Shown here in pieces: positions 1-64,000 of a stretch of DNA of 64,000 nucleotides. Under the pieces are notes generated by a model that worked only from the letters and a program-made list of their open reading frames with translations, ran no database searches and had not been told where the DNA came from. Within the stretch, counting starts at the first letter, position 1. Each line of letters opens with the position of its first letter. The DNA is taken from positions 2,232,001-2,296,000 of the forward strand of contig NC_013743.1 of the NCBI RefSeq assembly GCF_000025325.1. Direction: 5' to 3'. A program made the position numbers and the translations under genes. This DNA comes from Haloterrigena turkmenica DSM 5511. Its GTDB lineage: Archaea > Halobacteriota > Halobacteria > Halobacteriales > Natrialbaceae.

Positions 1-195
1 ACGGACGTAGACGTGGATCGGGAGTAACAGCGGCCGACAACCGGCTTCTGACGTTCGAGACTGATCGGTCGTCTCGGTGAGAGACGGTTCAGTCAGGGTC
101 GTCTCGACTCGAGTCAGCTCGACTCTAATCGACTCGAGGCACTGGATCGGCGACGCGGACGGCGAAGAGAAAAAGCTATCGGCCGGGAATCGCCG

Positions 196-1710
196 TTACG
201 GCGCGATCCAGACGTTCGTCGCGGCGACGGCTGACATCTGGATGTTTTCGTTCTCCTGCATGCTCACCTGCGTCGCGGCGGCGTCCCCGTCGTCCTCGGC
301 GACGGCGATCGCCGAGTGCTGTTCGTTGACGTTCTCCTGGGTCACGAACTGGGTCTGCTCGAGGGCGGCCGTCGCGTCCTGGGTGACGTCGCTGGTCTGC
401 TCGGCGCTGGTGTCGTAGTCGTAGGACATGCCCGGCGCGTCCTCGACGTCGTCACCGCCGACGGTGACGGTCGTACTCGAGGTCTGTGCGGCCGAGTCGT
501 AGTTGAATCCCGGCGACGCGTACACGTTGAGCGCAGCGGCGGAGCCGATCTGTGCGTTGTAGTTCTGCTGAGAGGCCATCTGGACGGCCTCAGCTTCGCT
601 GTCGTTGACCGCGATGGCAACCGCCGTGTTCTGGAGGTTGATGTTGAGCTGCTCGACGGCCTGCTCCTGCTCGACGCTGGTCGTCGCGGTCTGGGTGTCG
701 TCCTTGTCCTTCTTGTCCTTGGACGGCGTCTCCGTGTCGACGACGCTGCTGTCGCCGGCGGACGCGACGTTCATCTCGCCCATCGAGGCGATCAGGTTGG
801 CGGCGTTAGCGGAGCCGACCTGTTCGTTGAGGTTGGTCTGGTCGGTGACCTGGATCGCCGTCGCGGTGCTGTTCTCGCCGACCGCGATGGCGACGGCGGC
901 ACCTTGCTCGTTGACGTTCGTCTGTTCGACGGCCTGCTGCTGGGTGAGCCAGGTGTTCGCGCTCTGCTCGGTGTACTCGCCCTGGCCCGCGTAGATGTTC
1001 GACGCGTTGGCGGCGCCTTCCTGCAGGTTCTGGTTGTGCTGTTCGGTCTGCTGGAGGGCCGTCGCCGAACTGTTCTCGGCGGCGAAGGCGAAGGCCACGC
1101 TCTGCTCGTTGTAGTTCCCCTGCGCGACGTCTTGGGTCTGGGTCACGCTGGCCTCAGCCGACTGCGTGACGGTCTCCTTGTCGCCTTTCTCCGTGGCGAC
1201 TCCCCAGCCGTTGAACTGCTGGCTGTCGCCGCTGCCCATGACCAGGTAGACGTTGCCGACGTCTTCGAACTGGGTCGTCTGGCTGCTGACGACGTTGTTC
1301 TCCGCCGAGGCCTCGCCGGTCTGGGCGTTGGCGTTGAGCTGGTTGGCTTCCTGGATGGCGGTCGCCTCGCCGCCGTCGATCGCGATCGACACCGCCTCAC
1401 CCTGCTCGTTGATGTTCACCTGATCGACGTTCTGGTGCTGGATGACCTCGGTGTTGCTCGTCTGGTTCGCGTTCAGTTCCTCGGACGCGTGAGCGTCGAT
1501 GTACTCCTCGAGGCTCATTCCATCGAGATCGGCGCCGAAGACCAGGTAGAGGTCTTCGCCGTCCTCGAGGGCGTGAACCGAATCGGCCTGGACGTCATCG
1601 TTGCCGCCCGCCATCGCGGCTGGCGCGCCGGCGGCCAACATCGATATGGAAACGATACAGGCCATCAATACTGTCGTATACCGTGAGCGTCTCGTGTCTT
1701 CGTCTGTCAT
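196..1710 (-). CDS. Secreted five-repeat Q/N/A-rich protein, curlin-like beta-solenoid candidate
   Basis: The 504-residue protein begins with a Sec-type signal peptide (hydrophobic residues 13-34, likely cut after AMA). The mature part contains five repeats of about 55 residues at roughly 88-143, 188-242, 254-309, 345-399 and 449-503. Each repeat has two halves of the form Q.Q.V.Q.N.NEQ...A.A.A and A.Q...Q.N.N.Q.G.A.A.N. Such regular spacing of Gln, Asn and small residues resembles curlin strand-loop-strand repeats, but this is pattern similarity only. A short YLVFG/YLVMG motif occurs at about 54 and 154, and a Lys/Asp-rich linker at 330-339. The two 118-residue proteins at 2817 and 3196 carry one copy of the same repeat, so the three genes probably work in one extracellular assembly. 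No secretion partner like CsgG is visible nearby. Function is not proven. Confidence 0.85.
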   Translation of the reverse strand: MTDEDTRRSRYTTVLMACIVSISMLAAGAPAAMAGGNDDVQADSVHALEDGEDLYLVFGADLDGMSLEEYIDAHASEELNANQTSNTEVIQHQNVDQVNINEQGEAVSIAIDGGEATAIQEANQLNANAQTGEASAENNVVSSQTTQFEDVGNVYLVMGSGDSQQFNGWGVATEKGDKETVTQSAEASVTQTQDVAQGNYNEQSVAFAFAAENSSATALQQTEQHNQNLQEGAANASNIYAGQGEYTEQSANTWLTQQQAVEQTNVNEQGAAVAIAVGENSTATAIQVTDQTNLNEQVGSANAANLIASMGEMNVASAGDSSVVDTETPSKDKKDKDDTQTATTSVEQEQAVEQLNINLQNTAVAIAVNDSEAEAVQMASQQNYNAQIGSAAALNVYASPGFNYDSAAQTSSTTVTVGGDDVEDAPGMSYDYDTSAEQTSDVTQDATAALEQTQFVTQENVNEQHSAIAVAEDDGDAAATQVSMQENENIQMSAVAATNVWIAP

Positions 1711-2816
1711 GGTAGCTCTGATTTTCGGTCGTGAGTTTGTTTTGTTGCTGAACGATTCGACGCGAACGGGTCTTTCCCGATGATAGACTTTGTTATCGAC
1801 AGGTTGGAAAACGTATTAGTCGTCCTACTAACTGGAATTCGATCTCTACTCTCAGAAACTACCGTCTACCCCCGGCTGACGACCGGCTCAGACGGCCGAT
1901 TACGCGTCGCCGTCCGGAGGAGTCGGCAGATCGATACGCGATACGCCACGACGTCCGACTTACGTTCGAAGTTCTTTGATTCGAGACGCTTCTCTGACAA
2001 CGAAACCGAAAACTACCGGCGAAAGTTGTGGTCGAATGATCGTTTCATGATCGAAGGGCGATCCAGCGCATGGTAATCGACAATGAGCGTGAACGGTTGC
2101 GATCGATGGCGAGGCGACGCCGGCTCCAACGGCGGCCGCGATCGGCACGGCGCGACGGCTGTTGTGAGAGCGACCGCGGCGCCTCCCGACGCGATGCAGT
2201 CCGACGCTCGTTCGGACGGTCCGAGAAGAGCACACCGACGATCAGCGCGCGAGACGGGAACCGCGGGTCTCGAAATCGATCGATTCATCGCCGCTGCCGG
2301 CCAGCGGCTCTCGCGGGATGAGTTCGCAGTGTGTACACGCGACGATCACGGCATCACGCGGCCTCAGATCGGTGATCAATCGGCTCTCGAGACCGTCCAA
2401 CCGACGGTCTCGATGAGCGAACGCTCGTTCACGGCGACGAACTGTTCCCGTCACGGAGACTATTACGACGTTGCGATTAAAGTTACAGCCGATCTACACA
2501 ATCTATTTCGAAGACGGCGTGGAATCAGTTCAGCGGGAAATTCCAGTAGTAGCGACTATCTATCCGCGTCCGAGTAAATATTACGCATTTTTAATTAGAT
2601 TTACTACACATCCTAACGATTGTAACTGTCCGCAATATCGGCTATACAGCGTAACCGTTGGGCGGTTTAATACGGAACCCGGCTGTTGACCCGACTGGGC
2701 AACACGGCGCGTTGGACGCTCGAGACGACCGGCTTCGTACGCTGAGCGACTGCGAATCCGGTCACAGTGGAGTGGTACTCGAGCGTCCATGCGTGTGTGG
2801 GTGCCCATGATCAACC
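1711..2816. other. Gene-poor spacer between two repeat-protein loci
   Basis: I see no convincing gene in this 1.1 kb. A short minus-strand reading frame at 2242-2454 has a plausible patch with a CTHC motif but no recognisable family and could be a decayed fragment. The part from about 2570 to 2640 is AT-rich. The bases around 2667 (ggtttaatac) could be a TATA box for the small genes, which would give them an untranslated leader of roughly 120 bases. Confidence 0.5.
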
Positions 2817-3173
2817 ATGAAACGCGCAATCTCGATGCTGCTGGCGATCGCACTGGCGTGTAGCTTCGTATTCGCAGGGAGTGCAGCTGCACTGGATATC
2901 AACGATGTCGACCAGGACATCGACCAAGACGCGGACCTCTATCAGGACGCGGACGCGGACGTCAAGCAGTACCAGGACGTCGACCAGAAGAACGTCGGCC
3001 TGCAGGGCGGTAACGTCGCGTACGCAGCGTACGGAGACGCCACGGCCCAGAACGACCTAGACCAGTCGAACACCAACGTGCAGTACGGTGTCGCTGAAGC
3101 CGAGAACGAAGGCGAAATCGACCAGGACGCCGACCAGGAAGCCGAGAACGAGTTCGAGTTCGACGCCTTCTAA
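2817..3173 (+). CDS. Small secreted single-repeat Q/N/D-rich protein, copy 1
   Basis: This 118-residue protein has a Sec signal peptide (residues 1-25, ending in GSAAA). The mature chain is very acidic. Residues about 51-100 form one copy of the repeat found five times in the protein at 196-1710: QDVDQ, then N.GLQ, then alternating small residues, then DQSNTN.Q.GVAEAEN. The flanks are runs of DQDAD-like acidic pairs. It is followed after 22 bases by a near-identical copy. By analogy with curli, a one-repeat protein could be a fibre subunit or a nucleator of the larger protein, but this is inference. No known family is recognised. Confidence 0.85.
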   Translation: MKRAISMLLAIALACSFVFAGSAAALDINDVDQDIDQDADLYQDADADVKQYQDVDQKNVGLQGGNVAYAAYGDATAQNDLDQSNTNVQYGVAEAENEGEIDQDADQEAENEFEFDAF

Positions 3174-3189
3174 CTAACTAACTAACTAA
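3171..3189 (+). repeat. TAAC tetranucleotide run between the twin genes
   Basis: The stop codon of copy 1 is the first of almost five TAAC units. Because the unit is four bases long, the run puts a TAA stop into all three plus-strand frames before the next start codon. It may be a product of the duplication or a slippage-prone spacer. Confidence 0.8.
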
Positions 3190-3195
3190 TCAACA

Positions 3196-3552
3196 ATGAA
3201 ACGCGCAATCTCGATGCTGCTGGCGATCGCACTGGCGTGTAGCTTCGTGTTCGCAGGAAGTGCGGCTGCACTGGATATCAACGACGTCGACCAGGACACC
3301 GACCAAGACGCGGACCTCTACCAGGACGCGGACGCGGACGTCAAGCAGTACCAGGACGTCGACCAGACGAACGTCGGCCTGCAGGGCGGTAACGCCGCGT
3401 ACGCAGCGTACGGAGACGCCACGGCTCAGAACGACCTAGACCAGTCGAACACCAACGCGCAGATCGGTGTCGCTGAAGCCGAGAACGAAGGCGAAATCGA
3501 CCAGGACGCCGACCAGGAAGCCGAGAACGAGTTCGAAGTCGACTTGTTCTAG
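3196..3552 (+). CDS. Small secreted single-repeat Q/N/D-rich protein, copy 2
   Basis: This is a tandem duplicate of the gene at 2817, also 118 residues. I count seven substitutions (I35T, K58T, V67A, V88A, Y90I, F115V, A117L), so the proteins are about 94 percent identical. The signal peptide is unchanged and the changes lie in the acidic N-terminal stretch, the repeat and the C-terminal tail. The similarity begins a few bases upstream of each ATG (tcaac), so the duplicated unit is about 379 bases. The role is expected to match copy 1. A T-rich stretch follows the stop codon at about 3575-3581. Confidence 0.85.
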   Translation: MKRAISMLLAIALACSFVFAGSAAALDINDVDQDTDQDADLYQDADADVKQYQDVDQTNVGLQGGNAAYAAYGDATAQNDLDQSNTNAQIGVAEAENEGEIDQDADQEAENEFEVDLF

Positions 3553-3571
3553 AGAAGCCCGACTTCGTTCA

Positions 3572-3582
3572 CTTATTTTTAG
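3572..3582 (+). terminator. T-rich stretch after the twin genes
   Basis: The sequence cttatttttag lies about 20 bases after the stop codon of copy 2. Oligo-T tracts commonly end archaeal transcripts. The rest of 3583-3920 holds no gene that I can see. A short AT-rich patch at about 3845-3857 could be part of a promoter for the next gene. Confidence 0.35.
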
Positions 3583-3920
3583 CCGTCCGGATCGCCGCGT
3601 ACTCACAGTTGTGATCCCGAGCAGGTGGCGATAGGTAGTCAGTCGGAATAGGCCACAGGTAACAGTCTAGTTGCGCTCGAAAGCACAGCGAGAACTCGTT
3701 CTTCGATTCGGTACCGTGTTGGATCACGTGCGAATGTGAAAACCGTCGAATAATCCGTTGTATGGCCGTTTCCTACGGAGTTATTGTGAACTAACGTCAT
3801 CGCGTTAGCCGTCGGTTAGCAGGCGGATATCGGCGAAACGGTTCTATTGATTAATGCCCGAATCTGCCGATGGGTGAGTCACTGGGGACGGGTAACGGCC
3901 CTCGGTGTGCTAACTGAACT

Positions 3921-4565
3921 ATGAACCAACGAACCGCGATGGCGCTGGCGATCGGACTCGCGGCAGCGGCGGTCGTCGCCGCGGGTGCAACGGTGATCGC
4001 TGCATCCGACGAGCCCGTAAGCGATTCGACTGAAAACACTTCAGAAAACATGACAGAAACCGAATTTTCGTGGGGAACGGTCGTCCACGAAACCGACTCC
4101 GAAACCGGCGATACCGACGTCGAGGTGATCGTCGACGCCGACGATGACATCTCGATATCGACGATCGCGGCCCCCGATGCGACGGATGAGTACCGCGACG
4201 AAGCGACTACGGCCGATGCAGACATCGAGTCGTTCCCCTGGGGGGCAGTGATCCACGCGACCGATTCCGACACCGATGCGACCGATATCGAAGTGATCGT
4301 CGACACCGACGATGACGTCTCGGTTTCCGTGACGTCGGTCTCCGAGAACGGCGTTCAGACGTCGACGTCGTCCGTCACGTCCACGAGCGAAACGAGCGAG
4401 AGCAGTACGAGCGTCTCACAGTCGACCGTTTCGTCGACGACGGTCTCCGGCTCGTCGGTTACCAGTAGCTCGACGGACGTTACGCAATCGTCGACCCAGA
4501 CCGACGGCGAATCGATCGATATCGATATCGATACCGAGACGGATACCGATACCGACGACAGCTAA
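3921..4565 (+). CDS. Secreted Ser/Thr/Asp-rich protein with duplicated F.WG.V.H motif
   Basis: The 214-residue protein has an N-terminal hydrophobic signal or anchor (residues 7-28). Two repeats of about 33 residues follow at 48-80 and 105-137. Each reads F.WG.V.H.TDS.T..TD.EVIVD.DDD.S.S. Residues 145-195 are almost only Ser, Thr, Val and Gln and look like a glycosylated stalk. The C-terminus is a run of acidic residues alternating with Ile or Thr (about 196-213). I recognise no family. Its place beside the repeat proteins suggests a cell-surface or matrix role. Confidence 0.75.
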   Translation: MNQRTAMALAIGLAAAAVVAAGATVIAASDEPVSDSTENTSENMTETEFSWGTVVHETDSETGDTDVEVIVDADDDISISTIAAPDATDEYRDEATTADADIESFPWGAVIHATDSDTDATDIEVIVDTDDDVSVSVTSVSENGVQTSTSSVTSTSETSESSTSVSQSTVSSTTVSGSSVTSSSTDVTQSSTQTDGESIDIDIDTETDTDTDDS

Positions 4566-4650
4566 CTCGAGCGGATACTCGCTCCGGCATTCGTATGCGA
4601 TCTGCGAGCGCCGCCGATTCCGATTTTCTAGTGCCCCTGTTCGTCCAGCA

Positions 4651-5080
4651 CCGTCGCTCCGCTCGACGGGTGACCTCCCGGATCGGGACGTCGGTTTCGC
4701 GTGCGACCGCCAGCACGTCGTCGTACTCCGCGCTGACGTCGTAGACCTCGCCGTCCGCGTCGCTCGCGACCTTCACCGTAACCTCGTCCCGTTCGCCGTC
4801 GACCTCGAGGGCCACCGTCTCGAACGCCCGATCCGCGATTCATCGGTGGGTCGCTCCGGCGTCCCGAACGCCCAGCGTCCCGGTCTCCTCGGTCAGCGCT
4901 CGAGCCACGCGCTGGCGATCTACGGGCTTGCAGAAGCCGAAATCGAGGTCGTAGCCGCCACGCCCGACGAACCGCGCCCGCCGTTGGGAGCGGACGTCGC
5001 ACTCCACGTCGACCGCAGTGGACTGGTCTCTCAGCGAGAATGGCGTCGACGAACCGATGACGATCCGATCACGGAATCGG
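4651..5080 (-). pseudogene. Decayed partial copy of larC
   Basis: On the minus strand this segment matches the 3' half of the intact larC at 22173-23579, both in protein and in DNA. The match includes CKP.DRQRVARAL.EETGTLG, ATHR, then LEVDG and ASDADGEVYDVSAEYDD. The Trp codon after ATHR has become TGA at 4840-4842. A short patch coding GGYDLD is joined directly to the CKP segment, so about 60 codons present in the intact gene are missing. Weaker similarity (a DRIV patch, SLR) extends to about 5080. The end of the gene is also lost after RRAE. It lies just downstream of glmS and cannot make a working LarC. Confidence 0.8.
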
Positions 5081-5170
5081 CCGCTGAAACGCGTGCGTTC
5101 GCAGTATCCTCGAGCGGGCGACGCTGACCGCGGTCGGTCGGCCGTGCAGAGAACCAATGTCGCCGGCGCG

Positions 5171-6967
5171 CTATTCGACGGTGACGCTCTTCGCGAGGTT
5201 CCGCGGCTTGTCGATCGACCGACCGAGCCGATTGGCGACCCAGTAGGAGAGCAGTTGCAACTGGACGTTCGCCAGAATCGGTGTGAGGTGTCGGTGCGTC
5301 TCCGGTACCGGCAAGATGTGGTCGGCGTGATGTTCGATGAGTTCCGGGACGTCCGTGATCGCGATAACCGGCGCGCCGCGAGATTCGACCTCCTTCACGT
5401 TTCCGAGCATCTTCTCGGGGCTCGACTCGGCGGTGAGCAGGGAGATAACCGGTGTCCGCTCGGTGACGAGCGCGAGCGGCCCGTGTTTCAACTCGCCGGC
5501 GGCGAAGCCTTCCGCGTGTTTGTACGTGATCTCCTTCATTTTGAGCGCGCCCTCGAGCGCCACCGGCGCGTTGTAGCCGCGGCCGATGAAAAAGTACGCG
5601 TCCGCGTCGACGTACTCGTCGGCGATCGCTCTCGTCTGTGAGCTATCGAGAATAGACTGGACCTGATCCGGAAGGGCGCGTAGCGCGTCGATGAACTCCC
5701 CGGAGGACTCTCCCGTGAGCGCGCTCGAGAGCATCGCCAGCGCGACCTGTTGTGAGGCGAACGTCTTGGTGGCGGCGACGCCGATCTCCGGACCGGCGCG
5801 GATATACATCGCGTGGTCCGTCTCCCGAGCGGCCGAACTTCCGACCACGTTCGTCACCGAGAGCGTCTCCGCACCGACGCGGTTCGCGCCGCGGATCGCA
5901 CCGAGGGTGTCGGCGGTCTCCCCGCTCTGCGTGACGCCGACGACCAGCGTCCCTTCCTCGATCGGAATCGACTCGACGTCGTACTCGCTCGCCAAAAAGG
6001 CCGTCGCCGGAACGCCCCGTTCCCGAAACAGCCGGGCACCGTAGAGCGACGCGTGGTACGACGTCCCGCAAGCGACGAAGTGGACGCGATCCGGACGCGC
6101 CACCTCCGAGAGTTCGTCGATCGAGACGGTCCCGTCCAGTTCCTGCGGTCGGCCGTGGAGACACTCGCGCAGCGAGCGGGGCTGTTCGTTAATCTCCTTG
6201 AGCATGAAGTGATCGTAACCGCTCTTTCCCGCGTCTTCCGCGTTCCAGGAGACCGTTTCGACCGGCATGTCGACGCTCGTCCCTCGTTCGTCGGTGATCT
6301 CGACGCCCGACGGACGGATCGACGCGAACTGGCCGTCTTCGAGATAGATTACGTCGTCGGTGTACTCGAGAAACGCCGGAACGTCGCTGGCGAGGTAGTA
6401 GTCGTCGCGATCGACGCCGAGAACGAGCGGTGATTGATACCGCGTCGCGTAGATGGCGTCGTGGCCGGCGAACACGGCCGCGACCGCGTAGCTCCCGTCC
6501 AGCCGATCGATCGCTCGACGGAACGCGGTCTCGGGACTGTCGTTCTGATCGAGCGCCGCTTCGATCAAGTGGGGAATGACTTCCGTGTCGGTCTCGCTAT
6601 CGAACTCGTGTCCGTTGGCCTCGAGCGCCTCGCGTATCTCGTGGTAGTTCTCGATGATTCCGTTGTGAACGACGGCGACGCGCTGGTCGCAGTCGGTGTG
6701 CGGATGTGCGTTCGCGTCCGAGGGCGGCCCGTGCGTGCTCCAGCGGGTATGACCGATCCCCGTTCGCCCCTCGAGTTCTTCTGTCTGAAGTGCGGTCTCG
6801 AGTTCCGACAGTTCGCCTTCCCGCTTGTACACCGTCAGCGGATCGTTCGCGATCGCGATGCCGGCGGAGTCGTATCCGCGGTACTCGAGGCTCGAGAGCG
6901 CGTTCAACAACACCTCGGAGACGTCACCGTTCGTCCCCATCCCGGTATGACCGATGATACCGCACAT
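5171..6967 (-). CDS. glmS: Glutamine-fructose-6-phosphate aminotransferase (isomerizing)
   Basis: The 598-residue protein makes glucosamine 6-phosphate from fructose 6-phosphate and glutamine, the first step to UDP-GlcNAc. It starts MCGIIG, so Cys2 is the N-terminal nucleophile of the glutaminase domain (about 1-220, with HTRWSTHG). Two SIS sugar-isomerase domains follow, with CGTSYHA and SQSGETADT in the first. The C-terminus ends LAKSVTVE as is usual. Its ATG overlaps the TGA of the upstream nucleotidyltransferase gene (TGATG), so the two are translationally coupled. Length and motifs are typical of an intact enzyme. Confidence 0.97.
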   Translation of the reverse strand: MCGIIGHTGMGTNGDVSEVLLNALSSLEYRGYDSAGIAIANDPLTVYKREGELSELETALQTEELEGRTGIGHTRWSTHGPPSDANAHPHTDCDQRVAVVHNGIIENYHEIREALEANGHEFDSETDTEVIPHLIEAALDQNDSPETAFRRAIDRLDGSYAVAAVFAGHDAIYATRYQSPLVLGVDRDDYYLASDVPAFLEYTDDVIYLEDGQFASIRPSGVEITDERGTSVDMPVETVSWNAEDAGKSGYDHFMLKEINEQPRSLRECLHGRPQELDGTVSIDELSEVARPDRVHFVACGTSYHASLYGARLFRERGVPATAFLASEYDVESIPIEEGTLVVGVTQSGETADTLGAIRGANRVGAETLSVTNVVGSSAARETDHAMYIRAGPEIGVAATKTFASQQVALAMLSSALTGESSGEFIDALRALPDQVQSILDSSQTRAIADEYVDADAYFFIGRGYNAPVALEGALKMKEITYKHAEGFAAGELKHGPLALVTERTPVISLLTAESSPEKMLGNVKEVESRGAPVIAITDVPELIEHHADHILPVPETHRHLTPILANVQLQLLSYWVANRLGRSIDKPRNLAKSVTVE

Positions 6968-8208
6968 CAGGACCGAACCTCCGTTTCCTCGTCGACGATC
7001 CCGCGAACCGTCGCACCCGCTTGAATCTCCACGTTCGGGCCCACCAGCGTGCCGGGATCGTAAGTGACGCTACCGCGATCGCGGACGCGATCCGCCAGTA
7101 GCGCGCCGAAATCTTCGTCTTCGAAGATGCGGTCTTGGACGCGAACGTCGCTCGGCCCGCCCGGGACGGTCGAGCCCGGACCGATCGCGACGCCGGTACC
7201 GGTCACGCACTCGACGACCGTCGCGTTGGCTCCGATACGCGTGTCGGTATCGACGACGCTGTGTTCGACGACCGCGTTCGAACCGATCGTCACGTTTTCG
7301 CCCAGACAGACGTACGGACCGACGACGGAGCCCGGTTTGATCACGCAGTCTCGGTCGACGACGACGGGGTCTCGAATCTCGGCGGAGTCGTGAACCGTCG
7401 CTTCCTCGTGAACGTTCGCCCCGGAGTCGCCGTCGACGACTCCGGTATCGAACAACTCGACGGAGACGTCGAGAAGGTCCCACGGGTACGTCGCGTCGAC
7501 CCAGGTTCCCTCGGAGACGGCGCCGCGAACGACGTCCCCGCGCTCGATGAGTTCCGACAGTCCGTCGACGAGGAGGTGTTCGCCGGCCCGCGGCTCGGCG
7601 GCTCGAACGGCGTCGAACGCGGCCGAATCGAGGACGTAGATGCCGACGTTGAGGAGGTAATCGCGCCCGTCGGACGGGTCCTCCACGATCGTCGTTATTC
7701 GCCCGTCTTCCACGAGGACGCCGCCGTACCCCTCGATACTCGACGCGTACAACAGCCCGACCGTCGCAGCGGCGTCGGAATTGTGGGCCTCGAGGACGTC
7801 TCGAACGATTCGACTGTCAGCGATCTGATCGCCGTTGACGACGAGGCACGTCCCGTCAGCGGCGGCTTCGGCCGCGAGCACGGCGTGACCGGTGCCGAGC
7901 TGTTTCCCCTGATCGACGTACGTGAGGGAGGCGTTGCGATACGAGGAACCGAAGTAGGACTGGACGCGGTCGCGTCGATACCCGACGACGACGACGATAT
8001 CGGATATTCCGACGTCGATGAGCTGATCGAAGACGTGCTCGAGAATCGGTTTCGTGGCGGCGGGAAGCATCGGCTTCGGACGGTTTCGGGTGAGCGGCCG
8101 CAAGCGGCTGCCTTCCCCTGCCGCTAGCACGATCGCAGTGTAGTCCGAGGGGTGCGTTTTCGATGATTGCGACCTCGAGTCGCATGCCGCTGATCCAGCG
8201 CGTGTCAT
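6967..8208 (-). CDS. GlmU-like sugar-1-phosphate nucleotidyltransferase/acetyltransferase
   Basis: The 413-residue protein has an N-terminal nucleotidyltransferase domain with the signature VLAAGEGSRLRPLT (about residues 27-40) and then KPML. The C-terminal third is a left-handed beta-helix with hexapeptide repeats (V.PYVCLGENV.IGSNAVVEHSVV). This architecture belongs to archaeal enzymes that act as glucosamine-1-phosphate acetyltransferase and UTP:GlcNAc-1-P uridylyltransferase; a glucose-1-phosphate thymidylyltransferase reading is the main alternative. The overlap with glmS favours the UDP-GlcNAc role. The first 20 or so residues are an unusual extension before the domain; no other ATG fits. 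Confidence 0.88.
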   Translation of the reverse strand: MTRAGSAACDSRSQSSKTHPSDYTAIVLAAGEGSRLRPLTRNRPKPMLPAATKPILEHVFDQLIDVGISDIVVVVGYRRDRVQSYFGSSYRNASLTYVDQGKQLGTGHAVLAAEAAADGTCLVVNGDQIADSRIVRDVLEAHNSDAAATVGLLYASSIEGYGGVLVEDGRITTIVEDPSDGRDYLLNVGIYVLDSAAFDAVRAAEPRAGEHLLVDGLSELIERGDVVRGAVSEGTWVDATYPWDLLDVSVELFDTGVVDGDSGANVHEEATVHDSAEIRDPVVVDRDCVIKPGSVVGPYVCLGENVTIGSNAVVEHSVVDTDTRIGANATVVECVTGTGVAIGPGSTVPGGPSDVRVQDRIFEDEDFGALLADRVRDRGSVTYDPGTLVGPNVEIQAGATVRGIVDEETEVRS

Positions 8209-8233
8209 ACCAGCGCTCGACGGTGCAGGTTCA

Positions 8234-8243
8234 CTTTTGAATA
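8234..8243 (-). promoter_or_regulatory. Likely TATA box of the glmU-glmS operon
   Basis: The minus strand reads tattcaaaag about 26-35 bases before the ATG at 8208, which fits a nearly leaderless haloarchaeal transcript. The rest of 8244-8674 is a spacer in which I see no gene. Confidence 0.5.
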
Positions 8244-8674
8244 GCCGATAGTATCATTCGTCAATCCTCAATAGCCTGTGAACACTTAGAATGCGGTTAC
8301 AATAATCGCGGAAATAGCGTCTCGCGCGCACACAGATAAGTAGCGATCTCGGCGTCGGGATCATCGGGTAACACGGCTGTGGTGTCCGCATTTCTCTCAG
8401 CGCAGTCGACGATTCATCGCTGCTGACGGTAGTTTTAACTGGTGTTTGTACACGGAATATCCCTTTCAGCAGCGTTCATATGTTTCGTCTCTAAAATGCA
8501 CAATGGCCTAGATGTCGGCAGATCGAATAGATGGCAGATCACTGATCGGTAGGTGGAAATAACAGGTTAGCCACAGCCCATCACGAATTACTACTCCGAG
8601 TGGGGAACAGAACCGCCAGTGAGGCGATACCAAACAATCGTCGCCACACGTGCGCGCGATCCCGTGGTCGAACA

Positions 8675-9349
8675 TCACTCGATTTCGATGGTCCACTCGT
8701 CGGCAGCGTCTACGGTAACGTACCCGACGCCGTCGGTGTGAATCGCGGTTACACCGGCGAATGCCCCGATGGCGTCGAACACCAGCTCCTGCCCGTTCCA
8801 GACGAAGTCGTTGTTCTCCGCGTCTTGCGGGACGACGGCGATGCGGAACGGCGATTCGGCGTCGTAGACCGCTCCGACGGTCGCGTCGCCGTCTAACAGG
8901 ACCGGGCCGATCCAGTCCGTCCCGGAACCGGAGATCGAGACGGGTGGTTCCTCCGCCTCGGTCTCGGATACGCGCGGTTGCCGGACGATCAGTTCCCACG
9001 GTCCATCAGCGTCGACGTAAAGCACGTACGCTCCGTCTTCGAGAAAGGCGCCGGTCGATCCGTCGAACCCGCCGATATGACTAAGAAGACGGTACTCCTG
9101 TTCGTGTTCGTTCGGAACGGCCCGCACGTCGAACGTCGATGTCCCCTCGTGAACGCCCTCGATCACCGTCGGACCGCCCTCGATTTCGAATTCCTCGGTG
9201 ACCGTCACTCCGTCGCCACTGAATTCGATCGGATCCGGTTCTTCGCGATCGTCGTCGGTATCGTCCTGAAGTGCGGCAGTGACGGGAGTCGTTCCGAGCG
9301 ACGTCCCGAGAACGACTCCGCCACTGAGTAACAGTCTTCGGCGTCGCAT
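8675..9349 (-). CDS. Secreted two-domain beta protein, Tat signal, unknown function
   Basis: The 224-residue protein begins MRRRR and a hydrophobic segment (LLLSGGVVLG), a Tat-like signal peptide. The mature part has two related halves. The first (about 47-118) runs from EGGPTVIEGVHEGTS to DADGPWELIV. The second (about 145-224) runs from GPVLLDGDATV to DAADEWTIEIE. Each ends in the pattern D.A.(G/D).W.(L/I).I, typical of small secreted beta-sandwich modules in haloarchaea and actinobacteria. No enzyme motif is seen. It stands alone between glmU and an AT-rich spacer. Confidence 0.75.
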   Translation of the reverse strand: MRRRRLLLSGGVVLGTSLGTTPVTAALQDDTDDDREEPDPIEFSGDGVTVTEEFEIEGGPTVIEGVHEGTSTFDVRAVPNEHEQEYRLLSHIGGFDGSTGAFLEDGAYVLYVDADGPWELIVRQPRVSETEAEEPPVSISGSGTDWIGPVLLDGDATVGAVYDAESPFRIAVVPQDAENNDFVWNGQELVFDAIGAFAGVTAIHTDGVGYVTVDAADEWTIEIE

Positions 9350-9371
9350 AGTGGTGGTTCTGAGAATACAG

Positions 9372-9378
9372 TATTTAG
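9372..9378 (-). promoter_or_regulatory. TATA box of the Tat-exported protein gene
   Basis: The minus strand reads ctaaata centred 26 bases before the ATG at 9349, the spacing expected for a leaderless transcript. Confidence 0.6.
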
Positions 9379-9960
9379 TTCGCTAGGATCGCCGGGACGA
9401 AGCAACCAGACACAAACCGGCCTCACTCCCGTTTACTCCCCGTATCAACGTCCAAATGATTACCTGCGCCGCGACCTCGTGACTAATTCGATGTACCCCG
9501 TGAAGAAACCATCAGTAATTACTCCCAATTTGGGATTTATAGATATTTGAACAGTGGGTGATACGGACAGTTGAATCGGATCGCCGGTTACAGACGAGAT
9601 CTGTTCGCCGTATTACCGCCGCAAACCGGTACATGGACCCGGAACCTGTCCTTTCCCGGCTGGATCTCCCTCCCGCGTTCGGTCCCCCGTACTTATCAAA
9701 CTCCCCACATGAGGAAAGTATATAAGAAAGAAAATCAATTACCTGATACATATAATTCATCTATTATATCTGTGTCATAGAGCCGGACAATAAGGGGACC
9801 TCCGATTAAAAGAACAATCGTGGTGTTGCCGATTTAAAAAGAGGGGAAATATGCTATGTAATGGTTATTACTTGCGTTCCTCTGCAGTTCGAGTCGGAAT
9901 TAACGTGACAACGGTTGGCGGGCAATAAGTGCGAGTGTAAACCCCGATAGATAGAGAGAT
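9379..9960. other. AT-rich spacer before the polysaccharide operon
   Basis: No gene is supported here. The stretch from about 9515 to 9870 is clearly richer in A and T than its surroundings and includes runs such as tatataattcat. A TATA-like tttaaaaag at 9833-9841 faces the operon and would leave a leader of about 100 bases before 9961. The base composition could reflect a regulatory region or a remnant of transferred DNA. Confidence 0.5.
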
Positions 9961-11241
9961 ATGGACCAGATAGGGATTATCGGATTGGGCTACGTTGGAT
10001 TGCCACTCGCTACGGCTTTTGCGGACGCCGGACACCCCGTCGTCGGATACGACATCAAGCGGCAGAAAATCGAGCGGCTTCGAGCGAAGCCCCCGATGGT
10101 GACCGGAGTCGGCCCCGCGGACCGCGCCGAAGGAGTCCCCGAGTTCACCTCGAATCCGGAGCGATTACGGGATTGCGACGTCATCATCACGGCGGTTCCG
10201 ACCCCGCTGACGGAGACCTCGGAACCGGATCTCTCGAACGTCCGCTCGGCGGGACGGACGATCGGCGAACAGCTCCGTCCGGGGACCACCGTCGTCCTCG
10301 AGTCGACCGTGTATCCCGGTGCGACCCGCGAAGAATTCGTGCCGGAGATCGAGCGAGCGTCGGGACTCTCGCTCGGTGACGACTTCGCCGTCGGCTACTC
10401 TCCGGAACGACTCGTTCCCGGGGAAGAACGCAGTCTCCGCAACAGCGTCAAGCCGGTCAGCGGCCACACGGACGCCGTTCGATCGGAGCTCATGGACCTC
10501 TACGAGAGCGTCGTCGACGAACTCTACCCGGCGCCGTCGATAGAGTCGGCCGAGGCGGCGAAGTGCCTCGAGAACGCGCAACGAGACCTCAACATCGCAT
10601 TGATCAACGAGTTCGCGATGGCCTGCAACGGCGTCGATTCGCTGGATTACGAGGACGTGCTCTCTGTCGCGGATTCGAAATGGAATTTCGTTCGATACTC
10701 GCCCGGACTGGTCGAGGGGCACTGCATTCCGATCGATCCGTACTTTCTGATCGAACGCCTCGAGCGACTCGGCAGGTCCGCGTCTCTCATGCGAGAGGCC
10801 AGAGCCGTCAACGAATCGGTCGTCGATTTCATCGTCGGACTGGTCGAGGACGCTCTCTCGGAACGCGACGAACATATCGACGGGACTGACGAGAATCGCC
10901 TCCTCGCGTGCGGGCTCGCGTACAAGCCGAACGCGGAGGACCTCCGTTCGGAAGCGAAACGGCGGTTGTTCGACGAACTGCGCGACCGCGGCCTCGAGCC
11001 GATCGGATACGATCCGCACGTGGACGCGGCGGACGCGACCGCCGCGTTCGACCTTCCGATGTGGTCTTCGCTAGACGAGGGCGACGCCGTGGGCGTCCTC
11101 ATGCTCACTGACCACGACGAATTTCCCCCGTTCTCATTCGACGACGTTGCGGCGGCATATTCGGGCCGTCCGATCGTCGTCGACACCACGAGAGTGTTCG
11201 ACGAGCGATCGACGCCCGGCGTGATCTATCGGAGGTTCTGA
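9961..11241 (+). CDS. Nucleotide-sugar 6-dehydrogenase (UDP-ManNAc/UDP-GlcNAc type)
   Basis: The 426-residue NAD-dependent enzyme oxidises C6 of a UDP-sugar to a uronic acid. The Rossmann motif GLGYVG is at 8-13. The family motif with VYPGATRE follows at about 117-124, and GYSPERLVPGE at 145-155. The catalytic Cys255 lies in GHCIPIDPY. The sequence resembles the UDP-N-acetylhexosamine dehydrogenases (WecC, WbpA, TviB) more than UDP-glucose dehydrogenase, so an acetylamino-uronate is the likely product. It is the first gene of a five-gene operon; the next starts 4 bases later. Confidence 0.9.
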   Translation: MDQIGIIGLGYVGLPLATAFADAGHPVVGYDIKRQKIERLRAKPPMVTGVGPADRAEGVPEFTSNPERLRDCDVIITAVPTPLTETSEPDLSNVRSAGRTIGEQLRPGTTVVLESTVYPGATREEFVPEIERASGLSLGDDFAVGYSPERLVPGEERSLRNSVKPVSGHTDAVRSELMDLYESVVDELYPAPSIESAEAAKCLENAQRDLNIALINEFAMACNGVDSLDYEDVLSVADSKWNFVRYSPGLVEGHCIPIDPYFLIERLERLGRSASLMREARAVNESVVDFIVGLVEDALSERDEHIDGTDENRLLACGLAYKPNAEDLRSEAKRRLFDELRDRGLEPIGYDPHVDAADATAAFDLPMWSSLDEGDAVGVLMLTDHDEFPPFSFDDVAAAYSGRPIVVDTTRVFDERSTPGVIYRRF

Positions 11242-11245
11242 ACAC

Positions 11246-12307
11246 ATGACAGCTCACTACACCTCTCAGACCGACACCGATCGAGCGGCTACCGAGACGG
11301 CCACCGCCCCCGCCCAGCGGGATCGACAGGCCCGCGGAATCGGATCGATCGACCGACTCGCCGGTCGACGGATACTCGTCACCGGCGGTGCGGGGTTCAT
11401 CGGGTCGAACTTCGCGCGCTGGCTCGCTCCGCACGCGCACGTCACGATCCTCGACGATTTCAGGAGCGGTTCGCGGGACAATATCAACGATATCGACGAC
11501 ATTTCGGTCATCGACGGGGACATCCGCGACGCCGGACTCGTCGCGAACGCGGTTCGCGATCAGGACGTTGTCGTTCACATGGCCGCGATGGCGGGCGTCC
11601 AGCGGACGCTCGACAACCCGGTCGATACGCTCGAGGTCAACGTCGAGGGGACCAGGACAGTGCTCGAAGCGGCGGTCGAAGCGTCCGTCGATCGAGTCCT
11701 GTTCACGTCGACGTCGGAGATGTACGGCGACCTGTTCGAACCGCCGTACAGGGAGGACGGTCCGATCGCTCCCAAGACGAACTACGCCGTCGCAAAGGCG
11801 GTGAACGAACGGTACGTCAAATCGTACTGCGAAGCGGCCGGGATTCCGTACACGATCCTTCGCTACTTCAACGTCTACGGGCCGAATCAGGACGGATCGA
11901 CCGACGGCTACGTCGTTCCCAAGTTCGTCCGCCGCGCGCTCGCTGACGACTCGATCCCCGTCTACGGGAGCGGCGAACAGACGCGGGACTTCACGTACAT
12001 CGACGACGCGCTGGACGCGACGATCCGATCGCTCGGACCCGCCGGGCGAAACGAGACCTTCAACGTCGGGACCGGGTACGAGTGTTCCATTCGCCGACTC
12101 GCGGAGTTCGCCGCCGACGTCGTTGGTCGTGGCCACATCATTCACACGGAGGATCCCCGTCCGTACCGGGTGGAACGACGCTGTGCGGACATCACGAAAG
12201 CCAGGGGAGTCCTCGGGTACGCGCCGAGGACGCCGCTGCCCGACGGAATCGCGAAGGTCGCTGCCGCGATGAAACGGTCGGACCGTCAACGCGCACGCGA
12301 GGTGTAG
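11246..12307 (+). CDS. NAD-dependent UDP-sugar epimerase/dehydratase
   Basis: The 353-residue protein is an extended short-chain dehydrogenase. GGAGFIG at 47-53 binds NAD, Y180 and K184 form the YxxxK pair (TNYAVAK), and TSTSEMYG supplies the catalytic Ser/Thr region. It ends with a typical sugar-binding domain (VYGSGEQTRDFTYIDD). About 38 poorly conserved residues come before the domain. Substrate is not visible from sequence; a 4-epimerase acting on UDP-GlcNAc, UDP-GlcNAcA or UDP-Glc fits its neighbours. It sits between the dehydrogenase (4 bases) and the synthase (3 bases). Confidence 0.88.
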   Translation: MTAHYTSQTDTDRAATETATAPAQRDRQARGIGSIDRLAGRRILVTGGAGFIGSNFARWLAPHAHVTILDDFRSGSRDNINDIDDISVIDGDIRDAGLVANAVRDQDVVVHMAAMAGVQRTLDNPVDTLEVNVEGTRTVLEAAVEASVDRVLFTSTSEMYGDLFEPPYREDGPIAPKTNYAVAKAVNERYVKSYCEAAGIPYTILRYFNVYGPNQDGSTDGYVVPKFVRRALADDSIPVYGSGEQTRDFTYIDDALDATIRSLGPAGRNETFNVGTGYECSIRRLAEFAADVVGRGHIIHTEDPRPYRVERRCADITKARGVLGYAPRTPLPDGIAKVAAAMKRSDRQRAREV

Positions 12308-12310
12308 TCG

Positions 12311-13909
12311 ATGCGGTCCCCAGTGCTGTTCATCCCCGGTCTCTCAGTCCTCCTCGGGCTCTACGGCTACCTGGTCAAGTCACCGCTGCCGCTCCCGGCG
12401 AGCGATGAAACGGAAACGGAGCCGACGGTAGAGGTGTTCATTCCGGCGTTGAACGAAGAGGAGACGATCGGATACGCGATCGCGTCGCTGACGTACCAGA
12501 CCGTGCGACCGGACGCGGTAACGGTCGTCGACGACGGCTCGACGGACGCGACTGCCGCGGTCGTCGAAGCCGTGCGAGAGCAGATCGACATCGAGATCAA
12601 TTTCGTCCGGCACACGGACCGAGGAAGCAAGACCAAGCGTCTCAAACAGGTCACCCGGAACAGCGATGCGGACAAGATATTCGTCCTCGACGCGGACACC
12701 TATCTCGTCAGCGAGACCTACCTCGAACGGGTAATCGCCGCGCAGGAAGCCGAGGACGTGGCCTGTTCGTTCGGGGTCGTACAGCCCGATACGCGGTCGA
12801 CGAAGCGGTCGTTCCACCGCGATAGCCTGGAGCCGCTGTTCCCGAACGGCGTCCCAGCCGAGGCGGTTCCGGACTGGATCGAGCGCGATCAATTGGGTCG
12901 GGACCGACCGTCGTATCTCGTCACTCGATGGCCCGTCGAACAGTACCGGAGCATACTGTACGCGATCGAGCAGCGCTTCTTCAAGGAGGCCCAGATGCGG
13001 CTGATCAGGACGTCGCTGTTTCCGGCGGGTTGCGGGGTACTCTACGATCGTCAGGCCCTCCGATCGGTGTTCGACGACTTCGAGCCCTCGCTGGGCAACC
13101 AGTTGACGAACAGCGAAGACATCTTCATCGGCTTCTCGCTCGTCGACCGCGGATTCGCGAACGTGCAGGTCTCGGACGTGAGGATGCGAACGGTCGAGCC
13201 GACCCTCGCCGCGATGGCAGATCAGACGTACCTATGGAGTTCGTCGTTCCTCCAGAGCACGTTCTATTACCGGGTGTTCTCCCGATGGCTCCGATCGCAA
13301 ACCGGCGACGTGACCGACGAGATCCCCCGCGACGAACCCGGCCTGATCGCGGAGGAGACGACCACCGTCGGGACGGACGGAGGGTTCGCGAGTCCGACCG
13401 ACTCCGAACGCGTCGGGACCCCTCCCACGGGAGCGGGTTCGGACGAACCGACCACCCCCTCGAGCGTCCGGGCCGATCGGAACGAGGAGTCGCCATCGGT
13501 CGGCGTTCCGACGTCCGCCGATAGCTCGGCGGAGTCCGCGCCGGACCGGGAGATGGCCGCTGACCGAGACAGCGGCGACGAGGACGACTCGGGATGGTTC
13601 GATCGGCGACGCACGCTCAGTGCGGTCGTCGGTTCGCAGATCGTCGACGGACTGTACCCGATCGCACTCCTCGTCGTCGGACTGCTCTCCGTCTTCGGGC
13701 TCTTCCCGATCGAGCTACTGCTGGCGGTCGTCGCCGTCGAATTCGGCCTCTACCTGCTCATCGCGGGACTGTTCGCCCATCGCCAGATAACGCTCCTGTC
13801 GTTGCTCGTGTCCGTACCCGTTCGGCTATCTCAGTTACCGGTCGGCGTGTACGTCTACGCGCGGGTCGCGACGGATCTGCTCAGGGGAAAACGAAACTGG
13901 AACAAGTGA
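12311..13909 (+). CDS. Membrane family 2 glycosyltransferase, IcaA/PgaC-like glycan synthase
   Basis: The 532-residue protein has an N-terminal membrane segment (about 4-23) and a GT-A domain with DDGSTD (74-79), DAD (127-129), the base pair ED (269-270) and QTYLW (305-309). The last matches the QxxRW motif of processive synthases with Leu for Arg. Three membrane helices lie at about 440-515. Between QTYLW and these helices is a disordered, acidic Ser/Thr/Pro-rich insert of about 100 residues (335-432) that is absent from IcaA and PgaC. The next gene encodes a lipoprotein deacetylase, as in ica and pga loci. An amino-sugar polymer is a reasonable guess for the product. Confidence 0.85.
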   Translation: MRSPVLFIPGLSVLLGLYGYLVKSPLPLPASDETETEPTVEVFIPALNEEETIGYAIASLTYQTVRPDAVTVVDDGSTDATAAVVEAVREQIDIEINFVRHTDRGSKTKRLKQVTRNSDADKIFVLDADTYLVSETYLERVIAAQEAEDVACSFGVVQPDTRSTKRSFHRDSLEPLFPNGVPAEAVPDWIERDQLGRDRPSYLVTRWPVEQYRSILYAIEQRFFKEAQMRLIRTSLFPAGCGVLYDRQALRSVFDDFEPSLGNQLTNSEDIFIGFSLVDRGFANVQVSDVRMRTVEPTLAAMADQTYLWSSSFLQSTFYYRVFSRWLRSQTGDVTDEIPRDEPGLIAEETTTVGTDGGFASPTDSERVGTPPTGAGSDEPTTPSSVRADRNEESPSVGVPTSADSSAESAPDREMAADRDSGDEDDSGWFDRRRTLSAVVGSQIVDGLYPIALLVVGLLSVFGLFPIELLLAVVAVEFGLYLLIAGLFAHRQITLLSLLVSVPVRLSQLPVGVYVYARVATDLLRGKRNWNK

Positions 13910-13911
13910 CC

Positions 13912-15219
13912 ATGGACGCATCACGACGACGCTGCCTGCGACTCGCCTCCGGCGCGGCGGCGGCCGCGATCGGCGGCTGCCTCTCGTGGGGTTCCACGGA
14001 ATCGAACGAGGCGACTCCACCGACCGACAGCGGGGGAGAGGGGTTCTCGTTCGATCCGGACGCCTACGAGATCGAGTCGTCGTTCGTCACCGAACGGTTG
14101 CACGCGGGGTCGCCGATCGATGAACTCAACGACGATCCCGACGCGTGGCTCGAGTGGAGCGGGACCGTCCGAACGACCGGGGACGAGAGCGTGCGAGGTG
14201 ACCGGTCGCTGGTCATCGAGACCGATTACCAACAGCAGGAAGGAATCGCCCGAACGCAGTTCGACGAACCCCTGGACCTCTCGGACCGAGCGTTCTCGGT
14301 CGCAGTGAAGTGGGACACGCGGACCGAGATCAGCGACAGGCTTCCGATCTCCCTGACGCTGTGGGACGGGTCAGGCGACGGGATCCGGTTCGCCCAGATA
14401 GTCGAAAAGCGAACGCTGCGGGGCTGGCACCGGTACGACCTGGGACTCAACGCGATCACCGGCGACCCCGATCTCTCGTCGATCGAGACGATCGACGCGA
14501 TGGTGTGGACGGGAAACGACGAGGCGCGGGTGTACGTCGACGACTTCCGCACGACGGAAACGGCGTCGGGGAGCTACGTCCTGTTCCACTTCGACGACAT
14601 CTACGAGGGCGCGTACCGGAACGCGTTTCCGACCCTCGCGGAGTACGGCTACGGCGCGACTGCAGGCGTCATCATCGACGAGCTCGGAGCGGACGAGCAC
14701 ATGAATCGGGCCCAGCTCGACGTCCTCGCCGATAACGGCTGGGAGGTGTGCGGCCACCCGCACGATTCGCAGACGTTCGCCGAGATGAATCCGGAGGACC
14801 TCGAATCGACGCTGCAGAGGTACGAAGGCTGGATCTCGGAGCACGGATACGACGGGAGCGAGTACGTCATTTACCCGTACGGCGAGATCAACGACGAAAA
14901 CATGAGCGTCGTCTCCCGGTATCACGACCTCGCGTTCAAGGTACCGACTGCGGGATACGGCGCGGGGATCACGTCACCGCTGCTCTGCGGGCGCGTCAAC
15001 GGCGAAGCCGTCGACCTCGTTCGGACGATGATTGATCGAGCGAAGCGCTACAGTTGTGTGGTCCCGATCATGTACCACGACGTCAGCGTCGGTGACGGAC
15101 GGGGAATCTCCCGACGCAAGTTCGACGAGACGGTTCAGTACGTCGACGACGCCGAGAACGTCGAGGTGATCACGACCGGTGACTGGTTATCGGCACTGAA
15201 GGACGGTGAATTTCCGTGA
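13912..15219 (+). CDS. Lipoprotein polysaccharide deacetylase
   Basis: The start is the ATG 2 bases after the previous stop, giving 435 residues. The N-terminus has a Tat-like RRR and a lipobox ending in Cys23 (IGGC), so it is a Tat-exported lipoprotein. Residues about 55-215 form a beta-sandwich that may bind carbohydrate. The deacetylase (NodB) domain spans about 220-430: FHFDD (225-229), GHPHDSQ (281-287, the metal-binding His motif), YPYG (321-324) and MYHD (387-390). It would remove N-acetyl groups from a polymer outside the cell. The order synthase then deacetylase lipoprotein recalls PgaC-PgaB. Confidence 0.88.
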   Translation: MDASRRRCLRLASGAAAAAIGGCLSWGSTESNEATPPTDSGGEGFSFDPDAYEIESSFVTERLHAGSPIDELNDDPDAWLEWSGTVRTTGDESVRGDRSLVIETDYQQQEGIARTQFDEPLDLSDRAFSVAVKWDTRTEISDRLPISLTLWDGSGDGIRFAQIVEKRTLRGWHRYDLGLNAITGDPDLSSIETIDAMVWTGNDEARVYVDDFRTTETASGSYVLFHFDDIYEGAYRNAFPTLAEYGYGATAGVIIDELGADEHMNRAQLDVLADNGWEVCGHPHDSQTFAEMNPEDLESTLQRYEGWISEHGYDGSEYVIYPYGEINDENMSVVSRYHDLAFKVPTAGYGAGITSPLLCGRVNGEAVDLVRTMIDRAKRYSCVVPIMYHDVSVGDGRGISRRKFDETVQYVDDAENVEVITTGDWLSALKDGEFP

Positions 15220-15235
15220 CTCGAGGGGATAGACG

Positions 15236-16684
15236 GTGACGAGCGACGATCGGTCATCGGGGACGCCCGGCCAGCCCGGTTCGGGCCGCGACGACTCGCC
15301 TCGCGGCACGCTCGATCGCCTCTCGCGGCGCGGCGTTCTCGGGGGGCTGGGGCTGGCCGGTCTCGGGATCGGCCTCGGCGTCGGCCTCCGACGGGACGAG
15401 GGCGACGACGGAACGGACGATGAGAACACTGACCCGGAAGCGGGAGGCGAGAGCGAGGACTCGTGGGAGGCCGACGCTGACGAGCGGATCGAGGACTACC
15501 GAACGACGTCGCTCGCGGTCGAAGTCGTCGACGAGGACGATGCGCCGATCGCGGACGCGGAGGTCGACGTCGAGATGAACGGACACGCGTTCGGGTTCGG
15601 CACCGCCGTCAACGCGGAGTATCTGGTCGCGGAGTCCGTCCCCGACGACGAGTATCGAACGGCGATCACCGATCTGTTCAACAAGGCCGTCCTCGAGAAC
15701 CGCCACAAGTGGAACTTCTGGGAACTCCCGGAACACCGCGAACACGCGGAAACGGCGACGTGGTGGCTCCTCGATCGAGGACTCGAGATGCGAGGTCACA
15801 CCTGTATTTGGCAGCGTCGCGGACAGGGGGCCATCCCCGACGACGTGCTCAAGGCGATGGACGAGGGCAACGCCGACCACGTCGACAACCGCAGCGACGA
15901 GCACGTCTCGGCTATCGTCTCGCACCACAGCGGGACGGAGAACGTCACCGAGTGGGACGTCCTGAACGAACAGATCGGGTTCCACGAGATGACCGATCTC
16001 ATCGACCCGGACGAACCACCGACCCGCGCGCCGAAGATCCGGGACTGGTTCCAGTTGGCCGCCGACGCCGATCCCGACGCGCGCCTCTATCTCAACGAGT
16101 ACGACGTTCTCCCCGGCGACAAAGACGATCACCGGGACGCGCTCGAGGAACTCGTGACGTGGGCGGGCGAAACCGACGTACCGCTGGACGGGATCGGCAT
16201 GCAGAGTCACCACTGGGAGACGGACCAGCGACGATCGCCCGGGGAACTGCTGTCGACGCTCGACCGCTTCGCTGAGCACGTCGACTCGATTCAGATCACC
16301 GAGTACGACGCGTGGGGCGACGAGTGGACGGAAGAACTCGAAGCGGAGTACCTCTACAAGTTCCTGAAGACGGTGTTCAGTCACCCGGTCGTCGACGGCT
16401 TCATGATGTGGGGCTTCTGGGACGAGATCCACTGGCAGGGCAACGCGCCACTGTTTCGCGAGGACTGGTCGGAGAAGCCGGCGTACGACGCGTACACGGA
16501 CCTCGTGTTCGACCAGTGGTGGACGGAGGAGTCCGGGCGGACCGACGTGGACGGCCTGTTCAGTACCGACGTGTTTCTCGGCGACCACGACGTGACGGTG
16601 CGCGCACGGGACGCCAGCGAGACGACGCACGCGACGGCCGAGGATCCGACTGAGGAAGAAACGGTTACCGTCCGGATCGGGTGA
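15236..16684 (+). CDS. Tat-exported GH10 glycoside hydrolase
   Basis: The 482-residue protein starts at a GTG, 16 bases after the deacetylase stop. A Tat signal (SRRGVLGGLG) is at 30-39. A short beta domain (about 85-130) is followed by a GH10 barrel with HKWNFWE, the acid/base E245 in WDVLNE and the nucleophile E356 in ITEYD. MMWGFWD closes the barrel. A small C-terminal beta domain (about 430-482) follows. GH10 enzymes are mostly endo-beta-1,4-xylanases. Its place as last gene of a glycan operon suggests it trims or releases the polymer made here rather than feeding on xylan. Confidence 0.88.
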   Translation: MTSDDRSSGTPGQPGSGRDDSPRGTLDRLSRRGVLGGLGLAGLGIGLGVGLRRDEGDDGTDDENTDPEAGGESEDSWEADADERIEDYRTTSLAVEVVDEDDAPIADAEVDVEMNGHAFGFGTAVNAEYLVAESVPDDEYRTAITDLFNKAVLENRHKWNFWELPEHREHAETATWWLLDRGLEMRGHTCIWQRRGQGAIPDDVLKAMDEGNADHVDNRSDEHVSAIVSHHSGTENVTEWDVLNEQIGFHEMTDLIDPDEPPTRAPKIRDWFQLAADADPDARLYLNEYDVLPGDKDDHRDALEELVTWAGETDVPLDGIGMQSHHWETDQRRSPGELLSTLDRFAEHVDSIQITEYDAWGDEWTEELEAEYLYKFLKTVFSHPVVDGFMMWGFWDEIHWQGNAPLFREDWSEKPAYDAYTDLVFDQWWTEESGRTDVDGLFSTDVFLGDHDVTVRARDASETTHATAEDPTEEETVTVRIG

Positions 16685-16955
16685 TCGGCCCAGGTCCGGT
16701 CGGCGCGAGCCGTCGGCCGAGAATCGTTCCCATCCGTCTGCATCGGACCGCGTGCCCGACCGCCTGTGTGACGCCAGCCATCGATCACCGGCCCGATTCG
16801 CGTCCGTTATCCGGTTCTATGTACCGTCCGGCGGAGCGACAGCGCCTCGTCTGCCGCCCCACAGAGCGCGGCTACGGACTTGGCCCCGAATTGCGACCGG
16901 AGACGCGGGCAACCCGCGAATAAGCCCGAGACTGCCGGTCGAAACCATCGATGGG

Positions 16956-16963
16956 ATAAATAC
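16956..16963 (+). promoter_or_regulatory. Likely TATA box of the PIG-L gene
   Basis: The sequence ataaatac lies about 27 bases before the ATG at 16989, so this gene probably has its own promoter. The 300-base spacer from 16685 contains nothing else that I can support. Confidence 0.55.
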
Positions 16964-16988
16964 CGATGCCGCCCCCGTCCTCTCAGGA

Positions 16989-17672
16989 ATGCGAATACTC
17001 TGTGTGGCAGCACATCCGGACGACGAAGTGATCGGGGTCGGTGGGACCCTCGCGAAACACGTCGCCGAAGGCGACGACGTCGAGGTACTGATGCTCAACG
17101 ACGGTGTGATGGCCCGGTACGAGGCGGAGACGTCCGCCGCTCGAGCGCGCCGCGACGACCGCCGAGAGCGGGCGCGGGCCGTCGCCGACTCGCTCGGCTT
17201 CGAGGACGTTACCGTACTCGATTACTGGGGGAATCAGCTCGACGACGAGGCGCTCATCGACGTCGTCCGCGACGTCGAGTCGAAACTCGATTCGTTCGAA
17301 CCGCACGTGATTTACACACACTACTATGGCGACCTCAACATCGATCATCAGATCGCCGCGCGCGCCGTCCGGACGGCCGCCCGACCGCTCGCCGGGTCGA
17401 CCGTCGATCGGATCCTCTCGTTCGAGTCGCTGTCGTCGACCGAGTGGGCGATGCCGACCGCGGGTACTGCGTTCCAGCCGACCGTGTTCGTCGACATCGA
17501 CGAGCATTTCGACCGGAAGATGGACGCGCTTTCGATCTACGAGGACGAACTCAGGGAGAGTCCCCATCCCCGTAGCATGCGAAGCATCCGGAACAACAAC
17601 CAGCTGTGGGGGGAAAAGGTCGGCCTCTACGCCGCCGAACCGTTCGAGCTGATCATGGAGCGTCAGCGGTAG
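16989..17672 (+). CDS. PIG-L/LmbE family N-acetylglucosaminyl deacetylase
   Basis: The ATG at 16989 gives 227 residues beginning MRILCVAAHPDDE, the usual start of the family; upstream in-frame codons look non-coding. AHPDDE (8-13) and the later THYYGDLNIDH carry the zinc ligands and catalytic Asp. These enzymes deacetylate GlcNAc-containing lipids, glycans or small molecules. Near the amino-sugar polysaccharide operon and the WbqC-like gene, a role in deacetylating a sugar precursor or glycan is likely. Confidence 0.9.
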   Translation: MRILCVAAHPDDEVIGVGGTLAKHVAEGDDVEVLMLNDGVMARYEAETSAARARRDDRRERARAVADSLGFEDVTVLDYWGNQLDDEALIDVVRDVESKLDSFEPHVIYTHYYGDLNIDHQIAARAVRTAARPLAGSTVDRILSFESLSSTEWAMPTAGTAFQPTVFVDIDEHFDRKMDALSIYEDELRESPHPRSMRSIRNNNQLWGEKVGLYAAEPFELIMERQR

Positions 17673-17787
17673 AACCGGTGCAACACGGACTTAACTCCGA
17701 TCCCGTGCCGTCCTGTTCACGTATAGGTGCGATTTCTCTTGTAAACGAGCGGTGAGTTATTAACACGACATATAACTATTCGTGCTC

Positions 17788-18846
17788 ATGAACCAGACCG
17801 TCGCGGCGTACCAACCACGTTATTTCCCGCGACTTCACTACCTCGCTCGCGTACAGCAAGCGGACGTCTTCGTTATCTACGACGATATCGAATTTTCCCG
17901 GTGTTCCCGTCAGCACAGAGCCCTGATCGATTACGACGACCGAAACTGGCTCACGGTCCCGGTTCGCCACACCAGTACTGACGTCCGGATCGACGAAGCG
18001 CGGATCGACATGTCTTCACCGTGGCCCGTCCGACACATCAAGACGCTTCGCGGGAAGTACGGTGCCGCGGCCGACGAGTGGAAACCGACTTACGAACGCC
18101 TCTGTGTGAGTCCCGTCGCCGTCGAGACGCTCAGAAAACGGCGGGACGAGGTGGCTCGTCACGTCGGGCCGGAACTCGTCGACGAGTGTCTCCGGTTTGA
18201 CGACGAATTGTGTGCCCGCCGACAGGAGTCGCAGTTGCGAGACCTTCGAGAGCGGAAGAACCGCCTCGCACGGCAGGTCGCCAACCGGAAGCGGACGGAT
18301 CCGAACGCCGACGTCGCCGATCTCATCGCTCGGTCCGAAACCGTCAAGGAAGAGCTCGCCGCTGCGGAGACCGCTTGTCGCCGTCTCCGGAGACAGCGCG
18401 ATCAGCTGCTCGTCGATATCGGCGCGTCTCTCGACGGCGAGGCGGATTTCGAGCGCCTCTCGATGGCTCGGCTGTGGGAACTCGAGGGCGTCGCGCCCGG
18501 CGAACTGATGGTCGACGTCAGACTGGTCGACCTCACGATCCCGATCCTCCTCGAACTGTTCGATCGATTCGACATCGAGTCGTCGGTGGTCCGCTCGAGC
18601 GAGCTTCCGGTCGCGCATCCCGGCGATCCGTCCGAGTACCTCGCTCGCCTCACGGACTATCTCGGCGGCGATCGGTATCTCACCGGCGAGGTCGGGTACG
18701 AGAACTACCTCGACGAAACGCCCTTTCGCGAGCGAGGTCAGGAGGTGGCCGTCCAGGACTGGTCGCCGACCTGGGTGGACGGAAACGTCTGTGCGCTCGA
18801 CGTCCTCTACGAGGCCGAGAATCCGAGCGCGTACCTGAACTACTAA
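17788..18846 (+). CDS. WbqC-like family protein with a long helical insert
   Basis: The 352-residue protein starts MNQTVAAYQPRYFPRLHYLA, the typical opening of the WbqC family, with the LTVPV motif near 55-59. The C-terminal half has SSELP, YLTGEVGYENYLDE and VQDW, also family hallmarks. WbqC proteins are usually about 230 residues; here about 130 residues (about 105-240) rich in Arg, Glu and Leu are inserted and look like a coiled coil. The family is found in surface-glycan loci and is thought to act on sugar precursors. A likely promoter element (gttattaac, 17756-17764) precedes it. Confidence 0.85.
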   Translation: MNQTVAAYQPRYFPRLHYLARVQQADVFVIYDDIEFSRCSRQHRALIDYDDRNWLTVPVRHTSTDVRIDEARIDMSSPWPVRHIKTLRGKYGAAADEWKPTYERLCVSPVAVETLRKRRDEVARHVGPELVDECLRFDDELCARRQESQLRDLRERKNRLARQVANRKRTDPNADVADLIARSETVKEELAAAETACRRLRRQRDQLLVDIGASLDGEADFERLSMARLWELEGVAPGELMVDVRLVDLTIPILLELFDRFDIESSVVRSSELPVAHPGDPSEYLARLTDYLGGDRYLTGEVGYENYLDETPFRERGQEVAVQDWSPTWVDGNVCALDVLYEAENPSAYLNY

Positions 18847-19014
18847 CTCGCTGCCGGTCGCGGCGCGGTCGCTCGGATACCGCGTCGCTACCGGACGGAC
18901 TCGAGGGTATCACCTCGTCACCGTCGACGCGATCGCTCGAGGCGCGAACGCAGAAAAATATCGGAACGGAAGCGCGTCATGAATCGACGCTGTCGGCTCC
19001 CGTAATCGTGCGAG

Positions 19015-20934
19015 TTACGCGCCGAGCCGCTGGTCGATCACGTCGATCAGCGTCTCGTCGCGATCTCCGTAGAACTCCCAGAACATCATGCCACCGTAGC
19101 CGTTCTCCTTGACGTACTCGGCTTTGATGGCCATCGATTCGGGGTCCTCGTAGGTGATGAAGACGTTGTCCCGAGCGGAGTAGACGTACGGGACCTTCGC
19201 CTCGTCGTCCCAGTACCGCACGTACGACGAATCGTTGTCGATCAGTTCCTGGACGGATCGGTAGTCGGTCGCGCCGTCGGCGACGGTCCAGCCGACGTCG
19301 GCCGGTCCGGTGAAGGACTGATAGAGGCCGTTGTTCCGGTCCGGAACGCCTTCGAAGCCGTAGCCGAAGAAGGCCGCGCCGTAGACGAGCTTTTCCTTGG
19401 GCATTCCCGCGTCGGCCCAGCCCCGCATTCCGGCGTCACCGTTGAAGTGGTCCGGGCTGGGATCGTCGGACGCGGAGTAGAGCTTGCTGTTGTGGTTCGT
19501 CTGAGAGCTCCACGTGCCGGTGTAGTCGTAGTTCATCACGCTGACGTAGTCGACCTGCTCGGCGATTCCCGGGACGTCGAGCTGTGCCGTCTTCTGTGGG
19601 TTCGACGCGGCAGCGACGCTCAGTTCGTACTCTTTTCCGTCTTGCTGTTCCGCTTCGTTGAGCTCCTCGCGGACCTCTTGGAGGAGTAAGACGTAGTTCT
19701 GCGGGTCCTCCGGACGCTCGCTGTTCCCTTGCGCGCCGCCGCCGTCGGGGAACTCCCAGTCGATGTCGATACCGTCGAAATCGTACTGGCGCATCAGCTT
19801 GACCGACGACTCGGCGAACCGCTCTCGGTTCTCCTGCGTCGCTGCGGCGTCGGAGAAGTGCGTCGAGAGCGACCAGCCGCCGATCGACAGCTGCATCTTC
19901 GTGTCCGGATGCTGGGCTTTCAGCTCCTGGAACTTGGCCAGGTTCTGCCGATCCGCGTTCTCGTCGCCGTAGGTGACCGTCCCGTTGGGCTGGACGTCCA
20001 TGAACGCGTAGTTCAGGTGCGTGACCTTGTCGAGGGGCACGTCACTCGGCTGGTAGTTACGGTCGTAGATCGACCAGCTCGTGTAGTATCCGACGACTCG
20101 CATGTCGTCTCCGGATTCGACCGTGTCGGTGCCGTCGGTAGACTGGTTGGGTTCGCTGGTGCCGTCGTCGCCGTCGCTCGGCGCCGTATCGGTGGTCTCG
20201 TTGGTGCTTTCAGTTCCGTCAGTCTCGTTGGTGCTTTCAGTTCCGTCAGTCTCGTTGGTGCTTTCAGTTCCGTCAGTCTCGTTGGTGCTTTCAGTTCCGT
20301 CAGTCTCGTTGGTGCTTTCAGTTCCGTCAGTTTCCTGCTGATCCTCAGTTCCGTCACCGTCGAGGTCCTCGACGTGTTCCCAGACGCGGGAATCGGCGGG
20401 CGTGTCGCCCTGGGTCCACCACTGGGCTTCCCAGATACCGCCGTTCCAAACGACGCGGTCACCGCTGCGATACACGTCGCTCTCGTTCCACGCGGGATAC
20501 TCGGAGTCGGCCGCCGTTTCGGCGCTCGAGGCGGCCACCTCGTCGGACGCGTTCGTTTCGTTCGAATCGCCGCGTACGGTGATCGTCACCGCTTTCGTAT
20601 CCGTAGCGCCGGTATTGTCAGTTGCGGTCAACGAGACGTTGTAGGTACCGGGTTGGCCGAACCGGTGGGCGGTCCACCAGCCGTTACTCGTCGTCCCGTC
20701 GTCGAACGACCACTCGAGGTCGGTAATTCGTGCGTTCGTTGTGTGCGTGTCGGCCATGAATCCGACGCGCTCGTCGACGTCGACGGTTCCGTTGGACACG
20801 GTCATGTCTCCACCGTATACGACGAAGTCGGCTGAGACGCCGCTTTCGGCGGTCGGCGACACTGCGGCGCCGCCTACTGACGAGGTTACCAGCAGTAGTG
20901 CGACTCCGAGGGCCATATATACGTTCGTATTCAT
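19015..20934 (-). CDS. Secreted GH18 chitinase with PKD and chitin-binding domains
   Basis: The 639-residue protein has a Sec signal (1-24), a PKD-type domain (about 35-122), a CBM5/12 chitin-binding domain (about 145-190, YPAWNESDVYRSGDRV and WW) and a repeat linker of five ETDGTESTN units (201-245). The GH18 barrel spans about 279-639, with SIGGW (350-354), DGIDIDWE (387-394, catalytic Glu394) and MNYD (467-470). It should hydrolyse chitin or other GlcNAc polymers outside the cell. It could be a feeding enzyme or could remodel the polymer of the neighbouring operon. Confidence 0.95.
   Translation of the reverse strand: MNTNVYMALGVALLLVTSSVGGAAVSPTAESGVSADFVVYGGDMTVSNGTVDVDERVGFMADTHTTNARITDLEWSFDDGTTSNGWWTAHRFGQPGTYNVSLTATDNTGATDTKAVTITVRGDSNETNASDEVAASSAETAADSEYPAWNESDVYRSGDRVVWNGGIWEAQWWTQGDTPADSRVWEHVEDLDGDGTEDQQETDGTESTNETDGTESTNETDGTESTNETDGTESTNETDGTESTNETTDTAPSDGDDGTSEPNQSTDGTDTVESGDDMRVVGYYTSWSIYDRNYQPSDVPLDKVTHLNYAFMDVQPNGTVTYGDENADRQNLAKFQELKAQHPDTKMQLSIGGWSLSTHFSDAAATQENRERFAESSVKLMRQYDFDGIDIDWEFPDGGGAQGNSERPEDPQNYVLLLQEVREELNEAEQQDGKEYELSVAAASNPQKTAQLDVPGIAEQVDYVSVMNYDYTGTWSSQTNHNSKLYSASDDPSPDHFNGDAGMRGWADAGMPKEKLVYGAAFFGYGFEGVPDRNNGLYQSFTGPADVGWTVADGATDYRSVQELIDNDSSYVRYWDDEAKVPYVYSARDNVFITYEDPESMAIKAEYVKENGYGGMMFWEFYGDRDETLIDVIDQRLGA
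20200..20334 (-). repeat. Five exact 27-bp tandem repeats in the chitinase linker
   Basis: Units start at 20200, 20227, 20254, 20281 and 20308 and are almost perfectly identical. Each encodes ETDGTESTN, so copy-number change keeps the frame. The identity at silent positions points to recent expansion by slippage or recombination. Confidence 0.95.
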
Positions 20935-21399
20935 ATTAAAATTCTAACTAATAGTGTGCGTACTGATTGGGGTCCGATACTCCCGTTCATGTCGTTGTTC
21001 AAGACTTCATCCATTAATCTACTATTTCCAATTCCCACACTGAATTCGATACGAGACAGTCACTATAAAGCTTCTTTTAGATGAATATTTCCTGATTAGA
21101 ATACTATTAAATGCCTATCTGTTTATTTTCTAGCCGAAGTATACGCTCTCGTGGATGTCGATACTCGCGCTCCTCAGGGCCGTTAGCGGGCGTTTACCGA
21201 AAGAGCGATCTTACACGTCCGATCGACCGGGCTGTCGAACTCCGGACAAATCTCCCCGAACTCGACTCTCTCGCTTCGTCGACGAACGGGGTCGTAATAC
21301 TCTATTACCGGTAGTTTACGACGGAATACCGAGTCGGATGCGGCTCTCGGTACGTTCTCTCCCTCGGGAAATTCCGGAGTTCCGTGTGATCCTCGCCGA
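20935..21399. other. AT-rich upstream region of the chitinase gene
   Basis: Bases 20935-21110 are AT-rich (for example catattaaaattctaacta just before the chitinase start on the other strand) and probably hold its promoter. I see no gene in this stretch. Confidence 0.45.
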
Positions 21400-22110
21400 T
21401 CGTGGTATCGCTTGCAAGTCCAGACGTCACCGTCATCGTCGAGCGGATTCGCGAGGGTCTCGGCTGCGAGCGAAGGTGACCTCGTTCTCGTGGAGCGGGG
21501 AATCTATGAGGAGAGCCTCGAGGTTTCGACGCCGGAGATCACGATCCGACGCGTCGATCAGAACGGAGTCGTCATCGATGGTGGGCAGAGACGGACACCG
21601 AGATTCGATCACGGTCGACGGGATCGCCGTCGAGAACGTGACCGCTCGCTACTACGCGAATACCGCCTTCTTCTGGTCGGACGTCACTAGATCCGGGGCA
21701 GCTACTTCACGGTGTAGAATAACGGGTTATACGGATCTTCGCCTACGGATCGTCGGTTCGAGCACAGCTACGCGTCCTGACACCCGGACGCCGGCTTCGA
21801 CTTCGGTCACAATCGTCCGTTCGAGAGGGCGTCGTCGACGCGACTGCTGAGCACAACAACAGGGGTACTCGGGCTCGAGTGCGGGGAGAACCTGACGATT
21901 CGGGACTCGATGTGGCAACATAACAGGTGCGGCATCGTCCTGAACACGCTGGACGAGTCCACGTCTCCGCAGCGCTTCTCTCGAATCGTGGCAACGAAGT
22001 GTATGAAAACGACAAAAGCGACGACCTCTCGAGCGATCAGTGGACCGAGGCGCCCGTCCCGTCGACGGGCCGACGATGGACGACTGAACGCATCCGTCAT
22101 ACTCGCCGAC
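21400..22110 (+). pseudogene. Decayed right-handed beta-helix (NosD-like) protein gene
   Basis: Pieces of one protein are readable in different frames in the correct order: GDLVLVERGIYEESLEV and VVIDGG near 21475-21585; DGIAVENVTARYYAN near 21620-21660; RFEHSYAS near 21757-21780; GENLTIRDSMWQHNRCGIVL near 21880-21940; and NRGNEVYENDK near 21985-22015. These match the usual layout of secreted parallel beta-helix proteins. Several frameshifts and stops separate them and no start is preserved, so the gene is dead. I could not place the ends exactly. Confidence 0.75.
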
Positions 22111-22172
22111 AGGACCACGTCGCGAGACGACGGGTGACCGCGCCGTCGGTCCCGGAACCGCTCGCGACCGTC

Positions 22173-23579
22173 TTACCCCTCCCGACCGCGTTTCTCGTCA
22201 CCGGTCGCCTCGATTTCGATCGATTCGCAGGCCGCCGTCTCGGCCCGCCGGAGCACCTCCCGAACCGCCAGCCCCGTCTCTCGAGCCACCGCTAGCGCGT
22301 CGTCGTACTCCGCGCTCACGTCGTAGACCTCGCCGTCAGCGTCGCTCGCGATTTTCACGGTCACCTCGGAGGTCCCTCCGTCGACCTCGAGTTCCACCGT
22401 CTCGAACGACCGATTCGCGATCCACCGGTGGGTCGCTCCGGCGTCTCGTACGCCCAGCGTCCCGGTCTCCTCGGCCAGCGCTCGAGCCACGCGCTGGCGA
22501 TCCGCGGGCTTACAGATCACCTTCACGAGGTGGCCGGGACGGGACTTCTTCATAGTCACCGGTAGAATCGAAACGTCTCGCGCGCCCGCGTTGGCGAGGG
22601 TCTCCTGCAGGCCGCCCAGCACCTCCGGTGTCGCATCATCGAGGTTCGTCTCGAGGACGGCGATGTCGTCTTTCACGAGTTCCCCCTGCGCGTCGCCGAC
22701 CAGCGCCCGGAGGACGTTCGGGTGGGGGTCGAGGTCGTAGCCGCCGGCACCGTAGCCCACTCCGCCGAGATCGAGCGACGGCAGCGCGTCGACGCCGTCG
22801 GCGAAGTGGCCCAGAATGGCGGCGCCAGTGGGCGTCAGCAGTTCGGCGTCGACGGGGCCGCCGCGCAGCGACCAGTCCGCGCGTTCGGCGATCTCGACGA
22901 CGGCCGGCGTCGGAACGGGGTACTCGCCGTGGCTCATCGAGACGCTGCCGCCGCCCGTCGCGAGCGGCGTCGTGACGATCCGATCGGGCTCGAGGTCGTG
23001 GACGAGCAGGACGGCACCGACCACGTCGGCGATGGCGTCGTCGGCCCCCACCTCGTGGAAGTGGATTTCCTCTATGGACTCGCCGTGAACGCTGGCCTCG
23101 GCTTCGCCGAGCAGTTCGAAGACGGCGAGCGCGTCGCGTTCGACCGCCGGCTCGAGGCCCATCCCCGCGACGATGTCGCAGACCTCCTGGTAGCTCCGGT
23201 GGGGGCCGTGGCCCTCGGCGCGGACGCCGTTCTCCTCGTGGGACTGTCCGTCGCCGTGGGCATGGCCGTGTCCGCCGTGCTCGTGTGCGTGGTCGTGACC
23301 CTGACTGTCCTCGTCGCGGTCGGGATCGTCCGCATCGAGAGTGCGGTGGTTCTCGTCGCCGTCGTGCCCGTCGGGGTCCACGGCCGAATCGCCGGTCAGG
23401 AACACGTCGACCGTCGTCGACGCGATCCCGCACTTGACCGTCTCGTCGATTTCGTACTCCACCGCGAGGCCGTCCGTCACGGCCTCGAGGACGTCGGGAT
23501 CGGCGCCGGCATCGAGCAAAGCGGCGAGAATCATATCGCCGCTTGCGCCCATGCGGCCGTCGAACGCGAGGACTTGCAT
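22173..23579 (-). CDS. larC: Nickel-pincer cofactor biosynthesis protein LarC
   Basis: The start at 23579 gives 468 residues beginning MQVLAFDGRMGASGDM, the family signature; in-frame codons upstream look non-coding. LarC inserts nickel into the pyridinium bis-thiocarboxylate cofactor used by lactate racemase and related enzymes. A His/Asp/Gly-rich stretch at about 85-130 (HDHAHEHGGHGHAH) probably binds nickel. HFHEVGADDAIAD and TNLDDATPE are conserved, and the C-terminal domain contains RPGHLVKVICKP. Bacterial larC is often split by a programmed frameshift; here it is one frame. A broken partial copy lies at 4651-5080. No larA is in the window. Confidence 0.93.
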   Translation of the reverse strand: MQVLAFDGRMGASGDMILAALLDAGADPDVLEAVTDGLAVEYEIDETVKCGIASTTVDVFLTGDSAVDPDGHDGDENHRTLDADDPDRDEDSQGHDHAHEHGGHGHAHGDGQSHEENGVRAEGHGPHRSYQEVCDIVAGMGLEPAVERDALAVFELLGEAEASVHGESIEEIHFHEVGADDAIADVVGAVLLVHDLEPDRIVTTPLATGGGSVSMSHGEYPVPTPAVVEIAERADWSLRGGPVDAELLTPTGAAILGHFADGVDALPSLDLGGVGYGAGGYDLDPHPNVLRALVGDAQGELVKDDIAVLETNLDDATPEVLGGLQETLANAGARDVSILPVTMKKSRPGHLVKVICKPADRQRVARALAEETGTLGVRDAGATHRWIANRSFETVELEVDGGTSEVTVKIASDADGEVYDVSAEYDDALAVARETGLAVREVLRRAETAACESIEIEATGDEKRGREG

Positions 23580-23827
23580 AGCTAGGTCGCCGGGGGGAAC
23601 GATCAAAAAGGCATCTTCTCGCCGCGAAATAGCCGGCGGAGCGACGGTCACACGCCGTGTCCTCGAGGCGGTGTCGGTACCACCAAAACCGACCGATGCC
23701 GGTACATCTATGTACGCTGCCGTACCAGTTAGATGTGGTATCAAGTGGCACAGGCAACGACGTAGGCTAGCAAAAAACCTATCCGCTCACGAAGCGGAAT
23801 CACTGACATCGCCGTCCATCCCGAATC

Positions 23828-26059
23828 ATGAACGAAGTTCAACTGGAGGTTGCGAAGGCGTACCCGAACGACTCGGGTCGTGGTATCGCCCGACTCGACC
23901 CGGACACGCTGTTGCATCTGAAGCTGAGTCCGGGCGACATCATCGAAATCGAAGGCGCCGACACCACCGCCGCGAAGGTGTGGCGCGCCGACCGGCAGGA
24001 CTGGAACACCGATACGGTCCGCATCGACGGGTTCACCCGTCAGAACGCCGACGTGGGGATCGGCGAACGCGTAACGATCCGCAAGGCGGAAGCCACGAAG
24101 GCGGATAAGCTCACCCTCGCACCCCCCGAGGAGGCGTCGGTCCAGTTCGGTTCCGACGCCGCCGGCATGGTGAAACGACAGATCTTGAAGCGGCCGGTCG
24201 TCGGCCGCGACATCGTCCCGGTCATGTCCTCGACGAACCATCCGTTCATGCGGTCGCCCGGCCAGGCGATCCCGCTCATTGCCGTCGAGACGGAACCCGA
24301 GGGCGTGGTCCTCATCACCGAGGACACCGACGTCGAGCTTCGCGAGGAGCCCATCTCGGGCTTCGAGAAGACCGGCGGCGGCATCACTTACGAGGACATC
24401 GGCGGCCTGCAAAGCGAGATCCAGCGGGTCAGGGAGATGGTCGAACTCCCGATGAAACACCCGCAGATCTTCAAGAAGCTCGGCATCGAGCCCCCGCAGG
24501 GCGTCCTGCTCCACGGGCCGCCGGGCACCGGGAAGACCCTGCTCGCGAAGGCCGTCGCCAACGAGACCTCCGCGAGCTTCTTCTCGATCGCGGGGCCGGA
24601 GATTATCTCCAAGTACTACGGCGAGTCCGAACAGCAGTTACGCGAGATCTTCGAGGACGCGACCGAGGAGTCGCCGTCGATCATCTTCATCGACGAACTC
24701 GACTCCATTGCGCCCAAACGCGAGGACGTCACCGGCGAGGTCGAACGCCGCGTCGTCGCCCAGCTGCTGACTATGATGGACGGCCTCGAGTCCCGCGGTC
24801 AGGTCATCGTCATCGCGGCGACCAACCGCGTGGACTCGGTCGACCCCGCCCTGCGCCGGCCGGGTCGGTTCGACCGCGAGATCGAGATCGGCGTCCCGGA
24901 CGAGGTCGGCCGCGAGGAGATCCTGCAGATCCACACCCGCGGAATGCCCCTCTCGGACGACGTCGACCTCGGTCACCTGGCCGACGAGACCCACGGCTTC
25001 GTCGGCGCCGACATCGAGAGCCTCACGAAGGAGGCCGCGATGAAGGCGCTCCGGCGCTACCTGCCGGAGATCGATCTCGACGAGGAGGACATCCCGCCGA
25101 GCCTGATCGACCGGATGATCGTCAAGCGCCAAGACTTCCGCGGCGCGCTCAACGAGGTCGAACCCTCGGCGATGCGGGAGGTGCTCGTCGAACTCCCGAA
25201 GATCTCCTGGGACGACGTCGGCGGTCTCCACAGCGCCAAGGAACAGGTCCAGGAGTCCGTCGAGTGGCCGCTGTCGAACCCCGAGCGGTTCGACCGGCTG
25301 GGGGTCGATCCGCCGGCCGGCGTGTTGCTGTACGGACCGCCGGGCACCGGGAAGACGCTCATGGCGAAAGCGGTCGCCAACGAGACCAACGCGAACTTCA
25401 TCTCGGTGCGCGGCCCGCAGCTGCTCAGCAAGTGGGTTGGCGAATCGGAGAAGGCCATCCGGCAGACCTTCCGCAAGGCGCGGCAGGTCTCGCCGACGGT
25501 CATCTTCTTCGACGAGCTCGACGCGCTCGCGCCGGGCCGGGGCGGTGAAACCGGCTCGAACGTCTCCGAGCGGGTCGTCAACCAGCTCCTGACGGAGCTC
25601 GACGGGCTCGAGGAGATGGAGAACGTGATGGTCATCGGCGCGACCAACCGGCCGGACATGATCGACCCCGCGCTGCTGCGCTCGGGTCGGTTCGACCGAC
25701 TGGTCATGATCGGCGAACCCGACGTCGACGGCCGCGAACGCATCCTCGAGATCCACACCGAGAACACGCCGCTGGCCGCGGACGTCACGCTACGCGAGAT
25801 CGCCGAGATCACCGACGGCTACGTCGGCAGCGACCTCGAGTCGATCGCCCGCGAGGCGGCTATCGAGGCCCTGCGCGAGGACGAGGAGGCGGACATCGTC
25901 GAGATGCGCCACTTCCGACAGGCCATGGAGAACGTCCGCCCGACGATCACGGACGACATCCTCGACTACTACGAGCAGATCGAAGAGGAGTTCCAGGGCG
26001 GCGGATCGGGCGGCCCCGGACCGACGGGTCGCCGCGACAGTCGGATCGGCTTCCAGTAA
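23828..26059 (+). CDS. cdc48: CDC48/VCP-type AAA+ ATPase
   Basis: The 743-residue protein has the N-terminal double-psi barrel ([17 protein letters not shown]) and two AAA+ domains. Each has GPPGTGKT (about 230-238 and 503-510) and a Walker B motif (IIFIDELDS and VIFFDELDA), plus the second-region RPGRFDR and RSGRFDR arginine fingers. It is an unfoldase for protein quality control and works with the archaeal proteasome. Length and motifs are standard. It is a single gene with a likely promoter in the AT-containing sequence just before the start (about 23766-23781). Confidence 0.97.
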
Positions 26060-26241
26060 TCGCGCTATCGGGCTGGACGCTTCATTTTTCGCGGTCTTCG
26101 ATCGACGAGCAGTCGGCTCTCGGCGCAGTTTTGAAATCGATCCTCGCTACCGACCGGATCCCGGCCGATAGCCGCTCGAGTCTTCCATCTCTCCCGGCCT
26201 GCGCCGTACGCGGCCGCGGGGACTCTCGACCGGTCGTCGAC

Positions 26242-27174
26242 TCACTCGCTCGAGGACCGGCCCCACTCCAGTGCGTGCCCGAACTCCTCGCGCAGCGCCC
26301 GTCGCTTGACGAGGACGAACCCGACTGCGATGAAGCCGAAGCCGAGGGCCGTCGTCGCGTCGATGACTTCCCCGAGGTAGAGCCAGCCGACGACGGCGGC
26401 GACGATCGGTGCGACGTAGGAGACCATGTTGATCTCGACGGCGCCCAGCCGCTCGAGCAGATCGAAGTAGAGCAGAAAGCCGAGCGCGCTGGCGACCAGC
26501 GACAGGTAGCCCAGCGCGCCGAGCGCCTCGGGATGGGTCCACGCCGACGGCTCGAGCGGTTCGCCGAGCGCCAGGCTGACGGCGTGCATCAGGAGTGCGC
26601 CGCCGATCATCGACCAGGCTTCCAGCGTCTCGATCGGGAGCGAGGCGTCGATTCGGCGCGTGAGGACGCTGCCCAGTCCGAAGGCGGCGGCCGCACAGAA
26701 GACGAGTCCCGTCGCGACGGCGTCGACCGACAGCAGGTTCGACGGATCGGGACGCGCGACGACCGCGACGCCGAGCAGGCCGAACAGGAGACCGCCGACG
26801 CCGACCGGCGAGAGCGCGTCCGACGGGACGAGCAGGCGCGCGAACCCGGTGGTCAGCACCGGCGAGAGGCTCACGACGATCGCGGCCGCGGCCGCCGTCG
26901 TGTGCTGCTGGCCGATGAAGAGGAAGGCGTGGTAGGCCGCGATCAACAGGACGGCGCCGACGGCGACCAGCGACCACTCGCCGCGGCCGCGGGGTCGCCA
27001 GTCGTCGACCGCGACGGCGGCGTAGGCGAGCATCAGGACGCCCGCGACGTCGTACCGGAAAGCGGCGAACAACACCGGCGGGAAGTACTCGAGGCCGGCG
27101 CTGATCGCGACGAACGCGGAGCCCCAGACGGTCGCGAGCGCGAGAAAGCGAACGAGATCGCGAATGCGGCTCAT
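26242..27174 (-). CDS. EamA/DMT-family membrane transporter
   Basis: The 310-residue protein is almost all membrane helices and fits the ten-helix drug/metabolite transporter layout of two EamA repeats. The first contains VWGSAFVAISAGLEYFPP, the typical opening of EamA repeat 1. The second ends with APIVAAVVGWLYLGE, the conserved ending of repeat 2. Substrates of the family range from amino acids to sugars and drugs and cannot be told from sequence. Confidence 0.9.
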   Translation of the reverse strand: MSRIRDLVRFLALATVWGSAFVAISAGLEYFPPVLFAAFRYDVAGVLMLAYAAVAVDDWRPRGRGEWSLVAVGAVLLIAAYHAFLFIGQQHTTAAAAAIVVSLSPVLTTGFARLLVPSDALSPVGVGGLLFGLLGVAVVARPDPSNLLSVDAVATGLVFCAAAAFGLGSVLTRRIDASLPIETLEAWSMIGGALLMHAVSLALGEPLEPSAWTHPEALGALGYLSLVASALGFLLYFDLLERLGAVEINMVSYVAPIVAAVVGWLYLGEVIDATTALGFGFIAVGFVLVKRRALREEFGHALEWGRSSSE

Positions 27175-27338
27175 ATCGGCCGTCTCGTCGGCACGGTTCT
27201 ACGTGTTTCGATTCGAAACTGGGATCGCTGTCCGGAATACCGAAGCTGGGATCGGCGGACGGGAAGCGGAAAAGACTGAACGCTGATCGGAATAGGCGGC
27301 CGCGATACGACGAGACACGCTCCTGCGACGTTCGAGGG

Positions 27339-27704
27339 TTAGAGCGACGGCAGTTCGCGGATTTCCGGCTCCTCCTCGGTCTGCCGGAACTGCTCGAGCA
27401 GCGGCTTGATGTCGTCGAACCCGTCGGCGAGCACGATATCGCCGTTGCGGAGGTCGTACTCGATGATATCGTAGTCGGCGAGTCGCGGGAGGTGGTTGTG
27501 AACAAGCGAGACGTAGATCCGCTGCCGGTCCTCCTTGTCGATCTCGACCGGGTGGACGTCGAACTCCCAGGCGGCGATTCGGCTCACGACGTCCTCGAGG
27601 TGGGCGCCGCGGTTCTCGGCGAGCTGGTAGAGCAGGAATCGGCGTTCGGACTCGGCGAGAAGGGAGCAGGCCGCTTCCATCCGGGTGGCGTTCGCGTCGT
27701 TCAT
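27339..27704 (-). CDS. DUF7344-type winged-helix regulator
   Basis: The start at 27704 gives 121 residues. The protein has the haloarchaeal pattern of an N-terminal helix pair (SERRFLLYQLAEN), a middle region with RIYVSLVHNHLPRLADYDIIEYD and a short acidic tail. This matches the DUF7344 family, a winged-helix fold thought to bind DNA and common in haloarchaea. A TATA-like element (gtaatatg on the minus strand, 27726-27733) lies about 25 bases upstream. Confidence 0.8.
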   Translation of the reverse strand: MNDANATRMEAACSLLAESERRFLLYQLAENRGAHLEDVVSRIAAWEFDVHPVEIDKEDRQRIYVSLVHNHLPRLADYDIIEYDLRNGDIVLADGFDDIKPLLEQFRQTEEEPEIRELPSL

Positions 27705-27884
27705 ACTTCGATGAAGGCGTCCGGCCATATTACACCTACTGCCAACACAGATAGGGGCGATCGGCTGAACAGTCGGCTCGTGCCTCCCCAAAACCCGCCG
27801 ACTGCGGGCAGGCATCCGATATTACCGAATGGTATCGCCGGAAGATTTCATCCGGCCGGAGCCGCGCGGTTCGACCGCGGTCGA

Positions 27885-28499
27885 TCACGTCCACGAACTC
27901 GGACCGGCCGTCCGCTCGGCGGCCGCCCCGTGGAGGTGACAGGCAACCGTATGCGAGCCATCGCCGAGGTCGAGCGCCTCCCGTTCGCAGACGCTCTCGT
28001 ACTCGGCCCGCAACCGGTCGGCGGCGGCCGCCCAGTCGCCCGCCGCGAGCTCCGCGAGCGCCTCGTCCACGACGGCCTCGTGACGCGGTGGCAACTCGGT
28101 CTCGAGTAACCGATTCTTCAGCGCTTCGGTCGCAGCGGGGACGTCCTCGTCGGACGCACCGCCGCCGGCGATATCGGACCGCTCGTCGGTTCCGACGGCT
28201 TCGAGCGAGACGTCCCGCCGCGAGATCCGCTCGCGGAGGGTCATGAGTTCGCGGTAGGTCTCCTGCTCGATGTCGAGGTCTTCGGGCGGGATCACCATCG
28301 GACAGCGGGTCCGGAACCGGCAGCCGCTGGGCGGGTTCCGCGGCGACGGCACGTCGCCGGCCAACGTCTCCCGGTCGCGCTCGCGCTCGTCGGTCGACGC
28401 CCTGGGAACGCTCTCGAGCAGGGCCCGCGTGTAGTGTTTCGGTGCCCCGAACAGCTCGTCGCACGCACCGCTCGAAAACACATAGGTATGGTAACACAA
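27885..28499 (-). pseudogene. C-terminal remnant of an oligopeptide ABC transporter ATPase
   Basis: The readable 204 residues begin with the end of an OppF/DppF-type ATP-binding subunit: DELFGAPKHYTRALLESVP, then GCRFRTRCPM with the Cys residues of the C-terminal oligopeptide-transporter domain, and ACHLHG near the end. The whole nucleotide-binding part (Walker A, signature, Walker B) is missing. The similarity stops at about 28470, where the DNA becomes AT-rich. No permease or binding-protein gene is nearby. It is therefore a truncated remnant, probably not functional, although the frame is still open. Confidence 0.8.
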
Positions 28500-28688
28500 A
28501 TAGCGAGCGATGACAGTCGGTGACAGATGACTCTCATCGATGCTGAAAATTTTCCCGTTAATATCAGACAGAATATATCAATAAACGGGCCGTACCGTTG
28601 TTTGTCACAGTATCACATGGTAACTCAACGTGTGGCATTTGTTATCGTGGACAGAATAGTTAAGTGGTCGAACGGCTTACTCGGTCGT

Positions 28689-29327
28689 ATGGCCGCTCAC
28701 GGCCGGTCCAACCTGCGGGACCTGTTCGACGAGTCGCCCACACCGCACATCGCCCATCCCCCGCGGACCCACCATCGGGACTTCTACGTCGCCACCGACG
28801 GCTCCTTCCGAGAGTCGGGCGGCGGACTGGGCGCTGTCATTGAAACGCGCGACGGCACCCGCGTCGCCCGCGTCGCGACCGCGGACGCGCCCCCGGACAA
28901 CAACGTCGCCGAGTATCGGGCGCTCCATCTCGGTCTCGACGTGCTGGCCGCTCGCGCGCCGCGAGACGCCTGCGTCGGCGTGCTCGTGGACCACGACTCG
29001 TTGGCCAGCAACGTCAACAGCACCATCCTCGCGACGAACCATCCGGACGGCAAACCGCCGCGTCCGGTCTCGATCCCGCCCGCGTCGCGCCACCACTGGC
29101 GCGGTATCGAAGCGCGGCTCACCGGGTTCGGCGAGGTCAGGGCCGCACGCATCGACAGCGGACAGAACCCGGCCCACCCGCTCGCGAACGCCCCCGACCG
29201 CTACCGGCACGTCAACCAGGAATCCGAGCGCTGCGTCCTACCGGAGACACCGGAACCGGCCGCCGCCGAGTTCCCGCCGCCGTCCCGCGCCGATCGCAAC
29301 GGCGGGAGCGGTCGCGCCTCGGACTGA
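28689..29327 (+). CDS. RNase HI-like protein
   Basis: The ATG at 28689 gives 212 residues. Residues about 30-165 have the RNase H fold pattern: YVATDGSF with Asp37, NNVAEYRAL with Glu75 and VLVDHDSL with Asp101 as the catalytic carboxylates. The fourth acidic position, usually in a motif like N.ADALA, reads NPAHPLAN with His. The N-terminal 28 residues and the last 35 (Pro/Arg-rich) are extra. It would cleave RNA in RNA-DNA hybrids. A TATA-like aatagttaag (28655-28664) lies about 28 bases upstream. Confidence 0.82.
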   Translation: MAAHGRSNLRDLFDESPTPHIAHPPRTHHRDFYVATDGSFRESGGGLGAVIETRDGTRVARVATADAPPDNNVAEYRALHLGLDVLAARAPRDACVGVLVDHDSLASNVNSTILATNHPDGKPPRPVSIPPASRHHWRGIEARLTGFGEVRAARIDSGQNPAHPLANAPDRYRHVNQESERCVLPETPEPAAAEFPPPSRADRNGGSGRASD

Positions 29328-29410
29328 CGCCGTCCGGGCGACTGCGACCGTCATTGCAACGGCGGCGCGGAACCGCCACCGTTATCTCGCCGTTCCGGCG
29401 ACCTCATTCT

Positions 29411-29875
29411 ATGAGCCTTCGCGTCGCGGTCGCCGCCCCGTTCATCCAGAACGGCACCCGGCGCCTCCAGGAAAACGAGTTCGTGGTCGCGCTCTCGCTC
29501 GACCGCGACTGGTTCTCGCCCGACCAGTCGAAACGCCTGATCGACGTCGCCACGCAAGACGGCCTCCTCGAGCGCACCGACGACGCCCTCGAGGTGACGT
29601 TCGATCCCGCCGCGGTGACCGTCCCCGACGAGTTCGTCCCCGACGAGGAGCTCTTACAGGAGCGCTCGGCGTTCGAACGCGTCCTCGATGCGCTCGTCGC
29701 CGAGGGAATGGAGAAACACGAGGCGGTCGGCGCCATCAACCAGCTCCAGGAAGAACTGGGCCTGACCATCGAAACCGCCGCGGTCGTCTACGCCCGGCGA
29801 GAGGGCGTCGACGTGAGCGACCTGGTCCCCGTCGCGCGCGAGGCCCTCGCCGACGCGGAAGCCGAAGGGCGTTAG
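29411..29875 (+). CDS. DUF2240 family protein
   Basis: The ATG at 29411 gives 154 residues starting MSLRVAVAAPF. The N-terminal part (about 1-75) resembles a winged helix with DWFSPDQSKRLIDVA. The second half has GMEKHEAVGAINQLQEELGLTIE and then EAAAVVYA-like residues, matching the archaeal DUF2240 family, whose role is unknown. It is followed after 24 bases by another conserved small gene and is probably co-transcribed with it. Confidence 0.8.
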   Translation: MSLRVAVAAPFIQNGTRRLQENEFVVALSLDRDWFSPDQSKRLIDVATQDGLLERTDDALEVTFDPAAVTVPDEFVPDEELLQERSAFERVLDALVAEGMEKHEAVGAINQLQEELGLTIETAAVVYARREGVDVSDLVPVAREALADAEAEGR

Positions 29876-29899
29876 TTTCCAGGCCGCCGACCGCCTCCC

Positions 29900-30310
29900 A
29901 TGGTCGAAGAGCGGATCACCGACGGCCGCCGCATCGCCGAACTGCTCGCCTCCGAACTCGACGGCCGCGAGGACGACGAACTCGCGTCGATCGAGGTCGC
30001 GAACGCCGACCGCGACGTCGAGCCGACGGCCGACGGTGCGCGCGCCTACGACGTGGCGCTCGCGTCCCCTGGCTCGGACGACGCCGAACGGATCGCGCGC
30101 GTCTTCGTCCACGAGGACCGGGCCCGACTCGAGTTCGAGACGGGCCAGGATATCGCGGCCGAGGCGGCCGCCGACCTCGAGTTGCGAGTGCGCCCGAAGG
30201 CGACGCAGCCGCCGCGAACGCTCGTGTTCGTCGAGAGCGGCGCCGCCGTCAAACGGGCGACGGACGTCGTGAAAGCGGTGAGTCGGGCGGAAAAAACGGA
30301 ATCGTTCTAG
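29900..30310 (+). CDS. Conserved haloarchaeal hypothetical protein
   Basis: The 136-residue acidic protein has no signal peptide or membrane segment. It has alternating strands such as RVFVHEDRARLEFETG and PRTLVFVESGAAVKRATDVVKAVSRAE, which look like a compact alpha/beta domain. I do not recognise a named family. It follows the DUF2240 gene closely and converges with the beta-helix gene downstream. Confidence 0.7.
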   Translation: MVEERITDGRRIAELLASELDGREDDELASIEVANADRDVEPTADGARAYDVALASPGSDDAERIARVFVHEDRARLEFETGQDIAAEAAADLELRVRPKATQPPRTLVFVESGAAVKRATDVVKAVSRAEKTESF

Positions 30311-30355
30311 CGCTGACCGCCCACGGTTCGGGCGGCGGCCCCTCGCCGGCTCAGT

Positions 30356-32983
30356 TCAGTAGTCGTCGGGGGTGATTCGGTCCTGATCGGCATAGACGAA
30401 CGCCGTCCCCTCGTCGAACGCGAGGTCCGTCACCGATCCCGAGTAGCGGAACCGGTGATAGCCGGCGTCGATCGCGCCGACGGCCGTCCGTCCGTCCCGA
30501 ATCGAGGCCGCCTCGCTCGAGTCGTCGCCGGCGATCGCTGCGATCCGTCCGTCGACGCTCACCTCGTAGCTTGCAGGCGAGCCGTTGCTGACTATCGTGA
30601 GGACGTGGTCGAGTTCCTCGCCGTACTCGTTGGGATCGACCCGCTCGTCGTCGAGGTAGACGCGGGCCGAGCCGTTGATCGTGAGCGACTCGAGGTCGCC
30701 GCTGAACTCGAAGGCGTCGCGCCAGCCCCGCAGCGAACCGCTCACGCGCCCGTCCACGATCGACGTATCGTCGTTGATCGATGCGCCCTGGTAGTTCGTC
30801 GGTTCGGCATCGCCGCTGACGCGGAAGTCGTAGCTGGTCTCGCCGATGATGCCGACGCCGTCGATCAACAGCGTGTGCTCGGGGTCGTTATCGGCGTGCC
30901 ACGGCATGTCGCCCTTCCAGCCGTCGCCGGTCGCGCCCGAAAGCGGGTAGCGGCCGAGATACGACGGTCGATCGTCGACGAGCGGCTCGGCCGGGCCGTC
31001 GACGGTGACGTCGACGAGCAGCGAGTCGAACTCCCAGGCGTGGCGGCCGTCGACGATGCGGCCCGCGGCGCGCGTGCCGTCGTCGCTGACCCACATGCGG
31101 GACTCCTCGACCGTCGCACCGTTGTACGTGGACGGCTCGATAGGCCCTTCTTCGACCTCGAAGTAGTAGTCGGTCGGCTCACTCTCGCCCTCGGCGACGA
31201 ACTCGTAGGTGTGTTCGAGCGAGTTGTGCCACGGCATGTCGCCCTTCCAGCCGTCGCCGGTCGCACCCGACTGCGGGTAGCGATCGAGGTTCGACGGTCG
31301 GTCGTCGACGAGCGGCTCGGCCGGGCCGTCGACGGTGACGTCGACGAGCAGCGAGTCGAACTCCCAGGCGTGGCGGCCGTCGGCGACGCGACCCGCGGCG
31401 CGCGTGCCGTCGTCGCTGATCCACATGCGGGGCTCCTCGACCGTCGCACCGTTGTACGTGGACGGCTCGATAGGGCCCTCCTCGACCTCGAAGTAGTAGT
31501 CGGTCGGTTCGCTCTCGCCTTCGGCGACGAACTCGTAGGTGTGTTCGAACTCGCGTTCGCCGTCGGTGCTGTCGTCGGTATCGGCGTCGTCGGTGGTCCC
31601 GTCGTTGCTGGCGTCGCTCCCGCCGTCGACGGGCTCGTCCGACGATCCGCTGTCGGTAGCGTGCCACGGCATGTCACCCTTCCAGTCGTCACCGGCCGCG
31701 CCCGAACGCGGGTAGCGATCGAGGTTCGACTGCCGGTCGTTGACGAGGGGAGTGGCCGGGCCGTCGACGGTGACGTCGACGAGCGGCGAATCGAACTCCC
31801 AGGCGTGGCGGCCGTCGACGACGCGGCCCGCGGCGCGCGTGCCGTCGTCGTTGACCCACGTGTACTCCGGTTCGATCGTCGCGCCGTTATACGACGAGGG
31901 CTCGATGGGCCCCTCCTCGACCTCGAAGTAGTAGTCGGTCGGCTCACTCTCGCCCTCGGCGACGAACTCGTAGGTGTGCTGGAGGTTCTCGTGGTCGCCG
32001 CGGGTTCGCTGCTCGCCGCCCGAGGCCGCAGCCTCGGCCGACGTGGGAACGCCGTCGGGAATCGAGAGATCGGGATCGCTCGAGACGGCGCTGCCGACGG
32101 TGACGGTCGAGCCGGCGCCCCGACGGATGTTGCCGCTGTAGCCGCCGCTCTCGAAATTGGCGCGGCCGGGCGAGTTGTTCGCGCCGGCGACCAGCGCGTA
32201 CGGGTACGGGCCGTCGGAGAAGTTCGAGTCGCGGATGGTCACGGCGCCACCGTTCCAGACCCAGACGGGGCGGCCGTTCGTCTCGCCGTAGCCGCCGTAA
32301 CCCTGTCCGTAGTCGGTGTTGTCGTTGTACGCGACGCAACCGATGATCGCGTCGCTCCCGCTCGCGACGCGGTACGTCGAAACGCCGTTGTTCTTGCCGA
32401 AACAGTACTCGAATCGGGCGCTGCCGCCGTGGGCGGTGTTCGAACAGTAGAAGGCGTTGTTCGGCCACCCCTGTACGTTACAGCGGCGGAACGTCACGTC
32501 GGCGCTGTTGTTCCGGTGCATGAAGACCGCGCCGGGCCCGTGAACGAAATCCGCGCCTTCCTTCGTCGATCCGTCGCCGAGATAGACGTTTTCGACGAGC
32601 ACGTCGCCGCGGCCGGCGTTGATCGAGATCATGAACCCGTCGCCCCGGTGGAGGCCTTTGAAGCCGACGTTCCGGATCGTCGAGTTCGCTCCGTTGACCA
32701 TCAACAGCACGCTGCTGCCGGTCGTGAGATCGATCAGTTTGTTCTCGAACGTTTCCCCGCTGCCGATGTTGATCGTCTGTCCCTGGGCCCGAATCACGTC
32801 GTAGTCGGCCGCGCTCGCAGCTCCGCTCGCTGCGGTCACTGCGGTCGCCGCGGCCGTCGTTGCCCCCGCCAATTTCAGATACGAGCGACGGTCAAGTAAC
32901 GTGTTATTATCCCCGTAATCTGCACTCTCGGAGTTCGTACCGCTGGATTCACCATCATCCAATACTGCAGGATCGCGTGCCAT
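30356..32983 (-). CDS. Tat-exported beta-helix surface protein with five C-terminal repeat domains
   Basis: The 875-residue protein has a late Tat signal (DRRSYLKLAGATTAAA, about 31-46). Residues about 60-310 form a right-handed parallel beta-helix with short turns such as STIRNVGFKGLHRG and DVTFRRCNVQGWP, the fold of pectate lyases and related glycan enzymes. Three nearly identical domains of about 90 residues follow (EHTYEFVAEGESEPTDYYFE, DGRHAWEFDS, VDVTVDGPA), joined by a Gly/Ser/Asp linker after the first. Two more divergent copies end the protein (about 710-875). The last domains resemble a C-terminal module common in haloarchaeal secreted proteins. Enzyme activity, if any, is unknown. 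Confidence 0.82.
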   Translation of the reverse strand: MARDPAVLDDGESSGTNSESADYGDNNTLLDRRSYLKLAGATTAAATAVTAASGAASAADYDVIRAQGQTINIGSGETFENKLIDLTTGSSVLLMVNGANSTIRNVGFKGLHRGDGFMISINAGRGDVLVENVYLGDGSTKEGADFVHGPGAVFMHRNNSADVTFRRCNVQGWPNNAFYCSNTAHGGSARFEYCFGKNNGVSTYRVASGSDAIIGCVAYNDNTDYGQGYGGYGETNGRPVWVWNGGAVTIRDSNFSDGPYPYALVAGANNSPGRANFESGGYSGNIRRGAGSTVTVGSAVSSDPDLSIPDGVPTSAEAAASGGEQRTRGDHENLQHTYEFVAEGESEPTDYYFEVEEGPIEPSSYNGATIEPEYTWVNDDGTRAAGRVVDGRHAWEFDSPLVDVTVDGPATPLVNDRQSNLDRYPRSGAAGDDWKGDMPWHATDSGSSDEPVDGGSDASNDGTTDDADTDDSTDGEREFEHTYEFVAEGESEPTDYYFEVEEGPIEPSTYNGATVEEPRMWISDDGTRAAGRVADGRHAWEFDSLLVDVTVDGPAEPLVDDRPSNLDRYPQSGATGDGWKGDMPWHNSLEHTYEFVAEGESEPTDYYFEVEEGPIEPSTYNGATVEESRMWVSDDGTRAAGRIVDGRHAWEFDSLLVDVTVDGPAEPLVDDRPSYLGRYPLSGATGDGWKGDMPWHADNDPEHTLLIDGVGIIGETSYDFRVSGDAEPTNYQGASINDDTSIVDGRVSGSLRGWRDAFEFSGDLESLTINGSARVYLDDERVDPNEYGEELDHVLTIVSNGSPASYEVSVDGRIAAIAGDDSSEAASIRDGRTAVGAIDAGYHRFRYSGSVTDLAFDEGTAFVYADQDRITPDDY
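30896..31980 (-). repeat. Three roughly 320-bp direct repeats inside the beta-helix gene
   Basis: Units at about 30896-31219, 31226-31549 and 31661-31980 are nearly identical in DNA, including long identical stretches around the conserved WKGDMPWH and YYFEVEEGP codons. Units 1 and 2 are adjacent; unit 3 is separated by an acidic linker coding stretch. Such repeats can expand or shrink by recombination. Confidence 0.85.
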
Positions 32984-33213
32984 ACGATGCTGTAATTCTC
33001 CGTTTCCTATATAAGTCTTCTCTTAATTGTTGAATAAAATTAGAAGAATATCATGGTATCGTGACCAAATGTATAATTATGATTGGATTTATGTAGATAT
33101 ATTTTTAGAAGGAGTGGGTCGGTACGGCGAGAGCCGCCGAGAGGCGTTTGCTCCTCGTGGCGAGCGTCCATCCGAGCGACGAACGAGTGGGGCCGACGGA
33201 CGTCCGCCCGCGA

Positions 33214-34215
33214 CTAGACGTAGCCGAGCGCGCTCAACCGATCCTCGACCGCGTCGTCGTCGGCATCGGTGGCATCGTCGGCCGCGACCGGCGGTTCCGA
33301 GACGATCTCCCGGCGCGTGGCGCCATCGACCTCGAGCCACGGAACGGTCAGCAACTGATCGACGTGGAGTCCGCGCGGGTGGCCGTACAGCCGGATCGGC
33401 ACGGGAACGCCGCGCTCGCCGATCAGGTTTCCGTGGTCGGCGGTCACCACGCTCTTTCCGTCGAGCGCCTCGAGGAGGGACTCGACGTGGGGCAGGACGA
33501 TATCGAGGTTCTCCCGGTAGGCGGCCACGACCGTCTCGATGTCGATATCCTGGTCGTGGATGAGTCCGAACCAGGGATTGGGCGCGCTCGAGCGCTCGTC
33601 GTCGTCCAGGTGATGCTCGAGTCCCTTGTGCGAGAACTGTTCCCCGGTCGGGCCGAGAAACGGGAAGTGGGGCTGCATGAAGTGGACGATGAGCCGCTTG
33701 TCGGGGAACCGGTCGCGGGCGGCGATCGCCTCCTCGACGACCGCGTCCGGCCGGACGGTCCGAGCGTCCTCGTCCCAGCACCGGTCCAGGAGGTCGACGA
33801 CCGCGTGAAACACGTCGCCCTCGAGTTCGTAGACGTGGGGGTTGGCGGTGACGTACACCGTGTCGTGGAGGTCCTTTCCCGCGAAGTTCGCCTCCATGAA
33901 CTCCCAGCTGTCGCTTCCCCGGGATCGTTTCCGGGAGAGCGTCCCCTCCAGGTCCGACTGGACGGCGAACATATCGTGCCGACAGCCGTCGAGGATGAGC
34001 AGGTTGTCCCAGTCGGCGTCCATCACGTCGACGCCGTCGTCGGTTCCTCGGCGCTCGTTTCGAAACTGGGCCGCCCGCGAGTTGATCCGCAGACCGAGCG
34101 TGAACAGTTCCTTCTGGAGGAGCCTGGGATTTCGAACGACCTTCTGGAGGTTCTCGAGCGAGTATCGCTCCGGAAGAACGGATCGAGTAGCCATGTGTTC
34201 GAACCCGTGACTCAC
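33214..34215 (-). CDS. Sulfatase/alkaline-phosphatase superfamily protein
   Basis: The protein is 333 residues from this ATG (326 from the second ATG at 34194, which is equally possible). It shows the superfamily core: WDNLLILDGCRHDMF near the start with a metal-binding Asp, and VVTADHGNLIGE near residue 255 with the second metal site. The order and spacing fit arylsulfatase-like phosphoryl or sulfuryl transferases, but no CxPxR sulfatase signature is seen. It ends DRLSALGYV, a tail shared with the next gene. It lies with a second such gene and a flippase, which suggests work on surface glycans. Confidence 0.8.
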   Translation of the reverse strand: MSHGFEHMATRSVLPERYSLENLQKVVRNPRLLQKELFTLGLRINSRAAQFRNERRGTDDGVDVMDADWDNLLILDGCRHDMFAVQSDLEGTLSRKRSRGSDSWEFMEANFAGKDLHDTVYVTANPHVYELEGDVFHAVVDLLDRCWDEDARTVRPDAVVEEAIAARDRFPDKRLIVHFMQPHFPFLGPTGEQFSHKGLEHHLDDDERSSAPNPWFGLIHDQDIDIETVVAAYRENLDIVLPHVESLLEALDGKSVVTADHGNLIGERGVPVPIRLYGHPRGLHVDQLLTVPWLEVDGATRREIVSEPPVAADDATDADDDAVEDRLSALGYV

Positions 34216-34263
34216 ATCGTCCTTTGTTAGTCTCCCGTGACGATCGGTTATCCGGCTGCTACC

Positions 34264-35718
34264 TTAGACGTAGCCGAGCTTCTCGAGTCGGTCCTGTACG
34301 CCCGCGTCGATGTCGTCGGTCGGGCCGTCGTCGGTGTCCTTGAGCGCCCGCCGCTTGGATTCGATCGCGTCGGTCTCGAACCGGTCGGTCGCCCAGTCGG
34401 GGACGGCTCCTCGTGGTTCGTCGCCGCTCGAACCGTCCGCTTCACGCTGGGCCTCGTTCTCGTCGTCGACGCGGCGCTGCCAGCACGGGCGATCGCGGTC
34501 GAGCTCGTACTCGCGGCGGTTCCCAAGCGAATCCCAGACGTACTTCGTCGACCCGTCGTAGGCCGCCCGCATCAGCCGATCCCAGTATTCCAGTCGCTCG
34601 GTCGGTTCGGGACCCGCGCTCATGCCGACGTGTTCCGCGACGACGCGGTCGGTCGTGGGATCGACGACTTCGTCGCGGGCCATCGCCGCGAGCAGCGACG
34701 GCAACTCGAGGTGAGAAACGAACTTGGATTCGGTTTCGGGGTAGCCCTCGGGCGGGTTGACGACGAGCAGCGGCACGTGTAACAGCCCCTCGGAGAGGCT
34801 GCTCTTGTGGCGGACGAGTCCGTCCTCGCACTTGTACCCCTGATTCTCGCCGTGATCGGCGGTGATCACGACCGTCGTCTCGCGGGCCGTGTTCGCCTGC
34901 ACCCAGTCGACGAAGTCAGCGATGGTCCGGTCGAGGTAGTCGATCGCCGCGCCGTACAGCTCGCGGCGCGTCTCGAGGAACTCGCGGTGCTCCTCGGTGG
35001 CCTCCATCAGTTCCCAGACGGTCCGATCGGCCGTCGTGAACGCGTTCGACGCCGCGTGAAGCGATTGATCGAACGCACGGAGGTCCCGAAGCGGGGTGTG
35101 GGCCTCCATGAACGACCCGAACAGGACGAACGGTTCGTCGGTGTCGTCGATCAGCCGCCTCGAGGTGCGGGCGACGGCGCGCGCACCGTCGTCGAACAGC
35201 TTCGGAATCGGCGCGTCCTCGGAGACCGTATCGAGGAAGCCGGTAACGCCGTTGGCGAGGCTGTACAGCGGCTGGTCGTGGGAGAGCGCGGTACGGAGGA
35301 AGTCGAGATAGACGGCCGGTCCCGACCGGTCGCTGGCCGAACGAGCGGCGACCGGATCGACTCCCTCCGGAAACCGGTGGGCCTCAGTAATGTCGACGAA
35401 CTCGTCGAAAAACGCGTCGAAGCCGTACGGCGAGCCGGCGAAGACGTTCGTACTCACCCCCAGCGCCCGGTGTGACTCGAGGTCCCCGAAGAGCGTCTCC
35501 GAGCGATCGATCCCGGAGACGTAGGGGTCGTGGGTGTGAACGCCGTGTTCGTGCGGGAGCGCCCCGGTCACCATGCTGACGTAGCTCGGGGCGCTCCAGG
35601 AACTCGCGGCCCGACACTGCTCGTACGACAGGTCGGCCCGCCCGTCGAGCCGCCGGGCGTACGCGTCGAACGTGTCCTTCCTGACGGAGTCGAGACAGAG
35701 CAAAACGACGTTTCGCAT
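34264..35718 (-). CDS. Sulfatase-like hydrolase/transferase
   Basis: The second ATG (35718) gives 484 residues beginning MRNVVLLCLDSVRKD, the usual start of this family. The nucleophile region reads SSWSAPSYVSMVTGALPHEHG; it has Ser where sulfatases have the modifiable Cys/Ser followed by xPxR, and the Arg is absent. TTVVITADHGEN supplies later metal ligands. The protein is 484 residues, close to the family norm, and ends DRLEKLGYV. It is transcribed with the gene at 33214. Sulfatase homologues in haloarchaeal glycan loci may transfer rather than remove groups, so direction of the reaction is open. Confidence 0.85.
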   Translation of the reverse strand: MRNVVLLCLDSVRKDTFDAYARRLDGRADLSYEQCRAASSWSAPSYVSMVTGALPHEHGVHTHDPYVSGIDRSETLFGDLESHRALGVSTNVFAGSPYGFDAFFDEFVDITEAHRFPEGVDPVAARSASDRSGPAVYLDFLRTALSHDQPLYSLANGVTGFLDTVSEDAPIPKLFDDGARAVARTSRRLIDDTDEPFVLFGSFMEAHTPLRDLRAFDQSLHAASNAFTTADRTVWELMEATEEHREFLETRRELYGAAIDYLDRTIADFVDWVQANTARETTVVITADHGENQGYKCEDGLVRHKSSLSEGLLHVPLLVVNPPEGYPETESKFVSHLELPSLLAAMARDEVVDPTTDRVVAEHVGMSAGPEPTERLEYWDRLMRAAYDGSTKYVWDSLGNRREYELDRDRPCWQRRVDDENEAQREADGSSGDEPRGAVPDWATDRFETDAIESKRRALKDTDDGPTDDIDAGVQDRLEKLGYV

Positions 35719-35967
35719 AGCGGTCACTTGCTTCGAACACTCATTGTTACGAACCTGTTATCGGTGATCTCCCGGAGCGGGTGACCTGTTACAGATCGAT
35801 TATCACGAGTTGCGACGACAGTCATCGTTCGAATACTGACCGCTGGACCGACTGTCGTCCCGCCTCTGCGCGAACCGCCAGCGGCGCGCGGAGCAAAGTG
35901 CCGTCTCGAGACCGCGGGGGCGGTAACCGGCCCACTACAAAAGGGATCGTCGGAGAATCAATCGACG

Positions 35968-37455
35968 ATGTCGAACGACTCCGCCGGAATCGCTGATCTC
36001 CGCTCCGTTGCCGACGGTGCGTCGCTGCACTATCTCGGCACCGTCGTCGTCAACGTTGTCGGATTCCTGTTGAACCTCCTGTTGACCCGGCTGCTCGGCG
36101 CCAGCGTGTACGGGATCTACGCCTACGGGACGATGATCCTCAACGCGGTGTTGCTGTTCGCCACCGTCGGGACCGACGTCTCGATCACGAAGTACCTCTC
36201 GGCGAACCGGGACGATCCCGCCTACCAGCGCCGGATGCTGGGGCTGGCCTACCTGACGACGATCGTCGCCAGTCTCGTCACCGCGGCGATCGTCTACACC
36301 GCCGCCCCGACGATCACCGCCTCCACGCTCGAGGACCCGATGCTGACGACCGCCCTCCGAATCTTCGCCATCGCGTTGCCGTTTCAGGCGCTCGGCAAGA
36401 TCGCCTCGAGTACGGTTCGGGGCCTCGAGAAACCGACCGAGAAGACTGTCATCATGGTCGTCGGACCGACGATCAGGCTCGTCGCGATCGCGGCCGCCGT
36501 GGCGCTCGGCTACTCGCTGCTCGGTATCGCGGCGGCGTTCGCGGTCGCGGCGGTGATGGCCGCGCTGTTCGGGATCGGCTACTCGCTGTCGCGAACCGAT
36601 CTCCGGCCGTCCGGACGCTTTTCTCGGTCCGAGACGACCGAGTTTTACAACTTCTCGGCGCCGTTGACGCTCTCGAAGGCCTCGTCGTTCCTGTTCAAAC
36701 GCGTCGACGTCTTCATGGTCGGCTTCCTGCTGGCCTCGGCCGACGTCGGGATCTACAACATCGCCGTCCTGCTCGCGGGCGTGATCGCGATGCCGCTCGC
36801 CGGCTTCAACCAGTTCTTCCCCCCGGTGGCCTCGCGGCTGTACTCGAACGAGGAGTACGACACGCTCGAGTCGATATACGCGACCGTCACCCGCTGGTCG
36901 ATCACGGCCTCGGTCGCCATCGCACTCCCGTTGTACGTCTACCGGACCGAAGTGCTCACGCTGTTCGGTCCCGAGTTCGTCGCCGGGACGCTCGTCGTCA
37001 CGCTGTTTATCGCCGGACAGTTGTTCAACGCCGCCGCCGGGCCGGCCAACGACCTCCTGACGATGACCGACCACCAGTACCTCGTGATGGGCAACCACTT
37101 CGTCTTCGGCGTCGGTAACGTCGTCCTCAACTACTACTTCATCCTGGAGTTCGGGCTGATCGGCGCCGCGCTCGCGACGGCCACCGTCCTGGCGACCCTG
37201 AACGTCGTCCGCGTCCTCGAGGTGTGGTTCCTCGAAGGGCTGTTCGCCTATTCGCTGGCGCTGTGGAAGCCCTGCGTCGCCACCGCCGTCAGCGCCGCCG
37301 TCATGTACGGACTCCGGCTGTACCTCGACGGGCTGGTTGGCGTCTTCGCCGGCGGGGCGGCCGGCACCGCCGCCTTCCTCGGAACCCTGTACCTGCTCGG
37401 TCTCGACGAGCAGGATATCCAGATCGCGGACGAGTATCTCGGACTGGTCTCCTGA
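35968..37455 (+). CDS. Wzx-type lipid-linked oligosaccharide flippase
   Basis: The 495-residue protein has about fourteen membrane helices and the polysaccharide-biosynthesis (MOP/MATE-like) pattern: an early TRLLGASVYGIYAYG, and SKASSFLFKRVDVFMVGFLL in the second half. Such proteins flip lipid-linked sugars across the membrane for N-glycosylation (AglR-like) or polysaccharide export. It is divergent from the sulfatase-like pair with a 250-base spacer that should hold both promoters. Confidence 0.9.
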   Translation: MSNDSAGIADLRSVADGASLHYLGTVVVNVVGFLLNLLLTRLLGASVYGIYAYGTMILNAVLLFATVGTDVSITKYLSANRDDPAYQRRMLGLAYLTTIVASLVTAAIVYTAAPTITASTLEDPMLTTALRIFAIALPFQALGKIASSTVRGLEKPTEKTVIMVVGPTIRLVAIAAAVALGYSLLGIAAAFAVAAVMAALFGIGYSLSRTDLRPSGRFSRSETTEFYNFSAPLTLSKASSFLFKRVDVFMVGFLLASADVGIYNIAVLLAGVIAMPLAGFNQFFPPVASRLYSNEEYDTLESIYATVTRWSITASVAIALPLYVYRTEVLTLFGPEFVAGTLVVTLFIAGQLFNAAAGPANDLLTMTDHQYLVMGNHFVFGVGNVVLNYYFILEFGLIGAALATATVLATLNVVRVLEVWFLEGLFAYSLALWKPCVATAVSAAVMYGLRLYLDGLVGVFAGGAAGTAAFLGTLYLLGLDEQDIQIADEYLGLVS

Positions 37456-37500
37456 GCGGCGAGAACCGACCGTCAAATCGAGGCCGCCCGCTCGTCGTCC

Positions 37501-38160
37501 TTACGCGAGGTCGCTAAGAATCGTCGGCAGTTCGGTCGCGATCGACGCCTGTTCGACGTGGGCCACCGCGCGCGGATCGCGGTCGGGGCCGTCCTCGAGG
37601 AGGACCTGAATCGCGTCCATGCCGGCGTCGGTCGCCCCGGAGACGTCGGCCTCGACTTCGTCGCCGACGTAGACGGCGTCGCGGGGGTCGACGTTCAGTT
37701 CGGCGGCGATGGCCTCGAACGCGCGCGGGTCCGGTTTGCCGGCCTCGAGTTCGCCGGTGACGAGCGCGGCGTCGAAGGCGTCCTCCCAGCCGAGCGTCGC
37801 GAGTTTGTCCCGCTGGGCGCGGACGGGGCCGTTGGTGAGCAGGCCGACGCGGTACTCCCCGCGGAGGTCCGCGAGCATCGACTCGACGCCGGGCAGCGGC
37901 TCGAGCGCGTCGGCGATCGTCTCCCGGTAGGCGTCGGCGACCGCGGCCGGATCCGCGTCCGTCTCCAGTTCTGCGAGCAGGTCCGCGAAGATCGGTTCGC
38001 GCGTCTCGCGCGTGAGGTTCCGACGGTGGGCCGCGAGGTACTCCTCGCGGGAGAGAGACGGCGCGTCGGCGACGGTCGTCGCCTCCGAGAGCAGCGTCGC
38101 TCGGTCCCGCGTGGGGACGGCCAGCGTGTAATCGAGGTCGAAGACGACCGCCCGTGGCAT
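37501..38160 (-). CDS. HAD-superfamily hydrolase
   Basis: The start at 38160 gives 219 residues beginning MPRAVVFDLDYTLAVP, with the nucleophile Asp in DLDYT. LLTNGP is motif II, KPDPRAF motif III and VYVGDEVEADV motif IV. The four-helix cap between motif I and II places it with phosphoglycolate-phosphatase-like enzymes. The substrate cannot be read from sequence. An upstream in-frame extension to 38280 is possible but looks non-conserved. Confidence 0.9.
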   Translation of the reverse strand: MPRAVVFDLDYTLAVPTRDRATLLSEATTVADAPSLSREEYLAAHRRNLTRETREPIFADLLAELETDADPAAVADAYRETIADALEPLPGVESMLADLRGEYRVGLLTNGPVRAQRDKLATLGWEDAFDAALVTGELEAGKPDPRAFEAIAAELNVDPRDAVYVGDEVEADVSGATDAGMDAIQVLLEDGPDRDPRAVAHVEQASIATELPTILSDLA

Positions 38161-38287
38161 AGAGGTCACGGGGGACTCGAGGAGGTTGAAGCTATCCCTT
38201 TTCGAACGGGTGGAACCCGAACCTGCGGACCGTCGGTGGTCGTCCAACCGTCGCTCAGTCGTCTCTCGGTCAGTGCTCAACCGCCGC

Positions 38288-39571
38288 TCAGTCGTCGCTC
38301 GACGGCGACGCCGATCCGATCCCCGCCTCGAGTCGCGGGACGACGACGGACTCGATCGTGCTCGAGTACTGCATGAGCGTCGTACCGACGACGCTCATCA
38401 CCAGGACGTAGCCGACGGCGAAGGCGTAGACGTCCCTCGCGATCGGTTCGGGGAGCGCGGTTCCGGCGCCGGAGAGCGCGAGGCTCGCGATGATCAGCGA
38501 GAACTCGCCGCGGGTGGTCATCCCGAGGCCGACCCGGACCGAGCGGCGCTCGCTCAGGTCGTAGATCCGGCCGCCGAGGTAGCCGCTCAGCAGTTTCGTC
38601 GGCGTCGTCGCCACCGCCGCGACGGCGATGAGTCCCGCGACGCCGAGGAACAGCGACGGGTCGGTCGACAGTCCGATCCAGAAGAAGAAGATCGCCGCGA
38701 AGGCGTCCCGCAACGGCTCGAGCAGGTTCTCCAGGTCGTGGACGTGCTCGGTCGAGGAGAAGGCCATGCCGACGAAGAAGGCGGCGACGGCCTCGCTGAC
38801 GCCGATCGACAGCGCGAACCCGGAGAGCAACACCGTGATCCCCAGCGCTCGGAGCACGATGAACTCGTGGGAGTCGGTCTCCAAGCTTCGCTGGAACCAC
38901 TCCGTTCCGAGGTAGACCAGCAAGAGGAGGACGAGGATGAAGCCGACCGCGACGCCGATCCGGCCCAACGCTTCGCCGACGGCGCCGCCGCCGAGCACCA
39001 GCGCGGTCGCGACCGCGAGGTAGACGGCGATAAAGAGGTCCTCGAAGACCAGCGACCCGAGCATCGCATCGGACTCGTCGTTGGCGATCCAGCCCAGATC
39101 TATCAGCGACTTCGTGATGATCGCGCTCGAGGAGATGTAGACGATCCCGGCGGTGAGGAAGGCGGCGAGGAACGAGCCGAACAGCGCGTAGCCGAGCAGG
39201 AGTCCGGCGCCGAAGTTGATCGCGAGATCCACCGTTCCCGCCTTCCCGATCCGTTCTTTCGAGGCGATCAACCGGTCGAGGTTGAACTCGAGGCCGAGGA
39301 AAAAGAGGAGGAGGACGATCCCGATCTCGGCGCTGACGTGAACGAAGTCGGTGTTAGCGAGCGCGAGGTCGGATCCGTGGGGGATCGAGTCCGTGCCGAG
39401 CAGCGCCGGAAAGTCGACCCTGCCGACGACGTATTCGCTCAACAGCATTCCGACGAGGATGTAAAAGGGGATCACAGACTGGTTGATTCGGTTCGCGACG
39501 AGACCGGCCAGCGCGACGGCCCCGAAGAGGATCCCGACGTCGATCAGGGCGGTCGATTCAGCAGTAGCCAC
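38288..39571 (-). CDS. KhtU-like monovalent cation:proton antiporter (CPA2)
   Basis: The 427-residue membrane protein has about twelve helices of the CPA2 family (KefB/KhtU type). Motifs include EIGIVLLLFFLGLEFNLDRL and SSSAIITKSLIDLGW. It starts 35 bases after KhtT-like, on the same strand. KhtU in Bacillus is a K+/H+ antiporter controlled by KhtT and linked to methylglyoxal tolerance. It lacks the cytosolic TrkA domains of KefB, which is consistent with the separate regulator gene. Confidence 0.9.
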   Translation of the reverse strand: MATAESTALIDVGILFGAVALAGLVANRINQSVIPFYILVGMLLSEYVVGRVDFPALLGTDSIPHGSDLALANTDFVHVSAEIGIVLLLFFLGLEFNLDRLIASKERIGKAGTVDLAINFGAGLLLGYALFGSFLAAFLTAGIVYISSSAIITKSLIDLGWIANDESDAMLGSLVFEDLFIAVYLAVATALVLGGGAVGEALGRIGVAVGFILVLLLLVYLGTEWFQRSLETDSHEFIVLRALGITVLLSGFALSIGVSEAVAAFFVGMAFSSTEHVHDLENLLEPLRDAFAAIFFFWIGLSTDPSLFLGVAGLIAVAAVATTPTKLLSGYLGGRIYDLSERRSVRVGLGMTTRGEFSLIIASLALSGAGTALPEPIARDVYAFAVGYVLVMSVVGTTLMQYSSTIESVVVPRLEAGIGSASPSSDD

Positions 39572-39606
39572 TCGCGGTCACCTCCGACGGACCCGTCATC
39601 GGGAGA

Positions 39607-40095
39607 TTATACCTCGTCACCCAACAGCGTCTCGAACTCGGCGCACTCCTCGCGCTCGCCGATGACGACGAGCGTGTCGTCCACCTCGAGGACCGTCTCC
39701 GGCGTCGGCGGCGAGATCAGGTCGCCGCCGCGCTGGATCGCGACGATCGAGACGCCCGTTCGATTCCGGATATCCGCTTCTTCGAGGGTTTGGCCAGCGA
39801 TCTCGGCGCTCTCGGAGACGTTGTACCACTCGAGATACGTGTCGTCCGAGAGCATCGTCTCGACCGCCTCGGCCTGCACCGGCTGGAAGTAGGCCCCTTC
39901 CAGAATCGTTCCGATCTTCCGGGCGAGGCGATCCGAGACCTCGAACAGCTTGTCCCCGTCCGCGTCCGGATTCGCCTTCAGGTACACCTCACGCTTCCCC
40001 GTGTTGTGGGTCACGATGACGAGTCGCTCCCCGTCCTCGAGTTCGACCTCGAACTTCTTCCCGACGCCGGGGAGGTCGCTCTCGTATACGGTCAT
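39607..40095 (-). CDS. KhtT-like antiporter regulatory subunit (TrkA-C domain)
   Basis: The 162-residue protein has an N-terminal KhtT-like domain (MTVYESDLPGVGKKFEVEL and VYLKANPDADGDKLFEVSD) and a TrkA-C domain at about 85-160 (IRNRTGVSIVAIQRGGDLISP and VLEVDDTLVVIGE). TrkA-C domains bind small ligands or nucleotides that gate the partner transporter. The gene precedes the antiporter by 35 bases, as in Bacillus khtTU. Confidence 0.9.
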   Translation of the reverse strand: MTVYESDLPGVGKKFEVELEDGERLVIVTHNTGKREVYLKANPDADGDKLFEVSDRLARKIGTILEGAYFQPVQAEAVETMLSDDTYLEWYNVSESAEIAGQTLEEADIRNRTGVSIVAIQRGGDLISPPTPETVLEVDDTLVVIGEREECAEFETLLGDEV

Positions 40096-40196
40096 ACGGG
40101 AACGTTCGCTGCCCGGATATTAAATGACTGGTTCGATCGGACGCCGCCGTCGTCGTCGGACTCCGTCGACGATTCGGGGCCTCGAGGGGAGCGCAG

Positions 40197-40565
40197 TCAG
40201 TCGGCCAACCCCTCGATGAGAAATTCCGCAGACGAGCGGTTCGTCGCCAGCGCAACGTCGCGGACGTCGCAGATCCGCAGCAGCGCCGAGATGTCTGGTT
40301 CGTGGGGCTGGGCTCGCAGCGGGTCCCGGAGGAAGACGATGCCGTCGAGTTTCCCCTCCGCGACTTCGGCGCCGATCATCAGGTCGCCGCCGAGCGGCCC
40401 CGACTCCTTGCGCTCGACTTCGAGGCCGGTCTCCTCGATCAGCCGTTTCCCCGTCGTCCCGGTCGCGATCAGTTCGTACTGCCGGAGTTGGTCCTCGTGG
40501 GTCTGTGCGAACTCGATCAGGTCGGGTTTCGTCTCGTCGTGGGCGATCAGCGCGACGCGGGTCAT
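40197..40565 (-). CDS. mgsA: Methylglyoxal synthase
   Basis: The 122-residue protein matches MgsA: ALIAHDETK at the start, YELIATGTTG, SGPLGGD with the catalytic Asp61, RDPLRAQPHEPD with His88 and Asp91, and ALATN near the end. It converts dihydroxyacetone phosphate to methylglyoxal and phosphate, a bypass that relieves sugar-phosphate stress. It is shorter than the 152-residue E. coli enzyme because the C-terminal tail is absent. It sits 101 bases upstream of the KhtT-like gene on the same strand. Confidence 0.95.
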   Translation of the reverse strand: MTRVALIAHDETKPDLIEFAQTHEDQLRQYELIATGTTGKRLIEETGLEVERKESGPLGGDLMIGAEVAEGKLDGIVFLRDPLRAQPHEPDISALLRICDVRDVALATNRSSAEFLIEGLAD

Positions 40566-40624
40566 AGCGAACGATCGACGCCCGACGGGATAACGCTAGG
40601 CTCCGCCGGTCTCGCCTCCACGAG

Positions 40625-41326
40625 TCAAAACTCCTCGACGTGGGGTCGGAGGTCCAACTCGAGGGTCCACGAGGACCGGTCCTGCGTCACGAGGTGCCAG
40701 TAGGAGTCGGCGACGGCGTCCGGGTCGAGGAACTCCGATTCGTCTCGGTCGTCGTCGGACTCGTCGAACCGCGGCGGCCGGATCCCCCCGTCGATCACGA
40801 CGTGGGCGACGTGGATCCCCTCGGGCCCAAGTTCGCGGGCCATCGACTCGGCCATCCCGCGGACGGCGAACTTGGCCGCGCTGAAGCCGATCGCTCCCTC
40901 GCGGCCGCGGACCGCCGACGTCGCGCCGGTGAAAATGATCGTGCCGCCGTCGTCGGCAAGCATGTCGTCGACGGCCGCCTGGGAACACAGCAGCGCGCCG
41001 TAGGCCGAGACGCGCCACGCCCACTCGAACTCCTCCGGCGGGATCGCCTGCAGACCCCGCCACGCACCGCCGCTGGCGTGGTTGACCAGCACGTCGACGG
41101 GACCGAACGCGTCGCGGACGGTCTCGAACCCCGCCTCCACCTGATCCGGATCGGTGATATCCGTCGGAACGGCGACCGCATCGTCGCCGAGGTCGTCGGC
41201 CAGTTCCTCGAGGTACGCTTCCGAACGGGCAAACAGGCCGACTTGACAGCCCTCGGCGACGAATTTTCGGGCGAGCGATTCACCGAGTCCGGGACCGACG
41301 CCGGCGATGACGGCCGTACGCGTCAT
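40625..41326 (-). CDS. Atypical short-chain dehydrogenase with Phe for the catalytic Tyr
   Basis: The 233-residue protein starts MTRTAVIAGVGPGLGESLA, with a slightly unusual glycine motif. TGATSAVRG supplies the Ser region, but the YxxxK pair reads FSAAK, so Phe takes the place of Tyr while Lys is kept. This is the hallmark of the SDR_c10 subgroup, whose activity is not well defined. It is the first of four genes in a row with mgsA and khtTU (59-base gap to mgsA), so a link to carbonyl metabolism is possible. Confidence 0.88.
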   Translation of the reverse strand: MTRTAVIAGVGPGLGESLARKFVAEGCQVGLFARSEAYLEELADDLGDDAVAVPTDITDPDQVEAGFETVRDAFGPVDVLVNHASGGAWRGLQAIPPEEFEWAWRVSAYGALLCSQAAVDDMLADDGGTIIFTGATSAVRGREGAIGFSAAKFAVRGMAESMARELGPEGIHVAHVVIDGGIRPPRFDESDDDRDESEFLDPDAVADSYWHLVTQDRSSWTLELDLRPHVEEF

Positions 41327-41451
41327 GTGTTCAGCGACGGTCGCGGTGACTACCGTTCGGGGGCCAGCACTCGCGGGGTCCGCTCGACCGATACGGACTC
41401 GCGAACGGATCCGGCGGAACGGTCTTCCCGCTCGAGCGGGACCCCGCGGAC

Positions 41452-41652
41452 ACGGAACGTCGGATCATCTCGGTCAGCGGCATGTCCTGCGACGGCTGCG
41501 AACGAAACGTCGAGAGCGCGGTAACGAACCTCGAGGGCGTCTCGCGCGTCGAGGCCGACCACGAGGGCGACGCCGGCGAAGACGACGTGACGGAAGACGA
41601 CCTCCACGCCGCCATCCGCGAGGCCGGCTACGAGGTTCCCGGAACCGCGTAG
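41452..41652 (+). pseudogene. Decayed or ACG-started CopZ-like metal-binding protein
   Basis: The plus-strand frame reads TERRIISVSGMSCDGCERNV and ends AIREAGYEVPGTA, a heavy-metal-associated domain with the CxxC site. The codon where family members start is ACG (41452) instead of ATG. The only ATG in the frame is inside the metal-binding loop at 41482. The region where the third strand should be (EGDAGEDDVTEDD) is shorter than normal and lacks the hydrophobic strand. It converges on a metal P-type ATPase 20 bases away. Either it is a recently broken copper chaperone or it starts at a non-standard codon. Confidence 0.7.
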
Positions 41653-41671
41653 CGAAACCGGTTTCGGCCCG

Positions 41672-43942
41672 TCAGTCGGCCGCCCGCGAATCGTCTCGGA
41701 CGGCGAACGACGCGTTGACTCCGTCTCCCGAGAGCAACTGTCCGGCGAAGCTGTTGGCGAGGACGGCCGAGACCGACAGGACCATCGCGATCATCGCGAA
41801 CACCGGGTGGACGAGCCCCGTCGTCGCCGCCGCGACGCCGATACCGTTGAACGCGAACGCCGTGAGGAGGTTCTGTCGCGTCTTCCGGTAACTCTCGCGT
41901 CCGATCTCGTAGGCGTCGACCACGCCACCGAGGCGCTCGCCGACGAGGACGACGTCGGCCGACTCGATCGCGACGTCGGTCCCGGCGCCGATCGCGATCC
42001 CCACGTCGGCCTGCGTGAGCGCCGGCGCGTCGTTGATGCCGTCGCCGACCATCGCCACACGGTGGCCCGCCGCTTGGAGTCGGCGGATCTCGTCGCGCTT
42101 CTCGTCGGGGAGGACGTCGGCCAGCACGCGGTCGATACCGACCGCGTCGGCGACCGCGCGAGCCGTCCGCTCGTCGTCGCCGGTGATCATCACGGGCGCG
42201 ATTCCCGCGTCCCGCAACCGTCGGACGGTCGCGGCGGCGTCGTCCTTGATCTCGTCGCCGATTCCGAGCAGACCGATCAGGTCGCCGTCGCGCGCGACGC
42301 CGGAAACGGTGAGCCCGCGGTCTCGGAGTCGCTCGAGGTCGCCGGCCGCGCTCGAGACGTCGACGCCCGCGGACGCGAGCCAGTCGGGCTTCCCGACCAG
42401 TGCCTCGTCGCCATCGATCGTCGCGCGGACGCCCGTTCCGGTCACCGAGTCGAACGCGTCGGGGTCGTCGTACGCGACGTCCCGTTCGCCGGCGCACTCG
42501 AGGACGGCGTCGGCCAGCGGATGTTCGCTGAACGCCTCGGCCGTCGCCGCCGTCGCGAGGACGTCGGTGTCGGTCCGGTCGTCGCCGAAAGACGCGATCT
42601 CCGCGACGGTCGGTTCGCCGGCGGTAATCGTTCCGGTCTTGTCGAGGAGGACGCGGTCGATATCGGGCAGGAGCTGGAAGGCGTCGGCCGACCGCAGCAG
42701 GACGCCGCGCCTGGCCGCGGCACCACCGCCGCGGACGAGCGCCAGCGGCGTCGCCATCCCGAGCGCACAGGGATAGCCCAAGACGAGGACCGCGAGCGCG
42801 GCGAACGCGCCCCGCTGGACGTTCGGTCCCGTGCCGAACGGACCGCCCGACCAGACGGCGGGGACGACCAGCCAGAACAGGAACGAGAGCGCGGCGATCA
42901 GGAGGACGCCGGGGACGAAGTACCGAAGGACGCGGTCGGCGAGCCGGACGATCCCGGGTTTCGTCGCGCGGGCCGCTTCGATCTCGCGGGCGACTCGGTT
43001 CAGGAACGCGTCGTCGCCCGTCGCGGTTACCTCGACGAGCAGCGTGCCGGTCTCGTTGACGCTGCCGCCGATCACCTCGTCGCCCGGGGTCTTCTCCTCC
43101 GGAACGGACTCGCCGGTAGCGACCGACTCGTCGACGGTCGACTCGCCCTCGCGGACCGCGCCGTCGACGGGGACGCTCTCGCCGGGCTTGATCCGGACGC
43201 GGTCGCCCTCCTCGAGGTCGGCGACAGGGACCTCCTCGACGCCATCGTCAGTCACGCGGCGAGCGGTGTCGGGCCGCAGCTCGAGCAGGTCTTGCACCGC
43301 TCGCGAGGCGCGGGTGCGGACGAGCAGACTGGTGTACCCCGAGAGAACGTGGTAGGTCGTGACGAAGACCGAGACCGCGAAGAAGTGGACCGTCGGGAAC
43401 GCCGGGAAGACGGTCAGGCCGAGCAGACCACCCAGCAACCCCCCGAAGGCGCCGGCCTCGAGCAGCACGTGCTGGTTGAAGATCCCTCGTCGAAGGCTGT
43501 TGATCGCCTTCTCGAGGATGTAGCGCCCGGGACCGAACATCGTTCCGAGCGCGAGACCGAGCGCGACGAGATCCATCGCCAGCGAGTCCGACTCGAATCG
43601 GCCGACGACGACGATCATCCACAGCATTAGCCCGGCAGTGACGGCCGAGGCGCCGCCGGCGAGCGCGAGGCGTCGCTTGCCGGCCTCGAGTTCGGCCTGC
43701 TGCTCTCGGAACCGCTCGCGCTTGTCGGGGTCGCGGATGGTGTAGCCGAGGTCTCGCAGCGTGTCCTTCAGCTCAATCTCGCTCACCCGGTCGTCGTCGT
43801 ACCGCACGCGGACCTCTTCGTGGGCGAGACTCACGTCGGCGTCTTCGACGCCGTCGGTGCGGTCGTAGGCCTTCCGGATGCTCTCGGCGCAGAACGAGCA
43901 GCTCATTCCGCCGACGGCGAACTGGTCTCGGGAGTCGGCCAT
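41672..43942 (-). CDS. Heavy-metal (copper-type) P-type ATPase with YPC motif
   Basis: The 756-residue P1B-type ATPase has an N-terminal HMA domain with CSFC (15-18), eight membrane helices, the TGES actuator motif (VATGESVPEE), the phosphorylated Asp in DKTGTITAG (about 433), the HP motif (SEHPLADAV) and MVGDGINDAPAL. The membrane metal motif reads GYPCALGMATPL (about 387-398), Tyr-Pro-Cys instead of the CPC of CopA. It pumps a transition metal, probably copper, but the YPC variant leaves specificity open. The possible chaperone remnant lies just beyond its 3' end. Confidence 0.92.
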   Translation of the reverse strand: MADSRDQFAVGGMSCSFCAESIRKAYDRTDGVEDADVSLAHEEVRVRYDDDRVSEIELKDTLRDLGYTIRDPDKRERFREQQAELEAGKRRLALAGGASAVTAGLMLWMIVVVGRFESDSLAMDLVALGLALGTMFGPGRYILEKAINSLRRGIFNQHVLLEAGAFGGLLGGLLGLTVFPAFPTVHFFAVSVFVTTYHVLSGYTSLLVRTRASRAVQDLLELRPDTARRVTDDGVEEVPVADLEEGDRVRIKPGESVPVDGAVREGESTVDESVATGESVPEEKTPGDEVIGGSVNETGTLLVEVTATGDDAFLNRVAREIEAARATKPGIVRLADRVLRYFVPGVLLIAALSFLFWLVVPAVWSGGPFGTGPNVQRGAFAALAVLVLGYPCALGMATPLALVRGGGAAARRGVLLRSADAFQLLPDIDRVLLDKTGTITAGEPTVAEIASFGDDRTDTDVLATAATAEAFSEHPLADAVLECAGERDVAYDDPDAFDSVTGTGVRATIDGDEALVGKPDWLASAGVDVSSAAGDLERLRDRGLTVSGVARDGDLIGLLGIGDEIKDDAAATVRRLRDAGIAPVMITGDDERTARAVADAVGIDRVLADVLPDEKRDEIRRLQAAGHRVAMVGDGINDAPALTQADVGIAIGAGTDVAIESADVVLVGERLGGVVDAYEIGRESYRKTRQNLLTAFAFNGIGVAAATTGLVHPVFAMIAMVLSVSAVLANSFAGQLLSGDGVNASFAVRDDSRAAD

Positions 43943-44069
43943 CGGTACGTGCTAGCAACCCGAGACTCAAAAGCGGCGGCTCCGGTGTCGGTCCACCGGT
44001 GCCGTGGCTGCTATCGGAGAAGACGCCGCCAGACAACCGATTTTTGTCCGTGGCGACCGCAAACGGCGT

Positions 44070-44870
44070 ATGAACGATCCGCCGGAGTCCGACGACCGAT
44101 CGGCGAGACACGTCTGGTCGGCGGGCCGCTATCCCGCGATGGCGCCGAACATGCTGCCCGCCATCGCGCGCCTGGTCAACGCCGCGGGGATCGATCCCGG
44201 CAACCGCGTCCTCGACGTCGGCTGCGGGACCGGCAACGCCGCGCTGACGGCCCGTCGTTCGGGGGCCGACGTCGTCGGCCTCGACCTCGCCCACGACATG
44301 CTCGAGCTCGCGCGCGAGAACGCCGCGCTCGCGGGCTACGACGACATCGGCTGGCTCACCGGCGACGCCGAGGCCCTCCCGGTGTCCGACGGCGCGTTCG
44401 ACGTCGTCCTCTCGAACTTCGGCCACGTGTTCGCGCCGGACTCGACGGCGGCCGGGGCGGAACTGCGCCGCGCGACGAAATCGGGCGGCCGAGTCTGTTT
44501 CACGGCGTGGTCGCCCAACGGCGTCGTCGGCGACCTCACCGAGGTGCTGACCGACCACGTCGACGAGTCGCCCGGCGACCCGCGGTCGCACCTCCGGTGG
44601 GGCGACCCCGAGTTCGTCCGTGAGGAGTTTTCCGACGTCCCCGATCTCTCGTTCCAGCGGCGCCACCTCGAGTTCCGCTATGCCACGCCCCACCACTTCT
44701 GGCGGGAGTTCGCCGAGGAGTCCGGGCCGCTGTCGCCGGTGCTCCGGCGGATGGACGACGACGAGTCCCGCGACGCGCTCCGCCGAGACGCGGTCGCGGC
44801 CTTAGAGGAGTGGTTCGGCGACAACGCGATCCGCGTCGAGTACCTGCAGGTGCGGGCCGTCCTCGAGTGA
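44070..44870 (+). CDS. SAM-dependent methyltransferase (class I)
   Basis: The ATG at 44070 gives 266 residues. VLDVGCGTGNAA (about 48-59) is the SAM-binding motif I, followed by VVGLDLAHDMLELA and the later DVVLSNFGHVFAP. This is the UbiE/MenG-like class I fold acting on small molecules. The C-terminal part (RYATPHHFWREFAE) is like that of methyltransferases often found in haloarchaea. Substrate unknown. A T-rich gatttttgtc at about 44037-44047 is a likely promoter element. Confidence 0.88.
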   Translation: MNDPPESDDRSARHVWSAGRYPAMAPNMLPAIARLVNAAGIDPGNRVLDVGCGTGNAALTARRSGADVVGLDLAHDMLELARENAALAGYDDIGWLTGDAEALPVSDGAFDVVLSNFGHVFAPDSTAAGAELRRATKSGGRVCFTAWSPNGVVGDLTEVLTDHVDESPGDPRSHLRWGDPEFVREEFSDVPDLSFQRRHLEFRYATPHHFWREFAEESGPLSPVLRRMDDDESRDALRRDAVAALEEWFGDNAIRVEYLQVRAVLE

Positions 44871-44895
44871 CGGCGTTCGAACGCGTCGCGGCGGT

Positions 44896-45774
44896 CTAGA
44901 GCGACCGCTCGCCGGCCACGTCGAGCGTCGCCGCGTAGACGACGAGCGCCGGCAGCACGGTTTCGATCGCGCCGCGATTGAACTGCCGGACGAACTTCCG
45001 GAGGTCGTCGATCGTCGCGTCGTCGAACCCGCGCTCGGAGAGCGCCGCCGGCGAAAGCCGCGGCGCGTACGGGAGGCTCTCGAGGTGGTCGTTGACGACC
45101 GCGTCGGCGTCGTCGCGACCGCGTTCGAACGCGTCGCTCTCGAGGACGGCGAGGTCCGACCAGGCCGGTTCGAGATAGTTCGGCCACTGCGCGAGACAAC
45201 GATAGATGCTTGGCAGTCCGCCCTCGAGGCCGTGGAAGTCACGAATCACCTCGACGGTGGACTCGAGGTCGGCGGGAACCGCGTCCCCGTCGACCATCGT
45301 CACCGACAGGCCGCGATCGCGGTCGAGCCATTCGGGAAGGGGCGCCGTCCACGGCTCGCCAGTCGGCTCCGGTTCCGGAAGTTCGTCGTTCATCGCCCGA
45401 TCGCAGACCGCGAACGTGAACGCCAGTCGCGGCGCCACGATGTCGAACGTCGCGACCTGGCCGCGGAGTTCGCGCCACTCGGGCGGTCGGAGATCGAGGT
45501 CGGCACACCGGTAGCGCGGGACGTCCGCGGAGGCGTCCTCGAGCGCCGAGAGCACGGCGTCCCTGTAGGCGACGGTGTATCGGCCGAACGCCCGGGTCTG
45601 GAACAGCGGCTTGCACTGCGTCCACAGGTACCGCGTGAACGCGGGTTCGTTGGCCGTCAGCGTTCGGAAGAACCAGTTGACGATCGGCGCGCGAAACGTC
45701 CGTTTGACGTCCTCGTACAGGCCGCGGCGCCAGCCCGCCGCGTCCTGCTCGTATAGCTGTCTGCTCGTGTCCAT
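44896..45774 (-). CDS. DehI-family 2-haloacid dehalogenase homologue
   Basis: The second ATG (45774) gives 292 residues starting MDTSRQLYEQDAAGWRRGLY, the conserved start of the family. The DehI fold is built of two related halves; here the first has APIVNWFFRT and the second has LPSIYRCLAQWPNYLEP. DehI enzymes hydrolyse both enantiomers of 2-haloacids, but archaeal homologues are untested and could have other roles. The gene is divergent from the type II haloacid dehalogenase gene, with a 133-base shared spacer. Confidence 0.85.
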   Translation of the reverse strand: MDTSRQLYEQDAAGWRRGLYEDVKRTFRAPIVNWFFRTLTANEPAFTRYLWTQCKPLFQTRAFGRYTVAYRDAVLSALEDASADVPRYRCADLDLRPPEWRELRGQVATFDIVAPRLAFTFAVCDRAMNDELPEPEPTGEPWTAPLPEWLDRDRGLSVTMVDGDAVPADLESTVEVIRDFHGLEGGLPSIYRCLAQWPNYLEPAWSDLAVLESDAFERGRDDADAVVNDHLESLPYAPRLSPAALSERGFDDATIDDLRKFVRQFNRGAIETVLPALVVYAATLDVAGERSL

Positions 45775-45907
45775 GCGGAGTCCCACGACGGAAACGCCCA
45801 TCAGTTCCGTGCCGGCAGCGGTGTGGAGTAAATCGCACTCGACTCGTCGGGATCGAACTCACCGTCGGGCCAAGCTATTTCGCCGTTCACGGGGTATCGA
45901 GACCGTC

Positions 45908-46600
45908 ATGTCGTTCGATCCAGACACAGTTGAGACGCTCGCGTTCGACTCGTACGGCACGCTCGTAGACGTCTCCGGCGTCACCGAGGCCCTCTCGGAT
46001 CACGTCGACGAGTTCGACCCCTCGCTCGTCGCCCAGGTCTGGCGCCAGCGCTCGCTGGCGAACGCGATGGTCGGCAACGCGATCGGCGAGTACGACGCGT
46101 TCTACGAGATGAACCGCAACGCTCTGCGGGTCGCCCTCGAGATGATCGGCGCCGACGTCAGCGAGGACGAGCGCGAGGAGATCCTCTCGACGTACCACGA
46201 ACTGCCCGTCTTCGACGACGTCCGCGAGGGGATGGAGCGCTTCAACGAGTTGGGGTACGACTGCTATATCGTCTCCAACGGGAACGAGGAGATGCTCGAG
46301 TCGCTGGTCGATCACGCGGACCTCGAGGGCGTGATCGAGGAGGCGATCAGCGCCGACGAGATCGAGCAGTTCAAACCCCAGCCCGAGCTGTACCGCCACG
46401 CAGCCGACGAGATCGGGACGCCGATCGAGGAGATCGCCTTCACCGGTGCCGGCTGGTGGGACGTGCCGGGTGCGATGAACGCCGGGATGCAGGGCGTCTG
46501 GATCAACCGGTCGGACACGCTCTGGGGACCGTACGAGACCGAACCGGATCTGACGATCGACAGTTTCCACGACCTAGCCGGGGAACTCGAGGCGGCCTGA
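45908..46600 (+). CDS. Type II (HAD) 2-haloacid dehalogenase-like protein
   Basis: The ATG at 45908 gives 230 residues. FDSYGTLVD (13-21) has the nucleophile Asp14; the cap contains WRQRSL with the expected Arg; IVSNGNEEM has the Ser of motif II and FKPQPELY the Lys of motif III. The last motif reads FTGAGWWDVPGA; the Asp is kept, but the Ser and Asn that shape the site in the Pseudomonas enzyme are Gly here. The annotation as (S)-2-haloacid dehalogenase is therefore good at family level but substrate is uncertain. Confidence 0.85.
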   Translation: MSFDPDTVETLAFDSYGTLVDVSGVTEALSDHVDEFDPSLVAQVWRQRSLANAMVGNAIGEYDAFYEMNRNALRVALEMIGADVSEDEREEILSTYHELPVFDDVREGMERFNELGYDCYIVSNGNEEMLESLVDHADLEGVIEEAISADEIEQFKPQPELYRHAADEIGTPIEEIAFTGAGWWDVPGAMNAGMQGVWINRSDTLWGPYETEPDLTIDSFHDLAGELEAA

Positions 46601-46760
46601 CCGGGCGAGACGACGTTCGGTCAGCGGCGCCCTCCGAGAGGACGCGTGTCAACAGTCAGCCGCGAGCGCGACCTACTGCGGCTGGTCTCACAGCGGACGG
46701 CTCCCCCCCAACGGAGGACGTAGAGAACCATTAAAGAGGCTCCGCGGCCAGAGACGGACA

Positions 46761-47051
46761 ATGAGCGAACAGGTCGTTCTCACGTCGAATACCGCCCCGG
46801 ACGCCGTCGACGACGTCCCACCGAGCGCGAAACTGGTGTTGACCGTCCTCGCACACGAGGGTTCTCTTACGCAGTCCCGACTGGCCGAGGAGACCATGCT
46901 TCCCGCTCGAACGGTCCGCTACGCCCTGAAGCAACTCGAGGAGCACGACCTCGTCGACTCGCAGATCTCGTTTGCGGACGCCAGACAGCACGTCTACTCT
47001 ATCAACGCCGATCGGTTCGAGACGGCCGCCTCCGGAGACCCCCGTTCGTGA
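46761..47051 (+). CDS. MarR-type winged-helix regulator
   Basis: The 96-residue protein has the helix-turn-helix pattern KLVLTVLAHEGSLTQSRLAEETMLPARTVRYAL, written here as consecutive parts at about 29-60, followed by a wing (LEEHDLVDSQ). A TATA-like attaaag (about 46729-46735) lies about 28 bases before the ATG. It lies amid the dehalogenase-type genes and could control them, but no operator was identified. Confidence 0.85.
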   Translation: MSEQVVLTSNTAPDAVDDVPPSAKLVLTVLAHEGSLTQSRLAEETMLPARTVRYALKQLEEHDLVDSQISFADARQHVYSINADRFETAASGDPRS

Positions 47052-47077
47052 GTATGCCGATCGGATCGGACTGTTAC

Positions 47078-47155
47078 AGTAGCCACTGAAACTAGTTACA
47101 TACTGATCGCAACGCCGTCCTGCGATCAGGTATGCATTGACTTTCAGTGGCTACT
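47078..47155. mobile_element. 78-bp palindromic element, PATE/MITE-like
   Basis: The ends are a perfect 14-base inverted repeat: AGTAGCCACTGAAA at 47078-47091 and its complement at 47142-47155. Inside is a second stem, CATACTGATCGCA (47099-47111) against TGCGATCAGGTATG (47121-47134, one bulge), around a 9-base loop. It carries no gene. The nested hairpin layout is like the ends of IS200/IS605 elements and the palindrome-associated elements of haloarchaea. Confidence 0.65.
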
Positions 47156-47271
47156 ATCGATCCCGAACGAGGTCCCGACCTGCCTCCAGCGCTGGCGCTC
47201 ATCCGACGAACACGTCCGTGATCCGACCGACGCCAACCACTAATGGCGTCGGCGTGGCAGCGCGACACGGT

Positions 47272-48108
47272 ATGGATTACGAGACGTGGGCCGACGACCA
47301 GGAGACGGCGACCGTCACCGTCGACGAACACGACCTCGAGGTCGCCTACTACGACGACGGCGACGGGGAACCGGTACTGTTCTGTCACGGCATTCCGACG
47401 TCGTCGTACCTCTGGCGCGACGTCGCCCCGCCGCTGTCGGACGACTACCGGGTGATCGCGCCCGATATGGTCGGCTACGGGAACTCGGCGATGCACGACG
47501 GCTTCGATCGCTCGATCCGCGCCCAGGAGGCGATGATCGACGGACTAGTCGACGAACTGGGCCTCGAGTCGATTACGTTCGTCGGCCACGACCTCGGCGG
47601 CGGCGTCGGGTTACGCTACGCCGCGCACAACCCCGACGCCGTCGAGCGACTCGCGCTGTCGAACGCGGTCTGTTACGACTCGTGGCCGATCGAGGCGATC
47701 ATCGATCTCGGACTGCCGTCGACCATCGCCGAGATGAGCGTCGACGACGCGCGTGAACTGCTCGAGGACATCTTCCGTGACACCCGCTACGACGAACCCG
47801 AGGAGGCGTTCGTCGACGGAATGCTGGCGCCGTGGGACTCCGAGGAGGCAGTTATCTCGCTGTCGCGCAACGCGATCGGAACAAACACGAGTCACACGAC
47901 CGAGATCGATCCGAGCGAGATCACCGCTCGGACGCTCCTGCTGTGGGGCGCCGAGGACGAGTTTCAGCCCGTCGAGTACGCCGAGCGGCTGGAAGACGAC
48001 ATTGCCGACGCCGAACTCGTCGGTCTCGACGAGGCGTCTCACTGGGTCATGGCCGACCGGCCCGACGCCTACGCCGAGCGGCTCCGCGAGTTCCTCGACG
48101 TCGACTGA
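47272..48108 (+). CDS. Alpha/beta hydrolase with Asp nucleophile, haloalkane-dehalogenase/epoxide-hydrolase type
   Basis: The ATG at 47272 gives 278 residues. HGIPTSSYLWRDVAPPL (39-55) is very like the HGNPTSSYLWRN region of haloalkane dehalogenases. The nucleophile elbow is GHDLGG with Asp107, not Ser, which excludes ordinary esterases. Asp229 (GAEDEFQP) and His257 (EASHWVM) complete the triad. The residue after the nucleophile is Leu, whereas haloalkane dehalogenases have Trp for halide binding, so an epoxide or another substrate is also possible. It lies near two other dehalogenase-fold genes. Confidence 0.83.
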   Translation: MDYETWADDQETATVTVDEHDLEVAYYDDGDGEPVLFCHGIPTSSYLWRDVAPPLSDDYRVIAPDMVGYGNSAMHDGFDRSIRAQEAMIDGLVDELGLESITFVGHDLGGGVGLRYAAHNPDAVERLALSNAVCYDSWPIEAIIDLGLPSTIAEMSVDDARELLEDIFRDTRYDEPEEAFVDGMLAPWDSEEAVISLSRNAIGTNTSHTTEIDPSEITARTLLLWGAEDEFQPVEYAERLEDDIADAELVGLDEASHWVMADRPDAYAERLREFLDVD

Positions 48109-48172
48109 GTCCGTGCCCGCCGTCCGCGAAGAGACGGAAGCGTTTTTCCCTCGGACTCGTACCCTCTGACCG

Positions 48173-48592
48173 ATGACCTCGCTCAGCGCACACCACGTCG
48201 GAATCACCGTCGACGACCTCGAGGAGACGCTTCCCTTCTATCGGGACGTCCTCGGACTCGACGTCGTCGAGCGATTCAGCGTCGGCGGCGAAGAGTTTTC
48301 GGACGCCGTCGGCGTCGAAGGGGCCCGCGGGGAGTTCGCCCACCTCGAGGCCGACGGGATTCGGATCGAACTCGTCGAGTACGACCCCGAAGCGCGCGGT
48401 TCACCCGCGGCGGGGCTCAACCAGCCCGGCGCGAAACACGTCGGACTGACGGTCGACGACCTCGACGCGTTCTACGCGGACCTCCCCGACCACGTCTCGA
48501 CGATCAGCGAGCCGCGCACGACGGAAAGCGGAACGACGATCCTGTTCCTCCGCGATCCGGAGAACAACCCGATCGAAGTGCTCGAGGCGTGA
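48173..48592 (+). CDS. VOC-family (glyoxalase/epimerase fold) protein
   Basis: The 139-residue protein has two beta-alpha-beta-beta-beta modules. HHVGITVDDLEETLPFYRDV starts the first and KHVGLTVDDLDAFYADLP the second; the metal ligands would be His7-8, Glu (IELVEY), His (KHVG) and Glu (IEVLE). This is the vicinal oxygen chelate fold of glyoxalase I, methylmalonyl-CoA epimerase and dioxygenases. Activity cannot be told from sequence. It follows the hydrolase by 64 bases. Confidence 0.88.
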   Translation: MTSLSAHHVGITVDDLEETLPFYRDVLGLDVVERFSVGGEEFSDAVGVEGARGEFAHLEADGIRIELVEYDPEARGSPAAGLNQPGAKHVGLTVDDLDAFYADLPDHVSTISEPRTTESGTTILFLRDPENNPIEVLEA

Positions 48593-48653
48593 GGAGAGCG
48601 GAAACCGGCCGAACGCCGCGTCAACCGATCGATAACGTCGAGATACGGGCTGG

Positions 48654-48941
48654 CTACCGGGCGGGCGACGAGTTCAGGTCCGATCGGACCTGCTCGACGG
48701 CTTCGTCGCAGTCCGAGCAGGCGGTCTTTTCCGAGTCGATGTAGACGGTCCCGCACCGCGAGCACTGGAAGAGGTTCCCACGGGAGTCCGGCGACGATGC
48801 GGCGGCGTCCGCTTCGACGCGGTCGGCATCGACGTCAGCGTCCTCCGCGGACCGGTCGTCGCCCGCGAACAGCGTCGAGCGGATACGGTTGCGAAGTCGA
48901 CCGAGATGCGAGTTAGATTTCTCGTTGGTTCGAATGGCCAT
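48654..48941 (-). CDS. Small zinc-ribbon protein
   Basis: The ATG at 48941 gives 95 residues. The C-terminal half has FQCSRCGTVYIDSEKTACSDCDE, two CxxC pairs of a zinc ribbon. The N-terminal half is basic then acidic and disordered. A TATA element (tattataatc on the minus strand, about 48955-48964) lies just upstream. Function unknown; such proteins are common in haloarchaea. Confidence 0.78.
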   Translation of the reverse strand: MAIRTNEKSNSHLGRLRNRIRSTLFAGDDRSAEDADVDADRVEADAAASSPDSRGNLFQCSRCGTVYIDSEKTACSDCDEAVEQVRSDLNSSPAR

Positions 48942-49175
48942 ACTGTAGCCGACGATTATAATAGCGAAGTAGCTGATGTCTAAAGTATTTGGAACGGGAA
49001 CGGTTCGCATTCGGGATATTCCGGCTCGTCAACGCCGAACTCGAGTGATTTTCCCGATCAGATGGACATCTCGATACCCCGCGAGTACCCAGTCGAACCC
49101 GTTCGTGGACGGACGAGACTGCGAACGGCCGACGGGATAGCAACCTTTTCGACCGGCGGGAGACCACTCGCAGGC

Positions 49176-49976
49176 ATGAACTTCTTCGATCGCCTGCACG
49201 ACCGCATTCGGACGGTCGACAGCGTCGTCTCGGTCGGGCTCGACCCCGACCCGTCGCGAATTCCCGACCACCTCGCGGACTACGACCTCCCGCGGTGGGC
49301 GTTCAACCGCCGGATTATCGACGCCACCCACGAGCACGCCGCTGTCTACAAGCCAAACGCCGCCTTCTACGAGGACCCCGACGGCTGGCGAGCGCTCGAG
49401 GAGACGATCGCCTACGCCCACGGGAAGGACGTCCCCGTCCTGCTCGACGCCAAGCGCGCCGACATCGGCAATACGACCCGCCAGTACGCGCAGCTGCTCG
49501 AGCGAGCCGATGCGATCACCGTCAACCCCTACATGGGCCGGGACTCGCTGCAGCCGTTCCTCTCGAACGAGGAGGCTGGCGTCTTCGTCCTCTGTCGGAC
49601 GTCGAACCCCGGCGGCGCCGACGTTCAGGACCTCGAACTCGAGACGGGCGAAGCCGTCTACGAGCGCGTCGCCGCGCTGGCGGACCTCTGGAACGAGAAC
49701 GACAACGTCGGCCTCGTCGTCGGCGCGACCAAACCCGAGGAACTCGAGGACCTACGCGAGCAGGTTCCCGACCTCCCCTTCCTCGTCCCCGGCGTGGGCG
49801 CGCAGGGCGGCGACGCCGAGGCGGCCGTCGAGTACGGGCTGGCCGACGGCGTCGGGCTGGTCAACTCCTCGCGAGGAATCATCTTCGCCGGCGAAGACGA
49901 CGGCGAGGACTTCGCAAAAGCTAGCGGACAGGCCGCCAAGCGGCTGAAAAAGCGGCTGAACCAGTATCGGGACTAG
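49176..49976 (+). CDS. pyrF: Orotidine 5'-phosphate decarboxylase
   Basis: The ATG at 49176 gives 266 residues starting MNFFDRLHDRI. The enzyme makes UMP from OMP, the last step of pyrimidine synthesis. The active-site DAKRADIGNT carries the catalytic Lys and Asp residues, and YKPNAAFYE and PGVGAQGGD are the phosphate- and base-binding segments. The length and motifs match the longer PyrF form found in haloarchaea, actinobacteria and others. Confidence 0.95.
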   Translation: MNFFDRLHDRIRTVDSVVSVGLDPDPSRIPDHLADYDLPRWAFNRRIIDATHEHAAVYKPNAAFYEDPDGWRALEETIAYAHGKDVPVLLDAKRADIGNTTRQYAQLLERADAITVNPYMGRDSLQPFLSNEEAGVFVLCRTSNPGGADVQDLELETGEAVYERVAALADLWNENDNVGLVVGATKPEELEDLREQVPDLPFLVPGVGAQGGDAEAAVEYGLADGVGLVNSSRGIIFAGEDDGEDFAKASGQAAKRLKKRLNQYRD

Positions 49977-50224
49977 GGATCGGAGGGACCGATCACGCGG
50001 CCCGCGACGTGGCCGTCGACGGTCCGGCCGAGGATTTCGACCGTGACGGGCTCCGCTGGCGGCCGCTCCTCGAGCAGTTCCAGTCCTTCGACGACCGCGA
50101 TATCCAGGGGACTCGCGTCGTTGGGATGGTCGGCGACGAGTCGATCGTCGCGCTCCTCGATGGAAAGTCGAAACCGCTCGCCGACGGCCAGCGAGTCGCC
50201 GAGGACGTCGCGGATCGAGGTCAC
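49973..50224 (-). CDS. Small conserved haloarchaeal protein
   Basis: From a GTG start at 50224 the protein has 83 residues: a beta-rich domain with GERFRLSIEERDDRLVADHP and EPVTVEILGRTVDGHVAGRVI. I recognise no family. The GTG is 5 bases after the stop of the zinc-finger gene, so they are likely coupled. The 3' end overlaps that of pyrF by a few bases on the opposite strand. Confidence 0.65.
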   Translation of the reverse strand: MTSIRDVLGDSLAVGERFRLSIEERDDRLVADHPNDASPLDIAVVEGLELLEERPPAEPVTVEILGRTVDGHVAGRVIGPSDP

Positions 50225-50229
50225 GGTGC

Positions 50230-50421
50230 TCAGAGCCGGTTGATATCGACGTCTTCGGACTCCGACGGCGACGGTTGGGTCGGATCCGCCTGCGCGGCGC
50301 ACTCGACGCATAGTTCCTTCCCGTCCTCGTAGTGGACGTCACAGGCGAGCGTGCCGCAGTTCCCACACCGCTCCTGTGCGGGCCGGGACTCGCAGATCTG
50401 ACAGAGGCCGCTGACGCTCAT
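50230..50421 (-). CDS. Small HIT-type zinc-finger protein
   Basis: The 63-residue protein has four Cys pairs: CQIC, CGNC, then C.VH and CVEC, the layout of a double zinc finger of the HIT/TRASH-like type (CESRPAQERCGNCGTLACDVH). The last 17 residues are acidic. Such micro-proteins may bind proteins or RNA; the role here is unknown. Confidence 0.78.
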   Translation of the reverse strand: MSVSGLCQICESRPAQERCGNCGTLACDVHYEDGKELCVECAAQADPTQPSPSESEDVDINRL

Positions 50422-50674
50422 GGTCGAAGTAGCGTTTCGAGCGTCTTGAAACCGCGGCCGGAACACCCCGGCCGGGAGCGAAACGAACGCCGGCGCTGTC
50501 GTTAGGAACGCCGGCACTGCCGGTAGTCCGTACACGCGCGATCGCGACCGGCGTCCGGATCCTCGAGTCCGCACTGTCGACTCCGTGGCTAGCGATTGTC
50601 CTACGGACACGTACTGTGTGCTGTGTTGCCACTGCACGGGAAGGTTTTTGCCATGTGAGCCGCTATCGAACGGT

Positions 50675-52330
50675 ATGAGCCGTGACCGGGCTCTCCTCGA
50701 GCGAGCCCTGGACCGTGGCGAACAGGACGGTGGCAACGTCGAATTCAAGGAACGACTGTCACGTGACGTCCACCTCGAGGGTGGACGACGGGAGAGCCTG
50801 GCCGCGCAACTGCGCCACCGACTGCTCTCCGGGGACGGCGAGGCGACGTACGTCGTCGGCGTCACCGACGACGGCGGCCTCGCCGGCATCGACCCCGACA
50901 CGTTCTCCGAGACGATGGACGTTCTCTCCCTGCTCGCCGAAGAGGCCGACGCCCACATCGACGATGTCCAGACCTGGGGTGTCAACGGCGTTTCGGACTC
51001 GGCCGAGTCCGAAGCAGATCGGACGTCGGAGACGTCCGAGCGTGGACTCGTCGGCGTCGCCACGGTACAGGAGGGCGGCGTCCTCGAGACCGACGACGAA
51101 CACGTCGTCGTCGGGACGGCGGGCCACGTCGATCACGGCAAGAGCACGCTCGTCGGTTCGCTCGTCACGGGCAACCCCGACGACGGCGACGGCGCGACGC
51201 GCGCGTATCTCGACGTCCAGCCCCACGAGGTCGAACGCGGGCTCTCCGCCGACCTGTCCTACGCCGTCTACGGCTTCGACGAGGACGGCCCGGTCCGCGT
51301 TCGGAACCCGAACCGAAAGCAGGACCGCGCCGCGGTCGTCGAGGAGGCCGACCGACTGGTCTCGTTCGTCGACACCGTCGGCCACGAGCCGTGGCTCCGG
51401 ACGACGATCCGCGGACTGGTCGGCCAGAAACTCGATTACGGGCTGTTGGTCGTCGCTGCTGACGACGGCCCCACGCGCACGACCCGGGAACACCTCGGCG
51501 TCCTGCTCGCGACTGACCTGCCGACGATCGTCGCGATCACGAAGACCGACACCGTCGACCAGGAGCGCATCGAGGAGGTCGAACGCGAGGTCGAACGGCT
51601 CCTGCGGGAGGTCGACAAGTCGCCGCTGCGGGTGTCCCGCCACGGCGTGGACGCCGCGATCGACGAGATCAGCGAGCGCGTGGTTCCCATCGTCGAGACC
51701 AGCGCGATCACGATGGACGGCTTGGAGACGCTGGACGAACTGTTCGACCGCCTTCCGAAGACCGCCCAGGACACCGGCGAGTTCCGGATGTACGTCGACC
51801 GGAGCTACTCGGTGACCGGCGTCGGTGCGGTCGCCTCCGGTACCGTGATGTCCGGCGAGGTCGAGGCCGGCGACGAACTCCTGTTGGGGCCGATGCCCGA
51901 CGGCCGGTTCCAGGAGGTCGAGGTCCGCTCGATCGAGATGCACTACCACCGCGTCGACAAGGCCCAGGCGGGTCGGATCGTCGGCATTGCGCTGAAGGGC
52001 GTCAAGGAGAGCGCCATCGAGCGCGGCATGGTGCTCCTCCCACGGGACGCCGATCCCGACCCCGTCCGGGAGTTCGAGGCCGAAGTCATGGTGCTCAACC
52101 ACCCCACTCGGATCGGCGAGGGGTACGAACCCGTCGTCCACCTCGAGACGATCGGCGAGGCCGCTGCCTTCTACCCGGAGAACGGCCGCCTCCTGCCGGG
52201 CGACACGGGCGAGACCACCGTCCGGTTCAAGTTCCGACCGTATCTCGTCGAGGAGGGCCAGAAGTTCGTCTTCCGCGAGGGCCGCAGCAAGGGCGTGGGG
52301 ACGGTGACAGACGTCCATCCCGCCGACTGA
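50675..52330 (+). CDS. GTPBP1-family translational GTPase
   Basis: The ATG at 50675 gives 551 residues. An N-terminal domain (about 1-145) is followed by a G domain with GHVDHGKS (150-157), DTVGHE and TKTD, and then the EF-Tu-like domains II and III (GAVASGTVMSGEVEAGDEL and HRVDKAQAGRIVGIALKG). The family lies between EF1A and SelB and includes GTPBP1, linked in eukaryotes to mRNA decay and ribosome rescue. The gene is alone, with a T-rich promoter patch just upstream (aaggtttttgcc). Confidence 0.92.
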   Translation: MSRDRALLERALDRGEQDGGNVEFKERLSRDVHLEGGRRESLAAQLRHRLLSGDGEATYVVGVTDDGGLAGIDPDTFSETMDVLSLLAEEADAHIDDVQTWGVNGVSDSAESEADRTSETSERGLVGVATVQEGGVLETDDEHVVVGTAGHVDHGKSTLVGSLVTGNPDDGDGATRAYLDVQPHEVERGLSADLSYAVYGFDEDGPVRVRNPNRKQDRAAVVEEADRLVSFVDTVGHEPWLRTTIRGLVGQKLDYGLLVVAADDGPTRTTREHLGVLLATDLPTIVAITKTDTVDQERIEEVEREVERLLREVDKSPLRVSRHGVDAAIDEISERVVPIVETSAITMDGLETLDELFDRLPKTAQDTGEFRMYVDRSYSVTGVGAVASGTVMSGEVEAGDELLLGPMPDGRFQEVEVRSIEMHYHRVDKAQAGRIVGIALKGVKESAIERGMVLLPRDADPDPVREFEAEVMVLNHPTRIGEGYEPVVHLETIGEAAAFYPENGRLLPGDTGETTVRFKFRPYLVEEGQKFVFREGRSKGVGTVTDVHPAD

Positions 52331-52441
52331 GTCGGGCTCCCCGTCCAGATCGGGCCGATAGCTTTCTCGCCGTCGCGCCGACGCCTCGAGCGATCGAAAC
52401 CAAAGTTGGTATGTCCGCCCCGGCACCTCGGCTAGAGCAAG

Positions 52442-53227
52442 ATGGTGCAGACGAGCGTTATCGGTTGTGGAAACATGGGAAGCGCCCTGATCACGGGCCT
52501 CTGGCGGGCCGGGAACCACACGATCGTCGCGTGTGATCTCGATCCCGACGCACTCGCGAGAGTCGAAGACTACGTCGAGCGCACGACGTCGGACGTCTCC
52601 GAGGCGACCGACGCCGACGTGGTGATCGTCGCGGTGAAACCGGACATCGTCGACGCAGTGCTCGATGAACTCGATCTCTCTCCCGATCAGACGCTGCTCT
52701 CTATCGCTGCGGGCGTCTCGACCGACTACGTCGAAGCGCGAACCGACGCGAACGTCGTCCGGATCATGCCGAACCTCGCCGCCGAGACGGGAGACATGGC
52801 GGCGGCCGTCACCGGCGACGAGATTCCCGACGAGGTGCGCGAACTGCTCGGCGACGTCGGCGAGTTCGCCGAGGTCGACGAACGACAGATGGATATCGCG
52901 ACCGCCGTCAACGGGAGCGGCCCGGCGTTCGTCTTCTACCTCATTCAGGCAATGGCGGAGGCTGGCATCGAGGGCGGCCTCGAGTCCGACGACGCCGAAC
53001 GGCTGGCCGCCCAGACGTTCAAGGGCGCGGCCGAGACCGTCCTCCGGTCGGACCGCAGCACCGAGGAACTGATCGACGCCGTCTGCTCGCCCAACGGGAC
53101 GACCATCGAGGGGATGGAGGTCCTGTGGGATAGCGACGCCGACGCGGCCGTCGCCGCGGCGGTCCGGGCGGCCGAGGAACGAGCCGCGGAACTGACCGCC
53201 GAGTTCGGCAATGAGAACGATGCGTGA
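52442..53227 (+). CDS. proC: Pyrroline-5-carboxylate reductase
   Basis: The 261-residue NADP-dependent enzyme makes proline from P5C. The start [13 protein letters not shown] holds the nucleotide-binding glycines, and VVIVAVKPD and [13 protein letters not shown] are standard motifs. It is the first gene of the proC-proB-proA operon and overlaps proB by 17 bases. Confidence 0.95.
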
Positions 53228-54053
53228 GGGACTCGAGGAACCGAGCATCGGGGCGGCGCGACGGCTCGCGGCCGACGCCGACCGGGTGATCGTCAAGGCC
53301 GGGACAAACTCCCTGACCGACGCGGACTCGAACTTGGACGACGAGAAACTCGACAAGCTCGTCGACGACATCGAGGACCTCCTGAAGCGGGACAAGGAGG
53401 TCATTCTCGTCTCCTCGGGTTCGATCGGGGCCGGCACGGGCCGGATCGAACAGTCAAGTGGGACCGTCGAGGAGTCCCAGGCCCTCTCGACCGTCGGCCA
53501 GAGTCTCCTCATGCACCGCTACACCGAGAGCTTCGACCGCTACGACCGGAAGGTCGCGCAACTGCTCTTGACCCAGCACGACCTCGAGAACCCCGAGCGC
53601 TTTACGAACCTGCGGAACACGATCGAGACGCTGCTGGACTGGGGCGTCGTTCCGATCATCAACGAGAACGACGCCGTCGCGACCGAGGAGATCCGGATCG
53701 GCGACAACGACATGCTCTCGGCGGCGACGACGATGGGCGTCGACGCCGACCTGCTGGTGACGCTGACCGACGTCGGCGGCGTCTACACCGGCAATCCGAA
53801 GGACGACGACGACGCCGAGCGCATCGAGGCCGTCGGTACCAACTACGACGAGGTCCAGGAGATCATCAGCGAGACCACGACCGACGGCTTCGGCGGCATC
53901 CAGACGAAAGTCGAGGGCGCGCGCGACGTCAGCGAGCACGGCATTCCGGCCTACATCGCGAAGTCGACGGAACCCGACGTGCTCGAGAAGATCGCTACTG
54001 CCAAACCCGTGGGAACCATATTCGTTCCCATAAACGGTGTGAGCGATGACTGA
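53211..54053 (+). CDS. proB: Glutamate 5-kinase
   Basis: The 280-residue protein is an amino-acid kinase: [12 protein letters not shown] at the start, [17 protein letters not shown] and [16 protein letters not shown]. It phosphorylates glutamate to start proline synthesis. It lacks the C-terminal PUA domain of the E. coli enzyme, as many archaeal forms do. It overlaps proC by 17 bases and proA by 8. Confidence 0.95.
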
Positions 54054-55383
54054 GACCGACATCGAACGCGACGTCGACGAGGCACAGACCGCGGCCCTCG
54101 AGCTCGCGAAACTGTCTGACGGGGATCGGAGCGCGGCGCTTCGCGAGATCGCCGACGCGATCGAAGCGCGGACCGACGAGATCCTCACGGAAAACGAGAC
54201 GGACGTCGAGGAGGGCGAGCGGCTCCTCGAGGAGGGCGAGTACACGCAGGCGCTGGTCGACCGACTGAAACTCTCGGAGTCGAAGATCGAGAGCATCGCG
54301 GAGATGGTCCGCAGCGTCGCCGAGCAGGAGGATCCGCTCGGGAAGACGCTCGCCGCCCGAGAACTCGACGAGGACCTCGAGCTCTACAAGGTCGCCGTCC
54401 CGATCGGCGTCGTCGGCACGGTCTTCGAATCGCGGCCCGACGCGCTGGTCCAGATCGCCGCGCTCGCCCTGAAATCGGGGAACGCGGTGATCCTCAAAGG
54501 CGGGAGCGAGGCGCTGCACTCGAACCGAATCCTGTTCGAGATCATCGAGGAAGCCGCGGCCGACGCCGGAATCCCCGACGGCTGGGCACAGCACGTCGAG
54601 GCTCGCGAGGACATCGACGCCTTACTCGAGATGGACGACGCGATCGACCTCCTGATGCCGCGTGGCAGCTCCGCGTTCGTCAGCTACATTCAGGACAACA
54701 CGAGCATCCCCGTGTTGGGCCACACGGAGGGAATCTGCCACGTCTACGTCGACGACGAGGCGGATCTCTCGATGGCCGAAGACATCGCCTACGACGCCAA
54801 GGTCCAGTATCCCGCGGTCTGTAACGCCGTCGAGACCCTGCTGGTCCACGAGGACGTCGCCGACGCGTTCCTCCCCGCGATCGCGGACCGCTACGAGACC
54901 GCCGGCGTCGAGATTCGCGGCGACGAGGCCACCCGCGAGATCGTCGACGTCGCGGCCGCGACCGAGGCCGACTGGGACACCGAGTACGGCGATCTCGTCG
55001 TCTCGATCCGGGTCGTCGACTCGCTCGAGACCGCGATCGATCACGTCACCACCCACGGCTCGAAGCACACGGAATCGATCGTGACCGAGGACGCCGACCG
55101 CGCGAGCACCTTCATGCGCAGCATCGACTCCGCGAGCGTCTTCCACAACGCGTCGACCCGCTTTGCCGACGGCTATCGGTTCGGACTCGGCGCCGAGGTC
55201 GGCATCAGCACGGGCAAGATCCACGCCCGTGGTCCCGTCGGCCTCGAGGGACTGACGACGTACAAGTACCACCTCGAGGGCGACGGCCAGCTCGTCGCGA
55301 CCTACGCCGGCGAGGACGCCCGGCCGTTCTCCCACGAGGAACTCGACGCCGAGTGGTCGCCCGGCCGGCTCTCGGACGAATAA
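54046..55383 (+). CDS. proA: Glutamate-5-semialdehyde dehydrogenase (gamma-glutamyl phosphate reductase)
   Basis: The 445-residue enzyme reduces glutamyl phosphate to the semialdehyde. [25 protein letters not shown] and the Cys in [12 protein letters not shown] are characteristic. It is the last gene of proCBA. Together the three genes encode the full path from glutamate to proline, useful both for protein and as an osmolyte. Confidence 0.95.
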
Positions 55384-55393
55384 CCCACCCTTT

Positions 55394-55870
55394 CTATTCG
55401 CACGCGGGCGCGGTCCGGTACCCGCCGTCCGCCCGTTCCACGAGCTCCAAGAGTACCGCCCACTCGAGGAGTCGTTCGACTCGTTCCGGGTCGATCCGGT
55501 TCCGGCGGGCCCGTCGCTGGTCGCCCGCTCGACCGTCGCGGAGCGTCTCGACGAGCTCGGCGACAGCGGGCCGTCGGCGTCTTCGAGCGTGGTACACACC
55601 GCGTCGGCGCCGTAGACGCGCTCTCGGAACGCCTCCTGGAGTCGTCGATCCCGGACTCGAGCGACTCCGCAGGCGGCGGTCGCTCGGTCACTCGACGGTG
55701 GCCGGCCGACTCCTCAGTCACGAGGTCGAGCGCTCGCAGGAACACCAGCTACGTCTCCGCCGCGTCGCGGGACTCGAGTCGGGTTTCGGCGACGAGGCGT
55801 CCACAGCAGTCGTCGACGGCCCTGCCCGTTTCCGGGACGGCCTCGAGATCGGCTGGCGGTTCGGGAACCG
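55394..55870 (-). pseudogene. Decayed haloarchaeal winged-helix-type gene
   Basis: Reading the minus strand gives pieces of one protein in three frames: AVPETGRAVDDCC, then a TAG at 55749-55751 where a Trp codon is expected, LVFLRALDLV, then after a frameshift FRERVYGADAV, and after another ERVERLLEWAVLLELVERADGGY. The last piece is typical of a C-terminal winged helix. One stop and two frameshifts in about 160 codons show that the gene is dead. It lies between proA and mch with no room for an alternative gene. Confidence 0.65.
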
Positions 55871-55885
55871 GTTTGAACCGTACGG

Positions 55886-56818
55886 TCAGAGGCCGAACGA
55901 GTCGACGAGCAGCTCCTCGTCGGTCTCGCCGTGAACGTAGGTCGGGCCGCCGACCACGTCGATCGTGACCTTCGCGGGCGCGAAGAGATCAGCGGGGACT
56001 TCGGCGAAGTTCCACTCGAGGTCGTCGAAGACCTCGCCGAACGGCCGGCCGTGGTCCTCGGCGGCCGTCGAGGGGACCGAATCGAAGACGTCGGCGTCCT
56101 CGCGGACCGTGAGGTGGGCCGTGCCTCCGTAGGCGATGGCGTCGTTCGTGCGGGCGATCGCCGTCTGCTCGTCGCCGGCGACGGGAGCGACCGGCGCCCG
56201 GCCCGTCGCGGAGACGATGTCGAGTGGGTCGTAGCCCAGTTCCGAGAGGCGGAACGTCGCGAGTTCGGCGGTTCGAGCGGCGTTCGTGACGGAGCCGACG
56301 AGGCTCGCGGTCGGGTAGGCCAGCAGGAAGACGCTGCTGGGTTCGACCTCCGCGAGTTCGGCGACCTGGGCGGCGGCGGCCGCGGTCGGATCCTGCTCGG
56401 TCTCGACGGCCAGCGCCGTCAGGTCGAACGCGTCCGTGTAACCGACGCGGCGGAACTCCTCTTCCTCGGCGACAAGCGCCCGCGCGGGACCGCTCCCGAG
56501 TCCCTCGAAGTCCTCGGTGGTCAGCTCCCAGCCCGCCTTCTGCGAGCACAGCAGCGACAGCGCCGGCTGGTCGGTCGCGAGCTGGATGTACGGGATCGGA
56601 GCGTCGCCGATCTCGCCCAAGTGGTGACTCGGCGTCGCCATTCCCGCCGTCTGGATCTCCGTCAGCAACAGTCCCGCCTCGATCCCGCCCTCGAACTCGA
56701 GGCCGAAGTCGAGTACCGTGGCCTCGTTGTCGAGGTCGTAGCCGCCGATATTCAACTCCTCGGCGTAATCGAGGGCCTCGTCGACCAGCTCGATCGCCAT
56801 CCGGTTGAGACTTTCCAT
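55886..56818 (-). CDS. mch: Methenyltetrahydromethanopterin cyclohydrolase
   Basis: The 310-residue protein matches Mch: SLNRMAIELVDEALDYAEEL at the start, YIQLATDQPALSLLCSQKAGW, LGSGPARAL and IAYGGTAHLTV. It interconverts methenyl- and formyl-tetrahydromethanopterin (in haloarchaea probably with tetrahydrofolate or a modified pterin as carrier). A TATA-like tgttttac on the minus strand (about 56843) precedes it. Confidence 0.95.
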   Translation of the reverse strand: MESLNRMAIELVDEALDYAEELNIGGYDLDNEATVLDFGLEFEGGIEAGLLLTEIQTAGMATPSHHLGEIGDAPIPYIQLATDQPALSLLCSQKAGWELTTEDFEGLGSGPARALVAEEEEFRRVGYTDAFDLTALAVETEQDPTAAAAAQVAELAEVEPSSVFLLAYPTASLVGSVTNAARTAELATFRLSELGYDPLDIVSATGRAPVAPVAGDEQTAIARTNDAIAYGGTAHLTVREDADVFDSVPSTAAEDHGRPFGEVFDDLEWNFAEVPADLFAPAKVTIDVVGGPTYVHGETDEELLVDSFGL

Positions 56819-57097
56819 ACCGACGCGTTCGCCCTCCGCGGTAAAACAGTTTGTTAGTTCGGAGCCGCGGCGTCGGCCGACGAGCGCGGTCGCCGACCGG
56901 TTCGAGGCCGCCGAACCTGTCGTCGAGCGATCGGTCGCCCTCGGCAGGGTGTCGCTCGGCGGCGCCGCTCAGTCGGTCGTCCTCGCCACCGATCGACCGG
57001 TGACCGCCGTCCCGGCGTGAGCCGCGGCCCGCGCGATCGGCCCCGCCCGCTTCGCTCGCGTTCGCTCTCCACCCGCGTCGCGACCGCCGCCAAGGCG

Positions 57098-57424
57098 TTA
57101 CTCGCCAGGGTCGGGATCCTTATTCGTCGGCGGGCGTCCCAGCTCTTCTTCGACGGCCTCGATCTTATGTTCGGCAGAGACGTCGCGCGTCCGCCTGTCG
57201 TCGATCTTCAGCACGGTACTGACGCGATCGGCGTCGACCGCCTCGTGGGCCGCCTGCGCGGCCGCGAACAGTTCGCCGATCTCGTCGGCCTCGATCACCG
57301 TCCCCATCGGATTCGTCTCGTACTCGACGTCGTACTCCTCGAGCGCGTCGACGGCCTTGGCGACCTCGCCCGACATGCTGTCCTCGATCACCGGTGCGAC
57401 GCTCAGTAGTGCGATCACCGTCAT
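57098..57424 (-). CDS. MTH1187-family thiamine-binding protein
   Basis: The start at 57424 gives 108 residues. The protein has the MTH1187/YkoF-like ferredoxin fold pattern: MTVIALLSVAPV, then EYETNPMGTVIEAD and DRVSTVLKIDDR. Members bind thiamine and often act as a scavenging or stress protein. The last 20 residues are a charged tail. It is a single gene. Confidence 0.88.
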   Translation of the reverse strand: MTVIALLSVAPVIEDSMSGEVAKAVDALEEYDVEYETNPMGTVIEADEIGELFAAAQAAHEAVDADRVSTVLKIDDRRTRDVSAEHKIEAVEEELGRPPTNKDPDPGE

Positions 57425-57548
57425 AGGCGACAGTAACGACGAGGAGGGTCCTAAATCCGGGCCCTGGACAGTGCCGATCGCCGTGGGTGCGGCTCTGCGG
57501 GATGAAAACAAACTGAGCCGCTGAAAACGGCAGAGGCCGTGGCGCCGA

Positions 57549-57896
57549 TCAGTCCGCCCGTGGGTGGGGCGACTCCGTCGGCGGGTAGATGATCACGTCG
57601 CCGTTCGCGTAGACGTACACCTCGTGCTCGAGGGCGGTGAAGGCGATGTGCCCGCCCGTGCGTTCGGTGCCGTCGGCCTTCTTGCTGAAGATGCGATCGA
57701 GGGCGTCGGGGTCGACGCTGTCGTAGAGAGAGAACTCGCCCTGCGAGACGTCGGTGTCCGCGATCGAGGCGAGCGCGTGGACGATCGTCGTCGTGATCGT
57801 CGCGGTGCCGTCGGGGTCGTGGTTGAAGACGTAGCGGTCGTTGGTCTGGTCGTACTGCAGGTCGTCGGCGTCGGCGGTTGAGAGTTCAGTTTGCAT
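57549..57896 (-). CDS. HalOD1-domain protein
   Basis: The 115-residue protein fits the HalOD1 output domain common in haloarchaea: TITTTIVHALASIADTDVSQ, LYDSVDPDALDRIFS and VYVYANGDVIIYPP. The domain is thought to be an output module in signalling proteins; alone it has no known activity. A TATA box lies 45-54 bases upstream. Confidence 0.85.
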   Translation of the reverse strand: MQTELSTADADDLQYDQTNDRYVFNHDPDGTATITTTIVHALASIADTDVSQGEFSLYDSVDPDALDRIFSKKADGTERTGGHIAFTALEHEVYVYANGDVIIYPPTESPHPRAD

Positions 57897-57940
57897 AGGA
57901 GGTCTCGGAGTTCAATCGTCTATTGATTCGTAGTTACTCG

Positions 57941-57950
57941 GAGTATAAAA
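57941..57950 (-). promoter_or_regulatory. TATA box of the HalOD1 gene
   Basis: The minus strand reads ttttatactc about 45-54 bases before the ATG at 57896, so the transcript would have a leader of about 20 bases. The surrounding spacer 57897-58289 is AT-rich up to about 58030 and holds no gene that I can support. Confidence 0.55.
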
Positions 57951-58289
57951 GCCAATCGCAGACAATATTGGTAAACGAACGCGATTAAACATCCGGGGAA
58001 TAGCTCAAACACCGTTATTCTCGACTACGCATGACAGTCGAGTACGGGAACTAGTCGCAGAACCGATACCGAGACGGCGTCGACGTAAGAGCGAATTACT
58101 CGCCGCCAAGCGACCGATATCGCGTCTAATCGTTGATTGCCGACGATTCTCTCCCGACGGGGATCGCCGACTGATCGAGCAGCGACGGACGGAGAGAGTA
58201 TTTACTCGGCTTCGAGTCTAACTGTCGGTACTTCGGCACGAAAAATGACTCTGAGCGATCGTCGACGCACGACGTCGGTCGCCACCGCG

Positions 58290-58481
58290 CTACGCCGGTT
58301 GTCGGTGAAACGACTCGAGGATGTCGAGTCCGCGCTGGGTCTTGGCGAACGCCGCGATCGGTCGTTCCGACCCGCAGTGGTCGCACCGGAACCGGTTTCC
58401 GGGCGCCGGGAGGGCGGCCGGATTGGCGGTCCACTGTTCTCCGCAGTCGGCGCACTCGAGTCGAATCCAACCCTCTCGCAT
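58290..58481 (-). CDS. Small zinc-ribbon protein
   Basis: The 63-residue protein reads MREGWIRLECADCGEQW and then FRCDHCGSERPIAAF, two CxxC pairs of a zinc ribbon, and ends with a helix (RGLDILESFHRQ). This is a conserved haloarchaeal micro-protein of unknown function. It is divergent from the DUF4112 gene. Confidence 0.8.
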   Translation of the reverse strand: MREGWIRLECADCGEQWTANPAALPAPGNRFRCDHCGSERPIAAFAKTQRGLDILESFHRQPA

Positions 58482-58602
58482 ACGGGTGCTAGTACGTGAT
58501 CTATCGACTTAATCCTCCCTCGGACCCGGCGGTTGGCGCCGCCGATGGCGGCTTGCCATCGCCGTCCACGAACGTATTCCGCCGCGCGCCCGACGACGGT
58601 GT

Positions 58603-59049
58603 ATGGCTACTGGTTCGACCGACGACATCGAATCCGCCCTCGAGGAGTTCGGCAATGACCTTCCCGCCGAGGTCGACGAGGCCGCGATCAACCGCATGCA
58701 AACCGTCGCCCGCGTCCTCGACGAGGGGCTCAAGCTCCCCGGAACGGACTTTCGATTCGGACTGGACCCGATCGTCGGGATCCTCCCCGGCGCCGGCGAC
58801 ACCGCGACCGCGTTCGTCTCGCTGTACATCGTCGCCGAGTCCGCCCGCATGGGCGTCTCCCAGTCGACGCTCCTGCGCATGCTGGCGAACATCGCCGTCG
58901 ACACCATCGGCGGCTCGGTTCCCATACTCGGCGTCATCTTCGACGCCTTCTGGAAGTCCAACAAGTGGAACGTCAAGCTAGCAATCGAGGAACTCGCCGA
59001 CTCGAGCGAGGGATCGACGTCCGGGCCGGAAACCGTCGTCATCGACTAA
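58603..59049 (+). CDS. DUF4112 membrane protein
   Basis: The 148-residue protein has the DUF4112 pattern: LDEGLKLPGTDFRFGLDPIVG, then GAGDTATAFVSLYIVAESARMG and PILGVIFDAFWKSNKWN. It should span the membrane two or three times. The family is widespread in bacteria and haloarchaea and has no known function. Confidence 0.9.
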   Translation: MATGSTDDIESALEEFGNDLPAEVDEAAINRMQTVARVLDEGLKLPGTDFRFGLDPIVGILPGAGDTATAFVSLYIVAESARMGVSQSTLLRMLANIAVDTIGGSVPILGVIFDAFWKSNKWNVKLAIEELADSSEGSTSGPETVVID

Positions 59050-59162
59050 CGACTCGCGTTCTCGCCGTTCCCGGCGCTCGTCTCTATCGACTGCTACCAC
59101 CGTTCTGCGTCTCGAGATGGATAGTAGACAGCACGGAAAATCCAGTGTCAACCGTTGAGAAG

Positions 59163-59187
59163 TGCGCTAGCAGGGATTTGAACCACG
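59163..59187 (-). other. tRNA-Gly 3'-end fragment
   Basis: The 25 bases tgcgctagcagggatttgaac and following match the 3' part (acceptor strand and T-arm) of the tRNA-Gly genes at 59297 and 59686 with three differences. No tRNA body follows; instead a GC-rich palindromic stretch ends in a reversed T-arm-like gattcaaaccc (59230-59240). Such fragments often mark past integration at a tRNA 3' end. Confidence 0.6.
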
Positions 59188-59296
59188 CCAGAGAACCTGC
59201 TCGCTCGCGCTCGCAGAACCTCGGTCTGATTCAAACCCAGAACGATTTTTACTGAACAGACGACTCGCTCCGCTCGTCGATGTTGTTCAGTGAAAA

Positions 59297-59367
59297 TGCG
59301 CTGGCGGGGATTTGAACCCCGGTTGTGACCATGGCAAGGTCACGTGATACCACTACACTACCAGCGC
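59297..59367 (-). tRNA. tRNA-Gly (anticodon GCC), copy 1
   Basis: The 71-base gene on the minus strand starts GCGCTGGTAGTGTAGTGG and folds into a cloverleaf: 7-bp acceptor (GCGCTGG with CCAGCGC), anticodon stem GACC/GGTC around the loop TTGCCAT with anticodon GCC, and T-arm with GGTTCAAATCC. The discriminator is A. No CCA is encoded. Confidence 0.95.
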
Positions 59368-59416
59368 GCACACGTGCACTCGGTCTCGAGTACGATCAAA
59401 CAGATGGACCACGATC

Positions 59417-59427
59417 ACTTATAAATG
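59417..59427 (-). promoter_or_regulatory. Likely TATA box of tRNA-Gly copy 1
   Basis: The minus strand reads atttataagtg about 50-60 bases before the mature 5' end, which would leave a short leader to be removed. Confidence 0.5.
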
Positions 59428-59685
59428 TCGAAAGCGAGAGTGTCAAGGCAGCTATCTTCGAGAGTGAGATGCGGACTCGAGAGTGGATACAGGAGTTGTA
59501 CCAGCCGAATTGTGATCGAAACCCGATCACCCGTCCCGAGATATCTCCGAATCGCTACTGAAAGCGCTGAGTGAAACGTTCACACCGCTACGGAGCATTC
59601 CGAGTAGGATAATCGAAGGGACGCGCCGGTTGGAACGTGGACTGCGGTCGAGAACCGAGTCGCTCGCGGGTTGAATTCAGAGAAG

Positions 59686-59756
59686 TGCGCTGGCGGGGAT
59701 TTGAACCCCGGTTGTGACCATGGCAAGGTCACGTGATACCACTACACTACCAGCGC
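59686..59756 (-). tRNA. tRNA-Gly (anticodon GCC), copy 2
   Basis: The 71 bases are identical to copy 1 and fold the same way. The 318 bases between the copies contain no gene that I can support. A TATA-like cttataca on the minus strand (59788-59795) lies about 35 bases upstream. Confidence 0.95.
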
Positions 59757-59787
59757 CCTGTTGCACTTACACCTACACCGGGATGGA

Positions 59788-59795
59788 TGTATAAG
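59788..59795 (-). promoter_or_regulatory. Likely TATA box of tRNA-Gly copy 2
   Basis: The minus strand reads cttataca about 32-39 bases before the mature 5' end of the tRNA, the usual archaeal distance. Confidence 0.55.
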
Positions 59796-59883
59796 GGTTG
59801 CGAATCGACCCGGTATCGATAGGGAAACACACGCTTTCGACTCCGACGCCGCGGTTCGAAATCGGATGACGGGCGGACGGTGC

Positions 59884-62800
59884 TCACGGCTCGTGTTCGT
59901 CCGCAGCCGGCAGCGTCACCGTGAACGTCGCCCCCTCGCCGGGCTCGGACTCGAGTCGGATCTCGCCGCCGTGGCGCTCGACGATCCGCTCGCACAGCGC
60001 GAGTCCGATGCCGGTGCCGTCGTGCTCGCCCTGGGAGTGGAGGCTCTCGAACACCTCGAAGATCTCGTCGGCATCGTCGGGATCGATCCCGATCCCCTCG
60101 TCCCGGACGGCGATCTCCCAGCGGTCATCTCTACCCGCGCGTCGCCGGGCGGAGACGTGGACCCGCGGCGGCTCGTCACCGCTGTACTCGAGGGCGTTAT
60201 CCAGCAAATTCTGGAACAGCTGGCGCAACTGATCGCGGTCGCCCGTCACGTGCGGCAGCTCCTCGGTGGTGATCTCAGCGTTCGTCTCCTCGATCCGGAC
60301 CTGAAGATCCTCGAGTGCGTTTTCGAGAACGTCGTCCAGAGCGACGGGTTCGAACGGATCGCCGCCCGTCTCGACCCGGGAGTACGCCAGCAGGCCGTCG
60401 ATCATGTCGCGCATGCGCTCGGCGCCGTCGACCGCGAAGTCGATGAACTCCCGTCCGTCCGCGTCCAAGACGTCCGTGTACCGGCTCTCGATCAACTGGA
60501 GATAGCTCGAGACCATCCGCAGGGGCTCTTGCAGGTCGTGGCTGGCCGCGTAGGCGAACTGCTCTAAGCGCTCGTTGGACTCCTCGAGTCGCTCGACCAG
60601 TTCCTCGAGTCGTCGCTCGCGTTCGACCTGCTCGGTGATCTCCTGTGCGAGGCTCAGCCCGGCGAAGATCTCACCGTCGGCGTCCCGTAGCGGCGCCGCC
60701 CAGATCTGCCAGTGCTCGCCGTCGAACGTGATCGTCGTGCTGTCGGTCTCGCCGTCCTCGATGGCGGCCCGGTAGAGCGGGATCAGTTGCCTGCTGACGT
60801 CGTCCGGAAAGACCGCCGACATTCGTTCGCTCTCCATCTGCTCTGCCTCGGGCAGCGTGTCGCCCAGGACCGCCCCCTCGATCAGCGTGTACCGGAAGTT
60901 CTCGTCGTACACGCCGACCGCGCCGTTCGGGAAGTGTTCGGCCAGCGTCCGGTAGCGGCGTTCGGACTCCTCGAGTTGCCGTTCGCGACGTTTTAGCTCG
61001 GTAACGTCCGAGACCGCTCCGTTCAGTCGGACGGGGGTGCCGTCGTCGTCGTACTCGACCTCGCCGCGAGCGACGACCCATACGAGGTCGCCGTCCGCGT
61101 CCCGAACGCGATATTCGGCCTCGAATTCGCCCGTCTCCTCGACGGCGCGCTCGAGTTGCTCTCGCGTCCGGGTCCGGTCGTCCTCGTGGATCGATTCGTA
61201 GAAGGCGTCCATCGGCGCGCCGTCGGCGGCCAGTTCCGGATCCATCCCGCACGTCGACGCGAAATAGTCATCGGCGGTGACGACGTCCCCCCGAATGTCC
61301 CAGGTCCAGATCCCGACGGACGCGGCTTCGGTCGCGACGTCCAGTTGCGTTCGGACCGCCTGCAGATCCCGTTCGCGCTCCCGTTGCTCGGTGATGTCCC
61401 GAACGAGGCAGATGAGTTCGCCGTCGTCGGTCTCGGTCAGCGAGTGCTGGGAGAGGAAGGTGGTGCCGTCACTGCGCACGCAGGTCGTCGTCCCGGACCA
61501 CTGTCCCTCCGCCGAGATGCGCGGCAGAATGTCGTCGACGAAGCGGGACGGATCGGCTTCGATCCCGAGGTCGTCCCAGTGTTCGCCGATCATCTCCTCG
61601 GGCTCGTAACGGAACGTCTCCGCGTACGCGTCGTTGACGTAGATGAACTCGCCGTTCTCGTCGAGCAGGCTGATCCCTTCGCGGGCGGCCTCCAGCGCCC
61701 GCACGACGCGTCGACGCTCCTGTTCTCGGCGCTTCCGTTCGGTGATGTCCCGGACGACGCCGATCTCCTCCTGTCGGCCGTCCTCCGTCCGTCGCGTCGC
61801 GAACGTTCCCTCGACGGGAACGCGATCCCCGTCGGGCCGCTGCAGTTTCGCTTCCATGGCCGGGTTCTCGGTATCCGCCCCTCCCTCGCGCTCCGTCGTC
61901 AGTCGCTTCTTCGACTCTTCGATCGCGGCCTCGTCGACGACGAGGGAGGCGTGTTCGCCGACCAGTTCCTCGCGCTCGTAGCCGGTCATCCGAGCGTACG
62001 CCTCGTTGACCATCGTGAACCGGCCGTCCTCGCCTTTCACGTAGATCCCGTCGGACATCGTCTCGACGATCGTCTCGTACTTGGACAGCTCCCGGTCGCG
62101 TTTCTTCCGCTCGGTGACGTCGCGGCCGATACCCGCCAGAACGCGCTTCCCTTCGGGATTCTCGAGTCCGACCGCGACGAACTCGTAAGGGATCCGCTCG
62201 CCGCCTTTGGTCAGCAGCTCCACCTCGAGTCGCGCGCTTCCGGTTTCGAAGACCCCCTCAATCTCCGTGACGGTTCGCTCGCGGTCCTCCTCGACGATGA
62301 ACTCCAGCGGGCGCATCGACTCGATCTCCGCGTCGGTGTAGCCCGGTGACCGCGTTCAGCGTCTCGTTCCACCGCTGGAAGTCGCCCGTCTCGTCGACGA
62401 CGTAGAACACGTCGTCGACCGCGTCGAGGATGCCGTCGGTGTACTCCGTGTACCGCTCGAGTCGAGCCTCGCGCTCGCGCAGGCGTCGGTCCTTCTCTGT
62501 GCGGTCGATCGCCCCCGCGATGACGTTCGCGACGCTGCGGAGGAACGTCGCATCGCGCTCGGAGAACGTCCGCCGGTCGCTCGAGTAGACCCCGAGAGCG
62601 CCCCACGGCTCGTCCTCTGAGCCGACAGCGACGGTAATTCCGCTGGTAACGTCGTGACCGGCGAACAACTCGGCCTCGAAGACGGCCCCGTCGGACCGAC
62701 GGTCCTCGACGATCACCGGGTCGTCGGTACGCAGCGTGACGCCGACCAGCGACTCTCGATCCGCGGGGACGGTCGCCGATCCGACGACCCCGGAACGCCA

Positions 62801-63019
62801 GCCGACGCCCTCTCGCAACGAGGCCGCGTCCCCGCCCCAGGATTCCTCGAACACGCCGCAGTACTCGGCGCTCAGCGCGTTGGCGACGGCCGCGGCTGCG
62901 TCGTCGATCAGCCGGTCGAGATCGGCCGTGTCCAGCGCCCGCTGGCCGAGCTCCGCGACCACCTCCTGTTGCCGAAGTCGGCTCTCGAGTTCCACCTCGG
63001 TCGGCGAGGGCGATTCCAT
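59884..63019 (-). pseudogene. GAF/multi-PAS sensor histidine kinase broken by one frameshift
   Basis: The gene starts at 63019 with a GAF domain (about residues 15-185) and a first PAS domain. Within that PAS the minus strand reads ACCGGGCTACACC; dropping one G restores GYTDAEIESMRPLE and joins the frame that continues to 59884. The rest carries four more PAS domains (for example GIYVKGEDGRFTMVNEAYA and GISLLDENGEFIYVNDAYA), the phosphoacceptor His in SHDLQEP, the N box NLLDNAL and the G boxes DEGIGI and GTGIGLAL. The restored protein would be about 1,040 residues. No receiver domain is attached. The extra base at 62341-62346 may be real or a sequencing error. Confidence 0.85.
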
Positions 63020-63286
63020 TCTACCGTGACCGTCTGTGACATAGCGGTAAAATTCCTCGGTATGGTTCGCTCGGCCCGCCGCGGTAACGATCCGCTGCTC
63101 GCGAGCTCATAACGGCCGTCGGCGGCGTGTTGACGACGACCTATCACTGACAGTGAGTGTGTGCCCGCACGGCACGAATTCGGGGGTGTGAGCCCTTGTC
63201 AGCCGCAATCGAATCCGCTATCCTTTTAAGATCCCCTCCGCAAGACATCGCTACAGTCTAGTGACGCGGCGCCGAAGCGTTTCGGC

Positions 63287-64000
63287 ATGACCGTCAGCGT
63301 ACTCGTTCCGTCGTCACTCACCCGGGAAGCCGAGGACAAACGCGAGGCAACTCGCAAACTCGGATACGTCGCCCGCGCGGCGACGATCTTCCGGGCCGAT
63401 CGCCTGATCGTCTACCCAGACCGGGACGGCGAAACCGGGCGATTCGACGGCGGGTTCGTAAGCACCGTCTTGCGGTACGCCGCAACGCCCCCCTACCTTC
63501 GCAACGAGGCCTGGGGGATGCGGGACGAACTGGAGTACGCGGGCGTCTTGCCGCCGCTCCGCGCCATGTCACAGACCGGCTCCGAATCTACCGGTTCGGG
63601 GTCGTCAAGACAAGGGATCGTGACCGAGGTCGGACCTGAAGGGCGCGTCCGGGTCAATTGCGGATTGCAACACCCGATCTCCCTCAACGTACCGCCGAAA
63701 ATGGCGGTCGAGGAGGGGGAGCGCGTGACCGTCAGGATCTCTTCGCGACGACCGGTCCGGGCGAAACTCGTCGACGAGCCCCTCCCGGGGCTGTCGGTCG
63801 AGCGGACGGACCTGCAGACAGCACTCGGCCGTGAGGACGCCGGCGTCCGCATCGCGTCGTCCCGGTACGGTGAAGAACTCACCGTCGGGCGACTCGAGAC
63901 GCTGGCCGGACGCATCGAGGGCGACGGGATGACCGTCGCCTTCGGCGCGCCCGAGAGAGGGCTGCCTGCTATCCTCGGAATCGAGGCATCGGCCATCGAA
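63287..64000 (+). CDS. SPOUT-type RNA methyltransferase (DUF171), 3' end cut by the window
   Basis: From the ATG at 63287 the frame stays open for 238 codons to the window end. It begins MTVSVLVPSSLTREAEDKRE and then RAATIFRADRLIVYPD, and later has FVSTVLRYAATPPYLRN, the pattern of the archaeal putative RNA uridine-N3 methyltransferase (SPOUT) family. An OB-fold-like insert lies at about 108-165 (VTEVGPEGRVRVNCG, GERVTVRI). The C-terminal SAM-binding knot (GLPAILG) is reached near the end, so only a short part is missing. Confidence 0.85.
   Translation, partial: MTVSVLVPSSLTREAEDKREATRKLGYVARAATIFRADRLIVYPDRDGETGRFDGGFVSTVLRYAATPPYLRNEAWGMRDELEYAGVLPPLRAMSQTGSESTGSGSSRQGIVTEVGPEGRVRVNCGLQHPISLNVPPKMAVEEGERVTVRISSRRPVRAKLVDEPLPGLSVERTDLQTALGREDAGVRIASSRYGEELTVGRLETLAGRIEGDGMTVAFGAPERGLPAILGIEASAIE

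Follow-up and report, generated by a model that had tools for sequence, protein, structure and literature searches.

A conserved gene module of haloarchaea encodes long and short secreted proteins that share a Q/N-rich beta-repeat

We analysed a 64,000-nucleotide stretch of DNA (the window) from Haloterrigena turkmenica DSM 5511. Near its start, a long gene, A, is divergent from two short genes, B and C. As predicted originally, all three proteins have signal peptides, which are clear by eye and conserved in homologues. The features of the locus are as follows.

196..1710, minus strand: long gene A, 504 amino acids; signal peptide, N-terminal segment and five two-strand Q/N units separated by variable linkers
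1609..1710, minus strand: signal peptide of A, residues 1-34, assigned by eye (..AAGAPAAMA/GG), conserved in relatives
1297..1458, minus strand: unit R1 of A, residues 85-138
994..1161, minus strand: unit R2 of A, residues 184-239
796..960, minus strand: unit R3 of A, residues 251-305
523..690, minus strand: unit R4 of A, residues 341-396
211..378, minus strand: unit R5 of A, residues 445-500
1711..2816, no strand: intergenic region separating A from the divergent short genes; Rfam gives no match
2817..3173, plus strand: short gene B, 118 amino acids; signal peptide and one unit, acidic tail
2946..3107, plus strand: unit in B, residues 44-97
3196..3552, plus strand: short gene C, 118 amino acids; tandem copy 22 bp downstream of B
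3325..3486, plus strand: unit in C, residues 44-97

C is 94% identical to B, and no RNA elements were found by Rfam in the first 5 kb of the window. Comparison of A with its counterpart in Haloterrigena salina (93% identical) gave a Ka of 0.031 and a Ks of 0.177, and the resulting Ka/Ks of 0.175 indicates purifying selection. The minus strand is, thus, the coding one, despite the presence of a 456-amino-acid ORF antisense to A (window 316-1686, plus strand). Homologous antisense ORFs are found in many relatives; the ORF over A is most simply explained as a by-product of a constrained coding strand in GC-rich DNA. Adjoining the short genes (window 3921-4565, plus strand) is a gene for a secreted-looking 214-amino-acid protein, rich in Ser, Thr and Asp and with a Ser/Thr-rich tail, which contains two similar segments of ~45 residues (..FSWGTVVHETDSETGDTDVEVIVDADDD.. 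and ..FPWGAVIHATDSDTDATDIEVIVDTDDD..) and has no family match above the cut-off.

A contains ten exact QxxxQxNxNxQ motifs; in 20,000 shuffles of mature A the motif averaged 0.005 copies and never exceeded one. The motifs pair at a distance of 27-28 residues, making five units of ~55 residues, and a unit profile built from the long proteins of relatives recovers all five units in A. The original prediction of five ~55-residue repeats in the 504-residue protein is borne out as to their number, but each repeat is really made of two similar halves of 27 residues. Among 55 complete long homologues, the number of half-repeats is exactly ten in 51. Within a unit the spacing is 27 or 28 residues (272 cases), and linkers range from ~35 to 108 residues; that is, in the long family the units are rigid and the linkers are free. 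Long proteins also have conserved non-repeat segments, such as VYLIMGNGDSQQFDGWGV and EDLYLVFGADL, the latter being part of the N-terminal segment of A ('EDLYLVFGADL..LEEYI'). A ends in ..TNVWIAP and has no C-terminal anchor in H. turkmenica; the PGF-CTERM motif (PGF, a hydrophobic helix and a basic tail) was looked for in A and is missing. Five of 15 long homologues have PGF-CTERM (Pfam PF18204, best 6e-6). Every second residue of the unit belongs to a conserved face made of Ala (31%), Gln (26%), Asn (19%), Ser (9%) and Val (6%), with 2.4% of residues charged, whereas the opposite face is 26% charged and contains Val, Ile, Thr and Glu. This pattern is that of a two-faced beta strand.

One copy of the repeat had also been predicted in each 118-residue protein. 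Indeed, the unit profile finds a single unit in B (E 3.2e-15) and in C (E 2.4e-14), against 0.15 for the best of 200 shuffled C sequences; the motif in B and C is a variant (QxxxQxNVGxQ / DxxQxNxNxQ). The 59 short homologues, which have a conserved signal peptide and a variable mature part, behaved similarly: 42 of the 59 mature proteins reached 10 bits or more against the unit profile, versus 0 of 295 shuffles, and QxNxNxQ was present in 80% of them versus 2% of shuffles. When the H. turkmenica genome was searched with a profile of the short proteins, convincing E-values were obtained only for B, C and the units of two long proteins, the next match being at 0.0098. Judged by these sequence comparisons, the repeat of the long and short proteins is homologous. 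Tandem short genes (window 2817-3552, and the pairs at L032 and L033) seem to evolve in concert. In each Haloterrigena species both copies share species-specific changes in the signal peptide and N-terminus, and the identity of the copy is kept in a mature segment (NAQIG versus NVQYG/NLQYG). In Haladaptatus salinisoli (L110:9896-11852), four or more short secreted proteins with one unit each are encoded in tandem on one strand over ~2 kb.

Thirty of the 61 genomes sampled contained long homologues, all within the organism's own family, and matches of the unit profile in a phylum sample of 295 genomes were confined to the same family. Scanning species genomes yielded 58 loci, from Natrialbaceae plus Haladaptatus, Halomicrococcus and Halegenticoccus. 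The family was found only in haloarchaea among the genomes sampled; there were no viral relatives in IMG/VR and no meaningful viral fold match. Searches of Pfam, NCBIfam, PHROGs and PDB sequences with the window proteins gave nothing relevant, and homologues in plasmid records are annotated as 'hypothetical protein' or 'PGF-CTERM sorting domain-containing protein'. To the extent that these searches reach, the long/short repeat family is undescribed.

Sufficient sequence upstream was available for 39 long genes of the Sec type, and in 35 of these at least one gene for a short secreted protein lies upstream in divergent orientation, no more than 2.5 kb away. Among the four that lack one is L091, which is actually Tat-type and was misplaced in the Sec-type set by the simple rule used. 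The long and short secreted proteins with a common repeat, originally proposed as a modular set, are encoded by a divergent gene pairing that is conserved among Natrialbaceae. The long/short family is old and constrained. Among the recurrent neighbours of the module, judged from their sequence starts, we recognised no export or assembly factor. Tat-exported long paralogues fall into one group (15 rows, 92/96 support), and no short gene was found beside any of 12 of them. H. turkmenica itself has such a paralogue (L029:6382-7947, minus strand; C1 ~438.4-439.9 kb), a long five-unit protein with a twin-arginine signal (KRRGYLKG), a Lys-rich tail, 45% identity over the repeats and no adjoining short genes. 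The clade of this paralogue spans Natrialbaceae and Haladaptatus.

We modelled A by AlphaFold using 41 homologues (mean pLDDT 63.5). The units were predicted with a pLDDT of ~70-92 and most linkers with less than 50. Each unit was modelled as two beta segments of 27-30 residues, broken only near unit position 28-32. The five models of A disagree, with mean pLDDT ranging from 63.5 to 34.2, and the short protein alone was modelled poorly (pLDDT 58). Foldseek comparison of the A model with the PDB returned only four matches at E<=10, none of the three amyloid ones significant: Pontibacter CsgA (8c50, E 0.17, TM ~0.05), two FapC structures (9nqd and 9u4u, E 0.80 and 6.5, TM ~0.05) and a Caulobacter S-layer protein. 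The CsgA and FapC neighbours are a hint rather than a match, and may be driven by amino-acid composition. The secondary-structure string is compatible with both parallel stacked arches and long antiparallel hairpins, since the palindromic QxNxNxQ satisfies both parallel and antiparallel pairing. Repeat-aware covariation at equal positions was weak for units one apart (mean z 0.28) and two apart (0.41), and absent for units three or four apart and on within-unit antiparallel registers; when units were pooled for a mean-field analysis, invariant columns dominated the result. The covariation pattern, thus, leans weakly to stacking, and the model and the non-significant fold search are no more than suggestive of a stacked solenoid. 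No confident non-solenoid structure appeared among the models, and no unrelated enzyme family came up in the searches.

The best explanation of these results, to which we give an even chance, is that A together with B and C makes up an archaeal two-component secreted cross-beta scaffold, which might form fibres or amyloid. Each ~55-residue unit would form a beta layer with two arms and a turn at unit position 28-32; its uncharged Q/N/A face would point inwards and its charged or aliphatic face outwards. Within A, five of these layers would stack, connected by the variable loops, and B and C would be single-layer subunits with the same stacking face as A. Sec export across a single membrane would suffice to bring A to the cell surface, where in some species the PGF-CTERM tail would serve as an anchor. 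Single-layer subunits could then add onto A or each other to give a fibre or matrix scaffold, the long and short proteins playing roles of the FapC/FapB or CsgA/CsgB kind, with A as the template. Stacking, heterotypic assembly, fibre formation and a role in the matrix are proposed here by analogy with those systems. Q and N on one uncharged face, and repeats plus linkers, make up a design that is found in bacterial functional amyloids. A more far-reaching form of the proposal, a hitherto undescribed archaeal functional amyloid, evolved separately from curli and Fap, in which the five-layer protein, surface-anchored or secreted, templates polymerisation of the single-layer ones encoded divergently next to it and so builds the extracellular matrix of Natrialbaceae, we regard as rather doubtful.

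The main rival is that A is a discrete, fixed-size, beta-rich surface protein (an adhesin or envelope spacer), soluble or anchored, which B and C bind as partners or competitors, with no polymer or amyloid being formed. We take this seriously while judging it somewhat improbable. The conserved non-repeat segments such as EDLYLVFGADL and the PGF-CTERM anchors of some homologues speak for it, as does the constancy of the unit number (51 of 55 long homologues); a nearly universal count of five fits a protein of defined size no less well than it fits a fibre, which counts against the scaffold. For the Tat-exported branch it gains from the lack of short genes (0 of 12) and from export of proteins that are presumably folded beforehand, an argument that applies to that branch. 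Yet the same unit occurs in single-unit secreted proteins encoded next door, the Q/N/A face is the design of self-stacking repeats, and the linkers are predicted to be disordered. It is also conceivable, though unlikely, that the units form long antiparallel beta-hairpins in a sheet or sandwich instead of parallel stacked layers. Such hairpins would agree with the two 27-30-residue strands and one turn per unit given by AlphaFold, and QNNQ can self-pair in the antiparallel sense (unit positions 14:47, 16:45, 18:43 and 20:41). The fold search, however, found no antiparallel sheet or barrel, three of its four PDB matches (not significant) being stacked-repeat amyloids, and what covariation there was, though weak, fell at equal positions of units one or two apart rather than on within-unit antiparallel registers.

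The repeat had originally been called curlin-like, and Q/N/A alternation, a divergent gene pair and the existence of long and short forms could suggest that A, B and C are true, if divergent, members of the CsgA/CsgB family of curli subunits. This is very improbable. Neither A, B and C nor 15 long homologues matched Pfam Curlin_rpt (PF07012) at E<=10; the QxGx2N motif occurs twice in A, not at all in B and C, and 0-1 times in most homologues; and hhalign of the unit against archaeal curlin repeats showed no similarity. CsgG (PF03783) is absent from the H. turkmenica genome, and a search of 21 genomes gave no match to it above the cut-off. Since haloarchaea lack an outer membrane, they would not need an exporter in one, nor is such an exporter expected in archaea. 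The searches were sensitive enough, because they detected, elsewhere in the H. turkmenica genome, a protein with genuine curlin repeats (L049:1300-2037, minus strand; C1 ~1329075-1329671). This secreted 245-amino-acid protein has ten 19-residue QxGx2N repeats and matches Curlin_rpt at 2.1e-45 (152.8 bits) and Pontibacter CsgA (PDB 8c50) at 2e-16. Membership of the window proteins in the curlin family is, thus, refuted at the level of sequence. Four of six genomes from the genus encode the L049 protein, and beside its gene is a conserved one (L049:426-1202) for a secreted-looking 258-amino-acid protein of no known family. Among 292 genomes sampled from the class, two contained curlin repeats, both of the genus of H. 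turkmenica. Dueholm et al. (PMC3521004) give the curlin motif as tandem X6-QXGX2N-X10 and mention one archaeal protein with curli-like repeats, which may be the L049 protein. Finally, B and C could be halocin-like or other secreted peptides resembling A by coincidental composition, given their conserved signal peptide and variable mature part and a weak NCBIfam match to the BLB8/JUQZ family (E 0.16). This has hardly any chance of being right and is strongly disfavoured: the BLB8/JUQZ match covers the signal peptide alone, the unit match of the mature part exceeds that of all shuffles, and synteny with the long gene is conserved. A paper on a haloarchaeal precursor peptide (PMC12893001) deals with an alpha-helical effector and gave no link to B and C.

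A two-component secreted scaffold would be relevant to haloarchaeal biofilms. Those of Haloferax volcanii are stained by Congo red and thioflavin T, but the candidate protein put forward for them is tentative (PMC4180959), and the amyloid-dye-binding material of haloarchaeal biofilms is without an established gene. The compact and conserved long/short module is a testable candidate for archaeal matrix or surface fibres made without curli or Fap machinery. As a further, apparently independent case of a Q/N ladder, it could help in learning what the sequence of a functional amyloid must contain; fibre formation, if true, would raise the interest of the module considerably. The module is a new archaeal variant, probably of independent origin, of the secreted Q/N beta-repeat scaffold, a kind that is itself known.

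Like curli CsgA/CsgB, the window proteins are secreted, have Q/N/A repeats with one uncharged face and come as paired subunits, and CsgA is the best PDB fold neighbour of A (8c50, E 0.17, not significant). They differ from curli in their 27-residue halves (19-23 residues in curli), in being haloarchaeal, and in having no PF07012 match, almost no QxGx2N and no CsgG. The L049 protein shares with them secretion, Q/N repeats and the species, but is a true Curlin_rpt protein with a 19-residue period and no profile similarity to the window unit. The module looks like an archaeal counterpart, not a relative, of the parts from which bacteria make curli-type fibres. Methanospirillum, from a different archaeal group, has a sheath protein that is also an archaeal extracellular structural protein and is described as amyloid-like (PMC10593813, PMC6242892); by its description it is set apart as a sheath from the Q/N-repeat module reported here. 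In architecture, with discrete Q/N repeats set between linkers of variable length and with paralogues of two sizes, the module is closest to Pseudomonas FapC/FapB. In the solved structure of FapC each Q/N repeat forms one layer of a stack, and flexible linkers connect the layers (PMC12822426); the repeats of FapB are truncated versions of the FapC type (PMC3684753). Fap features found here are imperfect Q/N repeats separated by variable linkers and a second repeat protein. A comparison of the unit profile with all PDB chains, FapC structures included, gave nothing relevant. Unlike FapC, with its three Greek-key repeats, A has five 55-residue units; the repeats of FapB are shorter, whereas B and C have fewer units, not shorter ones. 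Unlike in Fap, no assembly gene was recognised beside the module, and A, B and C are putative amyloids. As in FapC/FapB, however, discrete repeats with invariant Asn and Gln are separated by linkers in Sec-exported proteins, and FapC is among the few fold-search neighbours of A (not significant).

Follow-up and report, generated by a model that had tools for sequence, protein, structure and literature searches.

Gene content and organization of the locus

The window analyzed here, a 64,000-nt stretch of the genome of Haloterrigena turkmenica DSM 5511, harbors at positions 9961-18846 seven genes that are all read from the + strand. The first one encodes a nucleotide-sugar 6-dehydrogenase (9961-11241; TIGR03026, 303 bits, cut-off 189.8), and it is followed by an SDR with hexuronate-decarboxylase residues (11246-12307), a membrane GT2 that is a putative polymer synthase (12311-13909; PF00535/PF13641), a CE4-type polysaccharide deacetylase with the N-terminus of a Tat lipoprotein (13912-15219; PF01522, E 3.3e-12) and a GH10 hydrolase with a Tat-type N-terminus (15236-16684; PF00331, E 9.7e-38), which is the single GH10 of the genome. 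These five genes are separated by gaps of 2-16 nt. The ATG at 13912 was taken as the start of the deacetylase, setting aside a start further upstream given in the list of open reading frames. A PIG-L family deacetylase (16989-17672, its start at 16989 being likely; PF02585, E 1e-24) and a WbqC-family protein (17782-18846; PF08889, E 2e-28) are the sixth and seventh members of the cluster.

Upstream of the operon, the - strand carries genes for GlmS, the GlcN-6-P synthase (5171-6967; TIGR01135, 721 bits), for a GlmU-like nucleotidyltransferase/acetyltransferase (6967-8208; Arch_glmU, 252 bits, below the cut-off of 292) and for a secreted protein lacking a Pfam match (8675-9349), a recurrent neighbor with relatives in 5/15 SDR loci, the window included. 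Beyond WbqC, also on the - strand, lies a GH18 chitinase with PKD and CBM5/12 domains (19015-20934; PF00704, E 4.6e-92). An Rfam scan of positions 5000-26000 gave no matches, and a sigma-70 promoter scan at the locus was uninformative. ORF and domain checks agree with an earlier, sequence-only reading on the genes and domains of the locus, on the presence of UDP-sugar enzymes in the operon of the synthase and on the proximity of glmU-glmS, PIG-L and a chitinase. The hydrolase, which that reading had left unnamed, is the GH10.

Conservation across the family

The order dehydrogenase-SDR-GT2-CE4-GH10 was found again in 4 of the 125 genomes of the family, so that the arrangement is not due to chance; conservation of this order had been proposed as a check by the sequence-only reading. 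The contiguous operon is present in four loci, with gaps of 6-38 nt between the SDR and GT2 matches. Orthologs of GT2 and of WbqC occur in an identical set of 8/125 family genomes, at nine loci. The SDR clade comprises 15 loci, which are all that were found, in 13 genomes, and the eight GT2 genomes all fall among these 13 (nominal P 1e-9, a value that leaves the relatedness of the genomes uncorrected). The GT2 loci were reached via the SDR alignment search; a direct search for GT2 relatives in named genomes returned none, and the relatives on plasmids are only partial. In class-level searches the GT2 was absent outside the family, a result that is soft because only six candidates per genome were scored.

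PIG-L accompanies the GT2 at all nine loci and GH18 at six of them. The deacetylase and GH10 co-vary, since both are present in 7/9 GT2 loci and neither in the other two, which retain GH18; in three of the nine, the place of CE4 is taken by the unrelated deacetylase DUF2334. At locus L196, GH18 is the sole companion of GT2, PIG-L and WbqC. A HexNAc-class dehydrogenase lies in the same stretch as the SDR in 13/15 loci, and none was seen near the SDR in the remaining two (L192 and L193). The same 20 kb include glmS in 9/15 SDR loci, and a GlmU-like gene is present in 6/15. The haloarchaeal UXS locus used for contrast carries AglM and GalU.

The UDP-sugar enzymes

Among the equivalog models, the dehydrogenase scores best with TviB (240 bits), followed by the archaeal ManNAc dehydrogenase (197), WecC (167) and AglM (148), although all these scores are under their cut-offs (592 bits for TviB and 670 for AglM). 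It harbors the motifs GHCIPIDP and QRDLNIAL, the former in place of the GGSCFPKD-type active site of AglM and Ugd, and in the tree it is placed with HexNAc enzymes, at a distance from both Ugd/AglM and WecC. Judged by these features, it is a dehydrogenase of the UDP-HexNAc class (GlcNAc or ManNAc), and the reaction that it catalyzes would be the conversion of UDP-GlcNAc to UDP-GlcNAcA. A second dehydrogenase type among the SDR loci scores higher as ManNAc dehydrogenase.

In the alignment, the residues equivalent to S433, E434 and R619 of ArnA are found in 15/15 cluster SDRs and in 5/5 annotated UDP-xylose synthases, and in 0/18 epimerase-like controls; in the SDR of the window, the Glu and the Arg are E158 and R312. 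The epimerase-like set consists of 24 loci (L071-L094), of which L089 was left out as mis-framed; the Glu and the Arg are missing in all 23 usable loci, 18 of which entered the tree and the control count. The SDRs form a separate clade (100/100) that lies outside the UXS clade. They are not singled out as decarboxylases by HMMs, and the NCBIfam models fail to split decarboxylases from dehydratases, an annotated UXS likewise scoring best as dTDP-glucose dehydratase. The SDR is predicted to convert UDP-GlcNAcA to UDP-XylNAc, as a UXNAcS-like enzyme. The presence of decarboxylase residues in 15/15 SDRs makes the uronate look like an intermediate. Acetylamino-uronic acid, which the sequence-only reading had suggested as a possible constituent of the polymer, is thus not supported as the likely end product.

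It could still be argued that the cluster makes a Vi-like polymer by a synthase-dependent route, with GlcNAcA or GalNAcA as the acetylamino-hexuronic acid; the SDR would then act as a 4-epimerase, and the uronate would be retained. The TviB score of the dehydrogenase, a TviC match of the SDR (124.7 bits) and the epimerase-like nature of the solved SDR structures that score best (6dnt and 6wjb) point in that direction. However, the epimerase-like controls lack the Glu and Arg of the cluster SDRs, the TviB and TviC scores are far below their cut-offs (760 bits for TviC), and GH10 pockets fit pentoses, so that we regard this alternative as unlikely.

Deacetylases and hydrolases

The CE4 deacetylase matches the NodB domain PF01522 with 46.9 bits (cut-off 23.1). 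It starts with an SRRRxLxL...GC N-terminus and retains HFDD and the conserved MYH/MFH, while its second metal motif is non-canonical, being HPH in 4/4 sequences and not H-x-x-x-H. The GH10 (130.6 bits, cut-off 22.1) matches the beta-xylanase 7d88 (E 1e-34), and its catalytic Glu pair is present in VLNEQ (NEQ) and ITEYD (TEYD). In a tree of 34 sequences, namely seven cluster copies and 27 motif-picked from 28 loci (L004-L032 without L026), the cluster GH10s form one clade (99/94); loci with ORFs that do not match the motifs (L009, L014, L024 and L028-L030) are omitted from it. Loops with WQ[RK]R, QxHH and EYD[AT]W are specific to the cluster enzymes, and GH10s of this type (55-100% identity) are limited to GT2 clusters, the identity of other GH10s being at most 49%. 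The GH18 keeps the catalytic motif DxxDxDxE as DGIDIDWE. WbqC is presumed to be an acyl/aminoacyl modification partner of PIG-L; the pair would be compatible with a glycolipid too. Literature searches on DUF2334 and WbqC yielded nothing informative.

GH10 is a xylan family and GH18 a chitin family, and CE4 acts on both polymers. GH10 and CE4 being the classical xylan families, and the SDR having UXS-type residues, a plain or acetylated xylan-like polymer made from UDP-xylose by the logic of UGD plus UXS, and trimmed by GH10, has to be considered. This idea is lowered because of the class of the dehydrogenase, which groups with HexNAc enzymes away from Ugd and AglM, and because the neighbors are GlmS/GlmU rather than GalU. 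The position of the SDR outside the UXS clade and the GH18 of six loci also speak against it, and it is the least likely of the readings weighed here.

The putative synthase

The motifs DDGSTD, DAD, NSED and QxY[L/A]W of the GT2 are retained in 9/9 orthologs, the last one having lost the arginine of QxxRW. Hydropathy indicates one N-terminal and about two C-terminal TM helices, with a long acidic linker between them. An hhalign comparison with a five-sequence PgaC/IcaA alignment gave 98.9% (E 2e-17) over 250 columns that include the ED and Q..xW motifs; the controls are unbalanced in this respect, with 97.4% for a single PgaC (118 columns), 92.5% for ArnC (111 columns) and 6.8% for BcsA. The best HMMs are PgaC_IcaA (43.4 bits, NCBIfam cut-off 422.3) and NodC (42.0 bits). 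Matches of the GT2 profile to solved structures are confined to the N-terminal half of the catalytic domain, the only membrane GT2 matched over a fairly long stretch being 6yv7, which we take to be a crenarchaeal N-glycan mannosyltransferase. AF2 models of the window and Saliphagus sequences reached a mean pLDDT of only 39.9 and 41.9.

The lost arginine and the match to 6yv7 would suit a GT2 that is non-processive and contributes to a glycolipid or an N-glycan, PIG-L and WbqC modifying a lipid-linked amino sugar and the secreted enzymes being mere neighbors, and the minimal unit of GT2, PIG-L and WbqC, common to all nine loci, fits this proposal. It is nevertheless as improbable as the Vi-like polymer, since the exported deacetylase and GH10 co-vary, CE4 is swapped for the unrelated DUF2334, the PgaC alignment covers ED and Q..xW, and the operon has no OST, flippase or other GT.

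The HMM scores are also consistent with a PNAG- or chitin-like product, for which the GT2 would polymerize GlcNAc supplied by GlmS/GlmU, while the dehydrogenase and SDR serve another glycan. The nearby GlmS/GlmU, the GH18 of the cluster and the glucosamine reportedly present in the EPS of H. turkmenica favor this proposal, but it is quite unlikely, given the contiguous five-gene operon of four loci, the SDR clade carried by all GT2 genomes and a GH10 that is not easily reconciled with a polymer of GlcNAc.

Proposed aminoxylan pathway

With a probability of about 45%, the cluster would make, by a synthase-dependent route, an extracellular polysaccharide built most likely from N-acetylxylosamine (2-acetamido-2-deoxyxylose). 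The gene set, its order and conservation, the family assignments and the active-site residues are observed, whereas all substrates, the linkage, processivity, export route and the role of PIG-L/WbqC are inferred. UDP-GlcNAc made by GlmS/GlmU would be oxidized at C6 by the dehydrogenase to UDP-GlcNAcA, which the SDR would convert to UDP-XylNAc by C4 oxidation, C6 decarboxylation and keto reduction. The single membrane GT2 would then polymerize UDP-XylNAc, probably in beta-1,4 linkage, and the resulting amino-xylan would resemble chitin except that it lacks C6. Outside the cell, the lipoprotein deacetylase, which is of the CE4 type here and of the DUF2334 type in some other species, would strip some acetyl groups. 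GH10, which belongs to a xylanase family but has altered loops at its active site, would cut the deacetylated stretches and GH18, which depends on the 2-acetamido group, the acetylated ones; this cutting would serve release, turnover or the control of chain length. The PIG-L/WbqC pair, present at every locus, probably acts by deacetylation and re-acylation on an amino sugar that is either cytosolic or linked to a lipid, and this sugar may be a primer or a side decoration.

A xylan family, a chitin family and one acting on both would meet in an amino-xylan. Against this proposal stand the lost QxxRW arginine, the few TM helices, the PgaD/IcaD-like partner that was not seen, the non-canonical CE4 metal motif, the SDR outside the UXS clade and its HMM scores, the two SDR loci where a dehydrogenase was not seen, the ManNAc-dehydrogenase score of the second dehydrogenase type and the compatibility of PIG-L/WbqC with a glycolipid. 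The published EPS of H. turkmenica is said to consist of Glc, GlcN, GlcA, Gal and GalN, xylosamine not being listed. More doubtful than the proposal as a whole is its fuller version, with a partly deacetylated poly-beta-(1,4)-N-acetylxylosamine, an independent archaeal lineage of UDP-GlcNAcA decarboxylases and a GH10 repurposed, along with GH18, for aminopentose chains.

To our knowledge, which includes narrow open-access literature searches, no polymer of amino-xylose is known in nature. If true, the proposal would, as far as those searches reach, describe for the first time how any organism gets from UDP-GlcNAc to a homopolymer of a pentosamine. It would also provide a function for UDP-XylNAc beyond Bacillus, a biosynthetic role for GH10, known as a xylan-degrading family, and a synthase-dependent exopolysaccharide system of Archaea whose genes are known and whose host is a cultivated type strain.

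Comparison with known systems

The cluster shares with pgaABCD/icaADBC a membrane GT2 synthase that is accompanied by a glycoside hydrolase and by a CE4 deacetylase destined for export, a single GT accounting for the polymer. The parallel drawn by the sequence-only reading therefore holds for this architecture, in which a PgaC/IcaA-like GT2 adjoins the deacetylase and hydrolase; it does not extend to membership, as the PgaC_IcaA cut-off is missed, or to the sugar. Unlike those systems, the cluster is archaeal and adds a UDP-sugar dehydrogenase, an SDR, PIG-L and WbqC, its GT2 has QxxLW and not QxxRW, and its hydrolases are GH10 and GH18 rather than GH153, the family of the PgaB hydrolase domain. 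No PgaD/IcaD-like partner is seen beside the GT2, whose flanking gaps of 2-3 nt leave no room for one.

A pair of UDP-GlcNAc 6-dehydrogenase and SDR, as predicted for the cluster, is found in the Vi antigen system (TviB/TviC), although the residues of the cluster SDR are of the decarboxylase and not of the epimerase type. This active site is that of the UDP-xylose synthase/ArnA decarboxylases, from which the cluster SDR differs by its separate clade and its HexNAc-class dehydrogenase partner. In the same way, the cluster GH10 keeps the catalytic Glu pair and most motifs of GH10 beta-1,4-xylanases, but belongs to a biosynthetic operon and has a clade and loops of its own.

For the UGlcNAcDH-UXNAcS operon of Bacillus cytotoxicus NVH 391-98 we know of no polymer synthase. 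Gu et al. 2010 are said to have described how it leads from UDP-GlcNAc to UDP-XylNAc. A later use of both enzymes appears in PMC5078965, with GU784843 as the accession of the UXNAcS sequence. Compared by the reactions described, the UDP-GlcNAc 6-dehydrogenase and decarboxylating SDR of this operon have their counterparts in the HexNAc-class dehydrogenase and the putatively decarboxylating SDR of the cluster.

Organization and distribution of the cluster

The genes predicted at 9961-18846 were borne out as seven tightly packed plus-strand genes encoding a nucleotide-sugar dehydrogenase (DH), an SDR, a GT2 that is the sole glycosyltransferase of the operon, a PF01522 (CE4) deacetylase, a GH10, a PIG-L and a WbqC protein. 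The hydrolase of the sequence-only reading is present, and its family, left unnamed there, is identified as GH10, the only one in the H. turkmenica genome. GlmU-like and GlmS genes (domain/HMM matches) lie upstream on the minus strand, which also encodes a chitinase of family GH18 that bears PKD and CBM5/12 domains (domain match). These genes are best read, at a probability of roughly 0.45, as a synthase-dependent route to partly deacetylated poly-N-acetylxylosamine (poly-XylNAc), an "amino-xylan".

Among 125 Natrialbaceae genomes, the GT2 profile (alignment A2) was found in eight (nine loci) and the SDR profile in 13 (15 loci), including all eight; WbqC orthologs occur in precisely the genomes and loci that carry GT2. 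Saliphagus infecundisoli and Natronococcus pandeyae have two loci each. At class level, where 242 genomes were searched with few candidates scored in each, the host and one congener were the only genomes in which GT2 turned up. Gene content was tabulated for 16 stretches, namely all SDR loci plus L196, a GT2 locus that is separated from its SDR by a contig break in a fragmented assembly. The proposed order DH-SDR-GT2-CE4-GH10 is kept in four loci (window, L061, L191, L137). In L192, L193 and L194, GT2, SDR, GH10, PIG-L and WbqC are grouped with an unrelated DUF2334 deacetylase (PF10096 above cut-off, HGYxH motif) that replaces the CE4 enzyme. PIG-L and WbqC are present in 9/9 GT2 loci, deacetylase and GH10 together in seven, and GH18 in six, among them the two (L217/L136, L196) that lack both deacetylase and GH10.

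An insert in the WbqC protein (17782-18846), probably a coiled coil, matches PF02403, the model for the N-terminal domain of seryl-tRNA synthetase (E 4e-8). A minus-strand gene at 8675-9349 encodes a Tat-exported protein with no Pfam match, whose relatives (48-84% identity) share a stretch with the DH-SDR pair in L061, L195, L126 and L191. Two tRNA-Gly(GCC) genes lie on the minus strand at 59297-59367 and 59685-59756, about 300 bases apart.

Predicted sugar precursor

By its motifs GHC[IL]P[VI]DP and QRD.(N/D)IA, its position in the tree and its HMM ranking, the DH groups with UDP-N-acetylhexosamine enzymes, apart from Ugd and AglM; a UDP-xylose locus on a Halolamina plasmid, in contrast, combines AglM, GalU and a UDP-xylose synthase. 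The model of TviB, a UDP-GlcNAc 6-dehydrogenase, outscores ManNAc-dehydrogenase models for the cluster-type DH, and the reverse holds for a second type beside the same SDR clade (L139, L128), so that the substrate is putatively the GlcNAc form but may be the ManNAc form. DH shares the stretch in 13/15 SDR loci, GlmS in 9/15 and GlmU in 6/15.

The reference for the SDR alignment was E. coli ArnA, in which S433, E434 and R619 (taken from its own sequence) act in decarboxylation. The three residues are found in 15/15 cluster-clade SDRs, in 5/5 annotated UDP-xylose synthases and in 0/18 epimerase-like haloarchaeal SDRs; the RffG dehydratase has D/E/Y, and one bacterial relative (L146), which we take from its motif to be LegB-like, has S/E/L. 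The cluster clade is monophyletic (100/100) and distinct from UDP-xylose synthases. Together, DH class, SDR residues and the DH, GlmS and GlmU neighbours point to a predicted route UDP-GlcNAc -> UDP-GlcNAcA -> UDP-XylNAc. The same route was reportedly described in B. cytotoxicus by Gu et al. in 2010. Its two enzymes were later employed in E. coli (PMC5078965).

The sequence-only reading had proposed a polymer that may contain acetylamino-uronic acid; the DH class agrees with it, the decarboxylation residues speak for a further step, and it is considered unlikely. Another variant would be an ArnA-like 4-keto product that is aminated afterwards. A DegT/DnrJ/EryC1 aminotransferase in an N. pandeyae cluster (L194:11473-12552, minus strand) hints at such a 4-amino sugar, but the window cluster showed no DegT aminotransferase.

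The DH-SDR pair also occurs without this GT2 (L125, L126, L127, L128, L198), in some cases with flippases or other glycosyltransferases, as read from ORFs; the predicted UDP-pentosamine may therefore feed other haloarchaeal glycans too.

Putative polymerase and extracellular enzymes

The nine GT2 orthologs retain DDGSTD, DAD, NSED and QxY[L/A]W. In hhalign, GT2 matched a five-sequence PgaC/IcaA alignment at 98.9% over 250 columns, NSED aligning to TED and QTYLW to QRLRW; single-sequence controls gave 97.4% for PgaC (118 columns), 92.5% for ArnC (111) and 6.8% for BcsA. Processivity is nevertheless putative, since the Arg of the Q..RW-type motif is missing and transmembrane helices are few. A role of GT2 in glycolipid or N-glycan synthesis is considered as unlikely as the uronate polymer. 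A PNAG- or chitin-like product, with DH and SDR serving something else, would suit the PgaC/IcaA match and GH18, and is rather improbable beside the GH10 partner.

The CE4 deacetylase (13912-15219) is a predicted Tat lipoprotein with HFDD and a non-canonical second metal motif. Among solved structures, its best relative is 8qpg/8qpq chain TC ("Prokaryotic polysaccharide deacetylase"), presumably a virion protein of a haloarchaeal virus; deacetylases directed at the surface polymers of their hosts may be carried by viruses of this sort.

GH10s 55-100% identical to that of the window are confined to these clusters (next best <=49%) and form a single clade (99/94), with loop residues absent from the other 27 aligned haloarchaeal GH10s: a Gln following the RGHxCxW tryptophan, a second His following the catalytic QxH, and EYD[AT]W. 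GH10 holds the 2-OH of the -1 sugar tightly, so a 2-acetamido group should not fit there, and GH18 requires that group. Deacetylase-bearing loci have GH10 and deacetylase-free loci GH18 only, a co-occurrence that fits these needs and is suggestive across nine related loci. Plain xylan would also suit GH10; given the DH class and the separation from UDP-xylose synthases, it is the least probable product.

Comparison with known systems

The EPS composition of H. turkmenica reportedly given by Squillaci et al. in 2016 does not list xylosamine, which counts against the XylNAc polymer unless a standard was missing or a different polymer was analysed. The architecture of synthase, deacetylase and hydrolase is of a kind already known; what would be new is the sugar pathway, the GH10 partner, the PIG-L/WbqC core and the archaeal setting.
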